DNA of 64,000 nucleotides. Source: an uncultured Mucispirillum sp. Its GTDB lineage: Bacteria > Chrysiogenota > Deferribacteres > Deferribacterales > Mucispirillaceae. A program made the position numbers and the translations under genes. The notes under the pieces were generated by a model. The model saw only the letters and a program-made list of their open reading frames with translations, did no database searches and was not told the origin of the DNA. Shown here one piece after another: positions 1 through 64,000 of the stretch. How positions within the stretch are numbered: position 1 is the first letter of the stretch; each line of letters opens with the position of its first letter. Location: NCBI GenBank assembly GCA_944325215.1, contig CALUZC010000013.1, positions 1 through 64,000 of the forward strand, in the 5' to 3' direction.

Positions 1-132
1 TCTAGTAGTTATATTAAAAAAATACAAGACTGGATTAATAATTATCCTAGAAAATTATTTAATTATAAATCGGCTAAGGATATTTTTTACGAGAACTTAA
101 ACGACTGCTTAATTTGTTGCAATCGTTTTTAG
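1..132 (+). pseudogene. C-terminal tail of an IS30-family-like transposase (cut by window edge)
   Basis: An open frame enters from the window edge and ends at TAG 130-132, giving 43 residues. They include IQDWINNYPRKLFNYKSA, which resembles the last part of the DDE catalytic domain of IS30-type transposases (the 'N-x-RPRK-x-L-x-(F/Y)-x-(T/S)-P/A' tail). No start is visible, so it cannot be said whether the element is intact. The right end of the insertion sequence should lie between 133 and about 165, just before the thrS promoter. The frame and resemblance are read from the sequence; the family assignment is from memory. Confidence 0.62.
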
Positions 133-166
133 AATTTACCAAATTCTTAAAAACACATTATTTTTG

Positions 167-195
167 TTGACTAATCATATTTTTACTATTATAAA
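167..195 (+). promoter_or_regulatory. Promoter of the thrS operon
   Basis: A -35 box TTGACT (167-172) and a -10 box TATAAA (190-195) are separated by 17 bases. Transcription would start near 202, leaving a leader of about 60 bases before thrS. The promoter begins only 35 bases after the transposase stop codon. Confidence 0.6.
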
Positions 196-261
196 TTTTA
201 TTTACTATATAGGCTTTCAAGCGTGCAGCTCATACAACTGCAAATGTATAAGGAGCTAATT

Positions 262-2184
262 ATGAATATAACATTACCAGATGGTGGCAGTTTAGAATTA
301 GAAGATAATTCTACAATATTAGATGCTGCTAAAAAAATCTCTAACAGCCTTGCTAAAAAAGCAGTAGCAGGTGTTATTAATAACAAACTTGTTGATTTAA
401 ATACTGCACTCCATAACGGAGATAATATAAAAATATTAACGGAATCTGATGAAGAAGCATTAGAAATACTTAGACATTCTACTGCTCACTTAATGGCTCA
501 GGCTGTTTTAAGGCTTTATCCAGAAACAAAAGTTACTATTGGGCCAGTTGTAGAAAACGGTTTCTACTATGACTTTGACAGAGATACACCATTTACTGTA
601 GAAGATTTAGAAAAAATAGAAAAAGAAATGGCTAAAATCTCTGCTGAAAATATATTAATCACAAGAAAAGAAATTTCTGCTGGTGAAGCTGTTGACCGCT
701 TTACAAAAGAAGATGAAAAATATAAAGTAGAAATTATTAAAGATTTAGGTGTAAATACCGTATCCCTTTATGAACAAGGTGATTTTACTGACCTTTGCCG
801 TGGTCCTCACGTTTCATCTACTGGCAAAATAAAACATTTTAAACTTTTATCTGTGGCTGGTGCTTACTGGAGAGGTGATGAAAAAAATAAACAGCTCCAA
901 AGAATATATGGCACTTCATGGTTTTCTAAAAAAGAACTTGATGACTATATTAATATGCTTGAAGAAGCAAAAAAAAGAGACCACAGACGACTTGGAAAAC
1001 AGCTTAAACTTTTTACTATTGAAGAAGATGCAGGGGCTGGCTTTCCTATATATCTGCCAAAAGGTGGAATGTTACGAGCAGTATTAGAACAGTTTGAAAG
1101 AGAAGAACATATTAAAAGAGGCTATGATATAGTTTATGGCCCTACTATTCTTAAAAAAGATTTATGGGTATGCTCAGGCCATTATGATAACTATAAAGAA
1201 AATATGTATTTTACAGAGATTGATGGTGTTGAATTTGGTATAAAACCAATGAACTGCTTATCCCATATTATGATGTATAAAAACGACCTGCACAGCTACC
1301 GTGATTTACCACTTAGGTTTTTTGAACTTGGTACGGTACACAGGCATGAAAAATCTGGCGTTCTTCATGGGCTTATGAGGGTGCGAGCATTTACCCAAGA
1401 TGATGCACATATTTTCTGTAGACAGGACCAGCTTCAGCAGGAAATCACTGATATTTTAGATTTCGTGCAGTATGTTATGGATATTTTTGGTTTTGAATTT
1501 ATCCATACAGTATCTACCCGCCCTGAAGAAAAATTCATAGGCTCAGTAGAAATATGGGATACTGCTACAAAAGCATTAATTGATGCACTAGAATCAAAAG
1601 GCTTAAACTACACTATTAATGAAGGAGATGGCGCTTTTTACGGCCCTAAAATTGATATTAAATTAAAAGATGCATTGGGCAGATTATGGCAGTGTGCTAC
1701 AATTCAGTGCGACTTTAATCTTCCAGAACGTTTTGATTTAACTTATGTAGGACAAGATGGTGAAAAACACCGCCCAGTTATGCTTCACAGGGTTATTCTT
1801 GGTTCTGTTGATAGATTTTTAGGGGTGTTAATTGAACACTTTGCAGGTGCGTTCCCTGTTTGGATTTCACCTGTGCAGGTTAAAGTAATGAATATTACTG
1901 ATGAAAGTGCTGAATATGCTGAAAGTTTATATAAACAGCTTAAACAAGCAGGTATAAGAGCCGAAAAAGATTTAAGAAACGAAAAAATAGGCTACAAAAT
2001 CAGAGAAGCACAAATGGAAAAAGTGCCACATATGATAGTTGTTGGCAATAACGAAATGCATGAAAATAAAATTTCTGTCCGTTTAAGAAACGGGCAAACT
2101 CATAATAATATTGATTTTTCTTCATATCTTAATGTTTTAAATGCATTGATACAATTAAAATCACTTGAATTATGGGAAAAATAA
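262..2184 (+). CDS. thrS: Threonyl-tRNA synthetase
   Basis: Charges tRNA(Thr) with threonine in the cytoplasm. The start chosen is ATG 262, preceded by AAGGAG (250-255); an in-frame ATG at 223 has no such site and adds an atypical extension. The 640 residues match the usual family length. In order: an N-terminal TGS domain (about 1-62), an editing domain with [10 protein letters not shown] (H72, H76) and LCRGPH near residue 180, then a class II catalytic core with GIKPMNC (zinc-ligand Cys), [19 protein letters not shown] (motif 2) and DDAHIF, and an anticodon-binding domain at the C-terminus. It is first in an operon with infC, rpmI and rplT, a very common bacterial order. Confidence 0.97.
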
Positions 2185-2243
2185 TATTATAAATATTACC
2201 TAAAAAGGTATTAAAGGGATTTTTCTCTTTATGGAGGTGTGCC

Positions 2244-2780
2244 ATACCGTCAGCAAAAGATGCAGACAAAGAAAGGGTTAATGAAGAAATCACTGCTTCA
2301 GAAGTTCGCCTTATTGGTGATGATGGGCAGGCATTAGGGATTTTATCATTGCATGAAGCCTTGGATATTGCAAGGGACAAAGGGTATGACTTAGTTGAAG
2401 TGGCAGCTGGTGCTAAACCGCCTGTATGTCGTATTATGGACTACAGTAAGTATAAGTTTGAAAAAAACAAAAAAGAAAAAGAAGCCCGTAAAAAGCAGCG
2501 TCAACACCAAGTGGATGTGAAAGAAATTAAATTCCGTCCTAAAATTGAAGAACATGACTATAATGTTAAACTAAAACACATTAGACGCTTTTTATCAGAC
2601 GGCGATAAAGTAAAAATCGTCATCCGATATAGAGGCAGAGAGATTATGTTTTTAGATGCAGGGACAGAGCTTTTAAATAAAATATCTAATGATGTGGAAG
2701 ATTTAGGCACTATGGAGAAAAAGCCAGAACTTTTAGGTAAACAACAAATGATAGTAATTGCCCCAAAGGCAACTAAATAA
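2244..2780 (+). CDS. infC: Translation initiation factor IF-3 (ATA start codon)
   Basis: IF-3 binds the 30S subunit and controls start-codon choice. A start at the first ATG (2349) would remove the conserved N-terminus. The frame continues upstream through RVNEEITASEVRLIGDDG, the hallmark N-terminal segment, to an ATA codon at 2244, six bases after GGAGGT (2233-2238). No ATG, GTG or TTG lies in frame between that site and the hallmark. From ATA the protein is 178 residues, close to the usual 180. infC genes of other bacteria use rare starts (AUU, AUC, AUA), which allow IF-3 to repress its own translation; the same control is inferred here. Domains: N-terminal helix/linker, then the C-terminal 30S-binding domain (EIKFRPKIEEHDY). 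Confidence 0.93.
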   Translation: MPSAKDADKERVNEEITASEVRLIGDDGQALGILSLHEALDIARDKGYDLVEVAAGAKPPVCRIMDYSKYKFEKNKKEKEARKKQRQHQVDVKEIKFRPKIEEHDYNVKLKHIRRFLSDGDKVKIVIRYRGREIMFLDAGTELLNKISNDVEDLGTMEKKPELLGKQQMIVIAPKATK

Positions 2781-2821
2781 ACGCTTAATTTTGTAAAGCT
2801 TGAATTTTAAAAGGAGTAACA

Positions 2822-3025
2822 ATGGCTACGCACAAAGTTAAAACCCACAAGGGTGCAAAAAAACGCTTTAAAATTAGTGCTACTGGCAAACTCATTTTCC
2901 AAAAACAAGGTATGAGACACATTGCCACAGGCATAAGCAGAAAGCGTAAACGTCAGTTAAAAGAAACTGGTGTTATTACAGGCACAGTGGCTGCAAATAT
3001 GCGCCGTATTATGCCTTACGCATAA
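2822..3025 (+). CDS. rpmI: 50S ribosomal protein L35
   Basis: A basic protein of 67 residues beginning MATHKVKTHKGAKKRFKIS and ending in RRIMPYA, typical of L35 in length and sequence. The start is preceded by AAAAGGAG at good spacing. It lies 41 bases after infC and is followed by an unusually long 112-base gap before rplT. Confidence 0.96.
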   Translation: MATHKVKTHKGAKKRFKISATGKLIFQKQGMRHIATGISRKRKRQLKETGVITGTVAANMRRIMPYA

Positions 3026-3123
3026 GATAATTTAATATCTTATCAATTTATTACGCTATGTATACGGCATTAGGCCGCCGTATGACAGGCAAAAAATTTA
3101 TTAACCTAAGTCAAGATGACTTA
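3022..3123 (+). promoter_or_regulatory. Three hairpins between rpmI and rplT (possible L20 control region)
   Basis: The 112-base spacer holds three inverted repeats. ATAAGATA/TATCTTAT (3022-3029, 3036-3043) straddles the rpmI stop codon. ATACGGC/GCCGTAT (3062-3068, 3077-3083) has an 8-base loop. TAAGTCA/TGACTTA (3107-3113, 3117-3123) has a 3-base loop and ends three bases before the rplT ribosome binding site AAGGAGG (3126-3132). L20 represses its own operon through RNA structures in other bacteria; that this spacer serves that role is inference. Confidence 0.4.
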
Positions 3124-3137
3124 ACAAGGAGGAAAAA

Positions 3138-3485
3138 GTGCCTAGAGCTAAAGGTGGTTACAAAACCAGAAGAAGAAGAAAAAATATTCTTGCTTACGCA
3201 AAAGGGTTTAGAGGCAGAAGAAGAACAGTTTATAATATTGCCCGCCCAACAGTAGAAAGAGCATTATGCTATGCTTACAGAGACAGACGCAGGAAAAAAA
3301 GAGATATGAGAAGACTTTGGATTACTCGTCTTTCTGCTGCTGCTAAATTAAACAATACTTCATACAGCAAACTTATGGGTAACCTTAAAAAAGCTGGTAT
3401 TGATTTAAACCGTAAAGTGCTTTCAGAAATGGCTATTAATGCTCCTGAAGCTTTTGCAGAATTAGTAAAAAGCGTTACAAAATAA
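3138..3485 (+). CDS. rplT: 50S ribosomal protein L20 (GTG start)
   Basis: L20 is an early-assembly 23S rRNA-binding protein. The reading frame starts at GTG 3138, preceded by AAGGAGG, and encodes PRAKGGYKTRRRRKN followed by ARGFRGRR-like and YAYRDRRRKKRDMRRLW segments typical of L20. The 115 residues match the family. It is the last gene of the thrS-infC-rpmI-rplT operon and is followed by a strong terminator. Confidence 0.96.
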   Translation: MPRAKGGYKTRRRRKNILAYAKGFRGRRRTVYNIARPTVERALCYAYRDRRRKKRDMRRLWITRLSAAAKLNNTSYSKLMGNLKKAGIDLNRKVLSEMAINAPEAFAELVKSVTK

Positions 3486-3504
3486 GTTTATAACTTACAA
3501 ATAT

Positions 3505-3530
3505 AAAGCTCTCATTATGAGAGCTTTTTT
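3505..3530 (+). terminator. Rho-independent terminator after rplT
   Basis: A 10-bp stem AAAGCTCTCA / TGAGAGCTTT with a TTA loop is followed by a T run. It overlaps the stop codon of the converging ATPase gene. Confidence 0.9.
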
Positions 3531-4755
3531 AGTATAAAAATCCAAAAATCCATAAAGGTATTTTTTTATTATATCCATATTCAATATCATCTAATGCAAG
3601 AAAAGAATTTTCTATATCTTTTATTTGTTTAAAATCTTTATTTTTTCCACCTATTTCAAAGACATATTTTTCTTCGCATATAAAATCACCCTGCCTGCTG
3701 CCATATATTCCATAATTTTTTCCATCTATTTTATAGTAGTTACCTAGTTGATTAAAAAAGAATGTTTCTCTAATATTTCCTATATCTGCATTTACTATAT
3801 TCATAATATTTGTATTTGCTATATATATTTTCTCTGGTTTATCTAGGTTTTTATAACTTAAATTATTTACCATTAATAACTTAATTATTCCTGCATCATC
3901 TAGATATGATAAATACTCTTTTAATGTTCTGCTGTCTTTTATATCTAATACTTTTTGTAATTCTGAAATATTTGGTTTAAAAGGTACACTATACATAACT
4001 GCAGATAATAGTCTTTTAATTTTATTAATACTTGTACCACTTAAATTTGGATGTATAGATAACAAATCACTTTCAATTGTTGTATTTATACTCTGATTTA
4101 ATGTTTTAATAAAATCGTCCTTATTATCCATATGATATGAATATGGATAATAGCCGTATTGTAAATAGTTTTTAAATAAAGGAAGTATTTTATAATCTTT
4201 TAATGAATTTATTATAAATTCAGCTATTGCTGTATGGTTATCTAATATATCACTTAATAAATATGGCAAAAAACTATAACCATAGTGCATATTTAAAAAT
4301 TCCCTAAAACTCATGCCCTCCATGGTATAAATCACTGCTCTTCTGCTTAAATCATAACTACCTAAATGAATATGCATAGCTGAACTACCAGAAACTATTA
4401 GTTTCAGGCTGTCATATCTATCATATATATTTTTTAACTCTTGAGACCAGTTTGTATATTTATGTATCTCATCTAAACATAAAAGTTTACCGCCATATTT
4501 TATAAACTCATCAGCTATATCAATTATTTTATATTTATTATTTAAAAATACATCATCAAGGCTAATGTAAAGCACTTCATCTAAATTATATGTGGAAGCA
4601 TATTGAGCAATAGTGGTTGTTTTTCCTACACCCCTTGCCCCTTGTATTATAGTCAACCTGTGGGTAAAATTATTCCTTTCTATAAAATATCTTTTATACT
4701 GCAGGTTATTTCTATTAATAAAATGCCTGCTGTTTATAAATAATTCTTCAAGCAT
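3529..4755 (-). CDS. AAA ATPase with DUF4143-type C-terminus
   Basis: A 408-residue protein with a P-loop GARGVGKTT (residues 39-47), a Walker B region LLCLDEIHK (91-99) and a sensor-like 'LKLIVSGSSA' stretch. The C-terminal half looks like DUF4143 (a nuclease-like fold, 'FFFNQL...YGIYGSRQGDF...FEIGGKNK'). This AAA_14 plus DUF4143 arrangement is widespread, often horizontally moved and of no firmly established function. It stands alone between the rplT terminator and a divergent gene. Two overlapping inverted repeats lie in its upstream region (4808-4850). Confidence 0.85.
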   Translation of the reverse strand: MLEELFINSRHFINRNNLQYKRYFIERNNFTHRLTIIQGARGVGKTTTIAQYASTYNLDEVLYISLDDVFLNNKYKIIDIADEFIKYGGKLLCLDEIHKYTNWSQELKNIYDRYDSLKLIVSGSSAMHIHLGSYDLSRRAVIYTMEGMSFREFLNMHYGYSFLPYLLSDILDNHTAIAEFIINSLKDYKILPLFKNYLQYGYYPYSYHMDNKDDFIKTLNQSINTTIESDLLSIHPNLSGTSINKIKRLLSAVMYSVPFKPNISELQKVLDIKDSRTLKEYLSYLDDAGIIKLLMVNNLSYKNLDKPEKIYIANTNIMNIVNADIGNIRETFFFNQLGNYYKIDGKNYGIYGSRQGDFICEEKYVFEIGGKNKDFKQIKDIENSFLALDDIEYGYNKKIPLWIFGFLY

Positions 4756-4807
4756 ACTACACCTTTTAGTGTTTCGTTACATATATTATTATAAATATTT
4801 AGTTTTA

Positions 4808-4850
4808 CATTACTAATATATATTATATTTTTTAGTAATGCAATACTAAA
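4808..4850. promoter_or_regulatory. Two overlapping inverted repeats in a divergent promoter region
   Basis: CATTACTAA (4808-4816) is the exact complement of TTAGTAATG (4832-4840). The right arm also pairs with the next bases: TTTAGTA (4831-4837) with TACTAAA (4844-4850). The three half-sites share the core TTAGTA. They lie between the ATPase gene and the unknown gene at 4940, so either gene could be controlled. The binding protein is unknown. Confidence 0.4.
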
Positions 4851-4939
4851 AATATATAATTAGAAATAATGTTCCTTTTTTGGCATATTGATTGCTATTG
4901 GTTTGTCATGAATATGCGAGTATAATTGCGGAGGCTTTT

Positions 4940-5881
4940 ATGATAATAAATAACAGTGCATACCTTAACTATTTAACTACGTTAGGCAAACCTAGCAATG
5001 ATGTTAATACTGCCGATACTACTGCTACAAAAGATACAGATAATACTGATACAGCAAACCAAACAACTGCTAATACGCCAGTTACACTTCCTGCAAATAT
5101 GGATAGTTTAGATATTACTTCTTCTGTTACAGAAACTGAAGAAGTAGAAGCAGAAGTAATAGAGAAACCAAAATTTGAATGGAAATATAACACTACAGAA
5201 ACTGGGCTTTTACCTGATTTTAAATTAGGTGACTGGGAAAATACATCTGGTATTCTTTTTGGTGGAAACACAATGACTGTGGAAGAACGTTCTTTTGCTG
5301 TATATATGCCACAAGCTCTACAGGATAAAATGAATGCAGACCCTGAATTTGCTAAAGAAATTCAAGGAAAATTGGAAGAATTTTTCAACAGTAATACAAA
5401 AGAAAGCGGCACTTTAGAAGACGGTACACAATTTAATGTTATTGCTCAGCAAATGGCTGTTGCAATGGATGAAAACGGTAATATTATGCATACTTATGTA
5501 AGAACTGAAAGTTACAGTGTATCTACAACACTGCCAGAACAAGCTACAAATGATGAAAATGCATTAGATTCTGTAGATAATCAAGAAGCAAACGGCAGTT
5601 CTTTAAGTATTAAGTATGGTTTTGCAATGTATCAAACTACATTACAAATTGGCAGCAGTGCCAATAAAGAATTAAGTGAAGAGGAAAAAAATTCCAATGC
5701 TATGGCAGCTATTGGGGTAGAATCAGTTATTACAATAGAAACTGCTCAAGTTAGTGGCAGTGAGCCTGCTACTGAAATAAGAAAAGCAAATGGCGATATT
5801 GTAGAGCTAGAAACTGGCAAACTTATTCAAAAACATGCAGGTTACAGCGATGGCTCCCAAAAGATTGATAGTAAAGCATAA
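4940..5881 (+). CDS. Unknown acidic, Thr-rich protein
   Basis: I do not recognise this 313-residue protein. Start ATG 4940 follows GGAGG; a longer in-frame start at 4892 lacks a site. There is no signal peptide or membrane segment. Residues 15-80 form a low-complexity Asn/Thr/Asp/Ala/Glu-rich stretch (likely disordered). A more ordered part follows with 'FAVYMPQALQDKMNADPEFAKEIQGKL' character (20 or more residues, not quoted in full elsewhere) and a C-terminal 'VESVITIETAQVSGSE' region. It is a single-gene unit with its own terminator. Confidence 0.7.
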   Translation: MIINNSAYLNYLTTLGKPSNDVNTADTTATKDTDNTDTANQTTANTPVTLPANMDSLDITSSVTETEEVEAEVIEKPKFEWKYNTTETGLLPDFKLGDWENTSGILFGGNTMTVEERSFAVYMPQALQDKMNADPEFAKEIQGKLEEFFNSNTKESGTLEDGTQFNVIAQQMAVAMDENGNIMHTYVRTESYSVSTTLPEQATNDENALDSVDNQEANGSSLSIKYGFAMYQTTLQIGSSANKELSEEEKNSNAMAAIGVESVITIETAQVSGSEPATEIRKANGDIVELETGKLIQKHAGYSDGSQKIDSKA

Positions 5882-5919
5882 AAGTTATTGGCACTTTTAA
5901 TAGATATTTATGGAGATAA

Positions 5920-5945
5920 GCCGTCTATATTTTAGACGGCTTTTT
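5920..5945 (+). terminator. Rho-independent terminator
   Basis: The stem GCCGTCTA / TAGACGGC (5920-5927, 5933-5940) with a TATTT loop is followed by TTTTT. It ends the 4940-5881 transcript, just before the stop codon of convergent thiC. Confidence 0.88.
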
Positions 5946-5947
5946 AT

Positions 5948-7207
5948 TTATCTATTTACTTTCATAGAGCAAAATTTTCCACACATGGCACATTCTTTTT
6001 CATCTTTAAAATCTTTTCTTCTTTCTGATATTTTTTTCCCATCTATTGCATATAATTCCATTTTTTTCCAGTCTAAATCATTTCTTGCTTTAGACATATT
6101 TTCCTGCTGATTTATGGCACTTTTTCTTCCCAAAGCTACTTCTGCAGCAGCTGCAGCAATTTGAGATGCTTTTATACCCATATATACATCATCTTTATTT
6201 GGAAGTGTTACATGTTCTGCTGGTGTTACATAGCATAAAAAATCTGCTCCAGCAGATGCTGCAAGGCTTGCTCCAATAGCTGCACTTATATGGTCATAAC
6301 ATGCCCCGTTATCAATAACTAAAGGTCCTAATACATATAATGGTGCATTATGTATTAAATCTTTCATTGTTTTAATTTGTGATAATATTTTATTAAGCGG
6401 CACATGTCCTGGTCCTTCCACCATTACCTGCACACCATAACATCTTGCCTGCATTACTTGTTTTGATAAGTTTAGCACTTCTTTATTTTGTGCAAAATCT
6501 CCAGCATCTTTTAAACTTCCAGGACGAAGCCCGTCACCTAAAGAAAGGGTTACATTATATTTTTTTGCTATTTTTAAAAGCCTTTCAAAATCCACTAAAA
6601 GTGGGTTTTCTTTATTATTTTTTATCATATAGTTTGCAATAATTGCTCCACCCCTTGAAACTATACCTGTAAGCCTTGTTTCATATGCATAATGGACTGC
6701 TTCTAAATCAAGCCCTGTATGGATTGTCATATAATCTACGCCGCTTTCTGCCTGATATTCTATTTCTTCAAATACGTATTCCATATCAAGATTATCCATA
6801 GATTTTCCCATATCCTGCCATTTTTTAGCAGCAGAATATATAGGCACTGTGCCTATTGGCATATGGGATAAAAACATCATATTTTTTCTAATCTCATCTA
6901 AATCGCCCCCAGTGGATAAATCCATGTAAGTATCAGCCCCTGCATGCTCTGCCACTTTTAATTTTTCCATTTCTTCATCAATACTGCATATTAAAGGGGA
7001 AGTGCCAATATTTGCATTAATTTTAATTTTTGCAGGCTGACCAATAAGTAACGGCTCTACATTTTTATGGTTAATATTGCCTAAAAGCACCATAGAGCCA
7101 CTGTTTAAACCGTTATAAATAACACTTTCTTCCAGTCCTTCTTTCTTAATAAGTTTTTCTTTTGATTTGGAAAAGATTTCTGATAAATGGCTGTTTTTTG
7201 AAAACAT
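5948..7207 (-). CDS. thiC: Phosphomethylpyrimidine synthase (HMP-P synthase)
   Basis: A radical-SAM enzyme that turns aminoimidazole ribotide into the pyrimidine moiety of thiamine. The 419 residues include 'IKINANIGTS', 'STGGDLDEIR', 'SLGDGLRPGSL', 'VEGPGHVPL' and 'LGPLVIDNGACYDHISAAIG', all family signatures. The iron-sulfur cluster motif sits at the extreme C-terminus as CAMCGKFC, so its spacing is Cx2Cx3C. The form I know from enterobacterial ThiC is Cx2Cx4C. The protein is also of the shorter type that lacks the long N-terminal extension. A TPP riboswitch with a ribosome-site-hiding hairpin precedes it, so it is expected to be repressed when thiamine pyrophosphate is abundant. Confidence 0.96.
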   Translation of the reverse strand: MFSKNSHLSEIFSKSKEKLIKKEGLEESVIYNGLNSGSMVLLGNINHKNVEPLLIGQPAKIKINANIGTSPLICSIDEEMEKLKVAEHAGADTYMDLSTGGDLDEIRKNMMFLSHMPIGTVPIYSAAKKWQDMGKSMDNLDMEYVFEEIEYQAESGVDYMTIHTGLDLEAVHYAYETRLTGIVSRGGAIIANYMIKNNKENPLLVDFERLLKIAKKYNVTLSLGDGLRPGSLKDAGDFAQNKEVLNLSKQVMQARCYGVQVMVEGPGHVPLNKILSQIKTMKDLIHNAPLYVLGPLVIDNGACYDHISAAIGASLAASAGADFLCYVTPAEHVTLPNKDDVYMGIKASQIAAAAAEVALGRKSAINQQENMSKARNDLDWKKMELYAIDGKKISERRKDFKDEKECAMCGKFCSMKVNR

Positions 7208-7208
7208 A

Positions 7209-7366
7209 TTATACTCCTTGAAAGCAGGGGAAGTATAATCATATTTATTTTTAAAATAAAGTTCCCTGCGCAGGTATTAACCTTATCAGGTTCAAAGGGT
7301 CCAGAGAATATATATTATATATAATATATATTCTCTATCTCAGCTTTAAAAAGCACCCCTACTTTC
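7209..7366 (-). promoter_or_regulatory. TPP riboswitch (THI element) with translational expression platform
   Basis: On the minus strand the leader contains AGTAGGGGTGC, GCTGAGA, ACCCTTTGAACCTGAT and ACCTGCGCAGGGAA in order, the conserved core of the thiamine pyrophosphate aptamer (7366 to 7260). The P3 arm is enlarged by a perfect 34-base palindrome (7303-7336). Downstream, 7230-7240 (ATTATACTTCC on the minus strand) pairs with 7209-7218 (GGAGTATAAT), hiding the thiC ribosome site. Part of the same strand (7225-7233) can instead pair with the 3' edge of the aptamer (7262-7269). The two helices exclude each other, so ligand binding should release the hiding hairpin strand and block translation. 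Confidence 0.93.
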
Positions 7367-7441
7367 ATCTAAATTATTACTATATTATAATAAATTTGTA
7401 AATATTAAATAAATAAGTATATAGTAACTTTATATAATATC

Positions 7442-9424
7442 TTATTTAAGTTTTCCTTGTATATACAATACAGTTTCTTCTGAACCATAATTTTGAGCAT
7501 ATTCTAAAACATCTATCCCTTCATATAAATCATCTAAATTTGCACCTTGTTCCACTAATAATTTTACACTTTCTAAATTTTTAGTTTCAATAGCTCTAAA
7601 AAGTATTGGTTTTCCTTTTTCATTACGGACATTTACATCAAGCCCATACTTAATAAAAAGTTTCATTTTTTCAGCATCACCTGCATTATTAAATACTGCA
7701 GCACCTAATTTTTTACCTAAATACATATTTTCTTTCATAATTAAAAGCTGTTCAATAAATTTATTATTATTTGTCCATTCAATAGGGACAAAATAATAAT
7801 TATCATAAATATCAAACCCATTAATAATAAGATAAGTTGCAAGACGGTTATATCCTTTTTCCAATGCAATATGTAAAAGCCCCTGCCCTGCATCATTTGT
7901 ATGGTTTATAAAACCTGCTGGTTTTGATGCAACCATTTCTAAAAGCTCATCTTCATCTAACTCAAAAGATAATTCATCACGAATAAAAGAATTAAGAAAA
8001 TCATTATATCCATTTATGTCATACTGCATGAACATATCCTGCAATTTATTATAATATCCATATTCCTGGTCACTCATATCTGAAAATTTATAGTTACTGA
8101 ATACATCATTTAATAAATCTCTGCAGCTGTATGCTATTGTTGAAGTGGAATAAAGACCTTCAGTATTATTATAAATTGGTGGTGCACAAGGAATTGGTGG
8201 ATAATTATATTTCATTAAAAGTTTTACAGCCTGAATGTTATTTGTAAATATAGCAATAGCAAAAAGATTTATATGGTATTTTACAGGATACTGTAGTTTT
8301 AAATGGTTTGCATCAAGCATCATTTGAAATAGTTCCATATCTTTATATGTTAATGCTGCTGCTATTGGTTCATACCGTAATGCAACATCATCACTATCAA
8401 AGCCATAATCATCACTATTATCATCTAATTTGTATCCAGTTTCTTCTTCATATTTTGGAAAATTTAGATTTTTAACACTGTATCTGTATGGTTCGTATTC
8501 TGGTATAATAACAGAATTACTAGTTGGGTCTACTAAAGCGAAAAAACTATCTTTGATTTCATCTTTTAAAAACGGAAATTTATGGTAAATTAATAAATCT
8601 GTTGATTTAACCTTTTCATACAAAATAGCTTCTTGTATATCACGCCTTAATTTCATTTCTTTTTTTTCTGAATCTATAATATTAGAAAGAATATCTAAAA
8701 TCTCTCTATTTGAAGTGCTTTGTGTATATATACTATACTCTTCAGGTGATACTTTTGCTCCAGCACTAACAAGTAAATTAATAATCTCCATATTTCTTGT
8801 TGAGATAGCATAATAAAGAGCATCTTTTTTAAACAAGTAATCTTTTTGATTTATATTAGATTTTGGAAGATATGCTTCTACCATTTGAACATTTTTTAAA
8901 AGTATAGCATTTTGTAAAGGTGTATAATATGTATAACCATTTATTTTATCCACTTCTGCATTATGAGATAAAAGTAGAGATGCCATATCGTAAGTAGATG
9001 CAAAATCTATGGCAGATAAATAATATTTTGGAGTAGTCAGGTTTATATTTGCTCCATTATCAAGTAAATACTCTGCTATTTTCATATTATTATTTTCTAC
9101 AGCTTTCATAAGCGGCGAACTTTCTGGAAAATAATTGATTGCATTAACATCAGCATCTTTTGATACAAGCTTTTTAACCATATCAAAATCATTATGCACT
9201 ACTGCAATAAATAATGGTGTTGGATTTTTGCCGACAAATTTTCCATTTAAGAAAACTTCATCATTGGCAATGTGACTATTTACTCCGCATTTTTTAACTA
9301 GTTTTTCTAAATTATCATAACTATCTAATACACATTTTTTATCAACATCTACAATGTAATAAGATGCATAAGAATACGTATAACACAGCAAAATTAGTAT
9401 AACAAACGAAAATATTTTTTTCAT
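7442..9424 (-). CDS. Exported ankyrin-repeat protein
   Basis: A 660-residue protein from ATG 9424, nine bases after AGGGAG; a GTG at 9433 overlaps that site and is rejected. It begins with a signal peptide (MKKIFSFVILILLCYTYSYA). Ankyrin repeats occupy about residues 65-230 ('TPLFIAVVHNDFDMVKKLV', 'SPLMKAVENNNMKIAEYLL') and again 350-420 and 515-650 ('GQGLLHIALEKGYNRLATYL', 'KPILFRAIETKNLESVKLL'). The middle is acidic and Tyr-rich. Ankyrin repeats bind proteins; export suggests a periplasmic or surface partner. It follows a DUF2062 gene by 25 bases, probably in one transcript. Confidence 0.88.
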   Translation of the reverse strand: MKKIFSFVILILLCYTYSYASYYIVDVDKKCVLDSYDNLEKLVKKCGVNSHIANDEVFLNGKFVGKNPTPLFIAVVHNDFDMVKKLVSKDADVNAINYFPESSPLMKAVENNNMKIAEYLLDNGANINLTTPKYYLSAIDFASTYDMASLLLSHNAEVDKINGYTYYTPLQNAILLKNVQMVEAYLPKSNINQKDYLFKKDALYYAISTRNMEIINLLVSAGAKVSPEEYSIYTQSTSNREILDILSNIIDSEKKEMKLRRDIQEAILYEKVKSTDLLIYHKFPFLKDEIKDSFFALVDPTSNSVIIPEYEPYRYSVKNLNFPKYEEETGYKLDDNSDDYGFDSDDVALRYEPIAAALTYKDMELFQMMLDANHLKLQYPVKYHINLFAIAIFTNNIQAVKLLMKYNYPPIPCAPPIYNNTEGLYSTSTIAYSCRDLLNDVFSNYKFSDMSDQEYGYYNKLQDMFMQYDINGYNDFLNSFIRDELSFELDEDELLEMVASKPAGFINHTNDAGQGLLHIALEKGYNRLATYLIINGFDIYDNYYFVPIEWTNNNKFIEQLLIMKENMYLGKKLGAAVFNNAGDAEKMKLFIKYGLDVNVRNEKGKPILFRAIETKNLESVKLLVEQGANLDDLYEGIDVLEYAQNYGSEETVLYIQGKLK

Positions 9425-9449
9425 AAAACACACTCCCTTTTGTATGTAT

Positions 9450-9983
9450 TTATTTTTGCTTTATATTATGTTTTATTCTATGTTTTGCAATAAATTTTTC
9501 CTTTAATTTAGAAGCATACCTATAAGCTATAAAATATCCTAAAATAGAAAAAAATACCATATATATAATACTGCCCATAAGAATAGGTTTACCCCAAAAT
9601 ATAAACGTCTGCTTTATGCCCTCTATAATACCTGCTTGAAAAAAGCTCATAAATTCATCATAACCGCCAGTTTCCTTCCCCATTAAAAATGAACCTGTTA
9701 TATAATATAAATATAAAAGTGGCAGGTTTGTAAAAGTGTTACTAACCCACGTCATAGCAAGCCCAACAGGCAGGCTGAAATGTATTTTAAAAAGTTTTGC
9801 TGCCAGCCATATAACAAATACAATATTCATCTGCCATACTATTGGAGTTAACCCGCAGAAAAGCCCTACGGCAGTTCCAAGTGCCACATATTCTGGGTTA
9901 TGGCGTTCTCTTTTAATAGGTACTATAAGTTTTAAATATGAATATCTATATAAATCTGTAAGATAATTTTTTCTTTTACGCAT
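9450..9983 (-). CDS. DUF2062 inner-membrane protein
   Basis: A 177-residue protein with a basic N-terminus and three or four hydrophobic segments. The stretch 'PEYVALGTAVGLFCGLTPI' followed by 'TWVSNTFTNLPLLYLYY' is characteristic of DUF2062, a family of small membrane proteins of unknown biochemical function found in many Gram-negatives. It lies immediately upstream of the exported ankyrin protein. Confidence 0.85.
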   Translation of the reverse strand: MRKRKNYLTDLYRYSYLKLIVPIKRERHNPEYVALGTAVGLFCGLTPIVWQMNIVFVIWLAAKLFKIHFSLPVGLAMTWVSNTFTNLPLLYLYYITGSFLMGKETGGYDEFMSFFQAGIIEGIKQTFIFWGKPILMGSIIYMVFFSILGYFIAYRYASKLKEKFIAKHRIKHNIKQK

Positions 9984-10078
9984 ATTTCACCTAGTAGAAC
10001 TTATCATACAAAAATAACAATTTCAACATATTTAATTTTCTTATAGACTATATCCATATTTTTCACTAATATAATAGC

Positions 10079-11827
10079 ATGAAAAAAGTAAGTATGTTAT
10101 TTTTACGGTTTATTTTTGCTTTTGGTTTAATGTATGCAGGCAGTATATTTATTGATTACTTTGGTATGGTAATATATGCTTTATCTGTATTAATATTTTC
10201 TGCCCCTATTATACTTAATAATGCAGCAAGATACAGTTTAAAAAAAGAAATCAAATTAATAGAGCTTGAAAAAAGTAAGATATTTTACAGGTTTTTTTCT
10301 GGTAAAACATTTGGTTATATTATTATTATAACCTTAGGGTTATTTTTTGCTTTTGTTATACCTGTTAGAATATATTTATTTTCTTCCGTTGAATTTTTAT
10401 GCCTTTTAATAATATTTCCTATACTGCTGTTTTCAAAATATATAAGTGCAAAACTTGTGCTTTCTGTATATAATGATAAATTTGCACCCTATAAAATAGA
10501 ATCCTTATCATATATTTTAACTTCTTTTTTTACTGCCATAATTTTTCCTATACTTACATATTATCTAAAAGATATAAATATACATATTCCATTTTTAGAT
10601 AATAATATAAACTCTCTTGAGTATAATTATGCTGCTTATATGATAGGAAGTGCTTTGGAAGTCTTTGATAATATAAGCTATACAATATTAAATGCCGAAG
10701 TTATACGCACTGCACCACTATGGGTATTTTTAATGGCATTAATTATAGTAAGCGGTGGTGGAATTATCTTTTATGGTATAATAAGTTTTATAAGTTTTTT
10801 CTTTATAAAAAGGGAAAATTTAACGAAAGTTTTTAAAAACCCTGCTAGAAGTGATGAAGAAAAAATCAATAAATTTTTAGCTGCCTTTGTTATTATACTG
10901 CTTACTATTTTTATATACCCTTCTATTTTTGCTTCTGTAACATATATATCTGCAGCAAAGCAAGAGTTAGTAAAAGATACAATAAAAGCAAATACTGTAG
11001 CTGTTGAAATGATTAATGGAGTAATGTATAAGGAAGGCACTTTAAGCAAAATGCAAATAGCAGCTGACATTGCATATGGTGCTGTTAAGGAAGAATTAAT
11101 AGCTAATGTTAATAAAATGTATGATGAAATGGTTATAAATACAGATAAATATCTTGACTGGTATTATAGTTTATCTGCTGAATATAACAGGTTATTTAAG
11201 CTGATTACTGGCAGTATAGAAGAATATATGGCTGATAAATTAAAAGAAAAATTAATGGATAATTTAACTCAAAGCGTTAATATTAATGTTGCAGAAAAAA
11301 ATATTGAACAATTAAAAAATAAAATAGATAAAATATTAGAAGATAATAAAATAACTAAAAAAAATGCATTATTTGATATTACTACTGAAATAAATGTGGA
11401 AGATATTTATTCTTTAGTAGAAATAGAGCCTATTCTTGATGTGCAAAAACGTTTTATTGTTTCAACTGGTGGTGGTTTGGCAGCTGGAGCAATAGTTGGC
11501 ACAATAGCAAGTAAAGTGGCAGCAAAAACAGGCTTTAAAACGGCAGCAAAGGCAGCGGCAAAAGCTGCAGCAGGCAAGGCAGTAAGTGCAGCTGCTGGTG
11601 TGGCAGCAGGTGTTGTTTCTTCTATATTTACTTCACCAGTAGGTGGGGCAGCCATAGGCACTGCAACAGGTGTAGCTATTGATAAAGGGCTTTTAAAACT
11701 GGAAGAAATAATAAAGCGAGATGAATATAAAAAAGAAATCATATCATCAATAGAAGAAAGCAGGCAGAGTATGATTAATATGATAATAAAAGCCTTTGAA
11801 GAAAATGATAACAGTAGTAATAATTAA
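10079..11827 (+). CDS. Large membrane protein of unknown function with Ala/Gly-rich C-terminus
   Basis: A 582-residue protein I cannot name. Residues 1-285 contain about seven hydrophobic segments. Residues 295-455 are soluble, charged and helical (repeated Lys/Glu/Asn heptad-like runs). Residues 460-545 are an Ala/Gly-rich amphipathic stretch ('GGGLAAGAIVGTIASKVAAK', then AAKAAAKAAAGKAV) of the kind found in some holin-like or membrane-inserting regions. A short charged tail follows. No ribosome binding site is evident before ATG 10079, so the start is uncertain (ATG 10094 is an alternative). Its 3' end overlaps the converging Spy-like gene by 4 bases. Confidence 0.75.
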   Translation: MKKVSMLFLRFIFAFGLMYAGSIFIDYFGMVIYALSVLIFSAPIILNNAARYSLKKEIKLIELEKSKIFYRFFSGKTFGYIIIITLGLFFAFVIPVRIYLFSSVEFLCLLIIFPILLFSKYISAKLVLSVYNDKFAPYKIESLSYILTSFFTAIIFPILTYYLKDINIHIPFLDNNINSLEYNYAAYMIGSALEVFDNISYTILNAEVIRTAPLWVFLMALIIVSGGGIIFYGIISFISFFFIKRENLTKVFKNPARSDEEKINKFLAAFVIILLTIFIYPSIFASVTYISAAKQELVKDTIKANTVAVEMINGVMYKEGTLSKMQIAADIAYGAVKEELIANVNKMYDEMVINTDKYLDWYYSLSAEYNRLFKLITGSIEEYMADKLKEKLMDNLTQSVNINVAEKNIEQLKNKIDKILEDNKITKKNALFDITTEINVEDIYSLVEIEPILDVQKRFIVSTGGGLAAGAIVGTIASKVAAKTGFKTAAKAAAKAAAGKAVSAAAGVAAGVVSSIFTSPVGGAAIGTATGVAIDKGLLKLEEIIKRDEYKKEIISSIEESRQSMINMIIKAFEENDNSSNN

Positions 11828-12486
11828 GGTTCCACATCTTCAGTTTTAATAGTTTCAAAATCAAGTTCATGGTAAACTTTATATGTATCCCAGTTGTTTT
11901 TAACTCTATCTATCATATATCTGTTAAGAAAATCAAAGGTTTGCCTGTCTACTTTATCGGCAGCCTGTAAATTTTCTGGTATAATTTGACCTGCTGGAAT
12001 AGTAAGAGTAATGGACCTTAATTTATTTTCAAACCCTTTATCAGCTAAACGTTCTTGAGTTTTTTTAGCTTCTTCTGCACGCCATTTTTCTTCCATAGCT
12101 TGGCTATACTGTTCTCTTTGGCTTATTAAGGCATCAGATTTATTTCTATAACTAGAATATTGTGCAGCTGTAAGTATTTTTTCTAATTCAAATTTAAATT
12201 CGCTGTATAATGTTCTACGTTTTGCCATAAACATATCTCTTTCAGCAGTATATTTTAAAACATATTTGGCTGAAAGCATATTAACCATATCCATTTGGTC
12301 TGGGGTAAGCCCTGCATTTTTAAGCAGATGGGTATTATATACCCGTTGAGCAAGCACATCGATAGAATATGGGTTGCCTTCCACCTTGTTAAAAACTACA
12401 GGCATCAAGGCAGCCCCTGTAATAATTCCTAATACAAAAATAATTATAAAGACTATTAGATATTTAACAGACTTTTTTATTACCAT
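11824..12486 (-). CDS. Membrane-anchored Spy/CpxP-like (LTxxQ-type) protein
   Basis: 220 residues with one N-terminal membrane segment ('YLIVFIIIFVLGIITGAAL') and a helical, charged periplasmic part. The sequence 'NAGLTPDQMDMVNMLSAKY' and 'LEKILTAAQYSSYRNK' resembles the paired LTxxQ motifs of the Spy/CpxP/CnrX superfamily, which act as chaperones or sensors in envelope stress systems. It is third in an operon with an ECF sigma factor and an anti-sigma-like protein, separated by 3 bases. The fold assignment is by motif; a role in envelope stress sensing is inference from the operon. Confidence 0.72.
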   Translation of the reverse strand: MVIKKSVKYLIVFIIIFVLGIITGAALMPVVFNKVEGNPYSIDVLAQRVYNTHLLKNAGLTPDQMDMVNMLSAKYVLKYTAERDMFMAKRRTLYSEFKFELEKILTAAQYSSYRNKSDALISQREQYSQAMEEKWRAEEAKKTQERLADKGFENKLRSITLTIPAGQIIPENLQAADKVDRQTFDFLNRYMIDRVKNNWDTYKVYHELDFETIKTEDVEP

Positions 12487-12489
12487 ATT

Positions 12490-13263
12490 CTAATATAACC
12501 CCGTATTAAAATAGTCTGTAACCATAAATTCTGCCATACTAGGATCATAGCTCGAAAAAAGATTTAATGCCAGTAAAATAGCAGCAGCTGCTACAATTGC
12601 AGAACCTATTAAGAATTTTTTAGACACTTTTTCAAATGATATAATATTATCTTCATCTTCTTCTGCATTGATTTTATCCATAACTTTTTGGGTAAAATCT
12701 TTAGCTGGCATTTTTATTACATGTTTATTTAAGCTGTGCAGTAATTCTTCTATATTATCTTCATTATATACTTTTTTACCTTCTTTAATACGAGCCATTA
12801 CACTGCTTGTAAAATCTGCTTTTGGTGCTACTATATCTTGATAAGGCAGGCTTTCAAGCATATCATCTACCATATTTAAATCATATGAACTATCAAATTC
12901 AGCATCATTTTTTATTTTATTCATAACTTTACTAGTAAAATCATCACCAGGAACTGTTTCTTCTACTTTTAAGCTGTCATGCAGTAAAGTTTCAATATTA
13001 TTTTCATCATATCCTTGTTTGTCTTGCTTAATACGAGCCATAATATTACTTGTAAAATCTGCTTTTGGTGCTACTATATCTTGATAAGGCAGGCTTTCAA
13101 GCATATCATCTACCATATTTAAGTCATACGAACTATCAAATTCAGCATCATTTTTTATTTTATTCATAACTTTATTAGTAAAATCATCACTAGATTTAGT
13201 TTCTTTTACTTTCAAACTTTCTAACAATTCTTTTATACTTTCTTCATTATACTTTTGTTTCAT
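12490..13263 (-). CDS. Anti-sigma-like membrane protein with internal tandem duplication
   Basis: 257 residues, cytoplasmic N-terminus, one membrane segment near 209-230 ('KFLIGSAIVAAAAILLALNL') and a short exported tail. The cytoplasmic part carries five copies of a DFTxxVMxxI motif at residues 27, 69, 108, 150 and 189 (alternating spacing 42 and 39). Residues about 27-98 and 108-178 are nearly identical, and the DNA repeat is just as close at a 243-base period, so the duplication is recent. The motif resembles the start of the cytoplasmic helix bundle in some anti-sigma factors. Position right after the sigma gene supports an anti-sigma role, which is inference. No zinc-binding HxxxCxxC motif is visible. 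Confidence 0.75.
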   Translation of the reverse strand: MKQKYNEESIKELLESLKVKETKSSDDFTNKVMNKIKNDAEFDSSYDLNMVDDMLESLPYQDIVAPKADFTSNIMARIKQDKQGYDENNIETLLHDSLKVEETVPGDDFTSKVMNKIKNDAEFDSSYDLNMVDDMLESLPYQDIVAPKADFTSSVMARIKEGKKVYNEDNIEELLHSLNKHVIKMPAKDFTQKVMDKINAEEDEDNIISFEKVSKKFLIGSAIVAAAAILLALNLFSSYDPSMAEFMVTDYFNTGLY

Positions 13264-13279
13264 AAACTGCCCCTTTTGC

Positions 13280-13840
13280 TTAAGACATTTTATTAATTAT
13301 TTCAGCTAATTTTTTACGGCTTCTAAAAGCAGTAACTTTTACATTGGATTCTGTCATACCTGTAAGGGAAGCAATTTCTGCTACGCTTCGCTCTTCTGCA
13401 TACATCATAGAGATAATTGTTCTTTCAACAGGTTTTAACTGTTCCATAGCTTTCATAAGCATTTTATAATTTTCATCACCTAATACATTTGTTTCAGGTG
13501 TTCTATAATCTATACCAAGTTCAATAGTCTGCTCTGTTTCTTCATCAAAAGATGACATTGGCACATCTTTTTGAGCATATTTTTGTCTCCAAAAATCTTT
13601 ACAGCTTCTAATGGCAATAACTGTAAGCCAGTTTACAAATGGAGAATCGTTTTTAAAAGTCTTTAATGACTTATATGATTTAAAAAATATATCGTTAGCC
13701 ACTTCGTCCACGTAATCATGGGGAATATGCATAGATACTATTTTAAATATTTTAGCTTTATATTTATCAATCAATAAAGCAAACTGGTCAACATCACCCT
13801 CAAGCACCGATGATATAATATCTATATCATTAAATTCCAT
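13280..13840 (-). CDS. ECF-subfamily RNA polymerase sigma factor
   Basis: 186 residues with region 2 ('DQFALLIDKYKAKIFKIV', 'VDEVANDIFFKSYKSL', 'FVNWLTVIAIRSCKDFWR') and region 4 ('LKPVERTIISMMYAEERS', 'EIASLTGMTESNVKVTAFR'), and no regions 1 or 3, as in extracytoplasmic-function sigma factors. The two genes downstream (anti-sigma-like and Spy-like) make a typical signal-transduction unit. On the minus strand GTAACTT (13899-13905) is followed 15-16 bases later by CGACA (13879-13883), a possible self-recognised promoter, though weak. Confidence 0.93.
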   Translation of the reverse strand: MEFNDIDIISSVLEGDVDQFALLIDKYKAKIFKIVSMHIPHDYVDEVANDIFFKSYKSLKTFKNDSPFVNWLTVIAIRSCKDFWRQKYAQKDVPMSSFDEETEQTIELGIDYRTPETNVLGDENYKMLMKAMEQLKPVERTIISMMYAEERSVAEIASLTGMTESNVKVTAFRSRKKLAEIINKMS

Positions 13841-13915
13841 TTTATCCCCTCATTAAAATATCCCTTCTATATATAGTCTGTCGTCAATAATTATAAACAA
13901 GTTACATAATAAATA

Positions 13916-15148
13916 CTATTTTTCGAAAGAATATTTAAAATCATCATTATCGTATGTGCCTGAAAGTATTGCTGCAACATCTTCAATAATAACTATTTCT
14001 TCGTTTGTAGGTATAAGTAAAACTTTAACAGTGGAATCATCTTTTGAGATAATATTTTCACCTGTTAAGTTATTATTTTTATCATTATCTAATACTATAC
14101 CAAAATGTTCAAGTCCATTACATACAAGCTGCCTTGCAACTGGCGAATTTTCCCCAACTCCTGCTGTAAAAATTATACCATCAAGCCTGCCAAGTATAGC
14201 ATAATATTCACCAATTAATTTTTTCAGCCTGTATGCTTCAATATCCATAGCAAGCTGGCAGGCTTTATCACCTTCTCCTGCAACGCGGACAATATCACGT
14301 CTATCTGTATATCTGCCAGTAATGCCAAGCACACCAGAGCGTTTATTTAAAATGGTATTTACTTCTTCAGAAGTAAACCCTTCTTTATCCATCATAAAAA
14401 GTGGAACGGCAGGGTCAATACTGCCACATCTTGTGCCCATAACTGCCCCATCAAGTGGTGTAAACCCCATAGAAGTATCAATAGATTTACCACCTTTACA
14501 TGCAGTAACACTTACCCCGTTACCAATATGCAGGCTAATAAAATTAGTATCTTTAATATCTTTATTAAGCATAACAGCAGCACGTCTTGTAACATAGAGA
14601 TGGCTTGTGCCATGAAATCCATATTTTCTAACCCCATATTTTTCATACCATTTCATAGGTATTGCATACATATAGGCAGTTTCAGGCATTGTTTGGTGAA
14701 ATGCAGTATCAAATACAGCAATCTGTACAACATTAGGGAGTAATGATTTCATAGCCATAATACCTGAAAGGTTTGGTGGGTTATGTAGTGGGGCAAGGCT
14801 TGATAAATTATCAATTGCTTTAATAACATTATCATCAATTAGCACACTTTTATTAAAAAATTCTCCACCATGAACAATTCGATGTCCTACAGCATCAATT
14901 TCTTTAAGGTCTTTAATAACGCCAAATTCTTCATCTGTTAAAAATTTAAACACTAAATTAATAGCATCTTTATGGTCTGCACATTCACATTCTAGCCTGT
15001 GTTTTTGGTATCTTGCATAATGAATAATAAATGTACCAACAAACCCAATACGTTCTATACCACCCTTTGCAATAAGTTTGTTGTTGGCTGTATCATATAG
15101 CTGATATTTTACTGAAGAACTTCCGCAGTTAAGTGCTAATATTTTCAT
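13916..15148 (-). CDS. ackA: Acetate kinase
   Basis: Interconverts acetyl phosphate and acetate with ATP formation. 410 residues beginning MKILALNCGSSSVKYQLYD, with 'HRIVHGGEFF', 'APLHNPPNLSGI', 'FDTAFHQTMPETAYMY', 'KYGFHGTSHLYV', 'HIGNGVSVTA' and 'GVGENSPVAR', all family signatures at the expected order. No pta lies next to it in this window. A good promoter lies upstream. Confidence 0.97.
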   Translation of the reverse strand: MKILALNCGSSSVKYQLYDTANNKLIAKGGIERIGFVGTFIIHYARYQKHRLECECADHKDAINLVFKFLTDEEFGVIKDLKEIDAVGHRIVHGGEFFNKSVLIDDNVIKAIDNLSSLAPLHNPPNLSGIMAMKSLLPNVVQIAVFDTAFHQTMPETAYMYAIPMKWYEKYGVRKYGFHGTSHLYVTRRAAVMLNKDIKDTNFISLHIGNGVSVTACKGGKSIDTSMGFTPLDGAVMGTRCGSIDPAVPLFMMDKEGFTSEEVNTILNKRSGVLGITGRYTDRRDIVRVAGEGDKACQLAMDIEAYRLKKLIGEYYAILGRLDGIIFTAGVGENSPVARQLVCNGLEHFGIVLDNDKNNNLTGENIISKDDSTVKVLLIPTNEEIVIIEDVAAILSGTYDNDDFKYSFEK

Positions 15149-15167
15149 AATGCCCCCTTAATTAAAA

Positions 15168-15196
15168 ATAATACTTGGTAAATGTCAATATGTCAA
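15168..15196 (-). promoter_or_regulatory. Promoter of ackA
   Basis: On the minus strand TTGACA (15191-15196) and TATTAT (15168-15173) are separated by 17 bases. A second TTGACA (15183-15188) lies inside the spacer. Confidence 0.65.
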
Positions 15197-15227
15197 ACAT
15201 TTTAATTTATATTGCTATTACATACTT

Positions 15228-15257
15228 TTTACACAATTTTACACTATAAAATATAAT
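15228..15257 (+). promoter_or_regulatory. Promoter of the ccmF-like gene
   Basis: TTTACA (15228-15233) and TATAAT (15252-15257) are separated by 18 bases, about 30 bases upstream of the chosen start. Confidence 0.5.
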
Positions 15258-15286
15258 TATTTATTCGGTTATTTATGAGGTGTATT

Positions 15287-17236
15287 ATGGGACTTGGTTC
15301 TATTGGAATGGTGTTCCAATATGCTGCACTATTATTTTGTTTTAGTGCAGTTATTGCATACATATTCTCCTATTTAAGTAGACAATACAATATAATATCA
15401 ATAGGTAATATTTTCTTTACAGCAACTACTGTTTCTATAGTATTTGCTTCTATTATACTTTTTACAGCATGTGCAATAAGTGATTTTTCTATAGCTTATG
15501 TTGTAAATTACAGTAGTTCAACATTACCTATGTTTTATAAAATTAGTGCATTTTGGGGTGGTCAGGCAGGCTCACTTCTTTTATGGGTGCTTTTACTTGT
15601 AATATTTGGCTCTATTGAGTTATACCGCATAAAATCAAAAGACAGTGTTTATAAACTTGGCGTTATGCTTATTATGAGTGGCACAACATTATTTTTTGTA
15701 ATACTTGTTACATTTTTACAAAATCCATTTGTAGCGACTGATAAGATTTATATGGACGGTTTTGGTTTAAATCCGTTATTACAAAATCCGGGTATGGTTA
15801 TTCACCCACCAACCTTATATATAGGTTATGTTGGCTTTACTGTAATAATTGCCCACTCGTTATCAGCAATATTAACAAGAGATTTTTCATCTGACTGGTT
15901 AAAAATGGCTCGTCCATGGTCTATGATAATATGGGCATTTTTAACAATCGGTATAGTTATTGGTGCATGGTGGGCATATGTGGAACTTGGCTGGGGTGGC
16001 TACTGGGCATGGGACCCTGTGGAAAATGCATCTATTATGCCATGGTTTACAGCAACTGCATTTTTACATTCTGCATATATATATGAAAAAACAGGTAAAT
16101 TAAAAGTATTTACATTTATTTTATTACTTATTACTTTTGAGCTTACTATATTGGGTACATTTATTACAAGAAGTGGTTTATTAGATTCTGTTCATAGTTT
16201 TGCACCACACCCAATTGGTTACTATTTTATTATATATATTATAATATCAGCTGCAGTATATTTAATAGTATTTTTATCAAATCCAAAATTTAAGGAACTT
16301 GTAAAAAATGATGAAGAAGGATTTAAATTCTTCTCACGAACTGGTTTAGTGTTTATATCAAACTGGTTATTTATTGCAATTTCTGTAGCTATAATATTTG
16401 GTACATTTTTACCACTTTTTAGCTCATCTTCCTATACTATAGAGCAGTATAATAGAACAACATCTCCATTTTTTGCACTTATCTTTTTTGCAAGTGGTTT
16501 TGGGTTATTAACTGGTTTTAAAATATCTAATATAAAAACATACTATAACAGGTTAATAATATCTTTTGCAGTTTCTGTAATAGGTGTTATAGTAATGGCA
16601 GTGTTAGGTTATACGAATGTATGGTCGTTAATACTTGCTTTTACCATATATTTTTCTGCAGCAGCAGTTATTATTAGAATGGCATCTTCCATTAAAAAAT
16701 CTGGTATTAAATCATTTTTTAAAACAAACAGATTTGCTGGTGCAATGATAATACATTTGGGTCTTGTTATAATAGCCATTGGTGTTGTAATGTCATCATT
16801 TTACCATTATGAAAAAGAATTTACAGTGCAGGCAAATACATCATTAAATTATGACAGTTATACATTTAAAGTAGGCTCATATTCCAGCATACAGGAAGAA
16901 AACTATATTGCAGAATATGTACCTATAGAAATATATGAAAACAATAAACTTTTAGCTACTGCTTATCCTGAAATAAGAAATTATAACACTCATTCAGACA
17001 AATTCTTTGGTGAGGTATCATATTTATCATTATTTACTGGTGATTTATATTTTGCTTTAAGAGGTTTTGAGCAGACAGGTGAAATGGTAATAATATTCAT
17101 ACATCAACCATATGTTTCATGGATATGGGCAGGCTGTCTAATTATGGCACTTGGTGCATTTTTAGGTGCTTTTACATATAAAAGAAAAGATGATAATATA
17201 AGTGATAAAAAAAGCTATCTTGTAGAAGAAAAATAA
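15287..17236 (+). CDS. ccmF: CcmF/CcsA-family cytochrome c heme assembly protein
   Basis: Integral membrane protein of about 649 residues from ATG 15287, four bases after GAGGTG; an ATG at 15275 has no site. It has many membrane helices and the tryptophan-rich heme-handling WWD-type segment 'ELGWGGYWAWDPVENAS', followed by conserved His-containing loops ('HSAYIYEKTGK', 'FAPHPIGYYF'). It presents heme to apocytochrome c on the outer face of the membrane. The length fits CcmF better than CcsA. It is alone here, so other ccm genes must lie elsewhere. Supports a cytochrome-c-based respiratory chain. Confidence 0.9.
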   Translation: MGLGSIGMVFQYAALLFCFSAVIAYIFSYLSRQYNIISIGNIFFTATTVSIVFASIILFTACAISDFSIAYVVNYSSSTLPMFYKISAFWGGQAGSLLLWVLLLVIFGSIELYRIKSKDSVYKLGVMLIMSGTTLFFVILVTFLQNPFVATDKIYMDGFGLNPLLQNPGMVIHPPTLYIGYVGFTVIIAHSLSAILTRDFSSDWLKMARPWSMIIWAFLTIGIVIGAWWAYVELGWGGYWAWDPVENASIMPWFTATAFLHSAYIYEKTGKLKVFTFILLLITFELTILGTFITRSGLLDSVHSFAPHPIGYYFIIYIIISAAVYLIVFLSNPKFKELVKNDEEGFKFFSRTGLVFISNWLFIAISVAIIFGTFLPLFSSSSYTIEQYNRTTSPFFALIFFASGFGLLTGFKISNIKTYYNRLIISFAVSVIGVIVMAVLGYTNVWSLILAFTIYFSAAAVIIRMASSIKKSGIKSFFKTNRFAGAMIIHLGLVIIAIGVVMSSFYHYEKEFTVQANTSLNYDSYTFKVGSYSSIQEENYIAEYVPIEIYENNKLLATAYPEIRNYNTHSDKFFGEVSYLSLFTGDLYFALRGFEQTGEMVIIFIHQPYVSWIWAGCLIMALGAFLGAFTYKRKDDNISDKKSYLVEEK

Positions 17237-17238
17237 TA

Positions 17239-17268
17239 AAAACTGCCTCAATATGAGGCAGTTTTTTT
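17239..17268 (+). terminator. Rho-independent terminator after ccmF-like gene
   Basis: AAAACTGCCTCA / TGAGGCAGTTTT (17239-17250, 17254-17265) with an ATA loop and a T7 run. Confidence 0.9.
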
Positions 17269-17366
17269 ATACTATATCAAGTATAACATCTATATTACTA
17301 TTATTTACATCTTGCAGTTTAGATAAATATTTGCTTTTCAGTTCCAGTGTTAATTGTATATTTTCA
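17267..17366 (-). pseudogene. Possible coding remnant (about 33 codons, no start)
   Basis: The minus strand is open from about 17366 down to TAA 17267-17269 and reads like real protein: ENIQLTLELKSKYLSKLQD followed by VNNSNIDVILDIV. A stop codon lies just upstream and no start codon or ribosome site is present. It may be the tail of a decayed gene. Weak evidence; chance openness is possible over such a short stretch. Confidence 0.3.
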
Positions 17367-17410
17367 TCTTATAGTAAGTATATATAATAAGGCAGGATAT
17401 GATTATATAA

Positions 17411-19372
<1,962 letters not shown>

Positions 19373-20572
19373 TTAAAACCTCATAATAAGTGAGCCGGCT
19401 GGTGCTGTATCTTTAAAAGGAATTTTATATATATAGTTTGGTCTTGTTGCATCTATTTTATTGCCACCCTCATCTAAAATAAGTTCTGGAGATACTTTTA
19501 TTTCATTTAAATCAGGTGTTAAAATAGTTATTTCTTCATTAGGTGCAAATTTTGCACGGCATGTAAGCTCAAGTTCATTATTTTTACTATCGCTTGTAGC
19601 AACACCTAAAAATGCTGCTGCCCTTGAATAGCCGCTTGTTTCTCTGTTTATTGCTTTTGCATCATATTCTCCACCATAAAAGCCTTCAATATACCCTCTG
19701 TTACTTACACTTTCTAGTAATGAACGCCATTTTGGTAAAGGTTTATAATTATCTGCATCTTTCATGGCTGCATTTATTGCCTGCCTGTATACACCTGTTA
19801 CAATAGATACATACATTATACTTTTCATTCTGCCTTCAATTTTACCACTGCTTGAGCCCATTTTTACAAGCTCCCCAATTCTATCAAGTAAGCATAAATC
19901 TTTAGAGTTATATAAATATGTGCCTCTTTCATCTTCATATACTGGGTAATATTCCCCCTGCCTTGTTTCTTCCATTAATGAGTAACTCCACCTGCAAGGG
20001 TGAGTGCATTCCCCATTATTAGCATCTTTGCCTGTCATATATGAGCTGATTAAGCATCTGCCACTCATAGAAATACATATAGCACCATGAATAAATGTTT
20101 CCACTTCACATTTTGCATTTTTTATGATTTCTACTAAATCTTCCCTGCGAACTTCCCTTGCCATAATTACACGTTTTGCACCTAAATCTGCCCAGAAGTT
20201 AACGGCTGCAAGGTTTGTAGTATTAGCTTGAGTGCTTATAGATACAGGCGTCTTAATGCCTTCCTGCTTCACAATAGAAAATATACCCGGATCACTTATA
20301 ATCAAAGCATCAGCCCCAAGCTGCTCACATGTTTTTAAATATTTTGCAATATCATTAAGCTCATGAGTTTGTGGGTAGATATTTACTGTAACATACCCTT
20401 TTTTACCACGCTCATGCAGGTATTTAAAAGCTTCTTCCATTTCATCAAAAGTAAAATTACCAGCATTAGCACGCAGCCCAAAAGCAGGGCCACCCATAAA
20501 AACAGCATCTGCTCCAAATAATACAGCAGCTTTTAATTTTTCAAAATTCCCAGCGGGAGAAAGTAATTCCAT
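19373..20572 (-). CDS. Peptidase U32-family protein (TrhP/YegQ-like RNA hydroxylation)
   Basis: 399 residues starting MELLSPAGNFEKLKAAVLFGADAVF, with 'STQANTTNLAAVNFW', 'REVRREDLVEI', 'ETFIHGAICISMSGRCLISS' and a Cys-rich 'GECTHPCRWSY' and 'EGRMKSIMYV', hallmarks of family U32. Characterised members use an iron-sulfur cluster and prephenate to hydroxylate tRNA uridine 34 (TrhP) or 23S rRNA (RlhA). The length and the C-terminal beta-barrel-like extension fit TrhP best. Function is inferred from family membership. Followed at once by ligA. Confidence 0.88.
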   Translation of the reverse strand: MELLSPAGNFEKLKAAVLFGADAVFMGGPAFGLRANAGNFTFDEMEEAFKYLHERGKKGYVTVNIYPQTHELNDIAKYLKTCEQLGADALIISDPGIFSIVKQEGIKTPVSISTQANTTNLAAVNFWADLGAKRVIMAREVRREDLVEIIKNAKCEVETFIHGAICISMSGRCLISSYMTGKDANNGECTHPCRWSYSLMEETRQGEYYPVYEDERGTYLYNSKDLCLLDRIGELVKMGSSSGKIEGRMKSIMYVSIVTGVYRQAINAAMKDADNYKPLPKWRSLLESVSNRGYIEGFYGGEYDAKAINRETSGYSRAAAFLGVATSDSKNNELELTCRAKFAPNEEITILTPDLNEIKVSPELILDEGGNKIDATRPNYIYKIPFKDTAPAGSLIMRF

Positions 20573-20773
20573 ATATTATTATCCTTATAATTTTTTAAAT
20601 TTAAAAATACATAGTCAGCACTATACCATAAATTTTATATTATGCAATGAAGTTATTTTATATTTTGCAAAAAAAATTATAATTATAACATTGATACATT
20701 TTAGATATTAAAAATAATTGCTGTTAGATTGATTTTTAGCATTGCAAATATATATTTGCCATATAAGTTTACA

Positions 20774-21634
20774 TTATAAATTTAACCTAATTAATATAAT
20801 ACCTGTAATAATTACAATACTTCCAATAATACGGTGTAAGCCATATGATTCTTTTAAAAATATTAGCCCCATTAAAACGCCAAAAAATGAGCTTAACTGC
20901 CTTAATGCTGTAGCATAAGATATTTGCATATCAATAAGCCCAAGCCTGTATGTAACAATAGAGGCAGCCATTACAAGCCCGCCAATACCAACTAGTTTCC
21001 ACTGAATACTGCCCTTTACTTTCTTATGGAGTGTTCTTGAGTTTCTGTGGCTTATTGTTGTAAAGATAATGGAATAAAGTGATATAAAATCTGCCATAAG
21101 CATAATATATAAGTGAGTATTAACTGTTCCAACCCCCATTTTATCAGCCATAGCTCCAAAAGAATATAAAAATGCAGAAAGAAGTGCTAAAAATATACCA
21201 TATATTGCATTTTTATTACCTTTGCCACGTGTTGCATTCATTATATAACAGCCTGCAAGAATAAGTATAATCCCTATTATACCCATAAAAGATATTTTTT
21301 CATCTAATAGAAAATATGCCCATATGATTATAAATAAAGGTGATGATGTGGTTATTGGGTACACCATAGAAACATCTGCATATTTGTAACTTAAAGCTGC
21401 AAAATACTGGTATAATGCAAAGAAAAATGAAGAAAGTAATGCATAGTAAATTGTTGGTTTGTGTATATAAAAAGCATCAGGATAGAAAATAACAGTATAA
21501 GCTGTTACAAAAAAAGCAGTAGCTATTTGAATATGGACATTATATGCCACCTTATCATCTGCTGCTTTTACAAGCATATTCCAGCTTGCATGAAAAACTG
21601 CACTAATAACGATTAACCCAAAAGATAAACTCAT
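20774..21634 (-). CDS. EamA-type (DMT superfamily) membrane transporter
   Basis: 286 residues with about ten membrane helices arranged as two EamA repeats ('AVFHASWNMLVKAADD' ... 'SMVYPITTSSPLFIIIWAYFLLDE', then 'SYATALRQLSSFFGVLMGLIFLKE'). Drug/metabolite transporters of this kind export or import small metabolites; no substrate can be assigned. A 200-base AT-rich gap without recognisable genes separates it from the U32 gene. Confidence 0.88.
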   Translation of the reverse strand: MSLSFGLIVISAVFHASWNMLVKAADDKVAYNVHIQIATAFFVTAYTVIFYPDAFYIHKPTIYYALLSSFFFALYQYFAALSYKYADVSMVYPITTSSPLFIIIWAYFLLDEKISFMGIIGIILILAGCYIMNATRGKGNKNAIYGIFLALLSAFLYSFGAMADKMGVGTVNTHLYIMLMADFISLYSIIFTTISHRNSRTLHKKVKGSIQWKLVGIGGLVMAASIVTYRLGLIDMQISYATALRQLSSFFGVLMGLIFLKESYGLHRIIGSIVIITGIILIRLNL

Positions 21635-21672
21635 AATTCACCTGCTTAAATATAGAAAAACAATATAATGAA

Positions 21673-21924
21673 TTAATAATTATCCAGCAGTTCTCTCATT
21701 TTTGGGCTAATATATATATCTACCAAATCCATTTTTTTTATATTTTCAGCCAAAACAGCTATTTTATAATCATCACTTGCTTTTCTATCAATAATAATAA
21801 GAGGGCTGCCTTGAAAAGTGCACATGCCCCCTCTTGCTTCAGTTTTCTCATACCTAACTTTTATACCTGCCTTTAGTGCAAGTTCTTCCAACTCTTTAAG
21901 AGTATCTTTTTTACTTTTTGCCAT
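21673..21924 (-). CDS. Small conserved-looking protein linked to iscS
   Basis: 83 residues, basic at the N-terminus, with the segment 'EARGGMCTFQGSPLIIIDRKA' reading as a beta-hairpin that carries the only cysteine. Similar small proteins with a 'GGxCxxxGxxxIIID' core exist in other bacteria, but I know no function. The start lies 1 base after the iscS stop, so it is translated with the cysteine desulfurase. A role in sulfur handling is inference from this position. Confidence 0.75.
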   Translation of the reverse strand: MAKSKKDTLKELEELALKAGIKVRYEKTEARGGMCTFQGSPLIIIDRKASDDYKIAVLAENIKKMDLVDIYISPKMRELLDNY

Positions 21925-21925
21925 T

Positions 21926-23086
21926 TTATTTGTTATAAAGTGGTGACATTTTTCTTAATTTTTCAACACTTTCTTTTAAAACTTCCACAGCTCTATCCAC
22001 TTCGTCCATTGTGTTAAACCTGCCAAAGCTAAAACGTAATGCACCGTGTATATCTACATCATCAACATGTATTGCAGAAAGCACATGAGATGGGTTTGTA
22101 GAAGCTGATGTGCACGCACTTCCTGCACTGCAACATACTTCTCTAGCATATACCATTAAGGCTTCCCCTTCAATATACCTAAATACTATATCACTAATAG
22201 ATGGCACACGTAATTCTGGGTGACCATTTATATAAGTATCTGGTATTGTTTCTAATACTTTTTTCTCAAAGGTATCACGTAATTTTTTAATATGTAAAAT
22301 TTCAGTATCCTGCTGTTCTAGTAATATATCGCATGCTTTTCCAAGCCCTACAATATATGGAATATTTTCAGTTCCTGCACGAAGCCCGCCTTCCTGCTGA
22401 CCGCCGTGAATAATAGGGTGGATTTTCTCCCTTAATTCTATATCAATATATAAAACGCCAATACCTTTTGGAGCATATATTTTATGCCCTGAAAAAGTGA
22501 GCATATGGACACCTAAATCATTTACATCAATATTCATTTTACCAACAGCCTGCACTGCATCAGTATGAACTATAATACCTTTTTTAGTAGCAATAGAAGC
22601 TATCTCTTTTATAGGTTCAATAGTTCCAATTTCATTATTTGCAAGCATAACACTAATAAAAGTAGTATCATCTCTTAATGATTTTTTAAAGTAGTCCATA
22701 TCTATAACGCCATATTTATCAACAGGTAGATAAGTTACTTCAAAGCCTTCTTCATGTTCTAAAAACTTAAATGTTTCTAAAACTGCCTTATGCTCAATAG
22801 CTGATGTAATAATATGTTTACCTTTATGTTTGTATGCCCTAGCTGTAGCAATAATCGCCAAGTTATCTGACTCTGAACCACTTGCTGTAAAAACAATCTC
22901 TTCAGGGTCTGCATTGATTAATTTAGCAACAGATTTTCTAGCCTGCTCTTCATAAGGCCTAACCTGCCTGCCAATAGAATGTATACTTGAAACATTACCA
23001 TAAAGTTCGCTGAAAAAAGGCACCATAGCTTCAACGACTCTAGGGTCTACTTTAGTTGTTGCACTATTATCAAAATAAATTGCCAT
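21926..23086 (-). CDS. iscS: Cysteine desulfurase (IscS/NifS type)
   Basis: PLP enzyme that takes sulfur from cysteine for iron-sulfur cluster and thiamine assembly. 386 residues: 'AIYFDNSATTKVDP', 'VFTASGSESDNLAI', 'HTDAVQAVGKM', 'LTFSGHKIYAPKGIGVLYI' with the PLP lysine, and the active loop 'CCSAGSACTSAS' with the catalytic cysteine. It follows iscR by 31 bases. No iscU scaffold gene is in this cluster. Confidence 0.95.
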   Translation of the reverse strand: MAIYFDNSATTKVDPRVVEAMVPFFSELYGNVSSIHSIGRQVRPYEEQARKSVAKLINADPEEIVFTASGSESDNLAIIATARAYKHKGKHIITSAIEHKAVLETFKFLEHEEGFEVTYLPVDKYGVIDMDYFKKSLRDDTTFISVMLANNEIGTIEPIKEIASIATKKGIIVHTDAVQAVGKMNIDVNDLGVHMLTFSGHKIYAPKGIGVLYIDIELREKIHPIIHGGQQEGGLRAGTENIPYIVGLGKACDILLEQQDTEILHIKKLRDTFEKKVLETIPDTYINGHPELRVPSISDIVFRYIEGEALMVYAREVCCSAGSACTSASTNPSHVLSAIHVDDVDIHGALRFSFGRFNTMDEVDRAVEVLKESVEKLRKMSPLYNK

Positions 23087-23117
23087 AATAATCTCCCGTA
23101 AATATAAAGAAATAAGT

Positions 23118-23540
23118 TTATACAGTAAAATGTGTCTGCGATTTAGATATTAAATCAGCAACAGTAATTTTTTCTAAATAATCATCACATGTTTTTTCAA
23201 GCCCAGCCCATAACCAGTTTACAGCGCAAGTTGAAAAGTTTTGGCAGTTATCCACCGCACCACAGTCTTGAGTTTTTAATGGACCGTCCATAGTATTAAC
23301 TATTTCTTTTAAGTTAATGTTATCTGGGTTTCTAGCAAGCATATAGCCACCACCAACCCCACGAGAACCTGTTATAATATTTACATATTTTAGTTTAGTA
23401 AATATTTGCTCAAGATATTTTTTTGAAATATCTTCAAATTCTAATATTTTAAGTATGCTTACAGGGTGTTTATCGCCCCCAAGTTTACATAATGCATATA
23501 TTGCTCTAATAGCATACCTACTCTTTGTTGTTATTTTCAT
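23118..23540 (-). CDS. iscR: Rrf2/IscR-family transcription regulator
   Basis: 140 residues with the Rrf2 winged helix-turn-helix ('MKITTKSRYAIRAIYAL', 'ISKKYLEQIFTKL', 'GSRGVGGGYMLAR') and three cysteines C93, C99 and C105, spaced as in IscR (C92, C98, C104). The fourth ligand of E. coli IscR, His107, is replaced by Asn108. It probably senses iron-sulfur status and regulates this operon. A candidate operator lies before cysE. Confidence 0.9.
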   Translation of the reverse strand: MKITTKSRYAIRAIYALCKLGGDKHPVSILKILEFEDISKKYLEQIFTKLKYVNIITGSRGVGGGYMLARNPDNINLKEIVNTMDGPLKTQDCGAVDNCQNFSTCAVNWLWAGLEKTCDDYLEKITVADLISKSQTHFTV

Positions 23541-23549
23541 ATACTGCCC

Positions 23550-24182
23550 CTACTTAATAGATTTAATTTCTTTTTCCATTTCCACTATTCTATCAATAAT
23601 GCAGTTAAAAGCATTTGCCACAGGGTCAGGAAGTTTAGTATGGTCAAACATATCATTTCTACTAGTAGTCCCTGTAATTCTTCCGGGAACACCAACAACA
23701 GTTGCATCATCTGGCACTTCATGAAGCACAACAGAATTAGCACCAATGCGAACTCTATCCCCTACTTTAAAGGGCCCTAACACTTTAGCACCAGCACCAA
23801 TAATTACATTATTTCCAATAGTGGGGTGGCGTTTTTCTTTTTTTAAAGAAACACCACCTAAAGTTACACCATGGTATATGGTAACATCATCGCCCACTTC
23901 AGCTGTTTCACCAATAACAACGCCCATACCATGGTCAATAAAAAAACGCTTACCAATTTTAGCAGCAGGGTGTATTTCTACTCCTGTAATAAATCTTGCA
24001 ATCATAGCATTAAACCTTGCAATAAACCGAAGATGATGGCACCAAAGCCAGTGGGATACCCTGTGCATTACAAGAGCATGATAGCCAGAGTAACAAAAAA
24101 ATACTTCAAAGTAATTACGGGCTGCAGGGTCTCTATCCATAACTGTTTTAATATCTTCATACAATGTTTTAAAAAATGCCAT
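23550..24182 (-). CDS. cysE: Serine O-acetyltransferase
   Basis: Makes O-acetylserine, the acceptor for sulfide in cysteine synthesis. 210 residues, the short bacterial form: N-terminal helical part ('[21 protein letters not shown]'), then a left-handed beta-helix with hexapeptide repeats ('[17 protein letters not shown]', '[16 protein letters not shown]') and the active-site region 'YHGVTLGG'. It is the first gene of cysE-iscR-iscS-small protein, linking cysteine supply to sulfur mobilisation. Confidence 0.95.
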
Positions 24183-24188
24183 AAAAAT

Positions 24189-24208
24189 ATACCGTCAAAC
24201 TAGACTAT
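24189..24208. promoter_or_regulatory. Candidate Rrf2/IscR operator upstream of cysE
   Basis: ATACCGTCAAACTAGACTAT (plus strand) is an imperfect inverted repeat with ATA...GTC half-sites, loosely like IscR sites. It ends 7 bases from the cysE start, where a bound repressor would block translation or transcription. Recognition by the IscR of this operon is inference. Confidence 0.3.
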
Positions 24209-24269
24209 TGTTTGTTAAAAAACAGGGTATAATACCCTTTTTACTATCCATATAATAATTAAAATATTT

Positions 24270-24317
24270 AAAAAACATGGAATAAGTCTGGTAAAATACA
24301 AATTACCAGACCCCATG
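24270..24317 (-). terminator. Terminator after the ferredoxin gene
   Basis: GTCTGGTAA / TTACCAGAC (24286-24294, 24303-24311), extended by CATGG / CCATG (24276-24280, 24313-24317). On the minus strand it is followed by a T6 run. A second smaller hairpin (GGGTA/TACCC, 24224-24236 region) followed by T6 lies in the cysE leader. Confidence 0.65.
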
Positions 24318-24406
24318 CATTATTTTTGCACAATTAAAACCACTAAAACTTGCACATGTTTTAGTCTTAGTAGAAAACTGACCAATAAAGGCAGTATTAA
24401 TTCTAA

Positions 24407-24583
24407 TTAGTCACCAGCAGAAATTGCTTCCACAGGGCATTCTGCAGCACAAGCACCGCAGTCAATACAAATATCAGCATCTATCCATGCTTTATCGTTT
24501 TTTTCGCTAATTGCACTAACTGGGCAAACTTCCATACAAGAAGTGCAAAAAGTGCAAATATCTTGGTTAACAACGTGAGCCAT
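24407..24583 (-). CDS. 2[4Fe-4S] ferredoxin, 58 residues
   Basis: A small electron carrier. ATG 24583 follows GGAGG at ideal spacing. Two cluster motifs are complete: cysteines 10, 13, 16, 20 and 39, 42, 45, 49 ('ICTFCTSCMEVCPVSAI' and 'ICIDCGACAAECPVEAI'), the classic clostridial-type bacterial ferredoxin pattern and length. It has its own promoter and terminator and so is probably well expressed. It precedes the iron-sulfur operon. Confidence 0.95.
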   Translation of the reverse strand: MAHVVNQDICTFCTSCMEVCPVSAISEKNDKAWIDADICIDCGACAAECPVEAISAGD

Positions 24584-24614
24584 TTTAATCCTCCACTATA
24601 GATAGTATAGAAGT

Positions 24615-24644
24615 ATTTTGAACTCTAAATACATAATTTGTCAA
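24615..24644 (-). promoter_or_regulatory. Promoter of the ferredoxin gene
   Basis: On the minus strand TTGACA (24639-24644) and CAAAAT (24615-24620) are 18 bases apart. The 140 bases further upstream (to 24785) are AT-rich and hold no recognisable feature. Confidence 0.5.
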
Positions 24645-24785
24645 GCAAAAAAGATATGTATCTATACAATTAAAAAAACAATTTTAAAATAAGTGTTTGA
24701 TTTTATAAGAAAAAGCACATAAAAATATTTTTTATAAAAATAAAATAAATATAACTTATTGATATATAAAGAATAAAAATACAAC

Positions 24786-24809
24786 AAAAAAGCCCCGCTT
24801 ATGCAGGGC
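24786..24809 (-). terminator. Terminator after the 62-residue gene
   Basis: On the minus strand GCCCTGC-ATAA-GCGGGGC then T6. The single non-Watson-Crick position is a G-T wobble on the minus strand but an A-C mismatch on the plus strand, which supports minus-strand use. The core is almost identical to the terminator at 25247-25270. Confidence 0.85.
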
Positions 24810-24841
24810 ATGAAAATAAAAATTATAACATATGTAACATA

Positions 24842-25030
24842 TTATGCTACCTTTAATCTATCTAAAAATTCTATTCTTTCTAAATTTAAACCATTAAACC
24901 AAGTAAGATTAGAAAGTTTTCCACCATTTTCAACATATTCTTTAAGCGAGTTCAATACAACCAAAGCCATGTCGTCGTGTTCTTCTTGAGCTTTCATTAT
25001 TAAATTTTCCAACGCCTGCATAACTATCAT
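24842..25030 (-). CDS. Small protein of unknown function, 62 residues
   Basis: MIVMQALENLIMKAQEEHDD and onward, ending RIEFLDRLKVA; mostly helical with no signal peptide or cysteines. ATG 25030 follows AAGGAGG by 6 bases, and a terminator follows the stop, so it looks like a real single gene. A longer frame to 25087 lacks a start signal. Not recognised. The 200 bases upstream (25088-25246) are AT-rich with nothing identifiable. Confidence 0.65.
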   Translation of the reverse strand: MIVMQALENLIMKAQEEHDDMALVVLNSLKEYVENGGKLSNLTWFNGLNLERIEFLDRLKVA

Positions 25031-25246
25031 ATTATACCTCCTTAGTAATTTCGATCCATTTAGAATACAGCCGAACACTATATCCACCCCTAAAAAGATT
25101 TCATTTAAATAATATATGATTTATACCATATTCTTATATAATATACAATACATTTCTACTGTTTATAATTTATTTATAATATTTTTACATATATATAATA
25201 ACTATAACATACTAATAATAAATTATATCTTACATACCTTATATGC

Positions 25247-25270
25247 AAAAAAGCCCCGCTTATGCGGGGC
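25247..25270 (-). terminator. Terminator after the BIG2 lipoprotein gene
   Basis: A perfect 7-bp GC-rich stem GCCCCGC / GCGGGGC with a 4-base loop, followed by T6 on the minus strand. Confidence 0.9.
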
Positions 25271-25291
25271 ATAATATGTTTAGTTAAATAC

Positions 25292-27262
25292 TTAATTTGT
25301 ATAAGTTACAACACCATGTGAAAAATACGGTTCTTTAGCAGGTGAACCAGTTCCTAATTGACGAACAACAGCATTTGAGCTTTGTTCCTTTGCAAAATCT
25401 TTATAATCGAAATATCTTGTATTATCAAGAGTTTTAACTGTATCTGATTTTTTTCTAACATATGTTTTTACAGTCACATCTGCACCTATTAATGAGCCAC
25501 CTTTTCTAAATGACTGTGTTATTAAAAGCATATCGCCTTCTTGAGTAACAATACCCTGCTGTTGTGAACCAGTAGTTCCAAAACTTGCACCACCACCGGC
25601 ATATTGAATAGCATCATAATTAGTTAATGCAAGCTGTTCTTTTTTAGGGTCTATATCTCCAATACTTGTTTCTGTTTCCAATGTATAACTATCCATTTGA
25701 ATTTTTGTGGTCATGTTTACATTACCACTAGCATAACCTAATGCCATTTCTCCTATCATTCTTTGAACAGAACCACTATATTTACTTTCATCTTTTGTTC
25801 CAACATACACTTTGATACCAAATGCCGCACTACTATCACTTGTAAATTCTACAAACTCATAAGTTCCCACAAGTGTAGATGGGTCTGCAATATTAATTGG
25901 TGTGTAAACACTTACTATGCATGTAGCTGTATATTGCTGTCCTGCCATGCTGTAAGTTGCTGTTACTTCCACATCACCTGTTTGGATAGTAGTAATATTA
26001 CCTTCATTATCAATATTAATTATACCACCTTTATCTGTTGAATATGTTACTGGAGTAGCATAGTCTGTTGTACCCATAAGATATGGTTGGATTTTTATAG
26101 TGCTTCCTAAAGCTACACCATATTCAAATTTTTCAAATACAATACCTTCTGGGAAGTTTTCTACTTTTACATTACATTTTGCAGTTTTTTCTACGCCATT
26201 TGCATTTACTCTTACAGTAATAACATCGCTTCCTACTGCTTTTGCTGTTACTTTACCATTTTGGTCTACAGATACAACAGTTTCACCGTTATTTGTTTCA
26301 TAATTAACAGTTGCACCTAAAATAGCAGCAACACCAGAAAGTGCTAATTTATAAGACTGTGCATTTGAACCATCTTTATTTACATATAAAGTTAAATCCT
26401 GTTTATCTAGTGAAATTTCACCTAAAACTGCTCCCTGTATTTGAAGAGTGGCAGTTTTTCCATTTGCTGTAGTTGCTGTAATATTTGCATTACCATTTGA
26501 TAATATTGTTACTACACCATTTTCAACTGTAGCTACTTGTGGGTTATCTGTTTCCCAAGTTAATGTTGAAGTTGCTCCAACAGGTGCAAAAAATGTTCCT
26601 AATGTAAATGAACCTTTATCAGTTATTTTATGAACTGTTTTATCAAAATTGATATCTTGAACTTCAAGAGATGGGTCTACCACATCATCACTAGTAGTTA
26701 AGCCAGCATCTGCTTGTAAATCTTTTGTTTTTGTAAGTTTTAATTTTAAATATTGACCTGATGTAATAACATTTTTATCAATTAATGGTTGATATTGTGT
26801 ATTTTTTGCAGGGTCTAATGTGAAATATAAGCTATACTGGTCACCAGTAATTAATTCAGCACCTAAATCTGTAAAAGTTTTAGATATAAAACTGTTTAAA
26901 TCACCCTGCATACTGCTTAAATCAATAATATGAGTATTAAATGGTATAACTTGACCATCAAAATTTAAAAGCATTATAACTTCTGGGGCATTAGCACCAC
27001 CTGCAGCAGTTGTTAAATTTAAACCAACACGAAGTTCACTTTTTTGTGTAGGTGTATTCACTGGCTCACCATCAATACCATATAAATCTACTTGATATAC
27101 ACCTAATAAACTAAATGGATTATTAGTTAAATCAATTGGTGTAATACCAGTTCCACTTCCACCACCATTATTACTTGGTGAGTCTGTTGAGCAGCCAGAA
27201 ATAAAAACAATAGATAAAGCTGCAATTAAAAAAGATAATAAAAACGTTTTAAATCTTGCCAT
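25292..27262 (-). CDS. Lipoprotein with bacterial Ig-like (BIG2) domains
   Basis: 656 residues. The N-terminus is a lipoprotein signal (hydrophobic 'TFLLSFLIAALSIVFISGC', lipobox ISGC) followed by a Ser/Gly/Asn linker. An N-terminal domain of about 190 residues is not recognised. Three Ig-like group 2 domains follow (about 215-280, 285-365, 370-455), each with the ending 'V...NGxVTa...G...ITa' pattern. The C-terminal 200 residues are unassigned and resemble the N-terminal domain in mentioning 'LxGxYexxxf' type strands ('LLGVYQVDLYG' and 'LVGTYEFVEFT'), so the two ends may be a repeated domain. Likely surface- or periplasm-facing. AAGGAGG precedes the start. Confidence 0.85.
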   Translation of the reverse strand: MARFKTFLLSFLIAALSIVFISGCSTDSPSNNGGGSGTGITPIDLTNNPFSLLGVYQVDLYGIDGEPVNTPTQKSELRVGLNLTTAAGGANAPEVIMLLNFDGQVIPFNTHIIDLSSMQGDLNSFISKTFTDLGAELITGDQYSLYFTLDPAKNTQYQPLIDKNVITSGQYLKLKLTKTKDLQADAGLTTSDDVVDPSLEVQDINFDKTVHKITDKGSFTLGTFFAPVGATSTLTWETDNPQVATVENGVVTILSNGNANITATTANGKTATLQIQGAVLGEISLDKQDLTLYVNKDGSNAQSYKLALSGVAAILGATVNYETNNGETVVSVDQNGKVTAKAVGSDVITVRVNANGVEKTAKCNVKVENFPEGIVFEKFEYGVALGSTIKIQPYLMGTTDYATPVTYSTDKGGIINIDNEGNITTIQTGDVEVTATYSMAGQQYTATCIVSVYTPINIADPSTLVGTYEFVEFTSDSSAAFGIKVYVGTKDESKYSGSVQRMIGEMALGYASGNVNMTTKIQMDSYTLETETSIGDIDPKKEQLALTNYDAIQYAGGGASFGTTGSQQQGIVTQEGDMLLITQSFRKGGSLIGADVTVKTYVRKKSDTVKTLDNTRYFDYKDFAKEQSSNAVVRQLGTGSPAKEPYFSHGVVTYTN

Positions 27263-27393
27263 ATTTCCTCCTTAAAATTTTCATAACTATATGAGATAAA
27301 AAACATTTCATACATTATATTATTACTATAATTATGAAAAGTATTTTTTTAAAAGTTTATATAAAAGTTTAACACAATGGATATATTTGTTAA

Positions 27394-27426
27394 GAAAAAA
27401 GGGTAAGATTTATACTCTTACCCTTT
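27394..27426 (-). terminator. Terminator at the end of the phage capsid module
   Basis: AAAGGGTAAGA / TCTTACCCTTT (27398-27408, 27416-27426), 7-base loop, with T6 on the minus strand. It closes the minus-strand phage transcript. Confidence 0.88.
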
Positions 27427-27443
27427 ATTTGTTTGACATTTAT

Positions 27444-27632
27444 CTAACTTTTAACTTTTACTTCCTCCTTAAAAGCCATCTCTTCTATACTTTTTTTGTA
27501 AGTTAAGCTTTTATCTTTTTTTAGCTCGTTTATTACTGCCTTATCATTTGTTTCATATACACCATTTTTAAATACTGCTACACCTTTTGAATGCATGATT
27601 TTTAAATCCTTATAACAGGAATAAAACCTCAT
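27444..27632 (-). CDS. Small phage-module protein, unknown
   Basis: 62 residues ('MRFYSCYKDLKIMHSKGVAV', 'FKNGVYETNDKAVINELKKD'), lysine-rich at the C-terminus. It has the AGGTGG site six bases before ATG and follows the capsid gene by 10 bases. Its form (a short barrel-like N-terminal part, 'V..F.nG.Y.T.d' pattern) resembles small proteins found after capsid genes in other phages, but I cannot assign a function. Confidence 0.7.
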   Translation of the reverse strand: MRFYSCYKDLKIMHSKGVAVFKNGVYETNDKAVINELKKDKSLTYKKSIEEMAFKEEVKVKS

Positions 27633-27642
27633 ATATAACCAC

Positions 27643-28821
27643 CTAAAAATTAAGGGTTAAAATACCATGGCATTCTTCGTTAGATACTTCTAAACCACAG
27701 TCTGTTAAGAAAGTATCAACTACACCATCATAGCCGTCGCTTTGGATATTTGTATCCATTTTTGTTTCTTCAATAAAGTGTAAAAGCAGCTCATCTAAAT
27801 CAACAATTACAGCAGTATTTGGGTAAACTGCTGATAAAACAGGGTCATACATTATATTTAATTCCCCATATTCTGTATCTATTTTATCTAAAGCAATGCC
27901 AAACTCTTTTAAAAGGTTTCCACTGCCACCTGAAAATGTTTTAATAGCATTATCGTTTAATTTTGCATTAAAGCCTGAGCCAGTAAGCATTACTTTATCA
28001 CCTGCTGAACCTTTATCTGCCATAGCACCTAATATCTCATTTATTGTGCCTACTTTAAATTTTTCTGGATTTGTAATGCTTAATACATTTGTTTTAATAT
28101 AATGGAAAAGCCCGCCTGTTACATATAATGGCTCGCTGCCTGATAAATCTTTTTTTGGCTCTCCAAACATTAAAGCCTGCTCAATATCATTTTGATGAAG
28201 CCTTAATATTTTATTTCTTTCGGACTTCCTTCTGCTTTCTGCATTCTCTCCATCATCACCATATTCACCTTGACGAAGTTTATTTCTAGTGATTTTTAAT
28301 GTTCTTCTAAATGTCTGGCAGTAGTTAAAATTATCTTTTTTCAAAAGCACTGTTCCTTTTGGTGCTAAACTGCCCTCTGGATAAGCTACTGATATATTTA
28401 TAAATGTTGCATTTGTATCATCAGCATCTGCTGCTATTTCTTGGGCGCTTGTTACACCATAAGCCCTTGTAACAGTTATTGTTTTACCACTTATTGCTGT
28501 TACTCTCATCTGCTCATGGGTTTTAATATCTTTAATAATTGAGCCTTCTGTTAAAAATGTTACACTATCTTCATCTGTTGCAACAGTTAATTCTGTAGCA
28601 GACTGGTTGGAAGGTGATACTTTAAATGTTGGCTTATTAAGCCTTGTTTCTAACCATTCAAACTTTTGGTTTGTTTCTGCAATTACTCTGCCTCTAGCCT
28701 GCAGCATCATAAAAAGTGGGGAAAGTTTTGCATTTTGGAAAATTTTATCCCTTAAACCTACACTTCTTTTTACTAACTCTGCTTGTGTATTTGTGCTATA
28801 TGTATCATAAATTACACTCAT
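27643..28821 (-). CDS. Phage major capsid protein (DUF5309/SU10-type)
   Basis: 392 residues. The opening 'VGLRDKIFQNAKLSPLFMML', the middle 'CQTFRRTLKITRNKLRQGEYG' and 'ALMFGEPKKD', and the C-terminal 'IMYDPVLSAVYPNTAVIVDL' match the SU10 major capsid/DUF5309 family of HK97-fold proteins. AAAGGAG precedes the start. It follows the scaffold-like gene by 15 bases, the usual head-gene order. Confidence 0.82.
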   Translation of the reverse strand: MSVIYDTYSTNTQAELVKRSVGLRDKIFQNAKLSPLFMMLQARGRVIAETNQKFEWLETRLNKPTFKVSPSNQSATELTVATDEDSVTFLTEGSIIKDIKTHEQMRVTAISGKTITVTRAYGVTSAQEIAADADDTNATFINISVAYPEGSLAPKGTVLLKKDNFNYCQTFRRTLKITRNKLRQGEYGDDGENAESRRKSERNKILRLHQNDIEQALMFGEPKKDLSGSEPLYVTGGLFHYIKTNVLSITNPEKFKVGTINEILGAMADKGSAGDKVMLTGSGFNAKLNDNAIKTFSGGSGNLLKEFGIALDKIDTEYGELNIMYDPVLSAVYPNTAVIVDLDELLLHFIEETKMDTNIQSDGYDGVVDTFLTDCGLEVSNEECHGILTLNF

Positions 28822-28836
28822 TTTTTTCTCCTTTTC

Positions 28837-29547
28837 TTATATAAAGTTTTCATATGTATTGTTATTTTTTACTTGTTTATAACTGCCACCATTCATAGCT
28901 TTTGGTGGGAAAATTATATTTTTTTCACTGTCTTTAATGGCTTCTTTGTCCATTTGTTCTTTTTTATTAACTACTTCATTAAACACACTGTCATAAAATG
29001 ATAAAAGTTTTTCCACATTACCATGCATTCTTGATGATAAAATATCCCTTGCATCTTTAAATGCCATGCTTTCAAATGTGCTTCTTGCTGCCTGCTCCAC
29101 ACTTTCATACATATCGCCATATTTTTCATGAAGGCTTTCATCAAATTTCCTTAATTTTATTTCTTTTTCTTTCTCTTTTAATGCCTGCTGTTTAAAATAT
29201 TCAAAATATTCCTTATGGGCTGGGTTATTTATATCAAACTGTGCTTTTACATAGTTTTCTACTTGTTTTGCTGCATATTCATTAATAGCTTTTATATCTT
29301 CAAGGCTTAAGCCTTCGATATAACCAATATTTCCTACAGCCATGTTCTTTTCTGTATTTTCTTTATTTTCTGCTTTAGAAATATTTTGCATGTTTTCTAA
29401 AAGCATACTAATATCACGGGGCAGTTTCTTTTTATCATTTCCTGCCTGGCTTATAATTTTTAATATTTCTTCCACAGAATATGTTTTTATATTTTCCATG
29501 TTTTTTACTGCTTTTTGCTGTTTTACTTCTTCTATTTTATTTTCCAT
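28837..29547 (-). CDS. Probable phage head scaffold protein
   Basis: 236 residues, very rich in Glu/Lys and predicted coiled coil throughout ('VKAQFDINNPAHKEYFEYFK', 'QQALKEKEKEIKLRK'), with no cysteines. Size, composition and position directly before the capsid gene fit an assembly scaffold. No sequence signature proves it. Confidence 0.65.
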   Translation of the reverse strand: MENKIEEVKQQKAVKNMENIKTYSVEEILKIISQAGNDKKKLPRDISMLLENMQNISKAENKENTEKNMAVGNIGYIEGLSLEDIKAINEYAAKQVENYVKAQFDINNPAHKEYFEYFKQQALKEKEKEIKLRKFDESLHEKYGDMYESVEQAARSTFESMAFKDARDILSSRMHGNVEKLLSFYDSVFNEVVNKKEQMDKEAIKDSEKNIIFPPKAMNGGSYKQVKNNNTYENFI

Positions 29548-29550
29548 TTT

Positions 29551-29799
29551 TTACTCCTTGTTATTATTTTTCATCATGATTTTTGCATCGTTTTTATGGG
29601 AAATATCCCTTAAAATATCCTGCTCTAGTTTTTTTATTATATATGCCATTCCCTGCAGCTTTCTTATATTGTCCCCTTTTTCTAAATTCTGCATTATTTC
29701 AGTTCTATATGACTCTAATATGGGCATAATATATTCTGCTGCTGTTTCTGCCTGCTCACCCTTTTGTATTCGCTTTTTCCATACTGCCATTTCCTGCAT
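29551..29799 (-). CDS. Small phage-module protein, unknown
   Basis: 82 residues, helical and charged ('AAEYIMPILESYRTEIMQNL'). GGAG lies 7 bases before ATG 29799, inside the 3' end of the portal gene (44-base overlap). It ends 3 bases before the scaffold start. In many phages a short protein lies here between portal and scaffold; its role is unknown. Confidence 0.6.
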   Translation of the reverse strand: MQEMAVWKKRIQKGEQAETAAEYIMPILESYRTEIMQNLEKGDNIRKLQGMAYIIKKLEQDILRDISHKNDAKIMMKNNNKE

Positions 29800-30994
29800 T
29801 ACTTTGCTCCATAACCCTTTCTGTGCTTAAAAGATAGTTATCAATATCTTTTAGCCCACTTTCTTCTAAAAGCTTCGCCATTAAGTTTCTAATACGCATT
29901 TTATCAGTTAAATATCTTGGCTCGCCTATTTCTATCATCATAGCAAGAGCGTTACTTAAAGCACGCCTTCTAGTTTCTTCTGTGCCTGTTGATAATGACT
30001 GGGATACTGCTATATCAAAATCCACATCTTTTATATCTGATGGGTTTACTTCGATAGTATCATTTATAAGCCTTATAACCTGCGAATTATCTATAAACTT
30101 TTGGTTTTGATATATTAAAAACCTATACGTTTCTTTTAAGCTTTCTGCAAAATTTTGCACAATAGCCTGCACTTGAGAATTAGATGATTCATACTTAATC
30201 TGGGCTTCTGTGGCAGTCTGGTTTTCCACCTGAGGCCTTACTCCCTGTTTCATATCACTTATGCCTGTTACTTTCTGGTTTTCCTTATCAAAATATTCTA
30301 CTAGTGTAAAAGTATTGCTTGATATTGCTTCAAAAGGTTCAGGGGCAAAAATATTATTAATATCTGCACTATCACGCACTGCCACATACTGCTCATTTGT
30401 AACCATTTGAGAAGGGTTTAATAAATCATCTATCTTATAAAATATTTTCCTGTTATTATTTCGCCTTGTATTTTCTAATATTTCCCTAATTAATGCAGTT
30501 TTTATAATCTGCACATTTTCTGAAAGCTCAGCCAGCCCTTTACCTGCAATACTATCCATTGATAAAAATGGGGTGTAAACAAAAAATGGATACATTCCAA
30601 AAGTATTTTCTTCTATGGATAATATTTGGTTGCCACAGTATGTGATAACCACATCTTCATCAATACCGTCCTTATTAACATCAATCTTACCCCAGTATTC
30701 ATTTATCATATACATTTGACGTTTTGAGCTGCCATAACCATATAAACTGCTGTTTTTAATATCTTTTAAATCATCATCTTCAAAAGTTGATATGCTCCCC
30801 TTTATTTTTGATACATTTTTATAAATACCAGCTTTTTCCCTGCGTTTTAAATAATCATAATTGACAAGCTTTCTATGTATTATAAAATTGGCTTCCTGCA
30901 CAGATGATGCATTTGCATCAAATAAAAATTCATCATAAGGAAGCACTTCAAAAACAGGCTGATTTTTATCAATATAACATGCCTTATACTGCAC
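29756..30994 (-). pseudogene. Phage portal protein, C-terminal part (second half of frameshifted gene)
   Basis: About 412 residues that continue the portal reading in another frame. It opens with KVQYKACYIDKNQPVFEVLP and contains 'EYWGKIDVNKDG', 'GMYPFFVYTPFLSMDSIAG' and 'VTGISDMKQGVRPQVENQTA', as in P22/SU10-type portal proteins, which form the DNA entry ring at one capsid vertex. The GTG at 30994 has no ribosome site, so this is not an independent gene. The join with the upstream half lies in an A7 run (31001-31007). Removing one A restores one frame of about 590 residues. Confidence 0.8.
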
Positions 30995-30995
30995 T

Positions 30996-31529
30996 TTATA
31001 TTTTTTTATGCCAATTTATATATTCTTCTTTATAGTTAACTTTAAAGCCGTTTTTTATTAAAAGCTGCAGCTTATCATAAGTTATAATATCTTTTATTTC
31101 CTTTTCTTTTGTTTCTTTAACCCACAAAACTTTTAAAGCTGCACAGCCTGTTATTAATGCATTTGTTATAAGCCTTGTAAATATTGTGTGGTATGGGTTT
31201 TGTGATGTTATTTGGTAATTTAATAATGCCTGCATTTTCCTTGCTTTTTCTTCATCTTCCCCGTTTCTTGCTGTTATCTCCACTGGGTTTGATGTTAAAA
31301 GCAACTTATTAATATCAGGCATAACAGCCCTAATAGATACAAGCACATCACGGCTTATAAAAGAGCTTTCAGGCATTCTATACTTTTTTGTATCAATTTT
31401 TTCGCCATTATAAAGCTCATAATACTTCTTAAACTTTGGCTTTAATTCATTTGTATAGTAATTTAAAGCCTGTTTTTTATCTTCTTTTACTGTTTCTAAA
31501 ATCTCTTTTTCATCTAACAATATTTTCAT
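30996..31529 (-). pseudogene. Phage portal protein, N-terminal part (first half of frameshifted gene)
   Basis: 177 residues starting MKILLDEKEILETVKEDKKQ, with 'KPKFKKYYELYNGEKID', 'RDVLVSIRAVMPDINKLL' and 'RLITNALITGCAALKVLW', the usual N-terminal portal region. It ends at TAA directly after an A7 run; protein similarity continues in the +1 frame. Either a one-base insertion inactivated the gene, or the run is read by slippage, or the base is an assembly error. It follows the large terminase by 12 bases. Confidence 0.8.
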
Positions 31530-31540
31530 TTTAAAACCCT

Positions 31541-32977
31541 TTATCTTAATATTTTTGATGGAAGTTCCCTTTTATTTTCATTTACTTTTGCTGCAAAAGT
31601 TAATGCTAATGCATCGGCACAGTCTGGGCTTGCAAGCCCCCTTTTTTTCATATCCTGCTTTTTTTCAAGCAGTATTTGAGCATTATCTCCACGGAAATAG
31701 TATTGCGGGCCTGCTAAATCTTCCTTTAAATCTGTATCGTTTGGTATATCTGCACTTTTTAACCACTCTGCCATTTCGCCCCACATTTCAGCTCTTTTAT
31801 TTATATATTTATCCTTTCTATTTGGCTTGCCTGCAAAATCTACCCCTATTACATTATAATTTAACCATTTTAGCCTGTCATATACTCCAGCACCAACACC
31901 ACCTAAATCAATAAAAACAGCTTCAGGCTTAAATGAACTTATTTCCCTTATTACTTCATCTGCTACCTCCATAGTATCAAGTGAGCTGTATTTTTTTAGG
32001 TCATAGAGTTTTAAACCCTGACGCCTTGCTATAACTGTTTTATCTTCCCCAAAACGTGCTACATCAACACCTATTATTCGCGGAGAACTCTTGTAAACAC
32101 TTTCATCAAGCACTCGCTCTACTGCACAGTTTATACTTTCACGACTTATTAATGAGGCACTTGCCCCTGATGGAAATTCGCCCAGCACTCTTATTTTTAC
32201 AAAATCACTATCTAATCCATAATCTGCTACCCATTTATTAAGCTGCCTTTTATCTGTTATTGGCACTGTTCTACTATCTATTTTTTTAGTAATCCACCTG
32301 TGCCTAAACCTGCCAAAACACTCATAAAATCTGCCACTACTTCTTGTAGGGTTGCCAAAACATAAGAAAAATATTTCTGTATTTTTATCCGTCATAGCTC
32401 CTTCTGCCACCTCCCAAATACAGTCAGGTATGGCAGAAGCCTCATCAAAAATAATCAATATTCTTCCCCCTTGATTATGAAGCCCTGCAAATGCTTCCGG
32501 CCTGTGCTCACTCCAAGGGATTGCATCTATTCGCCAGGTTTTTTCATATCTTGCATCAGTGCTAAATATGGCTGTTTTGCTTACTTCAAACATATCTTCT
32601 ACAATTGATAACCTGTGCCACTTTGCAAGCTCTGCCCAGGTTTTACTTTTTAGCTGATGTTCAGTATTAGCAGTTATTACTCCCTTAGTATTTGCTTTAG
32701 TGGAAATAGCCCACAAAATAAGCCAGGAAACTAACGCACTTTTTCCTATGCCATGCCCTGAAGATACTGCTATCTGCACTGCTTCGCTTAGATTTATTAT
32801 CCCCTCCCTTATATTTACAAGCACTTCTTTTTGCCAGTCTAATATACCATGTTCCTTTAATTCATTCTGCCCCCAGCTAAAAGCTGCCTGCACAAATAAT
32901 AAAGGGTCTTTTTCTGTGCGCGCTAATATATATGCTAAATCTTTTAAGGCTCGTGGGCTTTTTCCTTTTTTACTCAT
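31541..32977 (-). CDS. Phage terminase large subunit
   Basis: ATPase-nuclease that packages DNA into the capsid. 478 residues from ATG 32977, which overlaps the small-subunit stop; an in-frame ATG at 32992 is possible. ATPase motifs: 'SSGHGIGKSALVSWL' (Walker A) and 'ILIIFDEASAIPD' (Walker B), 'FLCFGNPTRSSGRFYECF'. Nuclease: 'IIGVDVARFGEDKTVIARR' and 'EAVFIDLGGVGAGVYDRL', carrying the metal-binding aspartates, and 'PDCADALALTFA' near the end. The protein looks intact. Confidence 0.92.
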   Translation of the reverse strand: MSKKGKSPRALKDLAYILARTEKDPLLFVQAAFSWGQNELKEHGILDWQKEVLVNIREGIINLSEAVQIAVSSGHGIGKSALVSWLILWAISTKANTKGVITANTEHQLKSKTWAELAKWHRLSIVEDMFEVSKTAIFSTDARYEKTWRIDAIPWSEHRPEAFAGLHNQGGRILIIFDEASAIPDCIWEVAEGAMTDKNTEIFFLCFGNPTRSSGRFYECFGRFRHRWITKKIDSRTVPITDKRQLNKWVADYGLDSDFVKIRVLGEFPSGASASLISRESINCAVERVLDESVYKSSPRIIGVDVARFGEDKTVIARRQGLKLYDLKKYSSLDTMEVADEVIREISSFKPEAVFIDLGGVGAGVYDRLKWLNYNVIGVDFAGKPNRKDKYINKRAEMWGEMAEWLKSADIPNDTDLKEDLAGPQYYFRGDNAQILLEKKQDMKKRGLASPDCADALALTFAAKVNENKRELPSKILR

Positions 32978-33341
32978 CTTCCTGCACACCATCTATTAGT
33001 TTTTTAGCTTTTTGCATTAAATCAGCCATATCATCTTTTCCGTTTACTACTTTATCGCTGTAACCAAAGCTGCATTTTAGGTTGAATATTACACCTGTTG
33101 TGGCATAGCTTTTATCTGTAAGCATATCTATTGTCTGGCTTTCCATACGCAGTTTTATTCTGTTTATTGCTGGAGCAAATTCTTCTATTTTTTCTAAATC
33201 TAAAAACTGGCTTTTATCCGTAAAACCAAGATAATACGATATTCCAGCAATGGAGCATGGTTTATTTTGTGTTTCCTGCTCTAAAAAATACTGCTCTGCC
33301 ATTTTTTCTAAATCTTTTGGTTTTTTATATTTTTTATTCAT
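32970..33341 (-). CDS. Phage terminase small subunit
   Basis: 123 residues with 'CSIAGISYYLGFTDKSQFLDL' and 'DKSYATTGVIFNLKCSFGYSD', typical of the gp3-like DNA-recognition subunit. AAGGAA precedes ATG 33341. It is the first gene of the phage transcript; the 185 bases upstream (33342-33526) hold no integrase or repressor, only a TGTC motif repeated three times at 9-base spacing (33399-33420) and a palindrome at 33504-33522. Confidence 0.85.
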   Translation of the reverse strand: MNKKYKKPKDLEKMAEQYFLEQETQNKPCSIAGISYYLGFTDKSQFLDLEKIEEFAPAINRIKLRMESQTIDMLTDKSYATTGVIFNLKCSFGYSDKVVNGKDDMADLMQKAKKLIDGVQEDE

Positions 33342-33503
33342 ATGTTTTCCTTATTTATTCTTGTTATAGTGCTAATATATATGGTTTTAAATTATGGGTG
33401 TCCGAAATGTCTGATATGTCGTTTAATATTTTTGTGCAGGTAATTCTACATATAATACTTATATGTTTATAAAATTTCTCTTGATTATATACTTATAAAA
33501 ATA

Positions 33504-33522
33504 TATACTGAAATTCAGTATA
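33504..33522. promoter_or_regulatory. Perfect palindrome overlapping a likely -10 box
   Basis: TATACTGAA-A-TTCAGTATA. Its right end merges into TATAAT (33519-33524), so a protein bound here would block transcription of the FGE-like gene. Operator function is inference. Confidence 0.45.
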
Positions 33523-33559
33523 ATTTATGCGTAAGTTTATTTTATGTAAGGTGGCTGTT

Positions 33560-34459
33560 TTGCTTAAAAAGGTATTAATAATTGTATTTATAATGAATGT
33601 TTTACCCATACATATTATGCCATTATATGCTTTTGATAAACAAAGTTTTATAGACTCTTATTCTGGTATAGAATTTAAAGCTCTTAATAATAAAACTTAT
33701 TTAGCCGTTTATGAAGTTACTCAAGAGCAGTGGTATAAAGTTATGAATACTGCTCCGTTTTCTTTTAATAAAGGCGGCCAATACCCTGCTGAAACCATAT
33801 CTATTGGTGATATACAGAAATTTCTAAACACATTAAATGAAAAAACAAACTCTAAATACAGGCTCCCTACTGTTGCTGAATGGAAAGAGGCTGCAGGCGA
33901 ACCTGGCTACAGCCGTGATAATATATGTAACTATGCCAATATATATGATATATCATCAAACAGTGTAAACAGGTTTGGCAATGCTTATTTTGACTGCGAT
34001 GATGGTTACCCTAACACTTCACCTGTTGGCTCTTTTCCTGCTAATGCTAAAGGTTTTCATGATTTATACGGCAATGTAAAAGAATGGCTCTGTAACTCAG
34101 AAAGTGATAGAACAAATACTTGTGCTTATCTTTTAGGTGCTGCCTCTTTAGCTGTTGCAGGCGGCGGGTATAGTGATGGTCCAAAAGAAATGAGAAATAT
34201 AGTAAAAGATGAAAGAACTTCCCTTCGTTTTGCAGGGCTTGGCTTTAGATTAGCCATTGATAAATCAGCCATTAATGTAGATGCTGTTAGAGATAAAACT
34301 GCAAAAGATAATATAATCACACCATCTTCTACAATACCTGTTGCTCCAAAAGAAAGTAACCCGCAACCTGCAGCTATTGATAACCAAAAAAGCAATACTA
34401 CTGAAAAACCTAGCACTCAAGAACGTAAATTTAAATTTCTACCTTTTTTAAGAGATTAA
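33560..34459 (+). CDS. Exported FGE/SUMF1-domain protein
   Basis: From TTG 33560, five bases after AAGGTGG, the protein is 299 residues and begins with a clean signal peptide (LLKKVLIIVFIMNVLPIHI). A longer frame from ATG 33527 would start upstream of the transcription start predicted from TATAAT 33519-33524, so TTG is preferred. The body matches the formylglycine-generating-enzyme-like fold: 'YEVTQEQWYKVMNT', 'YRLPTVAEWKEAAGEPG', 'FHDLYGNVKEWLCN' and 'TSLRFAGLGFRLA'. Most bacterial members are not true sulfatase activators; several are secreted binding or effector proteins. The C-terminal 60 residues are Pro/Ser/Lys-rich and probably unstructured. Confidence 0.85.
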   Translation: MLKKVLIIVFIMNVLPIHIMPLYAFDKQSFIDSYSGIEFKALNNKTYLAVYEVTQEQWYKVMNTAPFSFNKGGQYPAETISIGDIQKFLNTLNEKTNSKYRLPTVAEWKEAAGEPGYSRDNICNYANIYDISSNSVNRFGNAYFDCDDGYPNTSPVGSFPANAKGFHDLYGNVKEWLCNSESDRTNTCAYLLGAASLAVAGGGYSDGPKEMRNIVKDERTSLRFAGLGFRLAIDKSAINVDAVRDKTAKDNIITPSSTIPVAPKESNPQPAAIDNQKSNTTEKPSTQERKFKFLPFLRD

Positions 34460-34605
34460 ATATATAACTTAAAAAAATTAAAAATTTAACATTATATGTT
34501 AATGAGAATTTAATATGAGCCAATCTATAATATACAATAATGATATAACTCAAACTATCAAAAATACGGTTTATTAGGTTTATTGACTATTAATACATTG
34601 TTTTC

Positions 34606-34634
34606 TTGACACATGTAGAAATATACTATACTCT
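34606..34634 (+). promoter_or_regulatory. Likely promoter of the metzincin lipoprotein gene
   Basis: TTGACA (34606-34611) with TATACT (34627-34632, 15-base spacing) or TACTCT (34629-34634, 17-base spacing). The -35 box is perfect; the -10 is uncertain. Confidence 0.45.
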
Positions 34635-34658
34635 TAATTATAATAAATGAGGTAACTT

Positions 34659-35462
34659 ATGAAAAAAATCAATTTAATCTTCTTATCATTGCTATTTGGC
34701 TGTGTGCTTTTTACAGTAAGCTGTGCAGACCAAGACACAGGTACAAATGGGGGGGGGATAGCTGATTACGGTCCTGGATATGACCCTAATGACCCAATAG
34801 ATGCTAAATATCCATACTGGCGAGTAACTATAAAAGATTTTGGCTGCAGCAATGGCACTAAATGCACTTGGACAGTAGCAGAAAAAAAAGCAGCCATTAA
34901 AATGATGGCAAGGCTTCGTGCTATGCTAAATATCCCAGAATTTCAAGATGTTTTTAGGAAAAATGCTCCATATATTGCTGATGAAGTTGAATCTTATGAA
35001 GGCTCTCCATATTCTACAACTACTGGTGAAGCTTACGATACTGAAAGGCTTTTATGGTCTATTCTTAATGCTGATTTTGAAGTAACTTATAGAAAACAAA
35101 AGATGAATGGTGGTGATGCTTCTGCAAATGTGGGTAAAAGTTTATATGTTCAGCTTGGGTATAACCCTAATGTATATAATTTTGATTATATTTGTAACTT
35201 TCCAAATACAACTTATACAGGAAAAGGAAATAGTGGATATGTTTCTCATACATCTCTAGTATTTCATGAGCATTTACATAATATGGGTATGACACATGCA
35301 CATGGTCAAGACCCTGTTACCGATATACAAATGGTTTTATTTGATTGGTGGTATAATGGTAATCCTAAATTAGAAACATCTCATCAAGCACAAATAGATG
35401 AAATTACAAACCATTATTTAGAAAAGTATGCTCATTTACTTAAAAGTGATACTTCAAATTAG
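34659..35462 (+). CDS. Putative zinc metalloprotease lipoprotein (metzincin motif) with in-frame G9 tract
   Basis: 267 residues. Signal peptide with Cys22 in a lipobox-like VSC suggests a lipid-anchored outer protein. Residues H203-E204-x-x-H207-x-x-G210-x-x-H213 form the extended zinc motif HExxHxxGxxH of metzincin proteases, and 'IQMVLF' some 10 residues later could hold the Met-turn. Codons 31-33 are GGG GGG GGG: a run of nine G (34749-34757) in a very AT-rich genome. A change of one G would shift the frame and truncate the protein right after the signal peptide, so this looks like an on/off switch. The family is not otherwise recognised; protease activity is inferred from the motif. Confidence 0.78.
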   Translation: MKKINLIFLSLLFGCVLFTVSCADQDTGTNGGGIADYGPGYDPNDPIDAKYPYWRVTIKDFGCSNGTKCTWTVAEKKAAIKMMARLRAMLNIPEFQDVFRKNAPYIADEVESYEGSPYSTTTGEAYDTERLLWSILNADFEVTYRKQKMNGGDASANVGKSLYVQLGYNPNVYNFDYICNFPNTTYTGKGNSGYVSHTSLVFHEHLHNMGMTHAHGQDPVTDIQMVLFDWWYNGNPKLETSHQAQIDEITNHYLEKYAHLLKSDTSN

Positions 35463-35491
35463 ATATATTCATCTATTAAATTAAAATTTAG

Positions 35492-35524
35492 CAGAGTGTT
35501 AAAAAATATCTTTCTAACACTCTG
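35492..35524. terminator. Hairpin between convergent genes
   Basis: CAGAGTGTTA / TAACACTCTG (35492-35501, 35515-35524). Only weak T-runs flank it, so it is a likely but not ideal terminator, possibly used from both sides. Confidence 0.55.
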
Positions 35525-35591
35525 TATTAAATAACTTATATTTTTACAGAAAAAATTATTTTTAGTGCTTATCCTAAAATTTTTAGATAAA

Positions 35592-36566
35592 TCAACAGCC
35601 GTAGAACTGTCTTATTAACCCAAGAACTTCATCAATATTATTTGTTTTATATATATTTACCCTAAAATCTGATGCTTTATCAAACCCTTTGCAAAACCAA
35701 ACAGCAAACTTTTTTAATACATGCATATAGTGAGTTTCTTTCATATTTCTGCCCTTTGTATGCTCAAGCATATGTTCCCAAAGTCTGTTAAGCACACCTG
35801 CAATTTCAGCAGGGCTTAAATATGAATATACATTATTTTGCTTATTTTTTATTACTTCAAATACCCATGGGGCTTTCATCATGGCTCTTCCTATCATTAC
35901 ACCAGCTACGCCTGTTTCTTTCATCTTTTTGTAACTGTCATAATCTGCAACACCACCATTACCAATTAATGTAATTTTTGAATTTTCTGCCAATTCCTGT
36001 AAAATATCAAGACGAACAGTGCCACCAAACATATCACTTTTCGTTCTTGCATGAACTATTAATGCATTAACACCTTCATTTTCTGCTATTTTTAATATTT
36101 CATTATAGACTAGGTTTTTTTGGTCTAACCCTATTCGTATTTTTATGGAAAATGGTTTATCTGTAGATTTTCTTATGTTTTGAACAATGGCTTTAATTCG
36201 CCCTAAATCACCAAGCAAAGAGCAGCCACCCCCTGCCTTTATAACTTTTTTTACAGGGCAGCCCATATTCACATCAAATGCATCAACCTGTGCTTCATTT
36301 TCTGCTACCTTTACTGCTTCTGGGTAACTTTCTGCCCTGCCACCAAAAAGCTGAAAAACTAGTGGGCTTTCATATTCCTTTCTATCAAGATATTCTAATG
36401 TTTCCTTATTTCTTCTTGCAAGCCCTTCAACAGATATCATCTCACTATATACTATACCATCAAAAAAATTACGAAGAAGCCTTCTATAAGGCATATGTGA
36501 ATAACCTGCTAAAGGTGCTGCCACTAAATCATTTTCTAGTAAATTTTTTTTAAAAAAATCTGACAT
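35592..36566 (-). CDS. dus: tRNA-dihydrouridine synthase
   Basis: Flavoenzyme that reduces uridines in the tRNA D-loop. 324 residues with 'AAPLAGYSHMPYRRLLRNF', 'FQLFGGRAESYPEAV', the catalytic cysteine in 'FDVNMGCPVKKVIK', 'FSIKIRIGLD', 'LIVHARTKSDMFGG' and 'IGNGGVADYDSYKKM'. Closest in style to DusB. Its start overlaps the tsaD stop by one base, so it is the last gene of the long operon that begins with ftsE. Confidence 0.95.
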   Translation of the reverse strand: MSDFFKKNLLENDLVAAPLAGYSHMPYRRLLRNFFDGIVYSEMISVEGLARRNKETLEYLDRKEYESPLVFQLFGGRAESYPEAVKVAENEAQVDAFDVNMGCPVKKVIKAGGGCSLLGDLGRIKAIVQNIRKSTDKPFSIKIRIGLDQKNLVYNEILKIAENEGVNALIVHARTKSDMFGGTVRLDILQELAENSKITLIGNGGVADYDSYKKMKETGVAGVMIGRAMMKAPWVFEVIKNKQNNVYSYLSPAEIAGVLNRLWEHMLEHTKGRNMKETHYMHVLKKFAVWFCKGFDKASDFRVNIYKTNNIDEVLGLIRQFYGC

Positions 36567-37552
36567 TATAATAATCCTATACTATGCTTTGTATCGTATG
36601 CACTGCCTTTATAATTTAAAAATTTTCTAAATTTATAAAACCTTGTGGCTGCATATGCTATCATCTCGCCATTATCTGTGCAGCGAGAAATTTCTGGAAA
36701 ATATACACTTTTACTGCCCCTTAATTCATTAAATACTCTGCGTATTTCCTTATTTGCTGCAACACCGCCACCTACAACTATTTTATCCCTATTCATCTGA
36801 TTTGCCACATAAAAAACTTTATCTGCTAAAGTTTTTGCAATGGTGTATTGAAATGATGCTGCTATATCTTCATTAGAATACTCACCCTTATTAATGGTAT
36901 TCATAACTGATGTTTTTAAACCACTAAAACTAAATTTTAACTCATTTTTAAAAGCTGTTGGAAATTTGATTTTATTTCTGTCCCCATTTTCTGCCATATT
37001 TTGTATATATATACCACCAGGGTATGGTCCACCCATTACTTTTGCTGTCTTATCAAAAACTTCCCCAGCAGCATCATCAATTGTCCTGCATATTAAAGAA
37101 AAATTTAATGCTTCATCTACATCAAAAATATGACTGTGACCACCAGAAATGATTATGGCTGTATAAGGTGGTCTTAAATCAGGATATGATAATTCTGCTG
37201 ATAATATATGACCTGCTAAATGGTTAACAGGCATTACAGGTTTATTTAAGGCATAACCAAGCCCTTTTGCAAAAGATACCCCAACAAATAAAGCTCCAAT
37301 AAGCCCAGGAGCATTTGTAACACCTATAATATCAATATCCTTTGCTGATATTTTGCTTTCATTTATACATTCATCATACAAGGGCTTAATTTTTTTAATA
37401 TGGTTTCTTGAAGCCACTTCAGGTATAACTCCACCGAAATGAGCATGGATATCTGCCTGAGAAAATATTTTACTGCATAATGTGCCATGCTCTGTGGAAT
37501 ATACTGCAATGGAAGTTTCATCACATGATGTTTCAATACCTAAAGCTATCAT
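36566..37552 (-). CDS. tsaD: tRNA N6-threonylcarbamoyladenosine synthase subunit
   Basis: Catalytic subunit for t6A37 of tRNA. 328 residues opening MIALGIETSCDETSIAVYS, with 'FGGVIPEVASRNHIKKI', the metal motif 'VNHLAGHILSAEL' (HxxxH), 'IISGGHSHIF' and 'VVGGGVAANKEIR'. tsaB and tsaE are not in this window. It lies between the deacetylase-like gene and dus. Confidence 0.96.
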   Translation of the reverse strand: MIALGIETSCDETSIAVYSTEHGTLCSKIFSQADIHAHFGGVIPEVASRNHIKKIKPLYDECINESKISAKDIDIIGVTNAPGLIGALFVGVSFAKGLGYALNKPVMPVNHLAGHILSAELSYPDLRPPYTAIIISGGHSHIFDVDEALNFSLICRTIDDAAGEVFDKTAKVMGGPYPGGIYIQNMAENGDRNKIKFPTAFKNELKFSFSGLKTSVMNTINKGEYSNEDIAASFQYTIAKTLADKVFYVANQMNRDKIVVGGGVAANKEIRRVFNELRGSKSVYFPEISRCTDNGEMIAYAATRFYKFRKFLNYKGSAYDTKHSIGLL

Positions 37553-37564
37553 AAACGCCTTTTA

Positions 37565-38989
37565 CTATTTTGTAAGGCTTGTAACACTTACAAGTTTATA
37601 ATTTCTTTTTTCAAGTTCAGGCAGTGCTATTTTTAATGCCTGTAATGTATTTGGACGTATATGACCTATGGCAATAATACTGCCATCATCACGTGATTTT
37701 TCTGCTGCTTCATATATCTTTTCAAGTATAGCTTCCACACTGTTATCATTATCAATAAAAAGCCTGTTTTCACCACACTTATAACCTGCTTTTTTACACT
37801 CTGCATATGCTTTTGTATTTGCTGTTGTTCTACTATCTACAAACCTGTTCGTATATGCTTTTGAAGCAAGCAGTATCTGTTCCATCTTAACTGCATCTTC
37901 TGTAATACCAGAACCCATATGATTATTAAAACCATCAACCTCTATGCCTATATTTTCGAAGTTTTCCCTAACTATACCGTTAATAATTAACTGTGGCATA
38001 TTAGGTAAAACTGCACCTTTACCCGGGTCTGTATTAGGGTAGCTTTTTGGTGCCATAGGAAAATGTAAAAACACTGTTTTACCTGCTTTTTTTGCAATTT
38101 GTGCCGTCTGTTTTGTATATTCTAAATGTGGTAAAACTGCAATAGCTACAGGATATTTTATAGCAGCAAACTCTTTTGCAAGTTCTAAACTATTGCCGCC
38201 ATCATCAAGCAGTATTGCAAACTGAACCTGCTTTTTAGCAGGGGCAGGAAGGTTTGGATATTTTGGTTTTGGTTTTTCTATCTCTGATACTTGTGTTTTC
38301 TCTTTCTTCTCTACTGGTTTTGCTGTATCTTCCTGTTTTTTAACCACTTCTTTTACAGGGGATTTTAATATAATACTATATTCATCTGTTTTCGAACTGG
38401 CAGTAATCTGATTATTACTTGATTTAACAGTATAACCTTTTTTTCTCATTAATGAGCTGATAGCAGAAGATACGCCCCTTTGCATATTTTCATCACACAC
38501 TATTTCAAAATAAAGCACATTTTTACCAGCACTGTTTTTCTTTTTTCTTTCAGTTACTGATGAACGGCTTATTTCATGGTCATATAAAACCAGCCTGATT
38601 AAATCAGCAATATTTTCACTGCTGACTTGCTCTTCCTGCTGTTTTACTGGCTCTTTTTTATCTTCTTTTTTGGCAACTTGTTTTTCCTCTTTTTTAGGTT
38701 TTTCTTCTTTTTCCTGCTTCTTTTCTTCCTTTTTTGGAACAGAAACTACTTTAGTTGATTCCTTTTGTTCTTCTTTCTTTTTTGCAGGAATAATAGTTAC
38801 AACTTTTTCTTCTTTAGAACCTTTCTCTCTATCATTTGTAATAGTCATTACACTAATAGTTATAAGCCCAATAAGTAACGAAATAAGCCCTATACCTAAA
38901 AATGCACCTCTGCTGGCTGATTTAGATTTAGAACTCTTCCTGCGTGTTGTTTTCCTGCCTGTAGAACGTCTATTTGTCTGCCTTGCCAT
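37565..38989 (-). CDS. Divergent polysaccharide deacetylase family protein
   Basis: 474 residues. A basic N-terminus, one membrane segment near residues 30-50 and a long Lys/Glu-rich linker (about 60-125) lead to an exported domain. The C-terminal 230 residues ('QFAILLDDGGNSLELAKEF', 'VFLHFPMAPKSYPN', 'FNNHMGSGITEDAVKM', 'FVDSRTTANTKAYAEC', 'IIAIGHIRPNTLQAL') match the divergent polysaccharide deacetylase (YibQ-like) family. These genes commonly sit beside envC and ctpA, as here, and act in the envelope; the substrate is not known. Its start overlaps ctpA by 20 bases. Confidence 0.9.
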   Translation of the reverse strand: MARQTNRRSTGRKTTRRKSSKSKSASRGAFLGIGLISLLIGLITISVMTITNDREKGSKEEKVVTIIPAKKKEEQKESTKVVSVPKKEEKKQEKEEKPKKEEKQVAKKEDKKEPVKQQEEQVSSENIADLIRLVLYDHEISRSSVTERKKKNSAGKNVLYFEIVCDENMQRGVSSAISSLMRKKGYTVKSSNNQITASSKTDEYSIILKSPVKEVVKKQEDTAKPVEKKEKTQVSEIEKPKPKYPNLPAPAKKQVQFAILLDDGGNSLELAKEFAAIKYPVAIAVLPHLEYTKQTAQIAKKAGKTVFLHFPMAPKSYPNTDPGKGAVLPNMPQLIINGIVRENFENIGIEVDGFNNHMGSGITEDAVKMEQILLASKAYTNRFVDSRTTANTKAYAECKKAGYKCGENRLFIDNDNSVEAILEKIYEAAEKSRDDGSIIAIGHIRPNTLQALKIALPELEKRNYKLVSVTSLTK

Positions 38990-40364
38990 ATACTATCATA
39001 CCTTTTAAAACTTGCACTGCTGAAATATATTGTAAATCATCATTTAAAGGTAAAACTTGTGATGCTCTTTTAATAGCTTCATCTATTTCACCATTATTAT
39101 CATCACTATTTTTTGGTTTTTCATTCTCACCTTTTAAATGACCTGCTAAATCACTTTCCTTAATAACATGATAATCAGATGTATATTCAATAGTGCCAGG
39201 CTCTACTTCCACATCTGGCTTAATACCAACACCTTGTATAGAACGCCCATTTGGAGTATAGTATCTTGATGTAGTAAGACGAACAGCAGAACCATCACTC
39301 AGTGGCATTATAGATTGAACACTTCCCTTTCCAAAGGTTGATTTACCAACTATAACAGCCCTGTTATAATCCTGCATAGCTCCAGCTATAATCTCACTAG
39401 CTGATGCTGACCATTCATTTACAAGCACTACCATAGGAATAGTTCTATTTGTATAATTAACTGCTTCTGTTTTATAATGTTGTTCCTGTTTATCTCTCTG
39501 CCTTGTAAAAACTACTGTCTTATTAATAGGCAGGAAAATACTTGCAATAGATATAGCTTCATTTAAAAGGCCACCACCATTATTTCTTAAGTCTAATAAT
39601 ATACCTTTTGCACCCTGATTACTTAACTGCCTTACAGCATTTACCATCTCTTTGTATGAATTTTCCTGAAACTGAGTAAGCCTAATATAACCTAACTCTT
39701 TATCTATCATATCATATTTTACAGAATTTATTTTTATAATTGCTCTTGTAAGAGTTAAATCTATCGGTTTATCTTCACCTTTTCTTGCAATAGTTAATTT
39801 TATTTTAGTGCCTGCTTTACCACGCATTTTTTTAACAGCTTCATCTAATGTCATATTAGCCGTTGGCTCACCATCAATTAATGCAATAACATCGCCACCT
39901 TTAATACCTGCTTTCCATGCTGGTGTATCTTCTATGGCATTCATTACAGTAAGTAAATCATTTTTCATGGTAATAGTAATACCAAGCCCGCCAAAAGAAC
40001 CACTTGTGCTTTGCTGAAAACCAGTAAATTCATCAGGCGTCATAAATGATGAGTGTGGGTCTAACTGCTCAAGCATACCTTTTATAGCACCATATATAGC
40101 CTCTTGAGACTCAACTGGCTCAACATAATTGCTTTCTACCAGTTCTAAAACACCCATAAATGTATCTATTGCTTTATATTTGTCATCTTGGTTATAGCTT
40201 CCCTTTTTTGAAAGCTGGCTCATCATAGGGTAATCACCTGCACTTTCCTGAGCCGATGCTGCAATGGCTTGATTATTAACAGTATCAGCACCAAGCTGAA
40301 CTACTGCATAAGTAATCATAACACACGGAACAATAATTAATAAAACTTTTTGAATAATCTTCAT
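38970..40364 (-). CDS. ctpA: S41 family C-terminal processing protease
   Basis: Periplasmic serine protease. 464 residues with an N-terminal signal/anchor, a PDZ domain ('GSFGGLGITITMKNDLL', 'WKAGIKGGDVIALIDGE'), and the S41 catalytic region with Ser in 'WSASASEIIAGAM' and Lys in 'VIVGKSTFGKGSVQS', then 'YTPNGRSIQGVGIKPD'. Enzymes of this family trim peptidoglycan hydrolases and other envelope proteins. The position next to envC suggests a link to cell-wall hydrolysis at division. Confidence 0.95.
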   Translation of the reverse strand: MKIIQKVLLIIVPCVMITYAVVQLGADTVNNQAIAASAQESAGDYPMMSQLSKKGSYNQDDKYKAIDTFMGVLELVESNYVEPVESQEAIYGAIKGMLEQLDPHSSFMTPDEFTGFQQSTSGSFGGLGITITMKNDLLTVMNAIEDTPAWKAGIKGGDVIALIDGEPTANMTLDEAVKKMRGKAGTKIKLTIARKGEDKPIDLTLTRAIIKINSVKYDMIDKELGYIRLTQFQENSYKEMVNAVRQLSNQGAKGILLDLRNNGGGLLNEAISIASIFLPINKTVVFTRQRDKQEQHYKTEAVNYTNRTIPMVVLVNEWSASASEIIAGAMQDYNRAVIVGKSTFGKGSVQSIMPLSDGSAVRLTTSRYYTPNGRSIQGVGIKPDVEVEPGTIEYTSDYHVIKESDLAGHLKGENEKPKNSDDNNGEIDEAIKRASQVLPLNDDLQYISAVQVLKGMIVYGKADK

Positions 40365-40420
40365 AAATTTACTCCGAACTAAACATTCAATTTATATATA
40401 TAAACTATTTTTTATTAATA

Positions 40421-41635
40421 TCAACCTTTTTTAAACCATAAGGCAGGATTTAATGCCATATCTTTCTTCCTAAGCTCAAAATAAAGGTATGGGTTTTCCA
40501 CTTCCTTATCTACTATTATATCCCCTAATACATCGCCTTGACTTACTTTTTTACCACTAGATACATGTAATGTATCCAAATTTCCATAAACAGTATAATA
40601 AGATGAACCATGGTCAATTATTACAAGATTATTGAAATTCTTTACATTATCTGCAAAAACTACCCTGCCACCAGCTACAGATTTGGCAGTAGTTGTGCTG
40701 CTTGGAGATATTTTTATGCCCTTATGCATAATTTTTACACCAGCATCTTCTACAATGTGTTCGCCATAATTTTCTATTACCTTACCCTCAACTGGCATAG
40801 GTAGTTTTTTCACAAGTTTACCAAAGGGCGAATTATCTGCCATTGACTGCTCGATTGGTTTATCTTCCCCAAAAGTGCGAACTCTATTTGGTATCGTCGC
40901 ATCATTACTTCTTAATGAAGAAGGCTGGCTGTTTGCTTCTTTTTCTGCCCAAAGCCTTAGCTGCTCATCAAGTTCACTGCGTTGAAATTTTAAAAGCTCT
41001 ATATACTCTTTTCTGCCTGCCTCATCATGCTTTATCATTGTAATCATACTGTTATATCGCTTTTGCTCTGCATTTAACTGCACCAAAGCTTTCTTCCTGC
41101 TTTCTTCTAAAGCCTGCAATTCATATACCCTTGCTTCCTCTTCCTGCTTTAACTGGTTTAAAGATACTATATCTTTATTTAATTTCTCTACTTTTTTCTC
41201 TAAATTTATACCTGCCTTGCCTAAAATTTCAAGCAGCTTAACTGTTTCTTCCACTTTCTGTGTTGTTGTAATAATTTTTATATCAGAATACCCCATATTA
41301 TCAACAACATACATATTACTTTTTGCAATATCTTTTTTATTTGATTCTATTTCTTTAGATATGATTTTTATATTTTTTCGTATGTCTGCTATATTTGATT
41401 CACACCTTAACCGCTCTTTATTAAGGCGTGATATAAGCATACGGAAATTTGATATTTTTGATGATACTACTGCTATCTGTTTTGATATAGTCTGCTTTTC
41501 TGACTGCAACTTTAATAACTCTGCTTCTTCATTGCGAATATTTCTGCTTATTTCTTCAAGCTCTGCAGTTTGAGAAAAACTATACCCATACAGACAAAAA
41601 ATAATAATTAATAAAAAAAATACCTTAATCTTCAT
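40421..41635 (-). CDS. envC: EnvC-like murein hydrolase activator (degenerate M23)
   Basis: 404 residues: signal peptide, a long coiled coil (about 25-235) and a C-terminal LytM/M23 domain. The zinc ligands of active M23 enzymes are missing: HxGxD reads 'HKGIKIS' and the final HxH reads 'YLYFELRK'. This is what EnvC-type activators look like; they do not cut peptidoglycan but switch on amidases under FtsEX control. It overlaps ftsX by 11 bases, which supports an FtsEX partner role. Confidence 0.93.
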   Translation of the reverse strand: MKIKVFFLLIIIFCLYGYSFSQTAELEEISRNIRNEEAELLKLQSEKQTISKQIAVVSSKISNFRMLISRLNKERLRCESNIADIRKNIKIISKEIESNKKDIAKSNMYVVDNMGYSDIKIITTTQKVEETVKLLEILGKAGINLEKKVEKLNKDIVSLNQLKQEEEARVYELQALEESRKKALVQLNAEQKRYNSMITMIKHDEAGRKEYIELLKFQRSELDEQLRLWAEKEANSQPSSLRSNDATIPNRVRTFGEDKPIEQSMADNSPFGKLVKKLPMPVEGKVIENYGEHIVEDAGVKIMHKGIKISPSSTTTAKSVAGGRVVFADNVKNFNNLVIIDHGSSYYTVYGNLDTLHVSSGKKVSQGDVLGDIIVDKEVENPYLYFELRKKDMALNPALWFKKG

Positions 41636-42518
41636 TAATTGATGAAACCTGTTTTAAAAACGATACAACACTGGCTTGAGATGCAAATACACCTATTAAA
41701 CAAACTACTAAAGATGATATTACAAAATATAAAGCCGATGGTATATTATAAATATTTATACCAGATGGTATAAGTATATTATTATTAAACGGAATAAAAG
41801 CAAGCATAAATATTGCATAACTTATAATATATGCAAATATAGATAAAAATAATGCACCAAAAAGATAAGGGACAGATATAAATGGCCTTGTAGCTCCCAC
41901 AAGAGAGTATAGCTTTATCTCATCTTTAAACTTATAAAGAGATACTTTTATGGTGTTATATATAACAAATACAGCAGATAAAGCAAAAAGTATTGATATA
42001 AGGCTTATAAATAACCATGCTCCACCACTAATGGCTTGAAACTTTACCATATATTCCTTACCGTAACTTACTTCATCAACACCTGATATGTGGCTTGCTT
42101 CATCAACTATCTTATCTAAAGTAACAGTTTCTGTATTTTGTGGCACTATCTCTATAAAAGATGGAAAAAATTCCTCTGCAAAACTTTTCAGCCCTGCAGT
42201 TTTAGGGGAGTTGGCGACAGCATAAGCTTTGGCATCTTTTTGACTGTAATATTTAGCTTCACTTACATTATCTAAAATTTTTATAGATTTTAAAACTTCT
42301 TCTGCTATTATATCATTATTGTTAGCTAAATATACCCTTATAGTGCTAGCCTGTGATAAGTGATTTAAAAAACCAGCAGTGCCTGTGCCTGCCACCCAAA
42401 ATATATGATACATAAATATAACAGTAATCAATGTTATAAAAGATAAAAAATTATTACGTAAAATAACAGCAAACCGTAAAAGTCCACGCATAAAAAGATA
42501 AGTTAGTTTAGAATTCAT
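41625..42518 (-). CDS. ftsX: Cell-division permease FtsX
   Basis: 297 residues: short cytoplasmic start, a first membrane helix ('FITLITVIFMYHIFWVAG'), a large periplasmic loop ('ASTIRVYLANNNDIIAEEVL', 'FFPSFIEIVPQNTETV') and three further helices near the C-terminus, the FtsX plan. It passes the ATP cycle of FtsE to EnvC outside. It overlaps ftsE by one base. Confidence 0.94.
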   Translation of the reverse strand: MNSKLTYLFMRGLLRFAVILRNNFLSFITLITVIFMYHIFWVAGTGTAGFLNHLSQASTIRVYLANNNDIIAEEVLKSIKILDNVSEAKYYSQKDAKAYAVANSPKTAGLKSFAEEFFPSFIEIVPQNTETVTLDKIVDEASHISGVDEVSYGKEYMVKFQAISGGAWLFISLISILFALSAVFVIYNTIKVSLYKFKDEIKLYSLVGATRPFISVPYLFGALFLSIFAYIISYAIFMLAFIPFNNNILIPSGINIYNIPSALYFVISSLVVCLIGVFASQASVVSFLKQVSSINED

Positions 42519-43183
42519 TACTCAACACCATCACGAATAACCTTACCCTTTTCAAGCTCAATTTCTCTTGCGGGGTATTGTTCACGTAAGATTTTATCAT
42601 GGGTTGCCATTATTACAGTTGCCCCACTTTCAGAACATTCCCTTAAAACAGATATAATATTTTCTGCATTTTCCATATCTAAATTACCAGTTGGCTCGTC
42701 TGCTAAAATAATTTTAGGATCATTAATTAAAGCTCTGGCAATGGCAACACGCTGTTTTTCACCGCCTGATAAATTTTTAACAATATCATCACGCTTTTCA
42801 AACATACCCACTCTTTTAAGAAGCGGCCATATACGCTCTTTAGCCTGAGAACGTTTCATATAAAAAATATCAAGCCCTAATTTTACATTATCAAAAACAG
42901 ATAAATTTTCTAAAAGCTTATAATCTTGAAAAACTACACCTATTTGACGACGCAAAAATGGAACTTCTATTCTTTTCATTAAATTTAAATCCCTTCCCTC
43001 TACTGATATAACACCACGAGTGGGAAGTAAATCTGCATATATAAGCCTTAATAATGTTGACTTGCCTGCACCAGATTTACCTATAATGTAGACAAATTCT
43101 CCACTTTTTATTTCTATATTTACATTATTTAAAGCCTGATATCCACCAGTAAAGGATACACCCACATTAACAAATTTAACCAA
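42518..43183 (-). CDS. ftsE: Cell-division ATPase FtsE (TTG start)
   Basis: ABC-type ATPase partner of FtsX. With TTG 43183 as start the protein is 221 residues, the normal length; the longer frame from 43243 adds 20 atypical residues. Motifs: Walker A 'IGKSGAGKSTLLRLIYAD', Q-loop 'VFQDYKLLENLSVFDN', signature 'NLSGGEKQRVAIARALI', Walker B 'IILADEPTGNLD' and the H-loop 'MATHDK'. A weak GAGAG site precedes TTG. First gene of the ftsE-ftsX-envC-ctpA-deacetylase-tsaD-dus run. Confidence 0.94.
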   Translation of the reverse strand: MVKFVNVGVSFTGGYQALNNVNIEIKSGEFVYIIGKSGAGKSTLLRLIYADLLPTRGVISVEGRDLNLMKRIEVPFLRRQIGVVFQDYKLLENLSVFDNVKLGLDIFYMKRSQAKERIWPLLKRVGMFEKRDDIVKNLSGGEKQRVAIARALINDPKIILADEPTGNLDMENAENIISVLRECSESGATVIMATHDKILREQYPAREIELEKGKVIRDGVE

Positions 43184-43387
43184 TATATTCTCTCTATAAT
43201 AAAATATTTTTGTTATTTTAGTGAAATGAAAAAAAATATTCAAGTTCTTTATACATTAAAATAGTATAATTTTGCAATTTATATTTTTATAAAATGAATA
43301 AAAAAATTTCATTATTTGCAATTTTAGTATATCTTTTTTAAATTTATTGTATTATAATACCCATTAGTATAAACAAGAGGTGATTAT

Positions 43388-44773
43388 ATGCTAAATGACG
43401 TCATTGCAAAATTTTCTGAAAATAAGCAAATTAATTCCTTTGAATTTTCTCTTAGGCCAACTCATGATATTGATAATCCATTTGCTAAAATATCGCTTAA
43501 TATTATTGACCACTTAAGCGATGTAGTGGATAAAGCTGATAAAAAAACTTTAAATCAAGTTATTCTTGATGAAGCTGGGGAAAATATTAATTTTTCTTAC
43601 AAAATATACAGCCAAATAACTGATATGACACCATACGATGAAGGTATGCTTTTTAAAGCAAGACTTATTGAAATATTAAATAACCTTGATGATGAAGCAA
43701 ATAATGATGCATATGCAGATTTGGTTGAGTTTTCTTCTATGCTTACAGCTTTAAGTAATAAAAAAATAGAAGATGATAAATTAGAAAATGCATTTATTAT
43801 ATCCATGCTGCTGTTTGAAACAGCCGAAGAAATGAAAATCCGTAACGTTCATCTTAACTATATTTTAGATTATAAAAATTTTCTTGAAGAACAAAAACTT
43901 ATATTACATGTTATTGCAGTTAAAATATTTGAAAAAGATAATAACAAATTAAAAGATTTATTCGTTAAAGAATTACTTAATTTCATTAACAGATTTTATA
44001 ATGATGCAAATAATAAACTTTGTTTTGACTTGCTTTTCTTTACAGCACTCACTGCTGATAAAAAAACAGTGCCTGTTATTAAAAGTGCATTAACTGCCAT
44101 TAAAAAATTTGCAACCCATACGACTGTTACTCCATACATAGTATATGTAAAAGCAGGTCTTGCATTCAGCCAGTCATCACCTAAAGAAGCAGTAGAATTT
44201 GCAAAAAATAAATTAAAATACCATCATGGTATAGAAATGTTTGCAAATACATTACTGATTACAAATAACGAAGAATTAAATGCAGAATTTTTAGAACATA
44301 TTCTTTCAAGCAGAAAAATTCCTTATGTTTATAATGTTGTTTATAATAAACAACTTTTACATATTTACAATGCAGTAAATAATAAAGAAAAACTTGCATA
44401 TACTGCTAAAGCATTATTCCTGCTTGGTGATGAAAGCGTATATTATATTGCTGTAGATACATTAAAAGAACTTGGCAAATATGAACAGGAAAAACATGAA
44501 ATACATAATATTGCATGTAAAAGTATTCCTATATATGATTACTGCACAATGCTTGCAGACAGCAAAGAATATGATTTACTTGTTAAAAGATTTGAAATCA
44601 TAAAATCTGTAAAAGATATAAAAGAAGCAATTAAATTTATGGACGATCAAGGTGTTGCTCTTTATGATAACAACACAAACAAACAGTTATTACAGATTTT
44701 AAATGACAAATCTGAAAAATATCCAAAACTTCAAAACCATGTTAAAAGTTTACTTGAATTAATAATGATTTAG
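43388..44773 (+). CDS. Unknown helical (TPR-like) protein
   Basis: 461 residues, no signal peptide, no membrane segment. It consists of many amphipathic helices with aromatic and Leu positions resembling a solenoid ('IVYVKAGLAFSQSSPKEAVE', 'KLAYTAKALFLLGDESVYYI'). I do not recognise the family. ATG 43388 follows AGAGGTG. Divergent from ftsE; a hairpin follows its stop codon. Confidence 0.72.
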   Translation: MLNDVIAKFSENKQINSFEFSLRPTHDIDNPFAKISLNIIDHLSDVVDKADKKTLNQVILDEAGENINFSYKIYSQITDMTPYDEGMLFKARLIEILNNLDDEANNDAYADLVEFSSMLTALSNKKIEDDKLENAFIISMLLFETAEEMKIRNVHLNYILDYKNFLEEQKLILHVIAVKIFEKDNNKLKDLFVKELLNFINRFYNDANNKLCFDLLFFTALTADKKTVPVIKSALTAIKKFATHTTVTPYIVYVKAGLAFSQSSPKEAVEFAKNKLKYHHGIEMFANTLLITNNEELNAEFLEHILSSRKIPYVYNVVYNKQLLHIYNAVNNKEKLAYTAKALFLLGDESVYYIAVDTLKELGKYEQEKHEIHNIACKSIPIYDYCTMLADSKEYDLLVKRFEIIKSVKDIKEAIKFMDDQGVALYDNNTNKQLLQILNDKSEKYPKLQNHVKSLLELIMI

Positions 44774-44781
44774 CTCATTTA

Positions 44782-44810
44782 GCAGGATAATGCATTATGC
44801 CTTATCCTGC
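44782..44810 (+). terminator. Hairpin after the 461-residue gene
   Basis: GCAGGATAA / TTATCCTGC (44782-44790, 44802-44810), not followed by a clear T run; weak terminator. Confidence 0.45.
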
Positions 44811-44926
44811 CAATTATGTAAAAATTGTATAGTATGGCATTTTTTTTTAAAATTTCTCTTGCAAAAAAATCACTTTATGATAAATCCCATTAATACAAAA
44901 CCTTTTCATTAAATTGAAAAAAATTG

Positions 44927-44990
44927 TTGAAAAGTTTTTTATTTTAGCATATAATACAATATGAATTAAATAAGTCACATAAATATGTGA
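44927..44990 (+). promoter_or_regulatory. Promoter and palindromic operator of the XRE regulator gene
   Basis: TTGAAA (44927-44932) and TATAAT (44950-44955) at 17-base spacing make a strong promoter. Twenty bases downstream lies TCACATA-AA-TATGTGA (44975-44990), a perfect inverted repeat with two 7-base arms, in the expected place for a site at which the regulator represses its own gene. Confidence 0.65.
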
Positions 44991-45023
44991 ATAAAAAAAT
45001 AATAAATATCCGAGGAGAATTTC

Positions 45024-45671
45024 ATGATAGGAAAGAAACTAAAAGGACTTCTTTCATCATCAGGAAAACGTCAAGTTGATTTAGCCCGTCATTTGGGTAT
45101 TTCACCTTCTAGACTCTCTAACTATCTTAGCGATAAGAGGGAGCCTGATTTTGAAATGCTTACAGAAATGGCGTATTTTTTAGGTGTGGACCTTAACTAT
45201 TTTTCAAGCAAGAACTTCAAAAAGAAAAGAAGAGATAACATTTTTGAAGTTTCAGAAGATGGTTACACATATGGTAATGAAAGGGAAAGTATAGTTAATG
45301 TTGCTATCGCTCCAGTTAATGGTAAAAAGAAGGGTATTACAACAACCACAATACCTGTAAGTGGGCTTTTCCTTTTAGGCACTAAAAATCCTGAAGAAAA
45401 TGTTACTGTTTTTGAGGTAAACAGTGAGGTACCTTCATTTATCGCAGAAGATAATGATTATTTTATCTGTGTAAAATGTGCTGCTACTCCACTTAATGAT
45501 GGGGATATGATTTTTGAAAACGGTAGAAATATGAAGTTTTATCGCTTTTATAGAGATAAAGAGTTTGTTTTGCTGGTTAATATGGAAAACAAAAAAGAAC
45601 ATGTCCGTGTTACATCAATGAGTGAATTACAAGGGTACCATAAAGTCCTTTGGCTTATGAAAAAATATTAA
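45024..45671 (+). CDS. XRE helix-turn-helix regulator with S24-like C-terminal domain
   Basis: 215 residues. Residues 1-65 are an XRE DNA-binding domain ('RQVDLARHLGISPSRLSNYL'). The C-terminal half ('VSGLFLLGTKNPEENVTVFE', 'DYFICVKCAATPLNDGDMIF', 'EFVLLVNMENKK') has the beta-rich layout of LexA/CI-type S24 regulators. I do not see a clear Ala-Gly cleavage site nor the usual Ser/Lys pair, so it may not self-cleave. No phage genes adjoin it. GAGGAG precedes ATG. Confidence 0.85.
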   Translation: MIGKKLKGLLSSSGKRQVDLARHLGISPSRLSNYLSDKREPDFEMLTEMAYFLGVDLNYFSSKNFKKKRRDNIFEVSEDGYTYGNERESIVNVAIAPVNGKKKGITTTTIPVSGLFLLGTKNPEENVTVFEVNSEVPSFIAEDNDYFICVKCAATPLNDGDMIFENGRNMKFYRFYRDKEFVLLVNMENKKEHVRVTSMSELQGYHKVLWLMKKY

Positions 45672-45759
45672 AATTTAATTATATGGCTTTGCTGTAAAGT
45701 AAAGCCATACTGCATAATATCTTTTTCCTCATAAATTGCTGCTGCCACTCCATTTAGAA

Positions 45760-47136
45760 CTAACTAGCTACTTTACTTTCTAGTGTTGTCTTAATATTTA
45801 ATGATACAAAAAACCCTATCAATACTAATACAAGGCATATTAAAAAACCATATTTTACACCTAAAATATATGTATTTCCTAAATCTGTTACTATACCCCT
45901 TTCAACACCATATGTAAAAGCCACTGATGCTAAAGCTGTTCCTGCTGCACCTGAAGTCTGCTGTAATGTGCTTAAAATAGCCGTGCCATCTGCATTAAAA
46001 TGCTGTGGAAGTGCATTTAATGCATTGGTTTGTGCTGGAACCTGACAAAATGCTGCCCCTATCATAAAACAAAGATACCCTGCTACTGCTGTTGTATGGT
46101 CTATATTAATATAAACTAAATATATCATAGACAGGCTCATAATAACAAAACCTGGAATTATTAATTTTCTTGCACCAAATTTACTATATTTTGCTCCAAT
46201 AAGTGGTGCTAATAAACCAGATATTGCAGTGCCGGGAAGCATTATTAATGATGCCATTAAAGCAGACTCACCTAAGCCCTTTTGAGAAAGCATAGGTATT
46301 AAAAATGAAAGTGCTAAAACTGATGCCATTGGCATACATACTGTTATTAACCCTAAACTAAACATTCTATATTTTAAAATTCTTATATTCATTAGTGGAT
46401 ATTTTACTTTAAGCTGAAGCAAAATAAATATAATTAAAAAAATAAAACTTAATAATATTAAAATAATACCATAGTTATAAGATATATAACTTAATCCTAA
46501 AATAAACGATACAAGACCAAAACTGCTTACAATAAATGATTTAGTATCTAAACAATATATTTCACCTTTACGAATATCTTTAATTGTGGCACTGCCCATA
46601 ATAAATGATACAATAAGTATAGGCAGCATAAATAAAAATACCCATCGCCAGCCTAAATATTCTGCTATAACTCCACCTAATACAGGACCTAATACTGGGG
46701 CAAAACTTACTACAAGCCCTACTATACCAAGTAATGCACCTCGCTGATGGGGCAGCGTTTCTTCTAAAACAATATTTGTAAGCAGTGGTAAGGAACAGCC
46801 TGTACCTACTGCCATTATAAGCCTGCCTAAAAGTAAAATAGTAAAATTAGTTGCAAATGCTGCCATTATAGTGCCAATAATAAAAACAATTACAGCTATT
46901 CTAAAAAGCAGCTTTGTAGATATGGTCTTTACTAAAAACGGTGATAATGGAATAGCAACAGCAAGTAAAAGTAAAAAACCAGATGTAAGCCACTGCACAG
47001 TAACTGCTGATACTTGAAATTCATTCATTAAATCAGGTGATATAATAGCAAGGCTTGTTTCTGAAAATATACCCATAAAAGTAAGTATAGCAAGAGATAT
47101 TACGGTAATTATTAACCTTCTTGAAAAACTGCCCAT
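45760..47136 (-). CDS. MFS transporter, DHA2 (EmrB-like) drug-efflux type
   Basis: 458 residues from ATG 47136, which follows AGGATAA; a longer frame to 47214 runs into the upstream kinase gene. About 14 membrane helices. 'LTFMGIFSETSLAIISPDLM', 'QWLTSGFLLLLAVAIPLSPF', the motif-A-like 'GLLAPLIGAKYSKFGAR' and motif-C-like 'SFAPVLGPVLGGVIAEYLGW' are typical of the DHA2 drug:H+ antiporters. Substrate unknown. Confidence 0.88.
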   Translation of the reverse strand: MGSFSRRLIITVISLAILTFMGIFSETSLAIISPDLMNEFQVSAVTVQWLTSGFLLLLAVAIPLSPFLVKTISTKLLFRIAVIVFIIGTIMAAFATNFTILLLGRLIMAVGTGCSLPLLTNIVLEETLPHQRGALLGIVGLVVSFAPVLGPVLGGVIAEYLGWRWVFLFMLPILIVSFIMGSATIKDIRKGEIYCLDTKSFIVSSFGLVSFILGLSYISYNYGIILILLSFIFLIIFILLQLKVKYPLMNIRILKYRMFSLGLITVCMPMASVLALSFLIPMLSQKGLGESALMASLIMLPGTAISGLLAPLIGAKYSKFGARKLIIPGFVIMSLSMIYLVYINIDHTTAVAGYLCFMIGAAFCQVPAQTNALNALPQHFNADGTAILSTLQQTSGAAGTALASVAFTYGVERGIVTDLGNTYILGVKYGFLICLVLVLIGFFVSLNIKTTLESKVAS

Positions 47137-47186
47137 TAAATTATCCTGTATTATAAAAATTAAGTTTTTATTATTTTTATTAATAA

Positions 47187-47789
47187 CTAAATGACTTGGA
47201 TTCCATCTTTCCAATTATTATAAGCTGTTAAGATAATTTCAGTACATGCATCAAGCCCCATATCGCTGTTAACACTTAAATGGTAGGAACGCATATCACC
47301 CCATTTTTTATCAGTATAATAATCATAATATGCAGCTCTGTCTTTATCATACCTTGTTATAAAGGCTTTAACATTTTTTACTTTATCACCATATATATGA
47401 GTAATACGTTCTATTCTATTTGAGATAGAAGCATACACAAATACATTTAAAACATCATCTCTGCCTTGAAGCACATAGTCTGCACATCTGCCAACAATAA
47501 CACAGTCACCTTTTTCTGCCAAAGATGAAATTACTTCTGCTTCAGCGTGAAATACTACATGGGTTAACGGCATCTGCAGGCTTACATCATAACCAGCATA
47601 CTTAATTGCATCTTCCCTGTATAATTCTGCTTCATTAATAAATTTTTCAGAAAGCCCACTTTTTTCTGAAATCATTTCCACAAGCCCTCTGTCATAAAAT
47701 GGAATATTAAGCCGCTCTGCTACCTTTTGACCAATAATCCTGCCTCCAGAACCATACTCCCTGCTTATAGTTATTATACACCCAGCCAT
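47187..47789 (-). CDS. Cytidylate kinase-like protein
   Basis: 200 residues with the P-loop variant 'ISREYGSGGRIIGQKVAERL' and 'IPFYDRGLVEMISEKSGLSE', 'VIVGRCADYVL' and 'RYDKDRAAYYDYYTDKKWGD', which match the cytidylate-kinase-like (Cytidylate_kin2) family rather than classic Cmk. Substrate not established for this family. It lies 50 bases upstream of the MFS start and probably shares its transcript. Confidence 0.85.
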   Translation of the reverse strand: MAGCIITISREYGSGGRIIGQKVAERLNIPFYDRGLVEMISEKSGLSEKFINEAELYREDAIKYAGYDVSLQMPLTHVVFHAEAEVISSLAEKGDCVIVGRCADYVLQGRDDVLNVFVYASISNRIERITHIYGDKVKNVKAFITRYDKDRAAYYDYYTDKKWGDMRSYHLSVNSDMGLDACTEIILTAYNNWKDGIQVI

Positions 47790-48027
47790 AAATACCCCCT
47801 GTATACCATACTCTTATGTAATATTAACACATACATATTCCAAATACAAGAATAATAACTATAAAATATTAATATAAAAGACATTATTTTATAAATTGTA
47901 AAAATCTACCAACACTTATTCAGTATTTAATACTATTTTTTTCGCAGCAAGTTTATAAAAATATAATGACAATTTCTACTGGTTGTATTAATATTATAGT
48001 TTGACGAATAAATATAACGGAGTATAT

Positions 48028-48804
48028 ATGGATAAATTAACAATAGCAGGCAGGCAGTTTAGAAGCAGACTGATGGTGGGAACTGGTAAATTTTCTTCGC
48101 CTGATATTATGGCAAAAGCTTTAGAAGCAAGTGGTGCTGAAATTGTAACAGTTGCATTAAGACGTATTGATATAAATAATTCAAATGATGATATATTAAG
48201 CCATATAGATACTAATAAATATTTATTATTACCTAATACATCAGGTGCTGCAAATGCAGAAGAAGCATGCCGTCTTGCACGCCTTGCCCGTGCTGCAACA
48301 GGTAATAACTGGGTTAAATTAGAAGTAACACCAGAGCCAAATCATCTGCTGCCAGATGGAGTTGAAACATTAAAAGCTGCTGAAATACTTGCAAAAGAAG
48401 GGTTTAATGTTATGCCTTATATTAATGCTGACCCAGTTCTAGCAAAAAGGTTAGAAGAAGCAGGCTGTGTTACTGTTATGCCCCTTGCTGCTCCAATTGG
48501 AACTAATAAAGGGCTTATGACTTTGGAAATGATAAAAATAATTATAGAAAATGCATCTGTTCCTGTGGTTGTAGACGCTGGTATTGGGCTTCCAAGCCAT
48601 GCAGCTGCTGCCATTGAAATAGGTGCTCAAGCTGTTCTTATTAATACTGCTATTGCAGCAGCAGAAAACCCTTGTAAAATGGCAGAAGCTTTTAAATATG
48701 CCGTTCTAGCTGCAGAGTGTTCCTGTGATGCTCACCCTGCTCCAACAAGTGATTACGCTAGAGCTTCAAGCCCTGTAAAAGGACTTTTAAAGGATATATT
48801 ATAA
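48028..48804 (+). CDS. thiG: Thiazole synthase
   Basis: Builds the thiazole phosphate of thiamine from deoxyxylulose 5-phosphate, dehydroglycine and ThiS thiocarboxylate. 258 residues from ATG 48028 (CGGAG site); the frame is open back to TTG 48001 without support. 'RSRLMVGTGKFSSPDIM', 'TVALRRIDI', 'WVKLEVTPEPNHLLPD', 'MPYINADPVLAKRL' and 'PVVVDAGIGLPSHAAAAIEI' are family hallmarks. thiH follows with a TAATG overlap. The 220 bases upstream contain no TPP aptamer, unlike thiC. Confidence 0.96.
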   Translation: MDKLTIAGRQFRSRLMVGTGKFSSPDIMAKALEASGAEIVTVALRRIDINNSNDDILSHIDTNKYLLLPNTSGAANAEEACRLARLARAATGNNWVKLEVTPEPNHLLPDGVETLKAAEILAKEGFNVMPYINADPVLAKRLEEAGCVTVMPLAAPIGTNKGLMTLEMIKIIIENASVPVVVDAGIGLPSHAAAAIEIGAQAVLINTAIAAAENPCKMAEAFKYAVLAAECSCDAHPAPTSDYARASSPVKGLLKDIL

Positions 48805-49919
48805 TGAGTTTTTATGAAGTAATAAAAAAATACCCGTATGAATTTGTGGTAGATAAAATTTATAGTGCTACTGAACAATATGTTATCAATGCTTTAAATA
48901 AAAATAATATTGATGAATATGATTTGGCTGCACTTTTAAGCCCTGCTGCTAAAAAATATATAGAAAACATGGCAGAAATCTCTCATAATATTACTTTACA
49001 ACGGTTTGGAAAAACTATAAAACTTTATGCTCCCATTTACCTTTCTAATTACTGCACAAATGGCTGTGTATATTGTGGGTTTAACCATAAAAATAAAATA
49101 CCTAGAGTATCATTAACATTGGAACAGGTGAAAAAAGAAGCTGAAATAGTAGCTGAAAGCAAAATCCAGAATGTGATTTTAGTTACTGGAGATAACATGA
49201 AAAAGTTTTCATTTGATATGCTTTTAGATGCAGTATCTCTATGCAGTAATTATTTCCCTTTTGTATCTGTGGAAGTTCCTTCTTTAACTTTAGAGCAGTA
49301 TGAGATGCTCCATAAGGCAGGTGCTGATGGGCTCACAATGTTTCAGGAAACTTATATTGAACATTTATACCCTGATTTTCACCCAACTGGTCCAAAATCA
49401 AATTATTTATACAGGCTTGAAACTCCAGAACGGGCAGCATCTGCTGGTATGCGTGCAATAGGGCTTGGTGCGTTATTAGGATTAACTGATTATAGAGTTG
49501 ATGTTTTTTATATGTGCCTGCACAGTAGATATTTAGCTAAAAAATTTTGGAAAAGCCATATCTCTGCTTCTTTTCCACGTATTAGAAGTGCAGCTGGTGA
49601 TTATCAAGTTAAAAACAGTGTAAGCGATAAATCACTTTTACAGCTTATATTTGCATATAGAATATTTGCTCACGATGCAGGAATAAATATATCAACTAGA
49701 GAAACACCTTCTTTTCGCGATAAACTTATTCATCTTGGTGCAACTATTATGAGTGCTGGTTCTAAAACAGAGCCAGGTGGTTATGCAAATGCTCAAGATG
49801 AAGCAAGCCAGTTCCATATAGAAGATAATAGAAGTGTTGAAGAGTTTTGTAAAATTATTAAAGATAATGGATATGATCCTGTTTTAAAAGACTGGGATAA
49901 GTCTATGCAAAGTATATAA
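48804..49919 (+). CDS. thiH: Tyrosine lyase (2-iminoacetate synthase)
   Basis: Radical-SAM enzyme that makes dehydroglycine from tyrosine for ThiG, an oxygen-sensitive route that suits an anaerobic or microaerophilic life. 371 residues with the cluster motif CxxxCxxC in 'YCTNGCVYCGF', 'VILVTGDN', 'VEVPSLTLEQYEML', 'LGALLGLTDYRVDVFYM' and 'STRETPSFRDKLI'. Start and thiG stop overlap. thiS and thiF are not in the window. Confidence 0.96.
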   Translation: MSFYEVIKKYPYEFVVDKIYSATEQYVINALNKNNIDEYDLAALLSPAAKKYIENMAEISHNITLQRFGKTIKLYAPIYLSNYCTNGCVYCGFNHKNKIPRVSLTLEQVKKEAEIVAESKIQNVILVTGDNMKKFSFDMLLDAVSLCSNYFPFVSVEVPSLTLEQYEMLHKAGADGLTMFQETYIEHLYPDFHPTGPKSNYLYRLETPERAASAGMRAIGLGALLGLTDYRVDVFYMCLHSRYLAKKFWKSHISASFPRIRSAAGDYQVKNSVSDKSLLQLIFAYRIFAHDAGINISTRETPSFRDKLIHLGATIMSAGSKTEPGGYANAQDEASQFHIEDNRSVEEFCKIIKDNGYDPVLKDWDKSMQSI

Positions 49920-50008
49920 TTTAGGTATAATTTTTGCTTATACAAAAATAAATATTGATTTCTTTATGCTTTATATAATAGAATAACTTAATTAAAGGTA
50001 TGGGTAAT

Positions 50009-51010
50009 ATGAAAAAACTTATTTTTCTACTTTTTTTTCTTGGGCTTATAGGCGGTGGATTTGCGTATTTATATTTTACAGATTTCCAGCTTGTAAAAAA
50101 GTATATTACACCTAAGATACCTGAAAAAGTAATGAACTATCTGCCAGATATTGTTAAAAATCAAATAACAGATAATAATACTGCTACAGCACAAAATATA
50201 GATGGGCTTGGTCCTTTAGATGTGCCTAAAAGTAAATTTGACACACAATACGTTGCAAATGATAACCCTATTTTTGAAGCTTTTAGAAAAGGCACTAAAG
50301 AAGATATTTTAAAAACCATTGAATCTACTGATAATGTTGATATTTTTGATGTTACAGGAAGAACTCCGCTTATGTATTCAGCATTTCGTGATGATACTTC
50401 TATTGCTGAAGTAATTTTGAACAAAGGGGCAGATATTAATTTTAAAGACAGATGGGGGCATACTGCATTAATGTATGCTGCTAAATATGGCAATGCTAAT
50501 ATGGTAGACTTCTTCTTATCAAAAGGTGCTGATACTAATGTGGTTGGAACTGATGGGGAAACACCTGTTTCTGCTGCTGCCTTTGATGGAAATATTGATG
50601 TAATGACAAAATTAATAGATTATGGTGCAGATATTAACTTAAAAGACGACTATGGTAATACTCCACTAATGAAAGCTGCTATTAATGGCAACCAGCAGGC
50701 ACTGGCTATGTTAATAGAATATGGGGCAGATGTAAACAGCCAAAATAATGATGGACTTACAGCCTTAATGCTTGCCTCAGAAAGTGGAAGATATAATACT
50801 GCTAAATTACTTCTTGATAATAATGCAGATGCTGCCATTAAAGATAAAGCAGGCGAAAATGTGGTAGACCATGCAAGGAAATTTGGACATGACCATATTA
50901 TTGCACTTTTAAGACAGTATATTAAATTAGATGATGAACAAGAACAAAATAATAATCTTACTAATAATATTAATAATAATGATAATAACACAAATCTTAT
51001 AATGCATTAA
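50009..51010 (+). CDS. Membrane-anchored ankyrin-repeat protein
   Basis: About 333 residues. An N-terminal membrane segment ('LIFLLFFLGLIGGGFAYLYF') is followed by a spacer and six tandem ankyrin repeats (roughly residues 115-310; 'RTPLMYSAFRDDTSIAEVIL', 'GHTALMYAAKYGNANMVDFF', 'NTPLMKAAINGNQQALAMLI'). The tail is almost pure Asn/Asp. ATG 50009 is chosen over 50000, which lies too close to AAAGG; either is possible. It heads a run with threonine ammonia-lyase, CheX-like and BOF genes. Confidence 0.87.
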   Translation: MKKLIFLLFFLGLIGGGFAYLYFTDFQLVKKYITPKIPEKVMNYLPDIVKNQITDNNTATAQNIDGLGPLDVPKSKFDTQYVANDNPIFEAFRKGTKEDILKTIESTDNVDIFDVTGRTPLMYSAFRDDTSIAEVILNKGADINFKDRWGHTALMYAAKYGNANMVDFFLSKGADTNVVGTDGETPVSAAAFDGNIDVMTKLIDYGADINLKDDYGNTPLMKAAINGNQQALAMLIEYGADVNSQNNDGLTALMLASESGRYNTAKLLLDNNADAAIKDKAGENVVDHARKFGHDHIIALLRQYIKLDDEQEQNNNLTNNINNNDNNTNLIMH

Positions 51011-51023
51011 AAGGAAGTTCTTC

Positions 51024-52232
51024 ATGGTAGAAAATTTAAAAGATGAAATTATTAAAGCGTATGAAAATATATCTCCTTATGTAAAAAATATACCATTATA
51101 CCATTCTGCGTCATTTTCTGAAAACTATGGTGCAGGAATTTATTTTAAACTGGAAAGTCTGCAAAGGACAGGCTCATTTAAGGTGCGTGGTGCCTTAAAT
51201 GCTATTTTAAAAAATAAGGAAAAATGCAGTAATGGTGTTATTACAGCTAGTGCTGGAAACCATGCACAAGGTGTTGCTTTTAGTGCAAAACTAATAGGTG
51301 TTCCTGCTGTGATTGTTATGCCTGTCCATACTCCCCTTGTTAAGATTAATAACACAAAAGCATATGGTGCTGAAATTGTGCTGCATGGAGAAACATATGA
51401 TGATGCAGCTACTATGGCAGAAATATTAGCAGATGAAAGAGGACTTTATTTAATACACCCTTTTAATAATATCGATGTTATTGCAGGGCAGGGAACTATT
51501 GCCATAGAAATATTAAAAGATATTGAAAAAATCGATAATATTATAATCCCAGTTGGTGGTGGAGGGCTTGCTTCCGGTGTTGCTGCATATATTAAAGAAA
51601 CAAATAATAGTGCAAAAATTATAGGTGTGCAGTCTGAAGCAGTAAATGGTATGACAGCCTCTATTCGTAAAAGAAGAATAGTTCGTGCAACTGGTGCTTC
51701 CTTTATTGCTGAGGGTATATCTGTTAAAACTCCCGGGGATATTACTTTTGAAATCTGCTCAAAATATTTAGATGATATTATTACAGTATCTGAAAATATG
51801 ATAGCAGCATCAATTTTAGAATATATGGAACGGGCAAAATTAGTAGTAGAGGGTGCAGGGGCTGCTCCACTTGCTGCAATTATGTCAAGAAGCGTTGACT
51901 ATAAAGATAAAAATAATGTTTTATTAGTTTCTGGTGGAAATATTGATATTAATATGATATCAAGAATTATTAGTAAAGGTATGTCAACATCTGGTAGATT
52001 TTTAGAACTTACTTTAAATTTAAAAGACAGTCCAGGCTCTCTTGCTGCCATTACTAAGTTTTTAGCAGATGAAGGGGCAAATATACTAGATATACGTCAT
52101 GACAGGTTTGGTGCAGGGCTTCCAATTGGTTTTTCAAGGGTTAATTTAGAATTAGAAACAAAAAGTAGGGAACATATAGAACAAATTGTTATTGCTTTAA
52201 AAAAAGCAGGATATGATGTGACTGTATGTTAA
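51024..52232 (+). CDS. ilvA: Threonine ammonia-lyase with ACT domain
   Basis: PLP enzyme that deaminates threonine to 2-oxobutanoate. 402 residues: PLP lysine in 'QRTGSFKVRGALNAI', 'SAGNHAQGVAFSAKL', the phosphate-binding 'PVGGGGLASGVAAYIKE', 'VSGGNIDINMISRII' and a C-terminal ACT domain (about 325-402, 'KDSPGSLAAITKFLADEGAN'). This single-ACT form is the shorter class, found in both biosynthetic and catabolic roles, so the gene name is tentative. It follows the ankyrin gene by 13 bases. Confidence 0.92.
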   Translation: MVENLKDEIIKAYENISPYVKNIPLYHSASFSENYGAGIYFKLESLQRTGSFKVRGALNAILKNKEKCSNGVITASAGNHAQGVAFSAKLIGVPAVIVMPVHTPLVKINNTKAYGAEIVLHGETYDDAATMAEILADERGLYLIHPFNNIDVIAGQGTIAIEILKDIEKIDNIIIPVGGGGLASGVAAYIKETNNSAKIIGVQSEAVNGMTASIRKRRIVRATGASFIAEGISVKTPGDITFEICSKYLDDIITVSENMIAASILEYMERAKLVVEGAGAAPLAAIMSRSVDYKDKNNVLLVSGGNIDINMISRIISKGMSTSGRFLELTLNLKDSPGSLAAITKFLADEGANILDIRHDRFGAGLPIGFSRVNLELETKSREHIEQIVIALKKAGYDVTVC

Positions 52233-52257
52233 ATAGTTTTTATAAGGAGTAATTGGG

Positions 52258-52719
52258 GTGAAGGCAGAATATTTAAACTGCATTATGGCTGGAGTTATTG
52301 AGGTTATAGATCAGTGTTTTCATGTAGAATGTAAAAAAGGCAAACCTTACGCTTATCATAATGAGATTAACTTAAACCATCTATCTGCCGTTATTCGTTT
52401 AGCTGGGGATAAACATGGTGCTTTTATTATTGCATTAAGTGAAGATGATGCAAAAAAAATGGCCAGTGCTTTAATAATGGAAGAAAAGCAGTTTTTGGAT
52501 AAAGATGTAATGGACGCTATTGGTGAGATTATTAATATGATTTCAGGTAGTGCAAAAGGTAAACTTACAGAGCTAGGGTTTACTTTTAAATTAAGCCCGC
52601 CAACCTTTATACTTGGTAAAGGCACAAGGCTTTTTAAAGATGTTGAATATGCACCATACATATGTGTTCCTTTTATAACAGATGTAGGTGAGTTTACTAT
52701 ACAAGTTGCATTGAGATGA
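52258..52719 (+). CDS. CheX-like chemotaxis phosphatase-type protein (GTG start)
   Basis: 153 residues from GTG 52258 with AAGGAG upstream. The helix 'MDAIGEIINMISGSAKGKL' holds the E-x-x-N active-site pattern by which CheX/CheC proteins remove phosphate from CheY, and the 'VCVPFITDVGEFTIQVALR'-like end matches the CheX fold (here 'ICVPFITDVGEFTI'). No other chemotaxis gene is adjacent. Confidence 0.85.
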   Translation: MKAEYLNCIMAGVIEVIDQCFHVECKKGKPYAYHNEINLNHLSAVIRLAGDKHGAFIIALSEDDAKKMASALIMEEKQFLDKDVMDAIGEIINMISGSAKGKLTELGFTFKLSPPTFILGKGTRLFKDVEYAPYICVPFITDVGEFTIQVALR

Positions 52720-52723
52720 AAGT

Positions 52724-53113
52724 ATGAAAAAAATTCTTTTAACAGCGTTTTTATTTTATTCTTTTACGGCATATGCTCAAATGATGCCGCCACCAGAACC
52801 AGTATATAGCGAAGTATATACTGTTGCAGAGTGCTTAAATTCCTATGAAGGAACAACTTGCATTGTTACAGGTAATATTTCTCTTGATAATAATGCATAC
52901 CACAGAGACAGGTATATTATTAGAGATAATACTGGTGAAATATCTGTTCGCCTTTCCCATCATGTTATAGGTAATAATGGGAATGTTACAGGTGGCACAT
53001 TTAAAATTACTGAAGAATTGCGAGGTGCAAACCATCGCCCAGATGTGCACAGGCCAAAAAAACATCACCATAATGACCCTCATATTGCTGCAAGGTATAT
53101 TGAAAGACAATAG
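52724..53113 (+). CDS. Exported BOF/OB-fold (YgiW-like) protein
   Basis: 129 residues: signal peptide (MKKILLTAFLFYSFTAYAQ), a 'YTVAECLNSYEGTTCIVTGN' to 'YIIRDNTGEISVRL' segment typical of the bacterial OB-fold YgiW/YdeI family, and a His-rich tail ('RPDVHRPKKHHHNDPH') that may bind metals. Members are linked to stress tolerance. It starts 4 bases after the CheX-like gene. Confidence 0.75.
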   Translation: MKKILLTAFLFYSFTAYAQMMPPPEPVYSEVYTVAECLNSYEGTTCIVTGNISLDNNAYHRDRYIIRDNTGEISVRLSHHVIGNNGNVTGGTFKITEELRGANHRPDVHRPKKHHHNDPHIAARYIERQ

Positions 53114-53337
53114 TAGTATCTAAACTATTAAATAATTCTGGACGAATAAATACAGGACTTGGGCTTGTAATGACGCTGCATACACTAGGTGCAGCATTAA
53201 GCACATCTTATGCTGGTATATTAGCAGATAAATATAGTTATTCTACTGCATTTTTAGGGCTTGGAGTTATGGCTGTAATATCACTGCTTATATATATTAC
53301 AGCTAAGAGATTTATAAAAGAATTTACTTTTAACTAG
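53104..53337 (+). pseudogene. C-terminal remnant of an MFS transporter
   Basis: The frame is open from 53104 to TAG 53335-53337 and encodes 77 residues that look like the last three helices of a major facilitator ('NNSGRINTGLGLVMTLHTLG', 'AALSTSYAGILADKYSYSTA', 'FLGLGVMAVISLLIYITAKR'). It has no start of its own and its 5' part overlaps the end of the BOF gene in another frame. A deletion or insertion must have joined the BOF gene to this remnant. Its stop lies within 8 bases of the converging ankyrin stop. Confidence 0.75.
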
Positions 53338-55603
53338 CTGGTCTTATTACTTCAACAGGCTTATAATATTTTTTACATTCTTCATTTATGCCACTTCTGC
53401 ACTCTGCCACTGTGTTTTTATCTGCTAAAAATACATCTGATAAAAATTTATAGTTCTTATAATCAGCACTATTTTTTTCATCTACAGAAGGGTTTGCATA
53501 TTTTTTACTAAATTTTTCTTGAACAAGCATTAATGCAGTTTTACCTTCTTTATTTTGAAGTGTATCATCTGCTCCACGTGCTACTAACATCATAACAATT
53601 TTTGCATTACCATTTTCAGCAGCCTCCATTAAAAGTGTATTTTCTCTGCTGCCATATCTTGCATTAATATCTGTCTTTGTATTGTTAAGTAATGCAAGAA
53701 AAACATCATTTTTATTATATGGTGCTTTAGCACAATAATATATTGCTGGATAACCTGCACTATCTAACATATCAACATTAGCACCACCACTAATAAGCTC
53801 TAATGTTAAATCATAACTTTCATACTGACCATTTGAAACAATATGAATAGGTGCACTGCCTTTACCATCAAGTAAATTAGGATTAGCTCCATTTGAAACA
53901 GCATATGCTAAAACTGTTCTAATATAGCCCTGCCCTTTATTTTTCTCACTTTGTTCACGAACTAATATGTGTAGAAAATCCTTATACTTATCCCAGTTAA
54001 GCGCAACTTCTCTTTCTATAAAGATTTTTGAAAGCTCTACTCTGTTATTTTGGTCTTTTGATTCTGTAAAACTACCTACAACTTCATAAACAAGGTTAGG
54101 AACCATATTTAATTTAGCACCAGCAACTATAAGCTTAACAAAAACATCAGGATTACCACCTTTTGCTGCATAAAATACAGGCAGTTCCCCAAGTATTTCT
54201 TTATTAACATCTACTTTACTGCTGATTGCTTTATCTACAAGATTTTTATCACCAAACAAAGCACCAAGCATTAAAAGACTTTCAGCATTAGAAAGCCGTA
54301 AAAGTGATGCTGTTTTATTGAAATGCTTTTGTTCTGCTATATTTAAAGCAGTTTGACCTTTTTTATTTTTTATACTTCTATCAGGGCTGCCAGTTAAAAT
54401 ATATGATACATTATCCTGCATTGCTGCAATATGCAGTGGTGTATTACCATCATTATTTTGTATATTTATATTTGGGTTGTATTTAGCATATATTTTATAG
54501 TAATCATGTGGTTTAATATGTAAAATAGTGTTGCCTTTATTATCTTTAGCATTAATATCTGCTTTGTTTTCCATTAATATTTCAACACTTTCAATGGTAT
54601 TTGATTTGCCAAGCTCTGTTGTGTAATTATCTATATAAAAAATAGGCGTTCTATTAAATTTATCTTTTGCGTTAACATTTGCACCTTTAAAAATAAGATA
54701 CCTTAAAAAGCCTGTATCATGGTCATGCCTGCCTAGTGTTGCCATAAGCGGAGTAACTTTATCACTTCCTGATGGCTCATCAATTTTACCACCATTATCT
54801 ATTAAATATCTTGCAAGCTCATAATATCCTAAAGTAATAGCTGTATATAAAAGTGTATTACTGTTTCCATCTTTCTTATTCACATCAGCCCCATAGTCTA
54901 AAAGCATACTTACAAGCTGGCTGTTATTACTTTTAACCGCCTCAAATAAAGGGCGGGTATTATTATCTACAAGAATATTAAAATCAGCATCATGACTGCG
55001 TAACATATTTAATATTTTTTTATCTTTAGCATAGAATATGGCAGGAAAAGAATCTTTCCCATATTTATTGGCATCTGCATCTTTTTTCAGTAATGCTTCC
55101 ACCATATTTACTCTGTTTAAATAAACAGCATAAGCAACGGGTGTTATTTCCACATATTCAGATTTATTTTGCTTACTTATAGAAGAAAAACCAAGCTGAT
55201 TTATACTTATATTATCATAAGAAAGGACAGTCTTTAAAATTTCCCTTTCATTATTTGCAATTATAATATGTAAAAGTGTTGTTTTATAAGTAGTTTCATT
55301 ATCCTGCTTAAAACTGTATAAAACATTAGGGCTTACACCTTTTTTTAATAGACTTTCTGCAGTTTTGGCATCATTTGAAAAAACAGCTTGAACAAGGCTG
55401 TTTTCATCATCTGATAATAAACTATCTTTCTGAAATTGATTTAAAGAACTAGATACTTCTGCCCCAGCAACTCCTGGAACAGCATCATGGGTAATATAAC
55501 CTTCCTGCTCATCATCATAAAATTCTTCTGTTACTGTTTGACCATAGCTGTAGTCAATAAAAAATACACTTAATATCAAAAATAATATATACTTTTTTAC
55601 CAC
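53330..55603 (-). CDS. Large exported ankyrin-repeat protein
   Basis: 757 residues from GTG 55603 (GGTGA upstream; start moderately sure). Signal peptide VKKYILFLILSVFFIDYSYG. Ankyrin repeats fill most of the protein from about residue 65 to 715, for example 'NTPLHIAAMQDNVSYILTGS', 'RPLFEAVKSNNSQLVSMLLD' and 'NTLLMEAAENGNAKIVMMLV'. The final 40 residues contain two Cys (CRSGINEECKK) that could form a disulfide outside the cell. Likely periplasmic or surface binding protein. Confidence 0.88.
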   Translation of the reverse strand: MVKKYILFLILSVFFIDYSYGQTVTEEFYDDEQEGYITHDAVPGVAGAEVSSSLNQFQKDSLLSDDENSLVQAVFSNDAKTAESLLKKGVSPNVLYSFKQDNETTYKTTLLHIIIANNEREILKTVLSYDNISINQLGFSSISKQNKSEYVEITPVAYAVYLNRVNMVEALLKKDADANKYGKDSFPAIFYAKDKKILNMLRSHDADFNILVDNNTRPLFEAVKSNNSQLVSMLLDYGADVNKKDGNSNTLLYTAITLGYYELARYLIDNGGKIDEPSGSDKVTPLMATLGRHDHDTGFLRYLIFKGANVNAKDKFNRTPIFYIDNYTTELGKSNTIESVEILMENKADINAKDNKGNTILHIKPHDYYKIYAKYNPNINIQNNDGNTPLHIAAMQDNVSYILTGSPDRSIKNKKGQTALNIAEQKHFNKTASLLRLSNAESLLMLGALFGDKNLVDKAISSKVDVNKEILGELPVFYAAKGGNPDVFVKLIVAGAKLNMVPNLVYEVVGSFTESKDQNNRVELSKIFIEREVALNWDKYKDFLHILVREQSEKNKGQGYIRTVLAYAVSNGANPNLLDGKGSAPIHIVSNGQYESYDLTLELISGGANVDMLDSAGYPAIYYCAKAPYNKNDVFLALLNNTKTDINARYGSRENTLLMEAAENGNAKIVMMLVARGADDTLQNKEGKTALMLVQEKFSKKYANPSVDEKNSADYKNYKFLSDVFLADKNTVAECRSGINEECKKYYKPVEVIRPAS

Positions 55604-55707
55604 TATTAATTCACCATATTATAGACTTGACATAATCTAATATATATGACAATAAAAGACAATAAAAAATTCAAAATAATTTACTATCTAACTACAATTG
55701 ATTTACT

Positions 55708-56532
55708 TTAATAATTTTCTTTATTTTCATCATATCCAGTATAGCCAAATTTACTTGATAAAATATGGGCAGATTCTATTAGTAATGGAGCGATTTCTTT
55801 TTCAATTCTCTCCATACTCATACGCACTTTAGGGCCAGATACGCTTATACCTGCAATAACTTTCCCCATAAAATCAAGCACAGGTGCTGCAACACAATGG
55901 ACATCTTCCTCATATTCTTCTAAATCAAGTGCATAACCACGCTGCCTTACTATTTCTATATCCTTTAATAATTCATTAATATTAGAAATAGTTTTATCTG
56001 TAAGTTTTCTAAAAACTTTATTTTCATAAAGGGATATGATTTCTTTATCTTGAAAAACTGAAAGCTGTGCTTTGCCTATGGCTGTGGCATAAGCAGGGCC
56101 AACATTACCAATTCTTGGCATAACCCTAACTGGCTCGTCAGTTTCTAAAACATTTAAATATACCACATTACCATGACGCAGCACACCAATATATGTTGAT
56201 TCATTAAGTTTTGTTTTTAGATTATTTAAAACTTGATTTGAAATATCTATTAAATTAAGTTTATTAATATAAGCTTGCGATATTTGAAATGTTTTAACGC
56301 CCAAACGAAAGTTACCAGTATACTTATTATGCTCTACATAACCAAACCTTTCAAGGTTAGCTAAAAGCTTATTAACATTACTTTTTGTAAGCTCTAAAGT
56401 AGATACTATCTCACTCATGGAAAGTTCATGTTCGCAGTTACCTAAAAGCTCTAAAATATCTATGGCATTACTAACAGCCTGAACAGCATATTCAGATTTC
56501 TCACGCTTTATTTTACCTTTTTCTACTCGCAT
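55708..56532 (-). CDS. IclR-family transcription regulator
   Basis: 274 residues: N-terminal winged helix ('YAVQAVSNAIDILELLGNCE', 'MSEIVSTLELTKSNVNKLLA') and a C-terminal effector domain ('MPRIGNVGPAYATAIGKAQL', 'RGYALDLEEYEEDVHCVAAP', 'IAGISVSGP') as in IclR regulators of carbon catabolism. No catabolic operon adjoins it, so the target is unknown. Confidence 0.92.
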   Translation of the reverse strand: MRVEKGKIKREKSEYAVQAVSNAIDILELLGNCEHELSMSEIVSTLELTKSNVNKLLANLERFGYVEHNKYTGNFRLGVKTFQISQAYINKLNLIDISNQVLNNLKTKLNESTYIGVLRHGNVVYLNVLETDEPVRVMPRIGNVGPAYATAIGKAQLSVFQDKEIISLYENKVFRKLTDKTISNINELLKDIEIVRQRGYALDLEEYEEDVHCVAAPVLDFMGKVIAGISVSGPKVRMSMERIEKEIAPLLIESAHILSSKFGYTGYDENKENY

Positions 56533-56663
56533 ATAACCTCCCCATAAAATATTATTTTAAAACAATATTTTATGTTTATATCATATTATTTTTATAGCTA
56601 TTTTGTCAAGTAATAAATATTTAAAAAATACTTTATTTTATATACAAATATATTTTTTTTATT

Positions 56664-56694
56664 AAAAAAGGCAGTGTATATAAAACACACTGCC
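56664..56694 (-). terminator. Terminator of the 56730-59464 transcript
   Basis: GGCAGTGT / ACACTGCC (56670-56677, 56687-56694) with T6 on the minus strand. Confidence 0.88.
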
Positions 56695-56729
56695 TAAAAT
56701 TATATAATAACTTTTTAATTTATACATCA

Positions 56730-58334
56730 CTACTTATTATATTTTTCATACATTTTATGTATGTATTTTGTATAGTGGCTATCTTTTTCTTGAAGCCCTG
56801 CTTTTTGAAGTGAAGCCATTAAATTATTAACTGCTTCTTTTTTATTCTGTCCATTCCTATATATGTATGCTGAAGCATAATTTATCATTTCTTCCTCTGT
56901 CATATTTTTTGACTCTGATATAATATAATCAAGCCCGTTTTTACCTGCTTCATCAACTTTTTCCATATCTGCACCACTATTTATTACAGAATACCTGTAT
57001 GACTGGGCTATACTTACATGCTCATCTGGGTCAACATAATCTTCTTTTAAATTATCGCTATTATAAATCTTCATTAATAATGCACTAACGTAAGGTGTAT
57101 CTATAGAAGTATGTTGACCATTAACTAATACTTCAACATTCTGCACAGCATCAATATCAACATATGCTATTTGATTTATTGCTTCTACAAATTCTTGCAC
57201 TGTATATGGAAATAACTTTTCTTTATCTAATAATGATAACTGCTTGGAAGAAGAACTATTACTGCCATCAGATATAAATTGTGTTGAATATTCTTTTATT
57301 GCTTTTTTTATTTCATTAATTTCATTATCTGCCAGTTCAACAAATTCATTTTCACCTAATAAAGAATCAAGAGAAGCATAATCACCATAATACACACAAT
57401 CAGGTACAATTCTATATTCTCTTGCTTCATCATTTGGGGCAAAAGGATTAGCACCTTTTTGTAATAAATATTTTGCTGCATTCATTTTTCTCTGGCTTGC
57501 AAAAGATGCTACAACTGTTCCACAATACTTATCAGTAACTAAAACTACAGTGTCTAAGTCTGCATTATATTTTAAAAATAAATCAATAGTTTGTTTATTC
57601 CAAGCACCACTTAATGCTGTTCGAAATCCATTATTGCTATTTACATCAACACCATTTTCTAAAAGATATTCTGCCATTTTATATGAAAGGTATTTATTAC
57701 TTGGCATATAAAATAAATTTGCAGGAACACTACTGTTATCTGTAATTTTTATGTTATATTTATCAAGGAATTTAAAGTTATTTATATTACCACTTAGAGC
57801 TAAATTATCTATAATTACACTTTTTAAATAATTATTTGGCTTAATACCTTTTAACAGTTCATCTGCAATATCTAGATAGCTATACTCTAGTGATAATGCT
57901 AAAGCTGTATAAGAATGATTTTGTTCATAATATTTCTGTATTAACTGTATAACATCAGTATTGTAGTGATTTGCTAGTAATTTTTCTAAATCAATATCAT
58001 TTAGTTGTATAATGGTTTCATTAGCGTTTTCTTGTTCTACCTGATTGTCAGATGTATTATCTACATCATAACTATCATTACTGATATTATTTTCAGCATT
58101 AGTATCTGTGCTATTATTAGCATTAGTATCAGTACTATTATCTATATTACTATCTATACTGCTTTCAGTATGATTATTTACAGCAGTATCAGTAAGATTA
58201 TCTGTATTATTATCTTTTATAAATGTAGTCTGCTGAGATGAAATATTTTCAGCAGCAGGAGCTTTTATAGTTTTATCATCTTTACATGCTGATAACGCAA
58301 ACAAAAAAATTATTACAATAATTATCTTTTTCAT
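56730..58334 (-). CDS. Ankyrin-type lipoprotein with Asn/Thr/Asp-rich linker
   Basis: 534 residues. Lipoprotein signal with lipobox LSAC (Cys17), then a low-complexity linker (about 35-105) made of repeated Asn-Thr-Asp units and encoded by repeated DNA. The rest is helical and contains divergent ankyrin repeats ('YKMAEYLLENGVDVNSNNGF', 'NAAKYLLQKGANPFAPNDEA'). It follows the 58358-59464 gene by 23 bases, so both are co-transcribed. Confidence 0.82.
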   Translation of the reverse strand: MKKIIIVIIFLFALSACKDDKTIKAPAAENISSQQTTFIKDNNTDNLTDTAVNNHTESSIDSNIDNSTDTNANNSTDTNAENNISNDSYDVDNTSDNQVEQENANETIIQLNDIDLEKLLANHYNTDVIQLIQKYYEQNHSYTALALSLEYSYLDIADELLKGIKPNNYLKSVIIDNLALSGNINNFKFLDKYNIKITDNSSVPANLFYMPSNKYLSYKMAEYLLENGVDVNSNNGFRTALSGAWNKQTIDLFLKYNADLDTVVLVTDKYCGTVVASFASQRKMNAAKYLLQKGANPFAPNDEAREYRIVPDCVYYGDYASLDSLLGENEFVELADNEINEIKKAIKEYSTQFISDGSNSSSSKQLSLLDKEKLFPYTVQEFVEAINQIAYVDIDAVQNVEVLVNGQHTSIDTPYVSALLMKIYNSDNLKEDYVDPDEHVSIAQSYRYSVINSGADMEKVDEAGKNGLDYIISESKNMTEEEMINYASAYIYRNGQNKKEAVNNLMASLQKAGLQEKDSHYTKYIHKMYEKYNK

Positions 58335-58357
58335 ATTTGTTTTCCTCTGTAATCTAG

Positions 58358-59464
58358 CTATTTGTATGCTTGGCTTTTTAAATATTCAATTTCTTTTTCA
58401 TCAAGATACTCTTTTATTATATCCTCAAAAGGCATGTATATGCCTACATACTGACCAAACTCTGCATAACCGATTGCGTCGCTCTCGTAAAACCTATCTA
58501 ATATTACAGGAGCACCATACTCTACAAGTTTATATATCATTTCCTTATTATTAGTTATGACAGCAAAAAGCAAAGCATCTGCCCCATTATTGTAATATGC
58601 TGGATTTGCCCCATGTTCTAATAAATATGTAGCAATATCATTGTAACCTGCATAAACTGCTATCATTAATGGTGTTGTATAAGAAAAAATATGATAACCG
58701 TATTCACTGTATCCACTTTCTTCTTCATCTTCCTGCAACTCTTGTATACTGTATGGTTTTACAAATACACTATTTATACCATTGGTTAAAGTAAGATTTA
58801 AAGCATTTATTACATATTCTGTAAAAGCATCTTTGTCATATAATCGTGAATCATAACCTGCTTCTTCAAGTTCCTCAGTTATTTCTGGCACAGTAAAACC
58901 TGATTTTTTATTATACGCGTTATTTACCATATTTATAAGTTTATCGTCTAATGTATTATTACTTTCCTCTGTTTCCTGTTTTTCTTCAATCTCAAAATCT
59001 AAGTTATACAACCCAACACTTTCATTATCACCCAAATAACCTAGACCTTCAATAAATACTCCATGTAGATTGCTGTAATCATAATTATACTCTGTAGTAA
59101 ATGGCATCATTTTACGCGAATCAAAATTATAGTTATATTTACATTGAGCTAATTTATTATCTAAAAAACTAAAGATATCATTTCGCGCTATACCGTATGT
59201 TTTATTGTCTTTTACATATATATGGTATGTAGGAAATGTTTTATCTTTGGCTCTACTGTCTATTTGGTTGATAAATGAATCAGTAAGTATATAAATATAT
59301 ACTTCATCACCATATTTATCAATGAAAGACATTTTTTTCTTAGAGAACCCTGAAACTTTTAATTCATATGTTTCATAACACAGTGTAATAGATGCTCCCA
59401 TACTAATTTCAGCATAAAAAAACATTAAAAATACTACAAATATTCCTAAATAATATTTTCTCAT
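58358..59464 (-). CDS. Exported protein with C-terminal ankyrin repeats
   Basis: 368 residues with a signal peptide (about 1-23), an unassigned N-terminal part and two or three ankyrin repeats after residue 255 ('TTPLMIAVYAGYNDIATYLL', 'DALLFAVITNNKEMIYKLV'). Paired with the ankyrin lipoprotein downstream. Function unknown. Confidence 0.82.
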   Translation of the reverse strand: MRKYYLGIFVVFLMFFYAEISMGASITLCYETYELKVSGFSKKKMSFIDKYGDEVYIYILTDSFINQIDSRAKDKTFPTYHIYVKDNKTYGIARNDIFSFLDNKLAQCKYNYNFDSRKMMPFTTEYNYDYSNLHGVFIEGLGYLGDNESVGLYNLDFEIEEKQETEESNNTLDDKLINMVNNAYNKKSGFTVPEITEELEEAGYDSRLYDKDAFTEYVINALNLTLTNGINSVFVKPYSIQELQEDEEESGYSEYGYHIFSYTTPLMIAVYAGYNDIATYLLEHGANPAYYNNGADALLFAVITNNKEMIYKLVEYGAPVILDRFYESDAIGYAEFGQYVGIYMPFEDIIKEYLDEKEIEYLKSQAYK

Positions 59465-59614
59465 AACCCACCTTTTATTAATTAATATGGCAGATTATCA
59501 CAATAAATACACATTTTCAATAATAAATGATAGTTTTAGGCTAATCTATGATATTTTTGAATATTGTATAATTATATATATTTTTGATAAATTAATAAAA
59601 AAATGGAGCAAGTT

Positions 59615-60646
59615 ATGAAAAAAATAATTTTATCTATAATGTTAACTTTTATAATGGGGGCATGCAATATGAATAATAATGAAAAACAAACAGGCTTATG
59701 GGATAAAACTTTTAAACAAAGTGATAATGTATCTGTGGAAAAAGTTTATTTTAAAAACAGGTATGGCATTACTTTAGCAGGTGATTTATATATACCAAAA
59801 AATCTTGATAAATCGAAAAAATATCCTGCCATAGCAGTAAGTGGTCCTTTTGGAGCTGTTAAAGAGCAGGCTTCAGGGCTTTATGCACAAAATATGGCAG
59901 AACGTGGGTTTATTGCTATGGCTTTTGATGCATCATATACTGGGGAAAGTTCAGGTGAGCCAAGAAATACAGCTTCACCTGATATTAATACGGAAGATTT
60001 TGGTGCCGCAGTAGATTTTTTAAGTAATTATAAAAATGCTGATGCTGGAAAAATAGGGATAATAGGCATATGTGGTTTTGGTGGCTTTGGTTTAAATGCT
60101 GCTGCTATGGATACTAGAATAAAAGCAGCTGTTATTTCTACAATGTATGATATGAGTAGAGTTACTTCTCAAGGTTATTTTGATAGTTTAGATAAAGATG
60201 CACGTTATAAATTAAAAGAAACCCTTAATAAGCAGCGAACTCTTGATTTTAGAAATAACTCATATGCAGTAGCTGCAGGGCTTCCTGAAAAACTAACAGG
60301 TGAAGAAGCTCAGTTTGTAAAAGATTATTATAACTACTACAAAACACCACGAGGCTATCATAAACGCTCTATTAATTCTAATGGTGGCTGGAATATGACT
60401 TCTTCCCTATCTTTTATAAACATGCCAATACTTGCATACGCATCTGAAATAAAAAATGCTGTGCTTATAATACATGGAGAAAAAGCCCACAGTAGATATT
60501 TTAGCGAAGATGCTTTTAAATTATTACAAGGGGATAATAAAGAGCTAATGATTATCGATAATGCAAGCCATGTGGATTTATATGATAATCTTGAAAAAAT
60601 ACCTTTTAATAAAATAACTGATTTTTTTCATACCTACCTTCAATAA
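59615..60646 (+). CDS. Alpha/beta hydrolase lipoprotein with Cys nucleophile
   Basis: 343 residues from ATG 59615 (GGAG upstream). Lipobox ending at Cys17. The fold is that of dienelactone-hydrolase-type enzymes ('RYGITLAGDLYIPKNL', 'MAERGFIAMAFDASYTGESS'). The nucleophile elbow reads GICGFGG with Cys153 in place of Ser, as in dienelactone hydrolases. The catalytic His is probably in 'NASHVDLYD'. Substrate unknown. Confidence 0.85.
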   Translation: MKKIILSIMLTFIMGACNMNNNEKQTGLWDKTFKQSDNVSVEKVYFKNRYGITLAGDLYIPKNLDKSKKYPAIAVSGPFGAVKEQASGLYAQNMAERGFIAMAFDASYTGESSGEPRNTASPDINTEDFGAAVDFLSNYKNADAGKIGIIGICGFGGFGLNAAAMDTRIKAAVISTMYDMSRVTSQGYFDSLDKDARYKLKETLNKQRTLDFRNNSYAVAAGLPEKLTGEEAQFVKDYYNYYKTPRGYHKRSINSNGGWNMTSSLSFINMPILAYASEIKNAVLIIHGEKAHSRYFSEDAFKLLQGDNKELMIIDNASHVDLYDNLEKIPFNKITDFFHTYLQ

Positions 60647-60662
60647 TTACTTTTTCCCACTG

Positions 60663-60700
60663 CATTACCTGTATGAACATTAATACAGGTAATGTTTTTT
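60663..60700 (+). terminator. Rho-independent terminator
   Basis: A 12-bp stem CATTACCTGTAT / ATACAGGTAATG (60663-60674, 60683-60694) and T6. Confidence 0.92.
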
Positions 60701-60782
60701 AATGTATAAAAATATTGAAATTTTTTATATAAGTTGATATAGTAAATCCGTAAAATAATTGTGCAAAAATAAGAGGTTTGAA

Positions 60783-61847
60783 ATGAGTGCTAATGTTTAT
60801 TATTCAAATATGGTTTGTAATATGAACCAATCACCACTTAATAAAATTAAAAAACTTATCAATAAGTGTGGTGTTACAAATATTTACGGTAAAGATGATA
60901 TTACTGCTGTAAAACTTCACTTTGGGGAATATGGTAATACTGCATTTTTACGCCCTATATATCTTCGTCCTATACTAGAAACATTAAACAGGATTGGGAC
61001 AAAACCATTTTTAACAGATACTAATACTTTATATGTTGGTATGAGAACAAACTCTGTTGACCACCTGCATAATGCAAACCTTAATGGTTTTGGATACTCT
61101 ACACTTCAAACACCTATTATTATTGCAGACGGTTTAAAAGGCGAGCTTTATACTCCCCTTATTGTGCCTAATGGTGAAATTTATAAAGATGCAAAAATTG
61201 CAGCAGCTATTGCCAGTGCAGATAAATTATTTGTAATAAGCCACTTTAAAGGCCATGAGATGACAGGCTTTGGTGGTGCTATGAAAAATCTGGCTATGGG
61301 CTGCGCCAGCCGTGCTGGTAAAAATGAAATGCATTCAAGTGTTCGCCCTGTTGTTGACCCACATTTATGCACAGCCTGTGGCAGATGTAAAATAGCCTGC
61401 GATGCTGGAGCTATTACTATTTCAAAACATGCTACAATTGATGATAAATGTGTTGGCTGTGCCATGTGTATATCTGCATGCCCAGAACATGCAATAAGCA
61501 CTGATTTTAATGTAGCTTGTGATACATTACAGCAAAAAATAGTAGAATATGCTGCTGCAGTTCACCACCATTTTAAAGAAGTAGTATATGTAAATGTGCT
61601 TACTTCTATTGTGCCAGCCTGTGACTGTCACGGTGGAAATGATGCTCCACTGGTGCATGATTTAGGCTTTATGGCTTCTACTGACCCTGTGGCAATAGAT
61701 AAAGCAAGTTATGATTTAGTGTGTAAAACAGCAGGAAAAGATGTATTTCAGGAAAGCTGGCCTCATCTAAACCCACAAGACAGCTTTACTCATGCTAAAA
61801 AAATCGGCTTTGGAAGCACTGAATATAAGTTAGAAACTGTAAAATAA
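60783..61847 (+). CDS. DUF362 protein with 2[4Fe-4S] ferredoxin domain
   Basis: 354 residues from ATG 60783 (AGAGG upstream). DUF362 body ('AVKLHFGEYGNTAFLRPIYL', 'FVISHFKGHEMTGFGGAMKN', 'ASTDPVAIDKASYDLV') with an inserted ferredoxin part: 'HLCTACGRCKIACDAGA' and 'KCVGCAMCISACPEHA'. These proteins are common in anaerobes; the reaction is not known. Confidence 0.9.
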   Translation: MSANVYYSNMVCNMNQSPLNKIKKLINKCGVTNIYGKDDITAVKLHFGEYGNTAFLRPIYLRPILETLNRIGTKPFLTDTNTLYVGMRTNSVDHLHNANLNGFGYSTLQTPIIIADGLKGELYTPLIVPNGEIYKDAKIAAAIASADKLFVISHFKGHEMTGFGGAMKNLAMGCASRAGKNEMHSSVRPVVDPHLCTACGRCKIACDAGAITISKHATIDDKCVGCAMCISACPEHAISTDFNVACDTLQQKIVEYAAAVHHHFKEVVYVNVLTSIVPACDCHGGNDAPLVHDLGFMASTDPVAIDKASYDLVCKTAGKDVFQESWPHLNPQDSFTHAKKIGFGSTEYKLETVK

Positions 61848-61856
61848 TAATATTTT

Positions 61857-61887
61857 AAGCCTAATGAATAATTCATTAGGCTTTTTT
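61857..61887 (+). terminator. Terminator after the DUF362 gene
   Basis: AAGCCTAATGA / TCATTAGGCTT (61857-61867, 61873-61883) followed by a T run. Confidence 0.9.
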
Positions 61888-61941
61888 AACTTAATATGTT
61901 TTACAAAAGCAATAAATGATTTACATAGGATAACTAACTGT

Positions 61942-61976
61942 AAAAATAAAGCCTAATGAAACTTGTCCATTAGGCT
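61942..61976 (-). terminator. Terminator after the chemotaxis receptor gene
   Basis: AGCCTAATG / CATTAGGCT (61950-61958, 61968-61976). On the minus strand it is followed by TTATTTTTA. The stem has the same sequence as the one at 61857. Confidence 0.75.
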
Positions 61977-62021
61977 AAAATGTTGATACCTTATATATTG
62001 CAGAAAATAAGATGTTTTTTA

Positions 62022-63386
62022 TTACATCTTATTTGCAAGCTGCTCCGAAAGCCTGTTATTTTCCTGCAGCATTTCATTAATCTGTTTTGTAGAGGCTGCT
62101 GTTTTTTCTGCTAACTTTCTTACTTCATCTGCAACTACAGCAAAGCCTCTGCCATGCTCCCCAGCTCGAGCTGCCTCAATAGCAGCATTTAATGCAAGCA
62201 GGTTTGTTTGGTTTGCAATATCATCAATAACTTTGATAATACTTGTAATATCATTTAAGTTTTTAGTTGCAAGCTCTGCTTGAGATTGCTCAATCTCTCT
62301 CATTCTAGCTTGTGTTTTTAATGATTCAACATTACTTAAAACTCCTACTATTCGCAATGGATCTCCAGTTTCATCACTTTGGCGTTTACACTGCAGGCGA
62401 AACCATTCATATCCACCATCACCACCTGATTTCATTTTTATTTCAATATCAAAGTAATATTGTAAATCTTTACTATTTAGTAAATCATCAAAGGCTTTCT
62501 CCACATTATCAATATCATCTCTATGGATAACACCTAAAAGAGTTTTTACATGATTTTCCGGCTCTTCATCAGCGTTATACCCTAAAAGTTCCTTAAAACG
62601 AGATGACCACCAAAACTTATTCTGGCTGTCTTTTATATTCCTTGATTTATCATAAAGCCTTGCACTCCATACACCATCACTTACCATAGTCTGAGAATAG
62701 TTAAATCTAACAAGTGCTTTTTCCAGTTCAAATTTATTTTTAACATCATCATCAATATCTGTCAGCGAGCCACCAATCATTAACGGGTTGCCATATTCAT
62801 CTCGTTTAACTGTTCCTGTAGCTTTAAACCACCTGTATTCGCCACTTTTTAATTTTAAGCGGTATTTTACATCATAAGGTGTTTGACCTGTTTTATCTGC
62901 CAAAGATGCACCAAATGCAGCAAAAATCGCATCATGTTCTGTTGGGTGCAGTTTTAAAGACCAGCTGCCTAAAACATTTGGAAAATCTTCAGTATTACTA
63001 TAGCCTAACATTTTTCTAAACTTATCTGACCACATAAAAGGCGTATCCACATTTACATTACCATCTTTTGGGTAATGCATATACCATAAGCCATCGTTGG
63101 AAGATTCCACCATCAATGTTTGTTCTTCAAGATGCATACACTTTTCATTCATTTCTGCTTTCATATTTTGCTCTAACGCCTCTAGCTGTTCTTGAGTAAC
63201 ACCTGTATTTTTTTCTTCAAAATCATCTAAGATACTAGAAAGCATCGCTGGGATTTCTGAATACTTACCAAGAAATAAGTGTTTATTTTTTTCAACAGAT
63301 TCTTTTGAGCCTGTTCTTTTAACATCTTTTAAAATATTGATAATATCATCTAAAATTTTCTCTTTATATGCACCACTTCCGAACAT
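62022..63386 (-). CDS. Soluble PAS-PAS chemotaxis receptor
   Basis: 454 residues without membrane segments. An N-terminal helical part, two PAS domains with PAC motifs (about 105-225 and 235-350; '[20 protein letters not shown]', '[10 protein letters not shown]') and a short MCP signalling segment with the conserved hairpin tip '[20 protein letters not shown]' and '[19 protein letters not shown]'. The two arms of the signalling coiled coil are much shorter than usual. Likely a cytoplasmic redox or ligand sensor acting on CheA. Confidence 0.9.
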
Positions 63387-63440
63387 AGGCCCTCCAAAAC
63401 TGATTTAGATTTTTAAGATTAATAAGATGTGATTTATTCT

Positions 63441-63469
63441 ATATTATATTTGTGGTGTAATAATGTCAA
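63441..63469 (-). promoter_or_regulatory. Promoter of the chemotaxis receptor gene
   Basis: TTGACA (63464-63469) and TAATAT (63441-63446) on the minus strand, 17 bases apart. Confidence 0.65.
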
Positions 63470-63493
63470 TATTTTTTTAAAAATATAACATTG

Positions 63494-64000
63494 TTATTTT
63501 TTAAAAGCATGTTCTTTTTGAATAAATTGCAGCACTTTTACAGCTAAATCTTCAGGTAGTTTGCCATAATCTTTTATTATATTTACAGTTAAATCTGAGC
63601 GAGTATGTATATCTGGTATAGCTGTTAAAAGTTGTTTTAAGCGTTTTTCTCCCATACCTTCTATTTGTAGAAGTGGTGATTTTGTTATGTTTTTTAAAGC
63701 TAAGCTTCTTGAATAAGTTATTGCAAACCTGTGGCTTTCATCTCGCAAATGCTGAATAAAATGGAGCAGTGGGTCATTTTTCTTCATTATTACAGGATTT
63801 TTTCTATTTGGTAAATGGATTTGTTCTATAGTTGTTTCAAATTCATGTTTTTGAGGGCGTAATGACCTGCTTTTGCTAATAGATATAAAAGGTGCTGTTA
63901 TACCTGATAGTTCTGCTGCTTTTAGTGCAGAATTAAGCTGACCTAAACCACCGTCAATTATATATAAATCTGCCTGTTCTTCACTACCTTCTGCTATATT
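63494..64000 (-). CDS. uvrC: UvrABC excinuclease subunit C, C-terminal part (cut by window edge)
   Basis: The minus-strand frame is open from the window edge to TAA 63494. It encodes 'ADLYIIDGGLGQLNSALKAA' (endonuclease-fold DGG..Q motif), 'PFISISKSRSLR', 'HFIQHLRDESHRFAITYSR' and a C-terminal helix-hairpin-helix ('LLQIEGMGEKRLKQLLTAI'), the end of UvrC, which makes the two cuts in nucleotide excision repair. The ATG at 63787 is internal, not the start. Confidence 0.93.
   Translation of the reverse strand, partial: NIAEGSEEQADLYIIDGGLGQLNSALKAAELSGITAPFISISKSRSLRPQKHEFETTIEQIHLPNRKNPVIMKKNDPLLHFIQHLRDESHRFAITYSRSLALKNITKSPLLQIEGMGEKRLKQLLTAIPDIHTRSDLTVNIIKDYGKLPEDLAVKVLQFIQKEHAFKK

Follow-up and report, generated by a model that had tools for sequence, protein, structure and literature searches.

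A nine-guanine tract in a predicted lipoprotein gene of Mucispirillum: a candidate contingency locus within a genus-wide set of poly-G tracts

Introduction

Nine consecutive guanines stand shortly behind the signal of a predicted lipoprotein gene in a 64-kb stretch of Mucispirillum DNA (hereafter the window), and the question raised by this locus is whether they act as an ON/OFF switch of the gene or only encode three glycines. The window is contig C13 of an assembly of 2.55 Mb in 67 contigs, which orthologues assign to Mucispirillum in the phylum Deferribacterota. Mucispirillum schaedleri is known as a core mouse-gut bacterium and was linked to intestinal inflammation in mouse models (PMC5285517). 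The paper that describes the M. schaedleri ASF457 genome mentions neither phase variation nor homopolymers or frameshifts (PMC5285517), and a full-text search of open-licence papers retrieved none on phase variation or homopolymeric tracts in Mucispirillum that was relevant by title or abstract, which is no proof of absence.

The tract was compared with other poly-G tracts of the same genome, of the genus and of the order, and the protein encoded behind it was examined.

Materials and Methods

Tracts were collected by pattern search, with two genomes (G002 and G005) represented by part of their tracts. Across six genomes tracts were matched by their flanks, and an intact copy was compared with its orthologue by tblastn, lying there in one or in two frames. 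The switched states of sister tracts were judged only from such homology-checked orthologue pairs, and the ON state of the focal orthologues from direct translation.

Results

The tract and its reading frame

Direct reading of the sequence confirmed the nine-G run, which encodes Gly31-Gly33 (codons 31-33) of an ORF of 267 amino acids. The hydrophobic signal ends in FTVSC, and Cys22 precedes the tract by nine residues. The features of the locus are:

34606-34632, forward strand: candidate promoter without tract, TTGACA, 15-nt spacer, TATACT; both boxes invariant in five species
34659-35462, forward strand: ORF of 267 amino acids, predicted lipoprotein containing the motif HExxHxxGxxH, its frame open (ON) at G9; orthologues in four other Mucispirillum genomes
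34659-34724, forward strand: signal peptide with lipobox-like FTVSC (Cys22), from sequence; the layout of lipobox plus poly-G recurs in other Mucispirillum lipoproteins
34749-34757, forward strand: G9 tract, Gly-Gly-Gly, codons 31-33, read directly; exactly G9 in five Mucispirillum species
34759-34765, forward strand: TAG (34759-34761) and TGA (34763-34765), stops of the remaining two frames right after the tract, from sequence
35265-35297, forward strand: HEHLHNMGMTH, predicted metzincin-type zinc-binding motif, from sequence; invariant in orthologues

As the earlier note had held, nothing comparable occurs elsewhere in the window, where the tract is the only run of G or C longer than five, and its improbability by chance was borne out by a first-order Markov model, under which 0.007 runs of G9 or longer are expected in 64 kb. 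Among 11 runs of at least three glycines in the long ORFs of the window, the focal one alone is spelled entirely with GGG, a codon that makes up 14% of the glycine codons. With nine guanines the tract reaches the length of at least nine that is used as the lower limit for phase-variable poly-G in Neisseria (PMC5953494). Translation of slipped versions agreed with the further claim that a slip of one base removes the protease domain: with G8 the predicted product ends at 33 and with G10 at 35 instead of 267 amino acids, because TAG and TGA immediately follow the tract in the other two frames.

The encoded protein

Residues 203-213 of the focal protein, HEHLHNMGMTH, fit the pattern HExxHxxGxxH and are invariant in the orthologues. 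Searches of Pfam, NCBIfam and PDB sequences with the focal protein gave no credible match, and no credible fold match was obtained with Foldseek against the PDB, for which the query was a poor AlphaFold2 model of focal orthologues (mean pLDDT 46). Since profile, PDB-sequence and fold matches were all missing, the assignment as a predicted surface zinc protease is motif-based. Of the metzincin lipoprotein proposed earlier, the zinc-binding motif and the lipobox-like Cys22 therefore stand, while membership of a known family found no match in Pfam, NCBIfam, PDB sequences or folds. The likeness to metzincin metalloproteases consists in the invariant motif; the differences are the missing profile, sequence and fold matches (the model being too poor to judge the fold) and Met225, 12 residues past the motif and the only methionine compared, which is replaced by Leu in G005. 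The orthologue of the same genome carries nine extra residues in the linker after the anchor. In G043, another member of the order, an ORF (L192:1999-2415) adjacent to a weak match with the profile of the focal protein contains HGIMHNLGFNH, in which His-Gly replaces His-Glu and the glutamate of the zinc motif is absent.

Poly-G tracts in the genome and the order

The search for further tracts of eight or more guanines, suggested in the earlier note, yielded 33 in the genome of the window, 31 of which are G9 or longer, compared with about 0.9 such runs expected in 2.55 Mb. Run lengths were bimodal in 290 kb around the tracts, a sample picked for its tracts and hence biased, with 38 runs of five, three of six, none of seven, two of eight, 22 of nine, six of ten and three of eleven. 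Raw counts of G9 or longer tracts amounted to 29-43 in six of seven Mucispirillum genomes with a completeness of 90% or more and to 13 in the seventh; in the rest of the order 33 of 36 genomes had 0-8, the outliers being G043 (64), G034 (65) and G037 (18). By these patterns the focal tract clearly belongs to a genus-wide poly-G set. Two order members besides Mucispirillum, G043 and G034, thus each hold more than 60 such tracts by raw count. A defect in mismatch repair was rejected as their origin, since both MutL and MutS1 are intact in the genome of the window.

Sister tracts with ON and OFF copies

Ten orthologue pairs were found in which an intact copy aligns to its partner in two separate frames, the junction of which falls precisely at the tract, and in eight of these ten the tract length differs. 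A DUF6056 protein is intact with G10 in the genome of the window and broken with G9 in G003; a sulfatase is broken with G9 in the former and intact with G10 in the latter; a SAM methyltransferase is intact with G10 and broken with G11, respectively; and an N6/N4 DNA methylase (L046:3964-5843, contig C19) is broken with G11 and intact with G9, respectively. Switching of this methylase could possibly constitute a phasevarion.

According to Pfam, tract genes in the genome of the window encode glycosyltransferases, an FdtA-like sugar enzyme, a formyltransferase, methyltransferases, sulfatases (one EptA-like), a radical-SAM protein and RCC1-repeat proteins; those in G002 include GT2 and GT9 glycosyltransferases, MBOAT acyltransferases, sulfatases, a histidine kinase and a HAMP/4HB sensory protein. 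Such a repertoire is typical of contingency (phase-variation) targets.

Tracts in promoter spacers

Upstream of genes, 12 of the 33 tracts in the genome of the window lie in a sequence of the form TTGACATT-C8..10-(A)TGA-TATAAT-like, in which the poly-C is predicted to be the spacer of a sigma-70-type promoter with TTGACA/TATAAT-like boxes. The repeated cassette precedes 12 genes, among them two for RCC1-repeat proteins and one for a SUFU-domain protein; cassette loci in this genome are L032-L035, L039, L044, L047, L048, L050 and L052. The tracts sampled in six genomes include 43 promoter-spacer sites, and 26 of these show a 15-nt spacer, which is the commonest length with tracts and, weakly, also without. 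Since the homopolymer lies between -35 and -10, its length sets the spacing of the boxes and could set promoter strength.

Lipoproteins of the same layout

A poly-G tract 6-13 residues past the lipobox cysteine recurs in other Mucispirillum lipoproteins, often with a broken frame. In the lipoprotein ...LAGCADDSKDSNGGG, together with its relative in a second species, and in the lipoprotein ...ILLSCDAVQDGGG the tract is near the focal position, and all are frame-broken. A multi-copy set of TAT-lipoproteins, ...YGCSKDGGSEIIYGGG, bears the poly-G 11-13 residues past the lipobox cysteine, and in the copies scanned the part downstream matches DmsA/YnfE-type molybdopterin reductases. Copies are found in G004 (L070, L081, L086, L092, L093), G006 (L128, L129, L132, L135, L137, L146) and G002 (L153). 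In most of them the frame breaks at the tract (G8, G9 or G10), just two copies in G004 and two in G006 reading through it; possibly they are phase-variable respiratory enzymes.

The focal gene across species

In each of the five Mucispirillum species that carry the gene the focal tract has exactly nine guanines and keeps the frame open, and neither a length variant nor an OFF copy was found among these five genomes. The gene is absent from G002, a genome with over 40 tracts. DNA identity to the copy in the window is 93-97.5% for the focal gene and 80-97% for the neighbouring dus and tsaD (35592-37552). In G004 and G006, the two species farthest from that of the window, the focal gene is 94-96% identical, compared with 80-81% for the neighbours, and an exchange of the gene between species is therefore probable. 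Because it looks recently exchanged, the five G9 genomes are non-independent observations.

Just upstream of the focal gene, terminase-like genes and a protein with an FGE-sulfatase domain (PF03781) occupy 29756-33341 (reverse strand) and 33527-34459 (forward strand) of the window, and relatives of both lie upstream of the gene in other species too. Protein searches covering phages, plasmids and viral contigs gave no relative; hence nothing evident marks the gene as carried by a phage or plasmid, although terminase-like genes are close by.

Discussion

We consider the focal G9 to be, rather probably, a simple-sequence contingency tract that acts as a slow translational ON/OFF switch of the lipoprotein and is at present ON. 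With about 30 poly-G runs per genome, several of which switch other genes between species, the focal gene is probably a slow switch too. At G9 the frame would be open and the lipoprotein made; slipped-strand mispairing would add or drop one G, so that a stop follows within two codons past the tract and the OFF product would be reduced to the lipid anchor plus a short tail; a second slip would restore the frame. These comparisons suggest that the focal tract itself may slip in living populations. Given that MutS and MutL are present and that nine is the lower limit in Neisseria, the rate at the focal tract may be low, and any switching there is probably slow. The candidate phase-variation switch of the earlier note is thus favoured by the genus-wide set and by sister tracts with natural ON and OFF copies; against it stands the invariant focal G9, and because that length recurs in all five (non-independent) genomes the focal gene is graded as a candidate only.

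That same invariance suits another explanation, namely that the tract shares the genus-wide origin and is now a constitutive glycine tether past the lipid anchor, in which selection for an open frame keeps nine guanines and which seldom or never switches. G9 in frame in all five species, the presence of mismatch repair genes and a linker that tolerates insertion, as the nine additional residues in G005 illustrate, are in line with it. However, a tether needs glycines and not GGG, and the exclusive use of this minority codon, the frame breaks at the tract in lipoproteins of the same layout and the length differences among sister tracts make a purely constitutive role rather unlikely. A functionless chance run in an ordinary gene could appeal to the tract being single in the window, but the excess over expectation, both there and in the whole genome, and the presence of the tract in four further species render it highly improbable; it is the genome-wide count that refutes it. 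Still less credible is a sequencing or assembly artefact: homopolymers are prone to error, but five species, each assembled separately, yielded the identical G9, and with nine guanines the frame is open.

Beyond the single gene, it is quite probable that Mucispirillum, a gut bacterium that lives in mucus and stands outside the Proteobacteria, possesses an undescribed genome-wide poly-G phase variation, composed of frame tracts, often in the tether of lipoproteins, and of a repeated poly-C promoter-spacer cassette. Its outputs would be surface glycan enzymes, a DNA methylase, the focal lipoprotein and, in sister species, multi-copy DmsA-like reductases with few copies per genome in frame. If about 30 genes of M. 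schaedleri do switch by poly-G slippage, mixed surface types would be present within clonal cultures and in gnotobiotic mice, host responses could select variants, and switched-off genes would be misreported as pseudogenes in assembled genomes. Respiratory reductases, if phase-variable, would be an unusual target for a poly-G switch.

Comparison with known systems

The arrangement resembles the poly-G phase variation of Neisseria (PMC5953494) and Campylobacter jejuni (PMC8437040) in that tracts of at least nine lie within the ORFs of genes for surface structures and glycans. Mucispirillum likewise has tens of tracts per genome and natural copies in the ON and the OFF state, and the modal length of nine is shared with Neisseria. 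It differs in belonging to a different phylum, in the many tracts placed in the tether after a lipoprotein anchor, in the tracts of sister species in DmsA-like reductases and, for the focal gene, in the lack of a length variant among five genomes. A second type of switch, represented by porA and opc of Neisseria, has its homopolymer in the promoter spacer. This type is approached by the 12 of 33 tracts described here that lie between -35 and -10, whereas the focal tract, situated in an ORF, is of another class; and the Mucispirillum promoters are distinguished from porA and opc by a near-identical cassette repeated before many genes.
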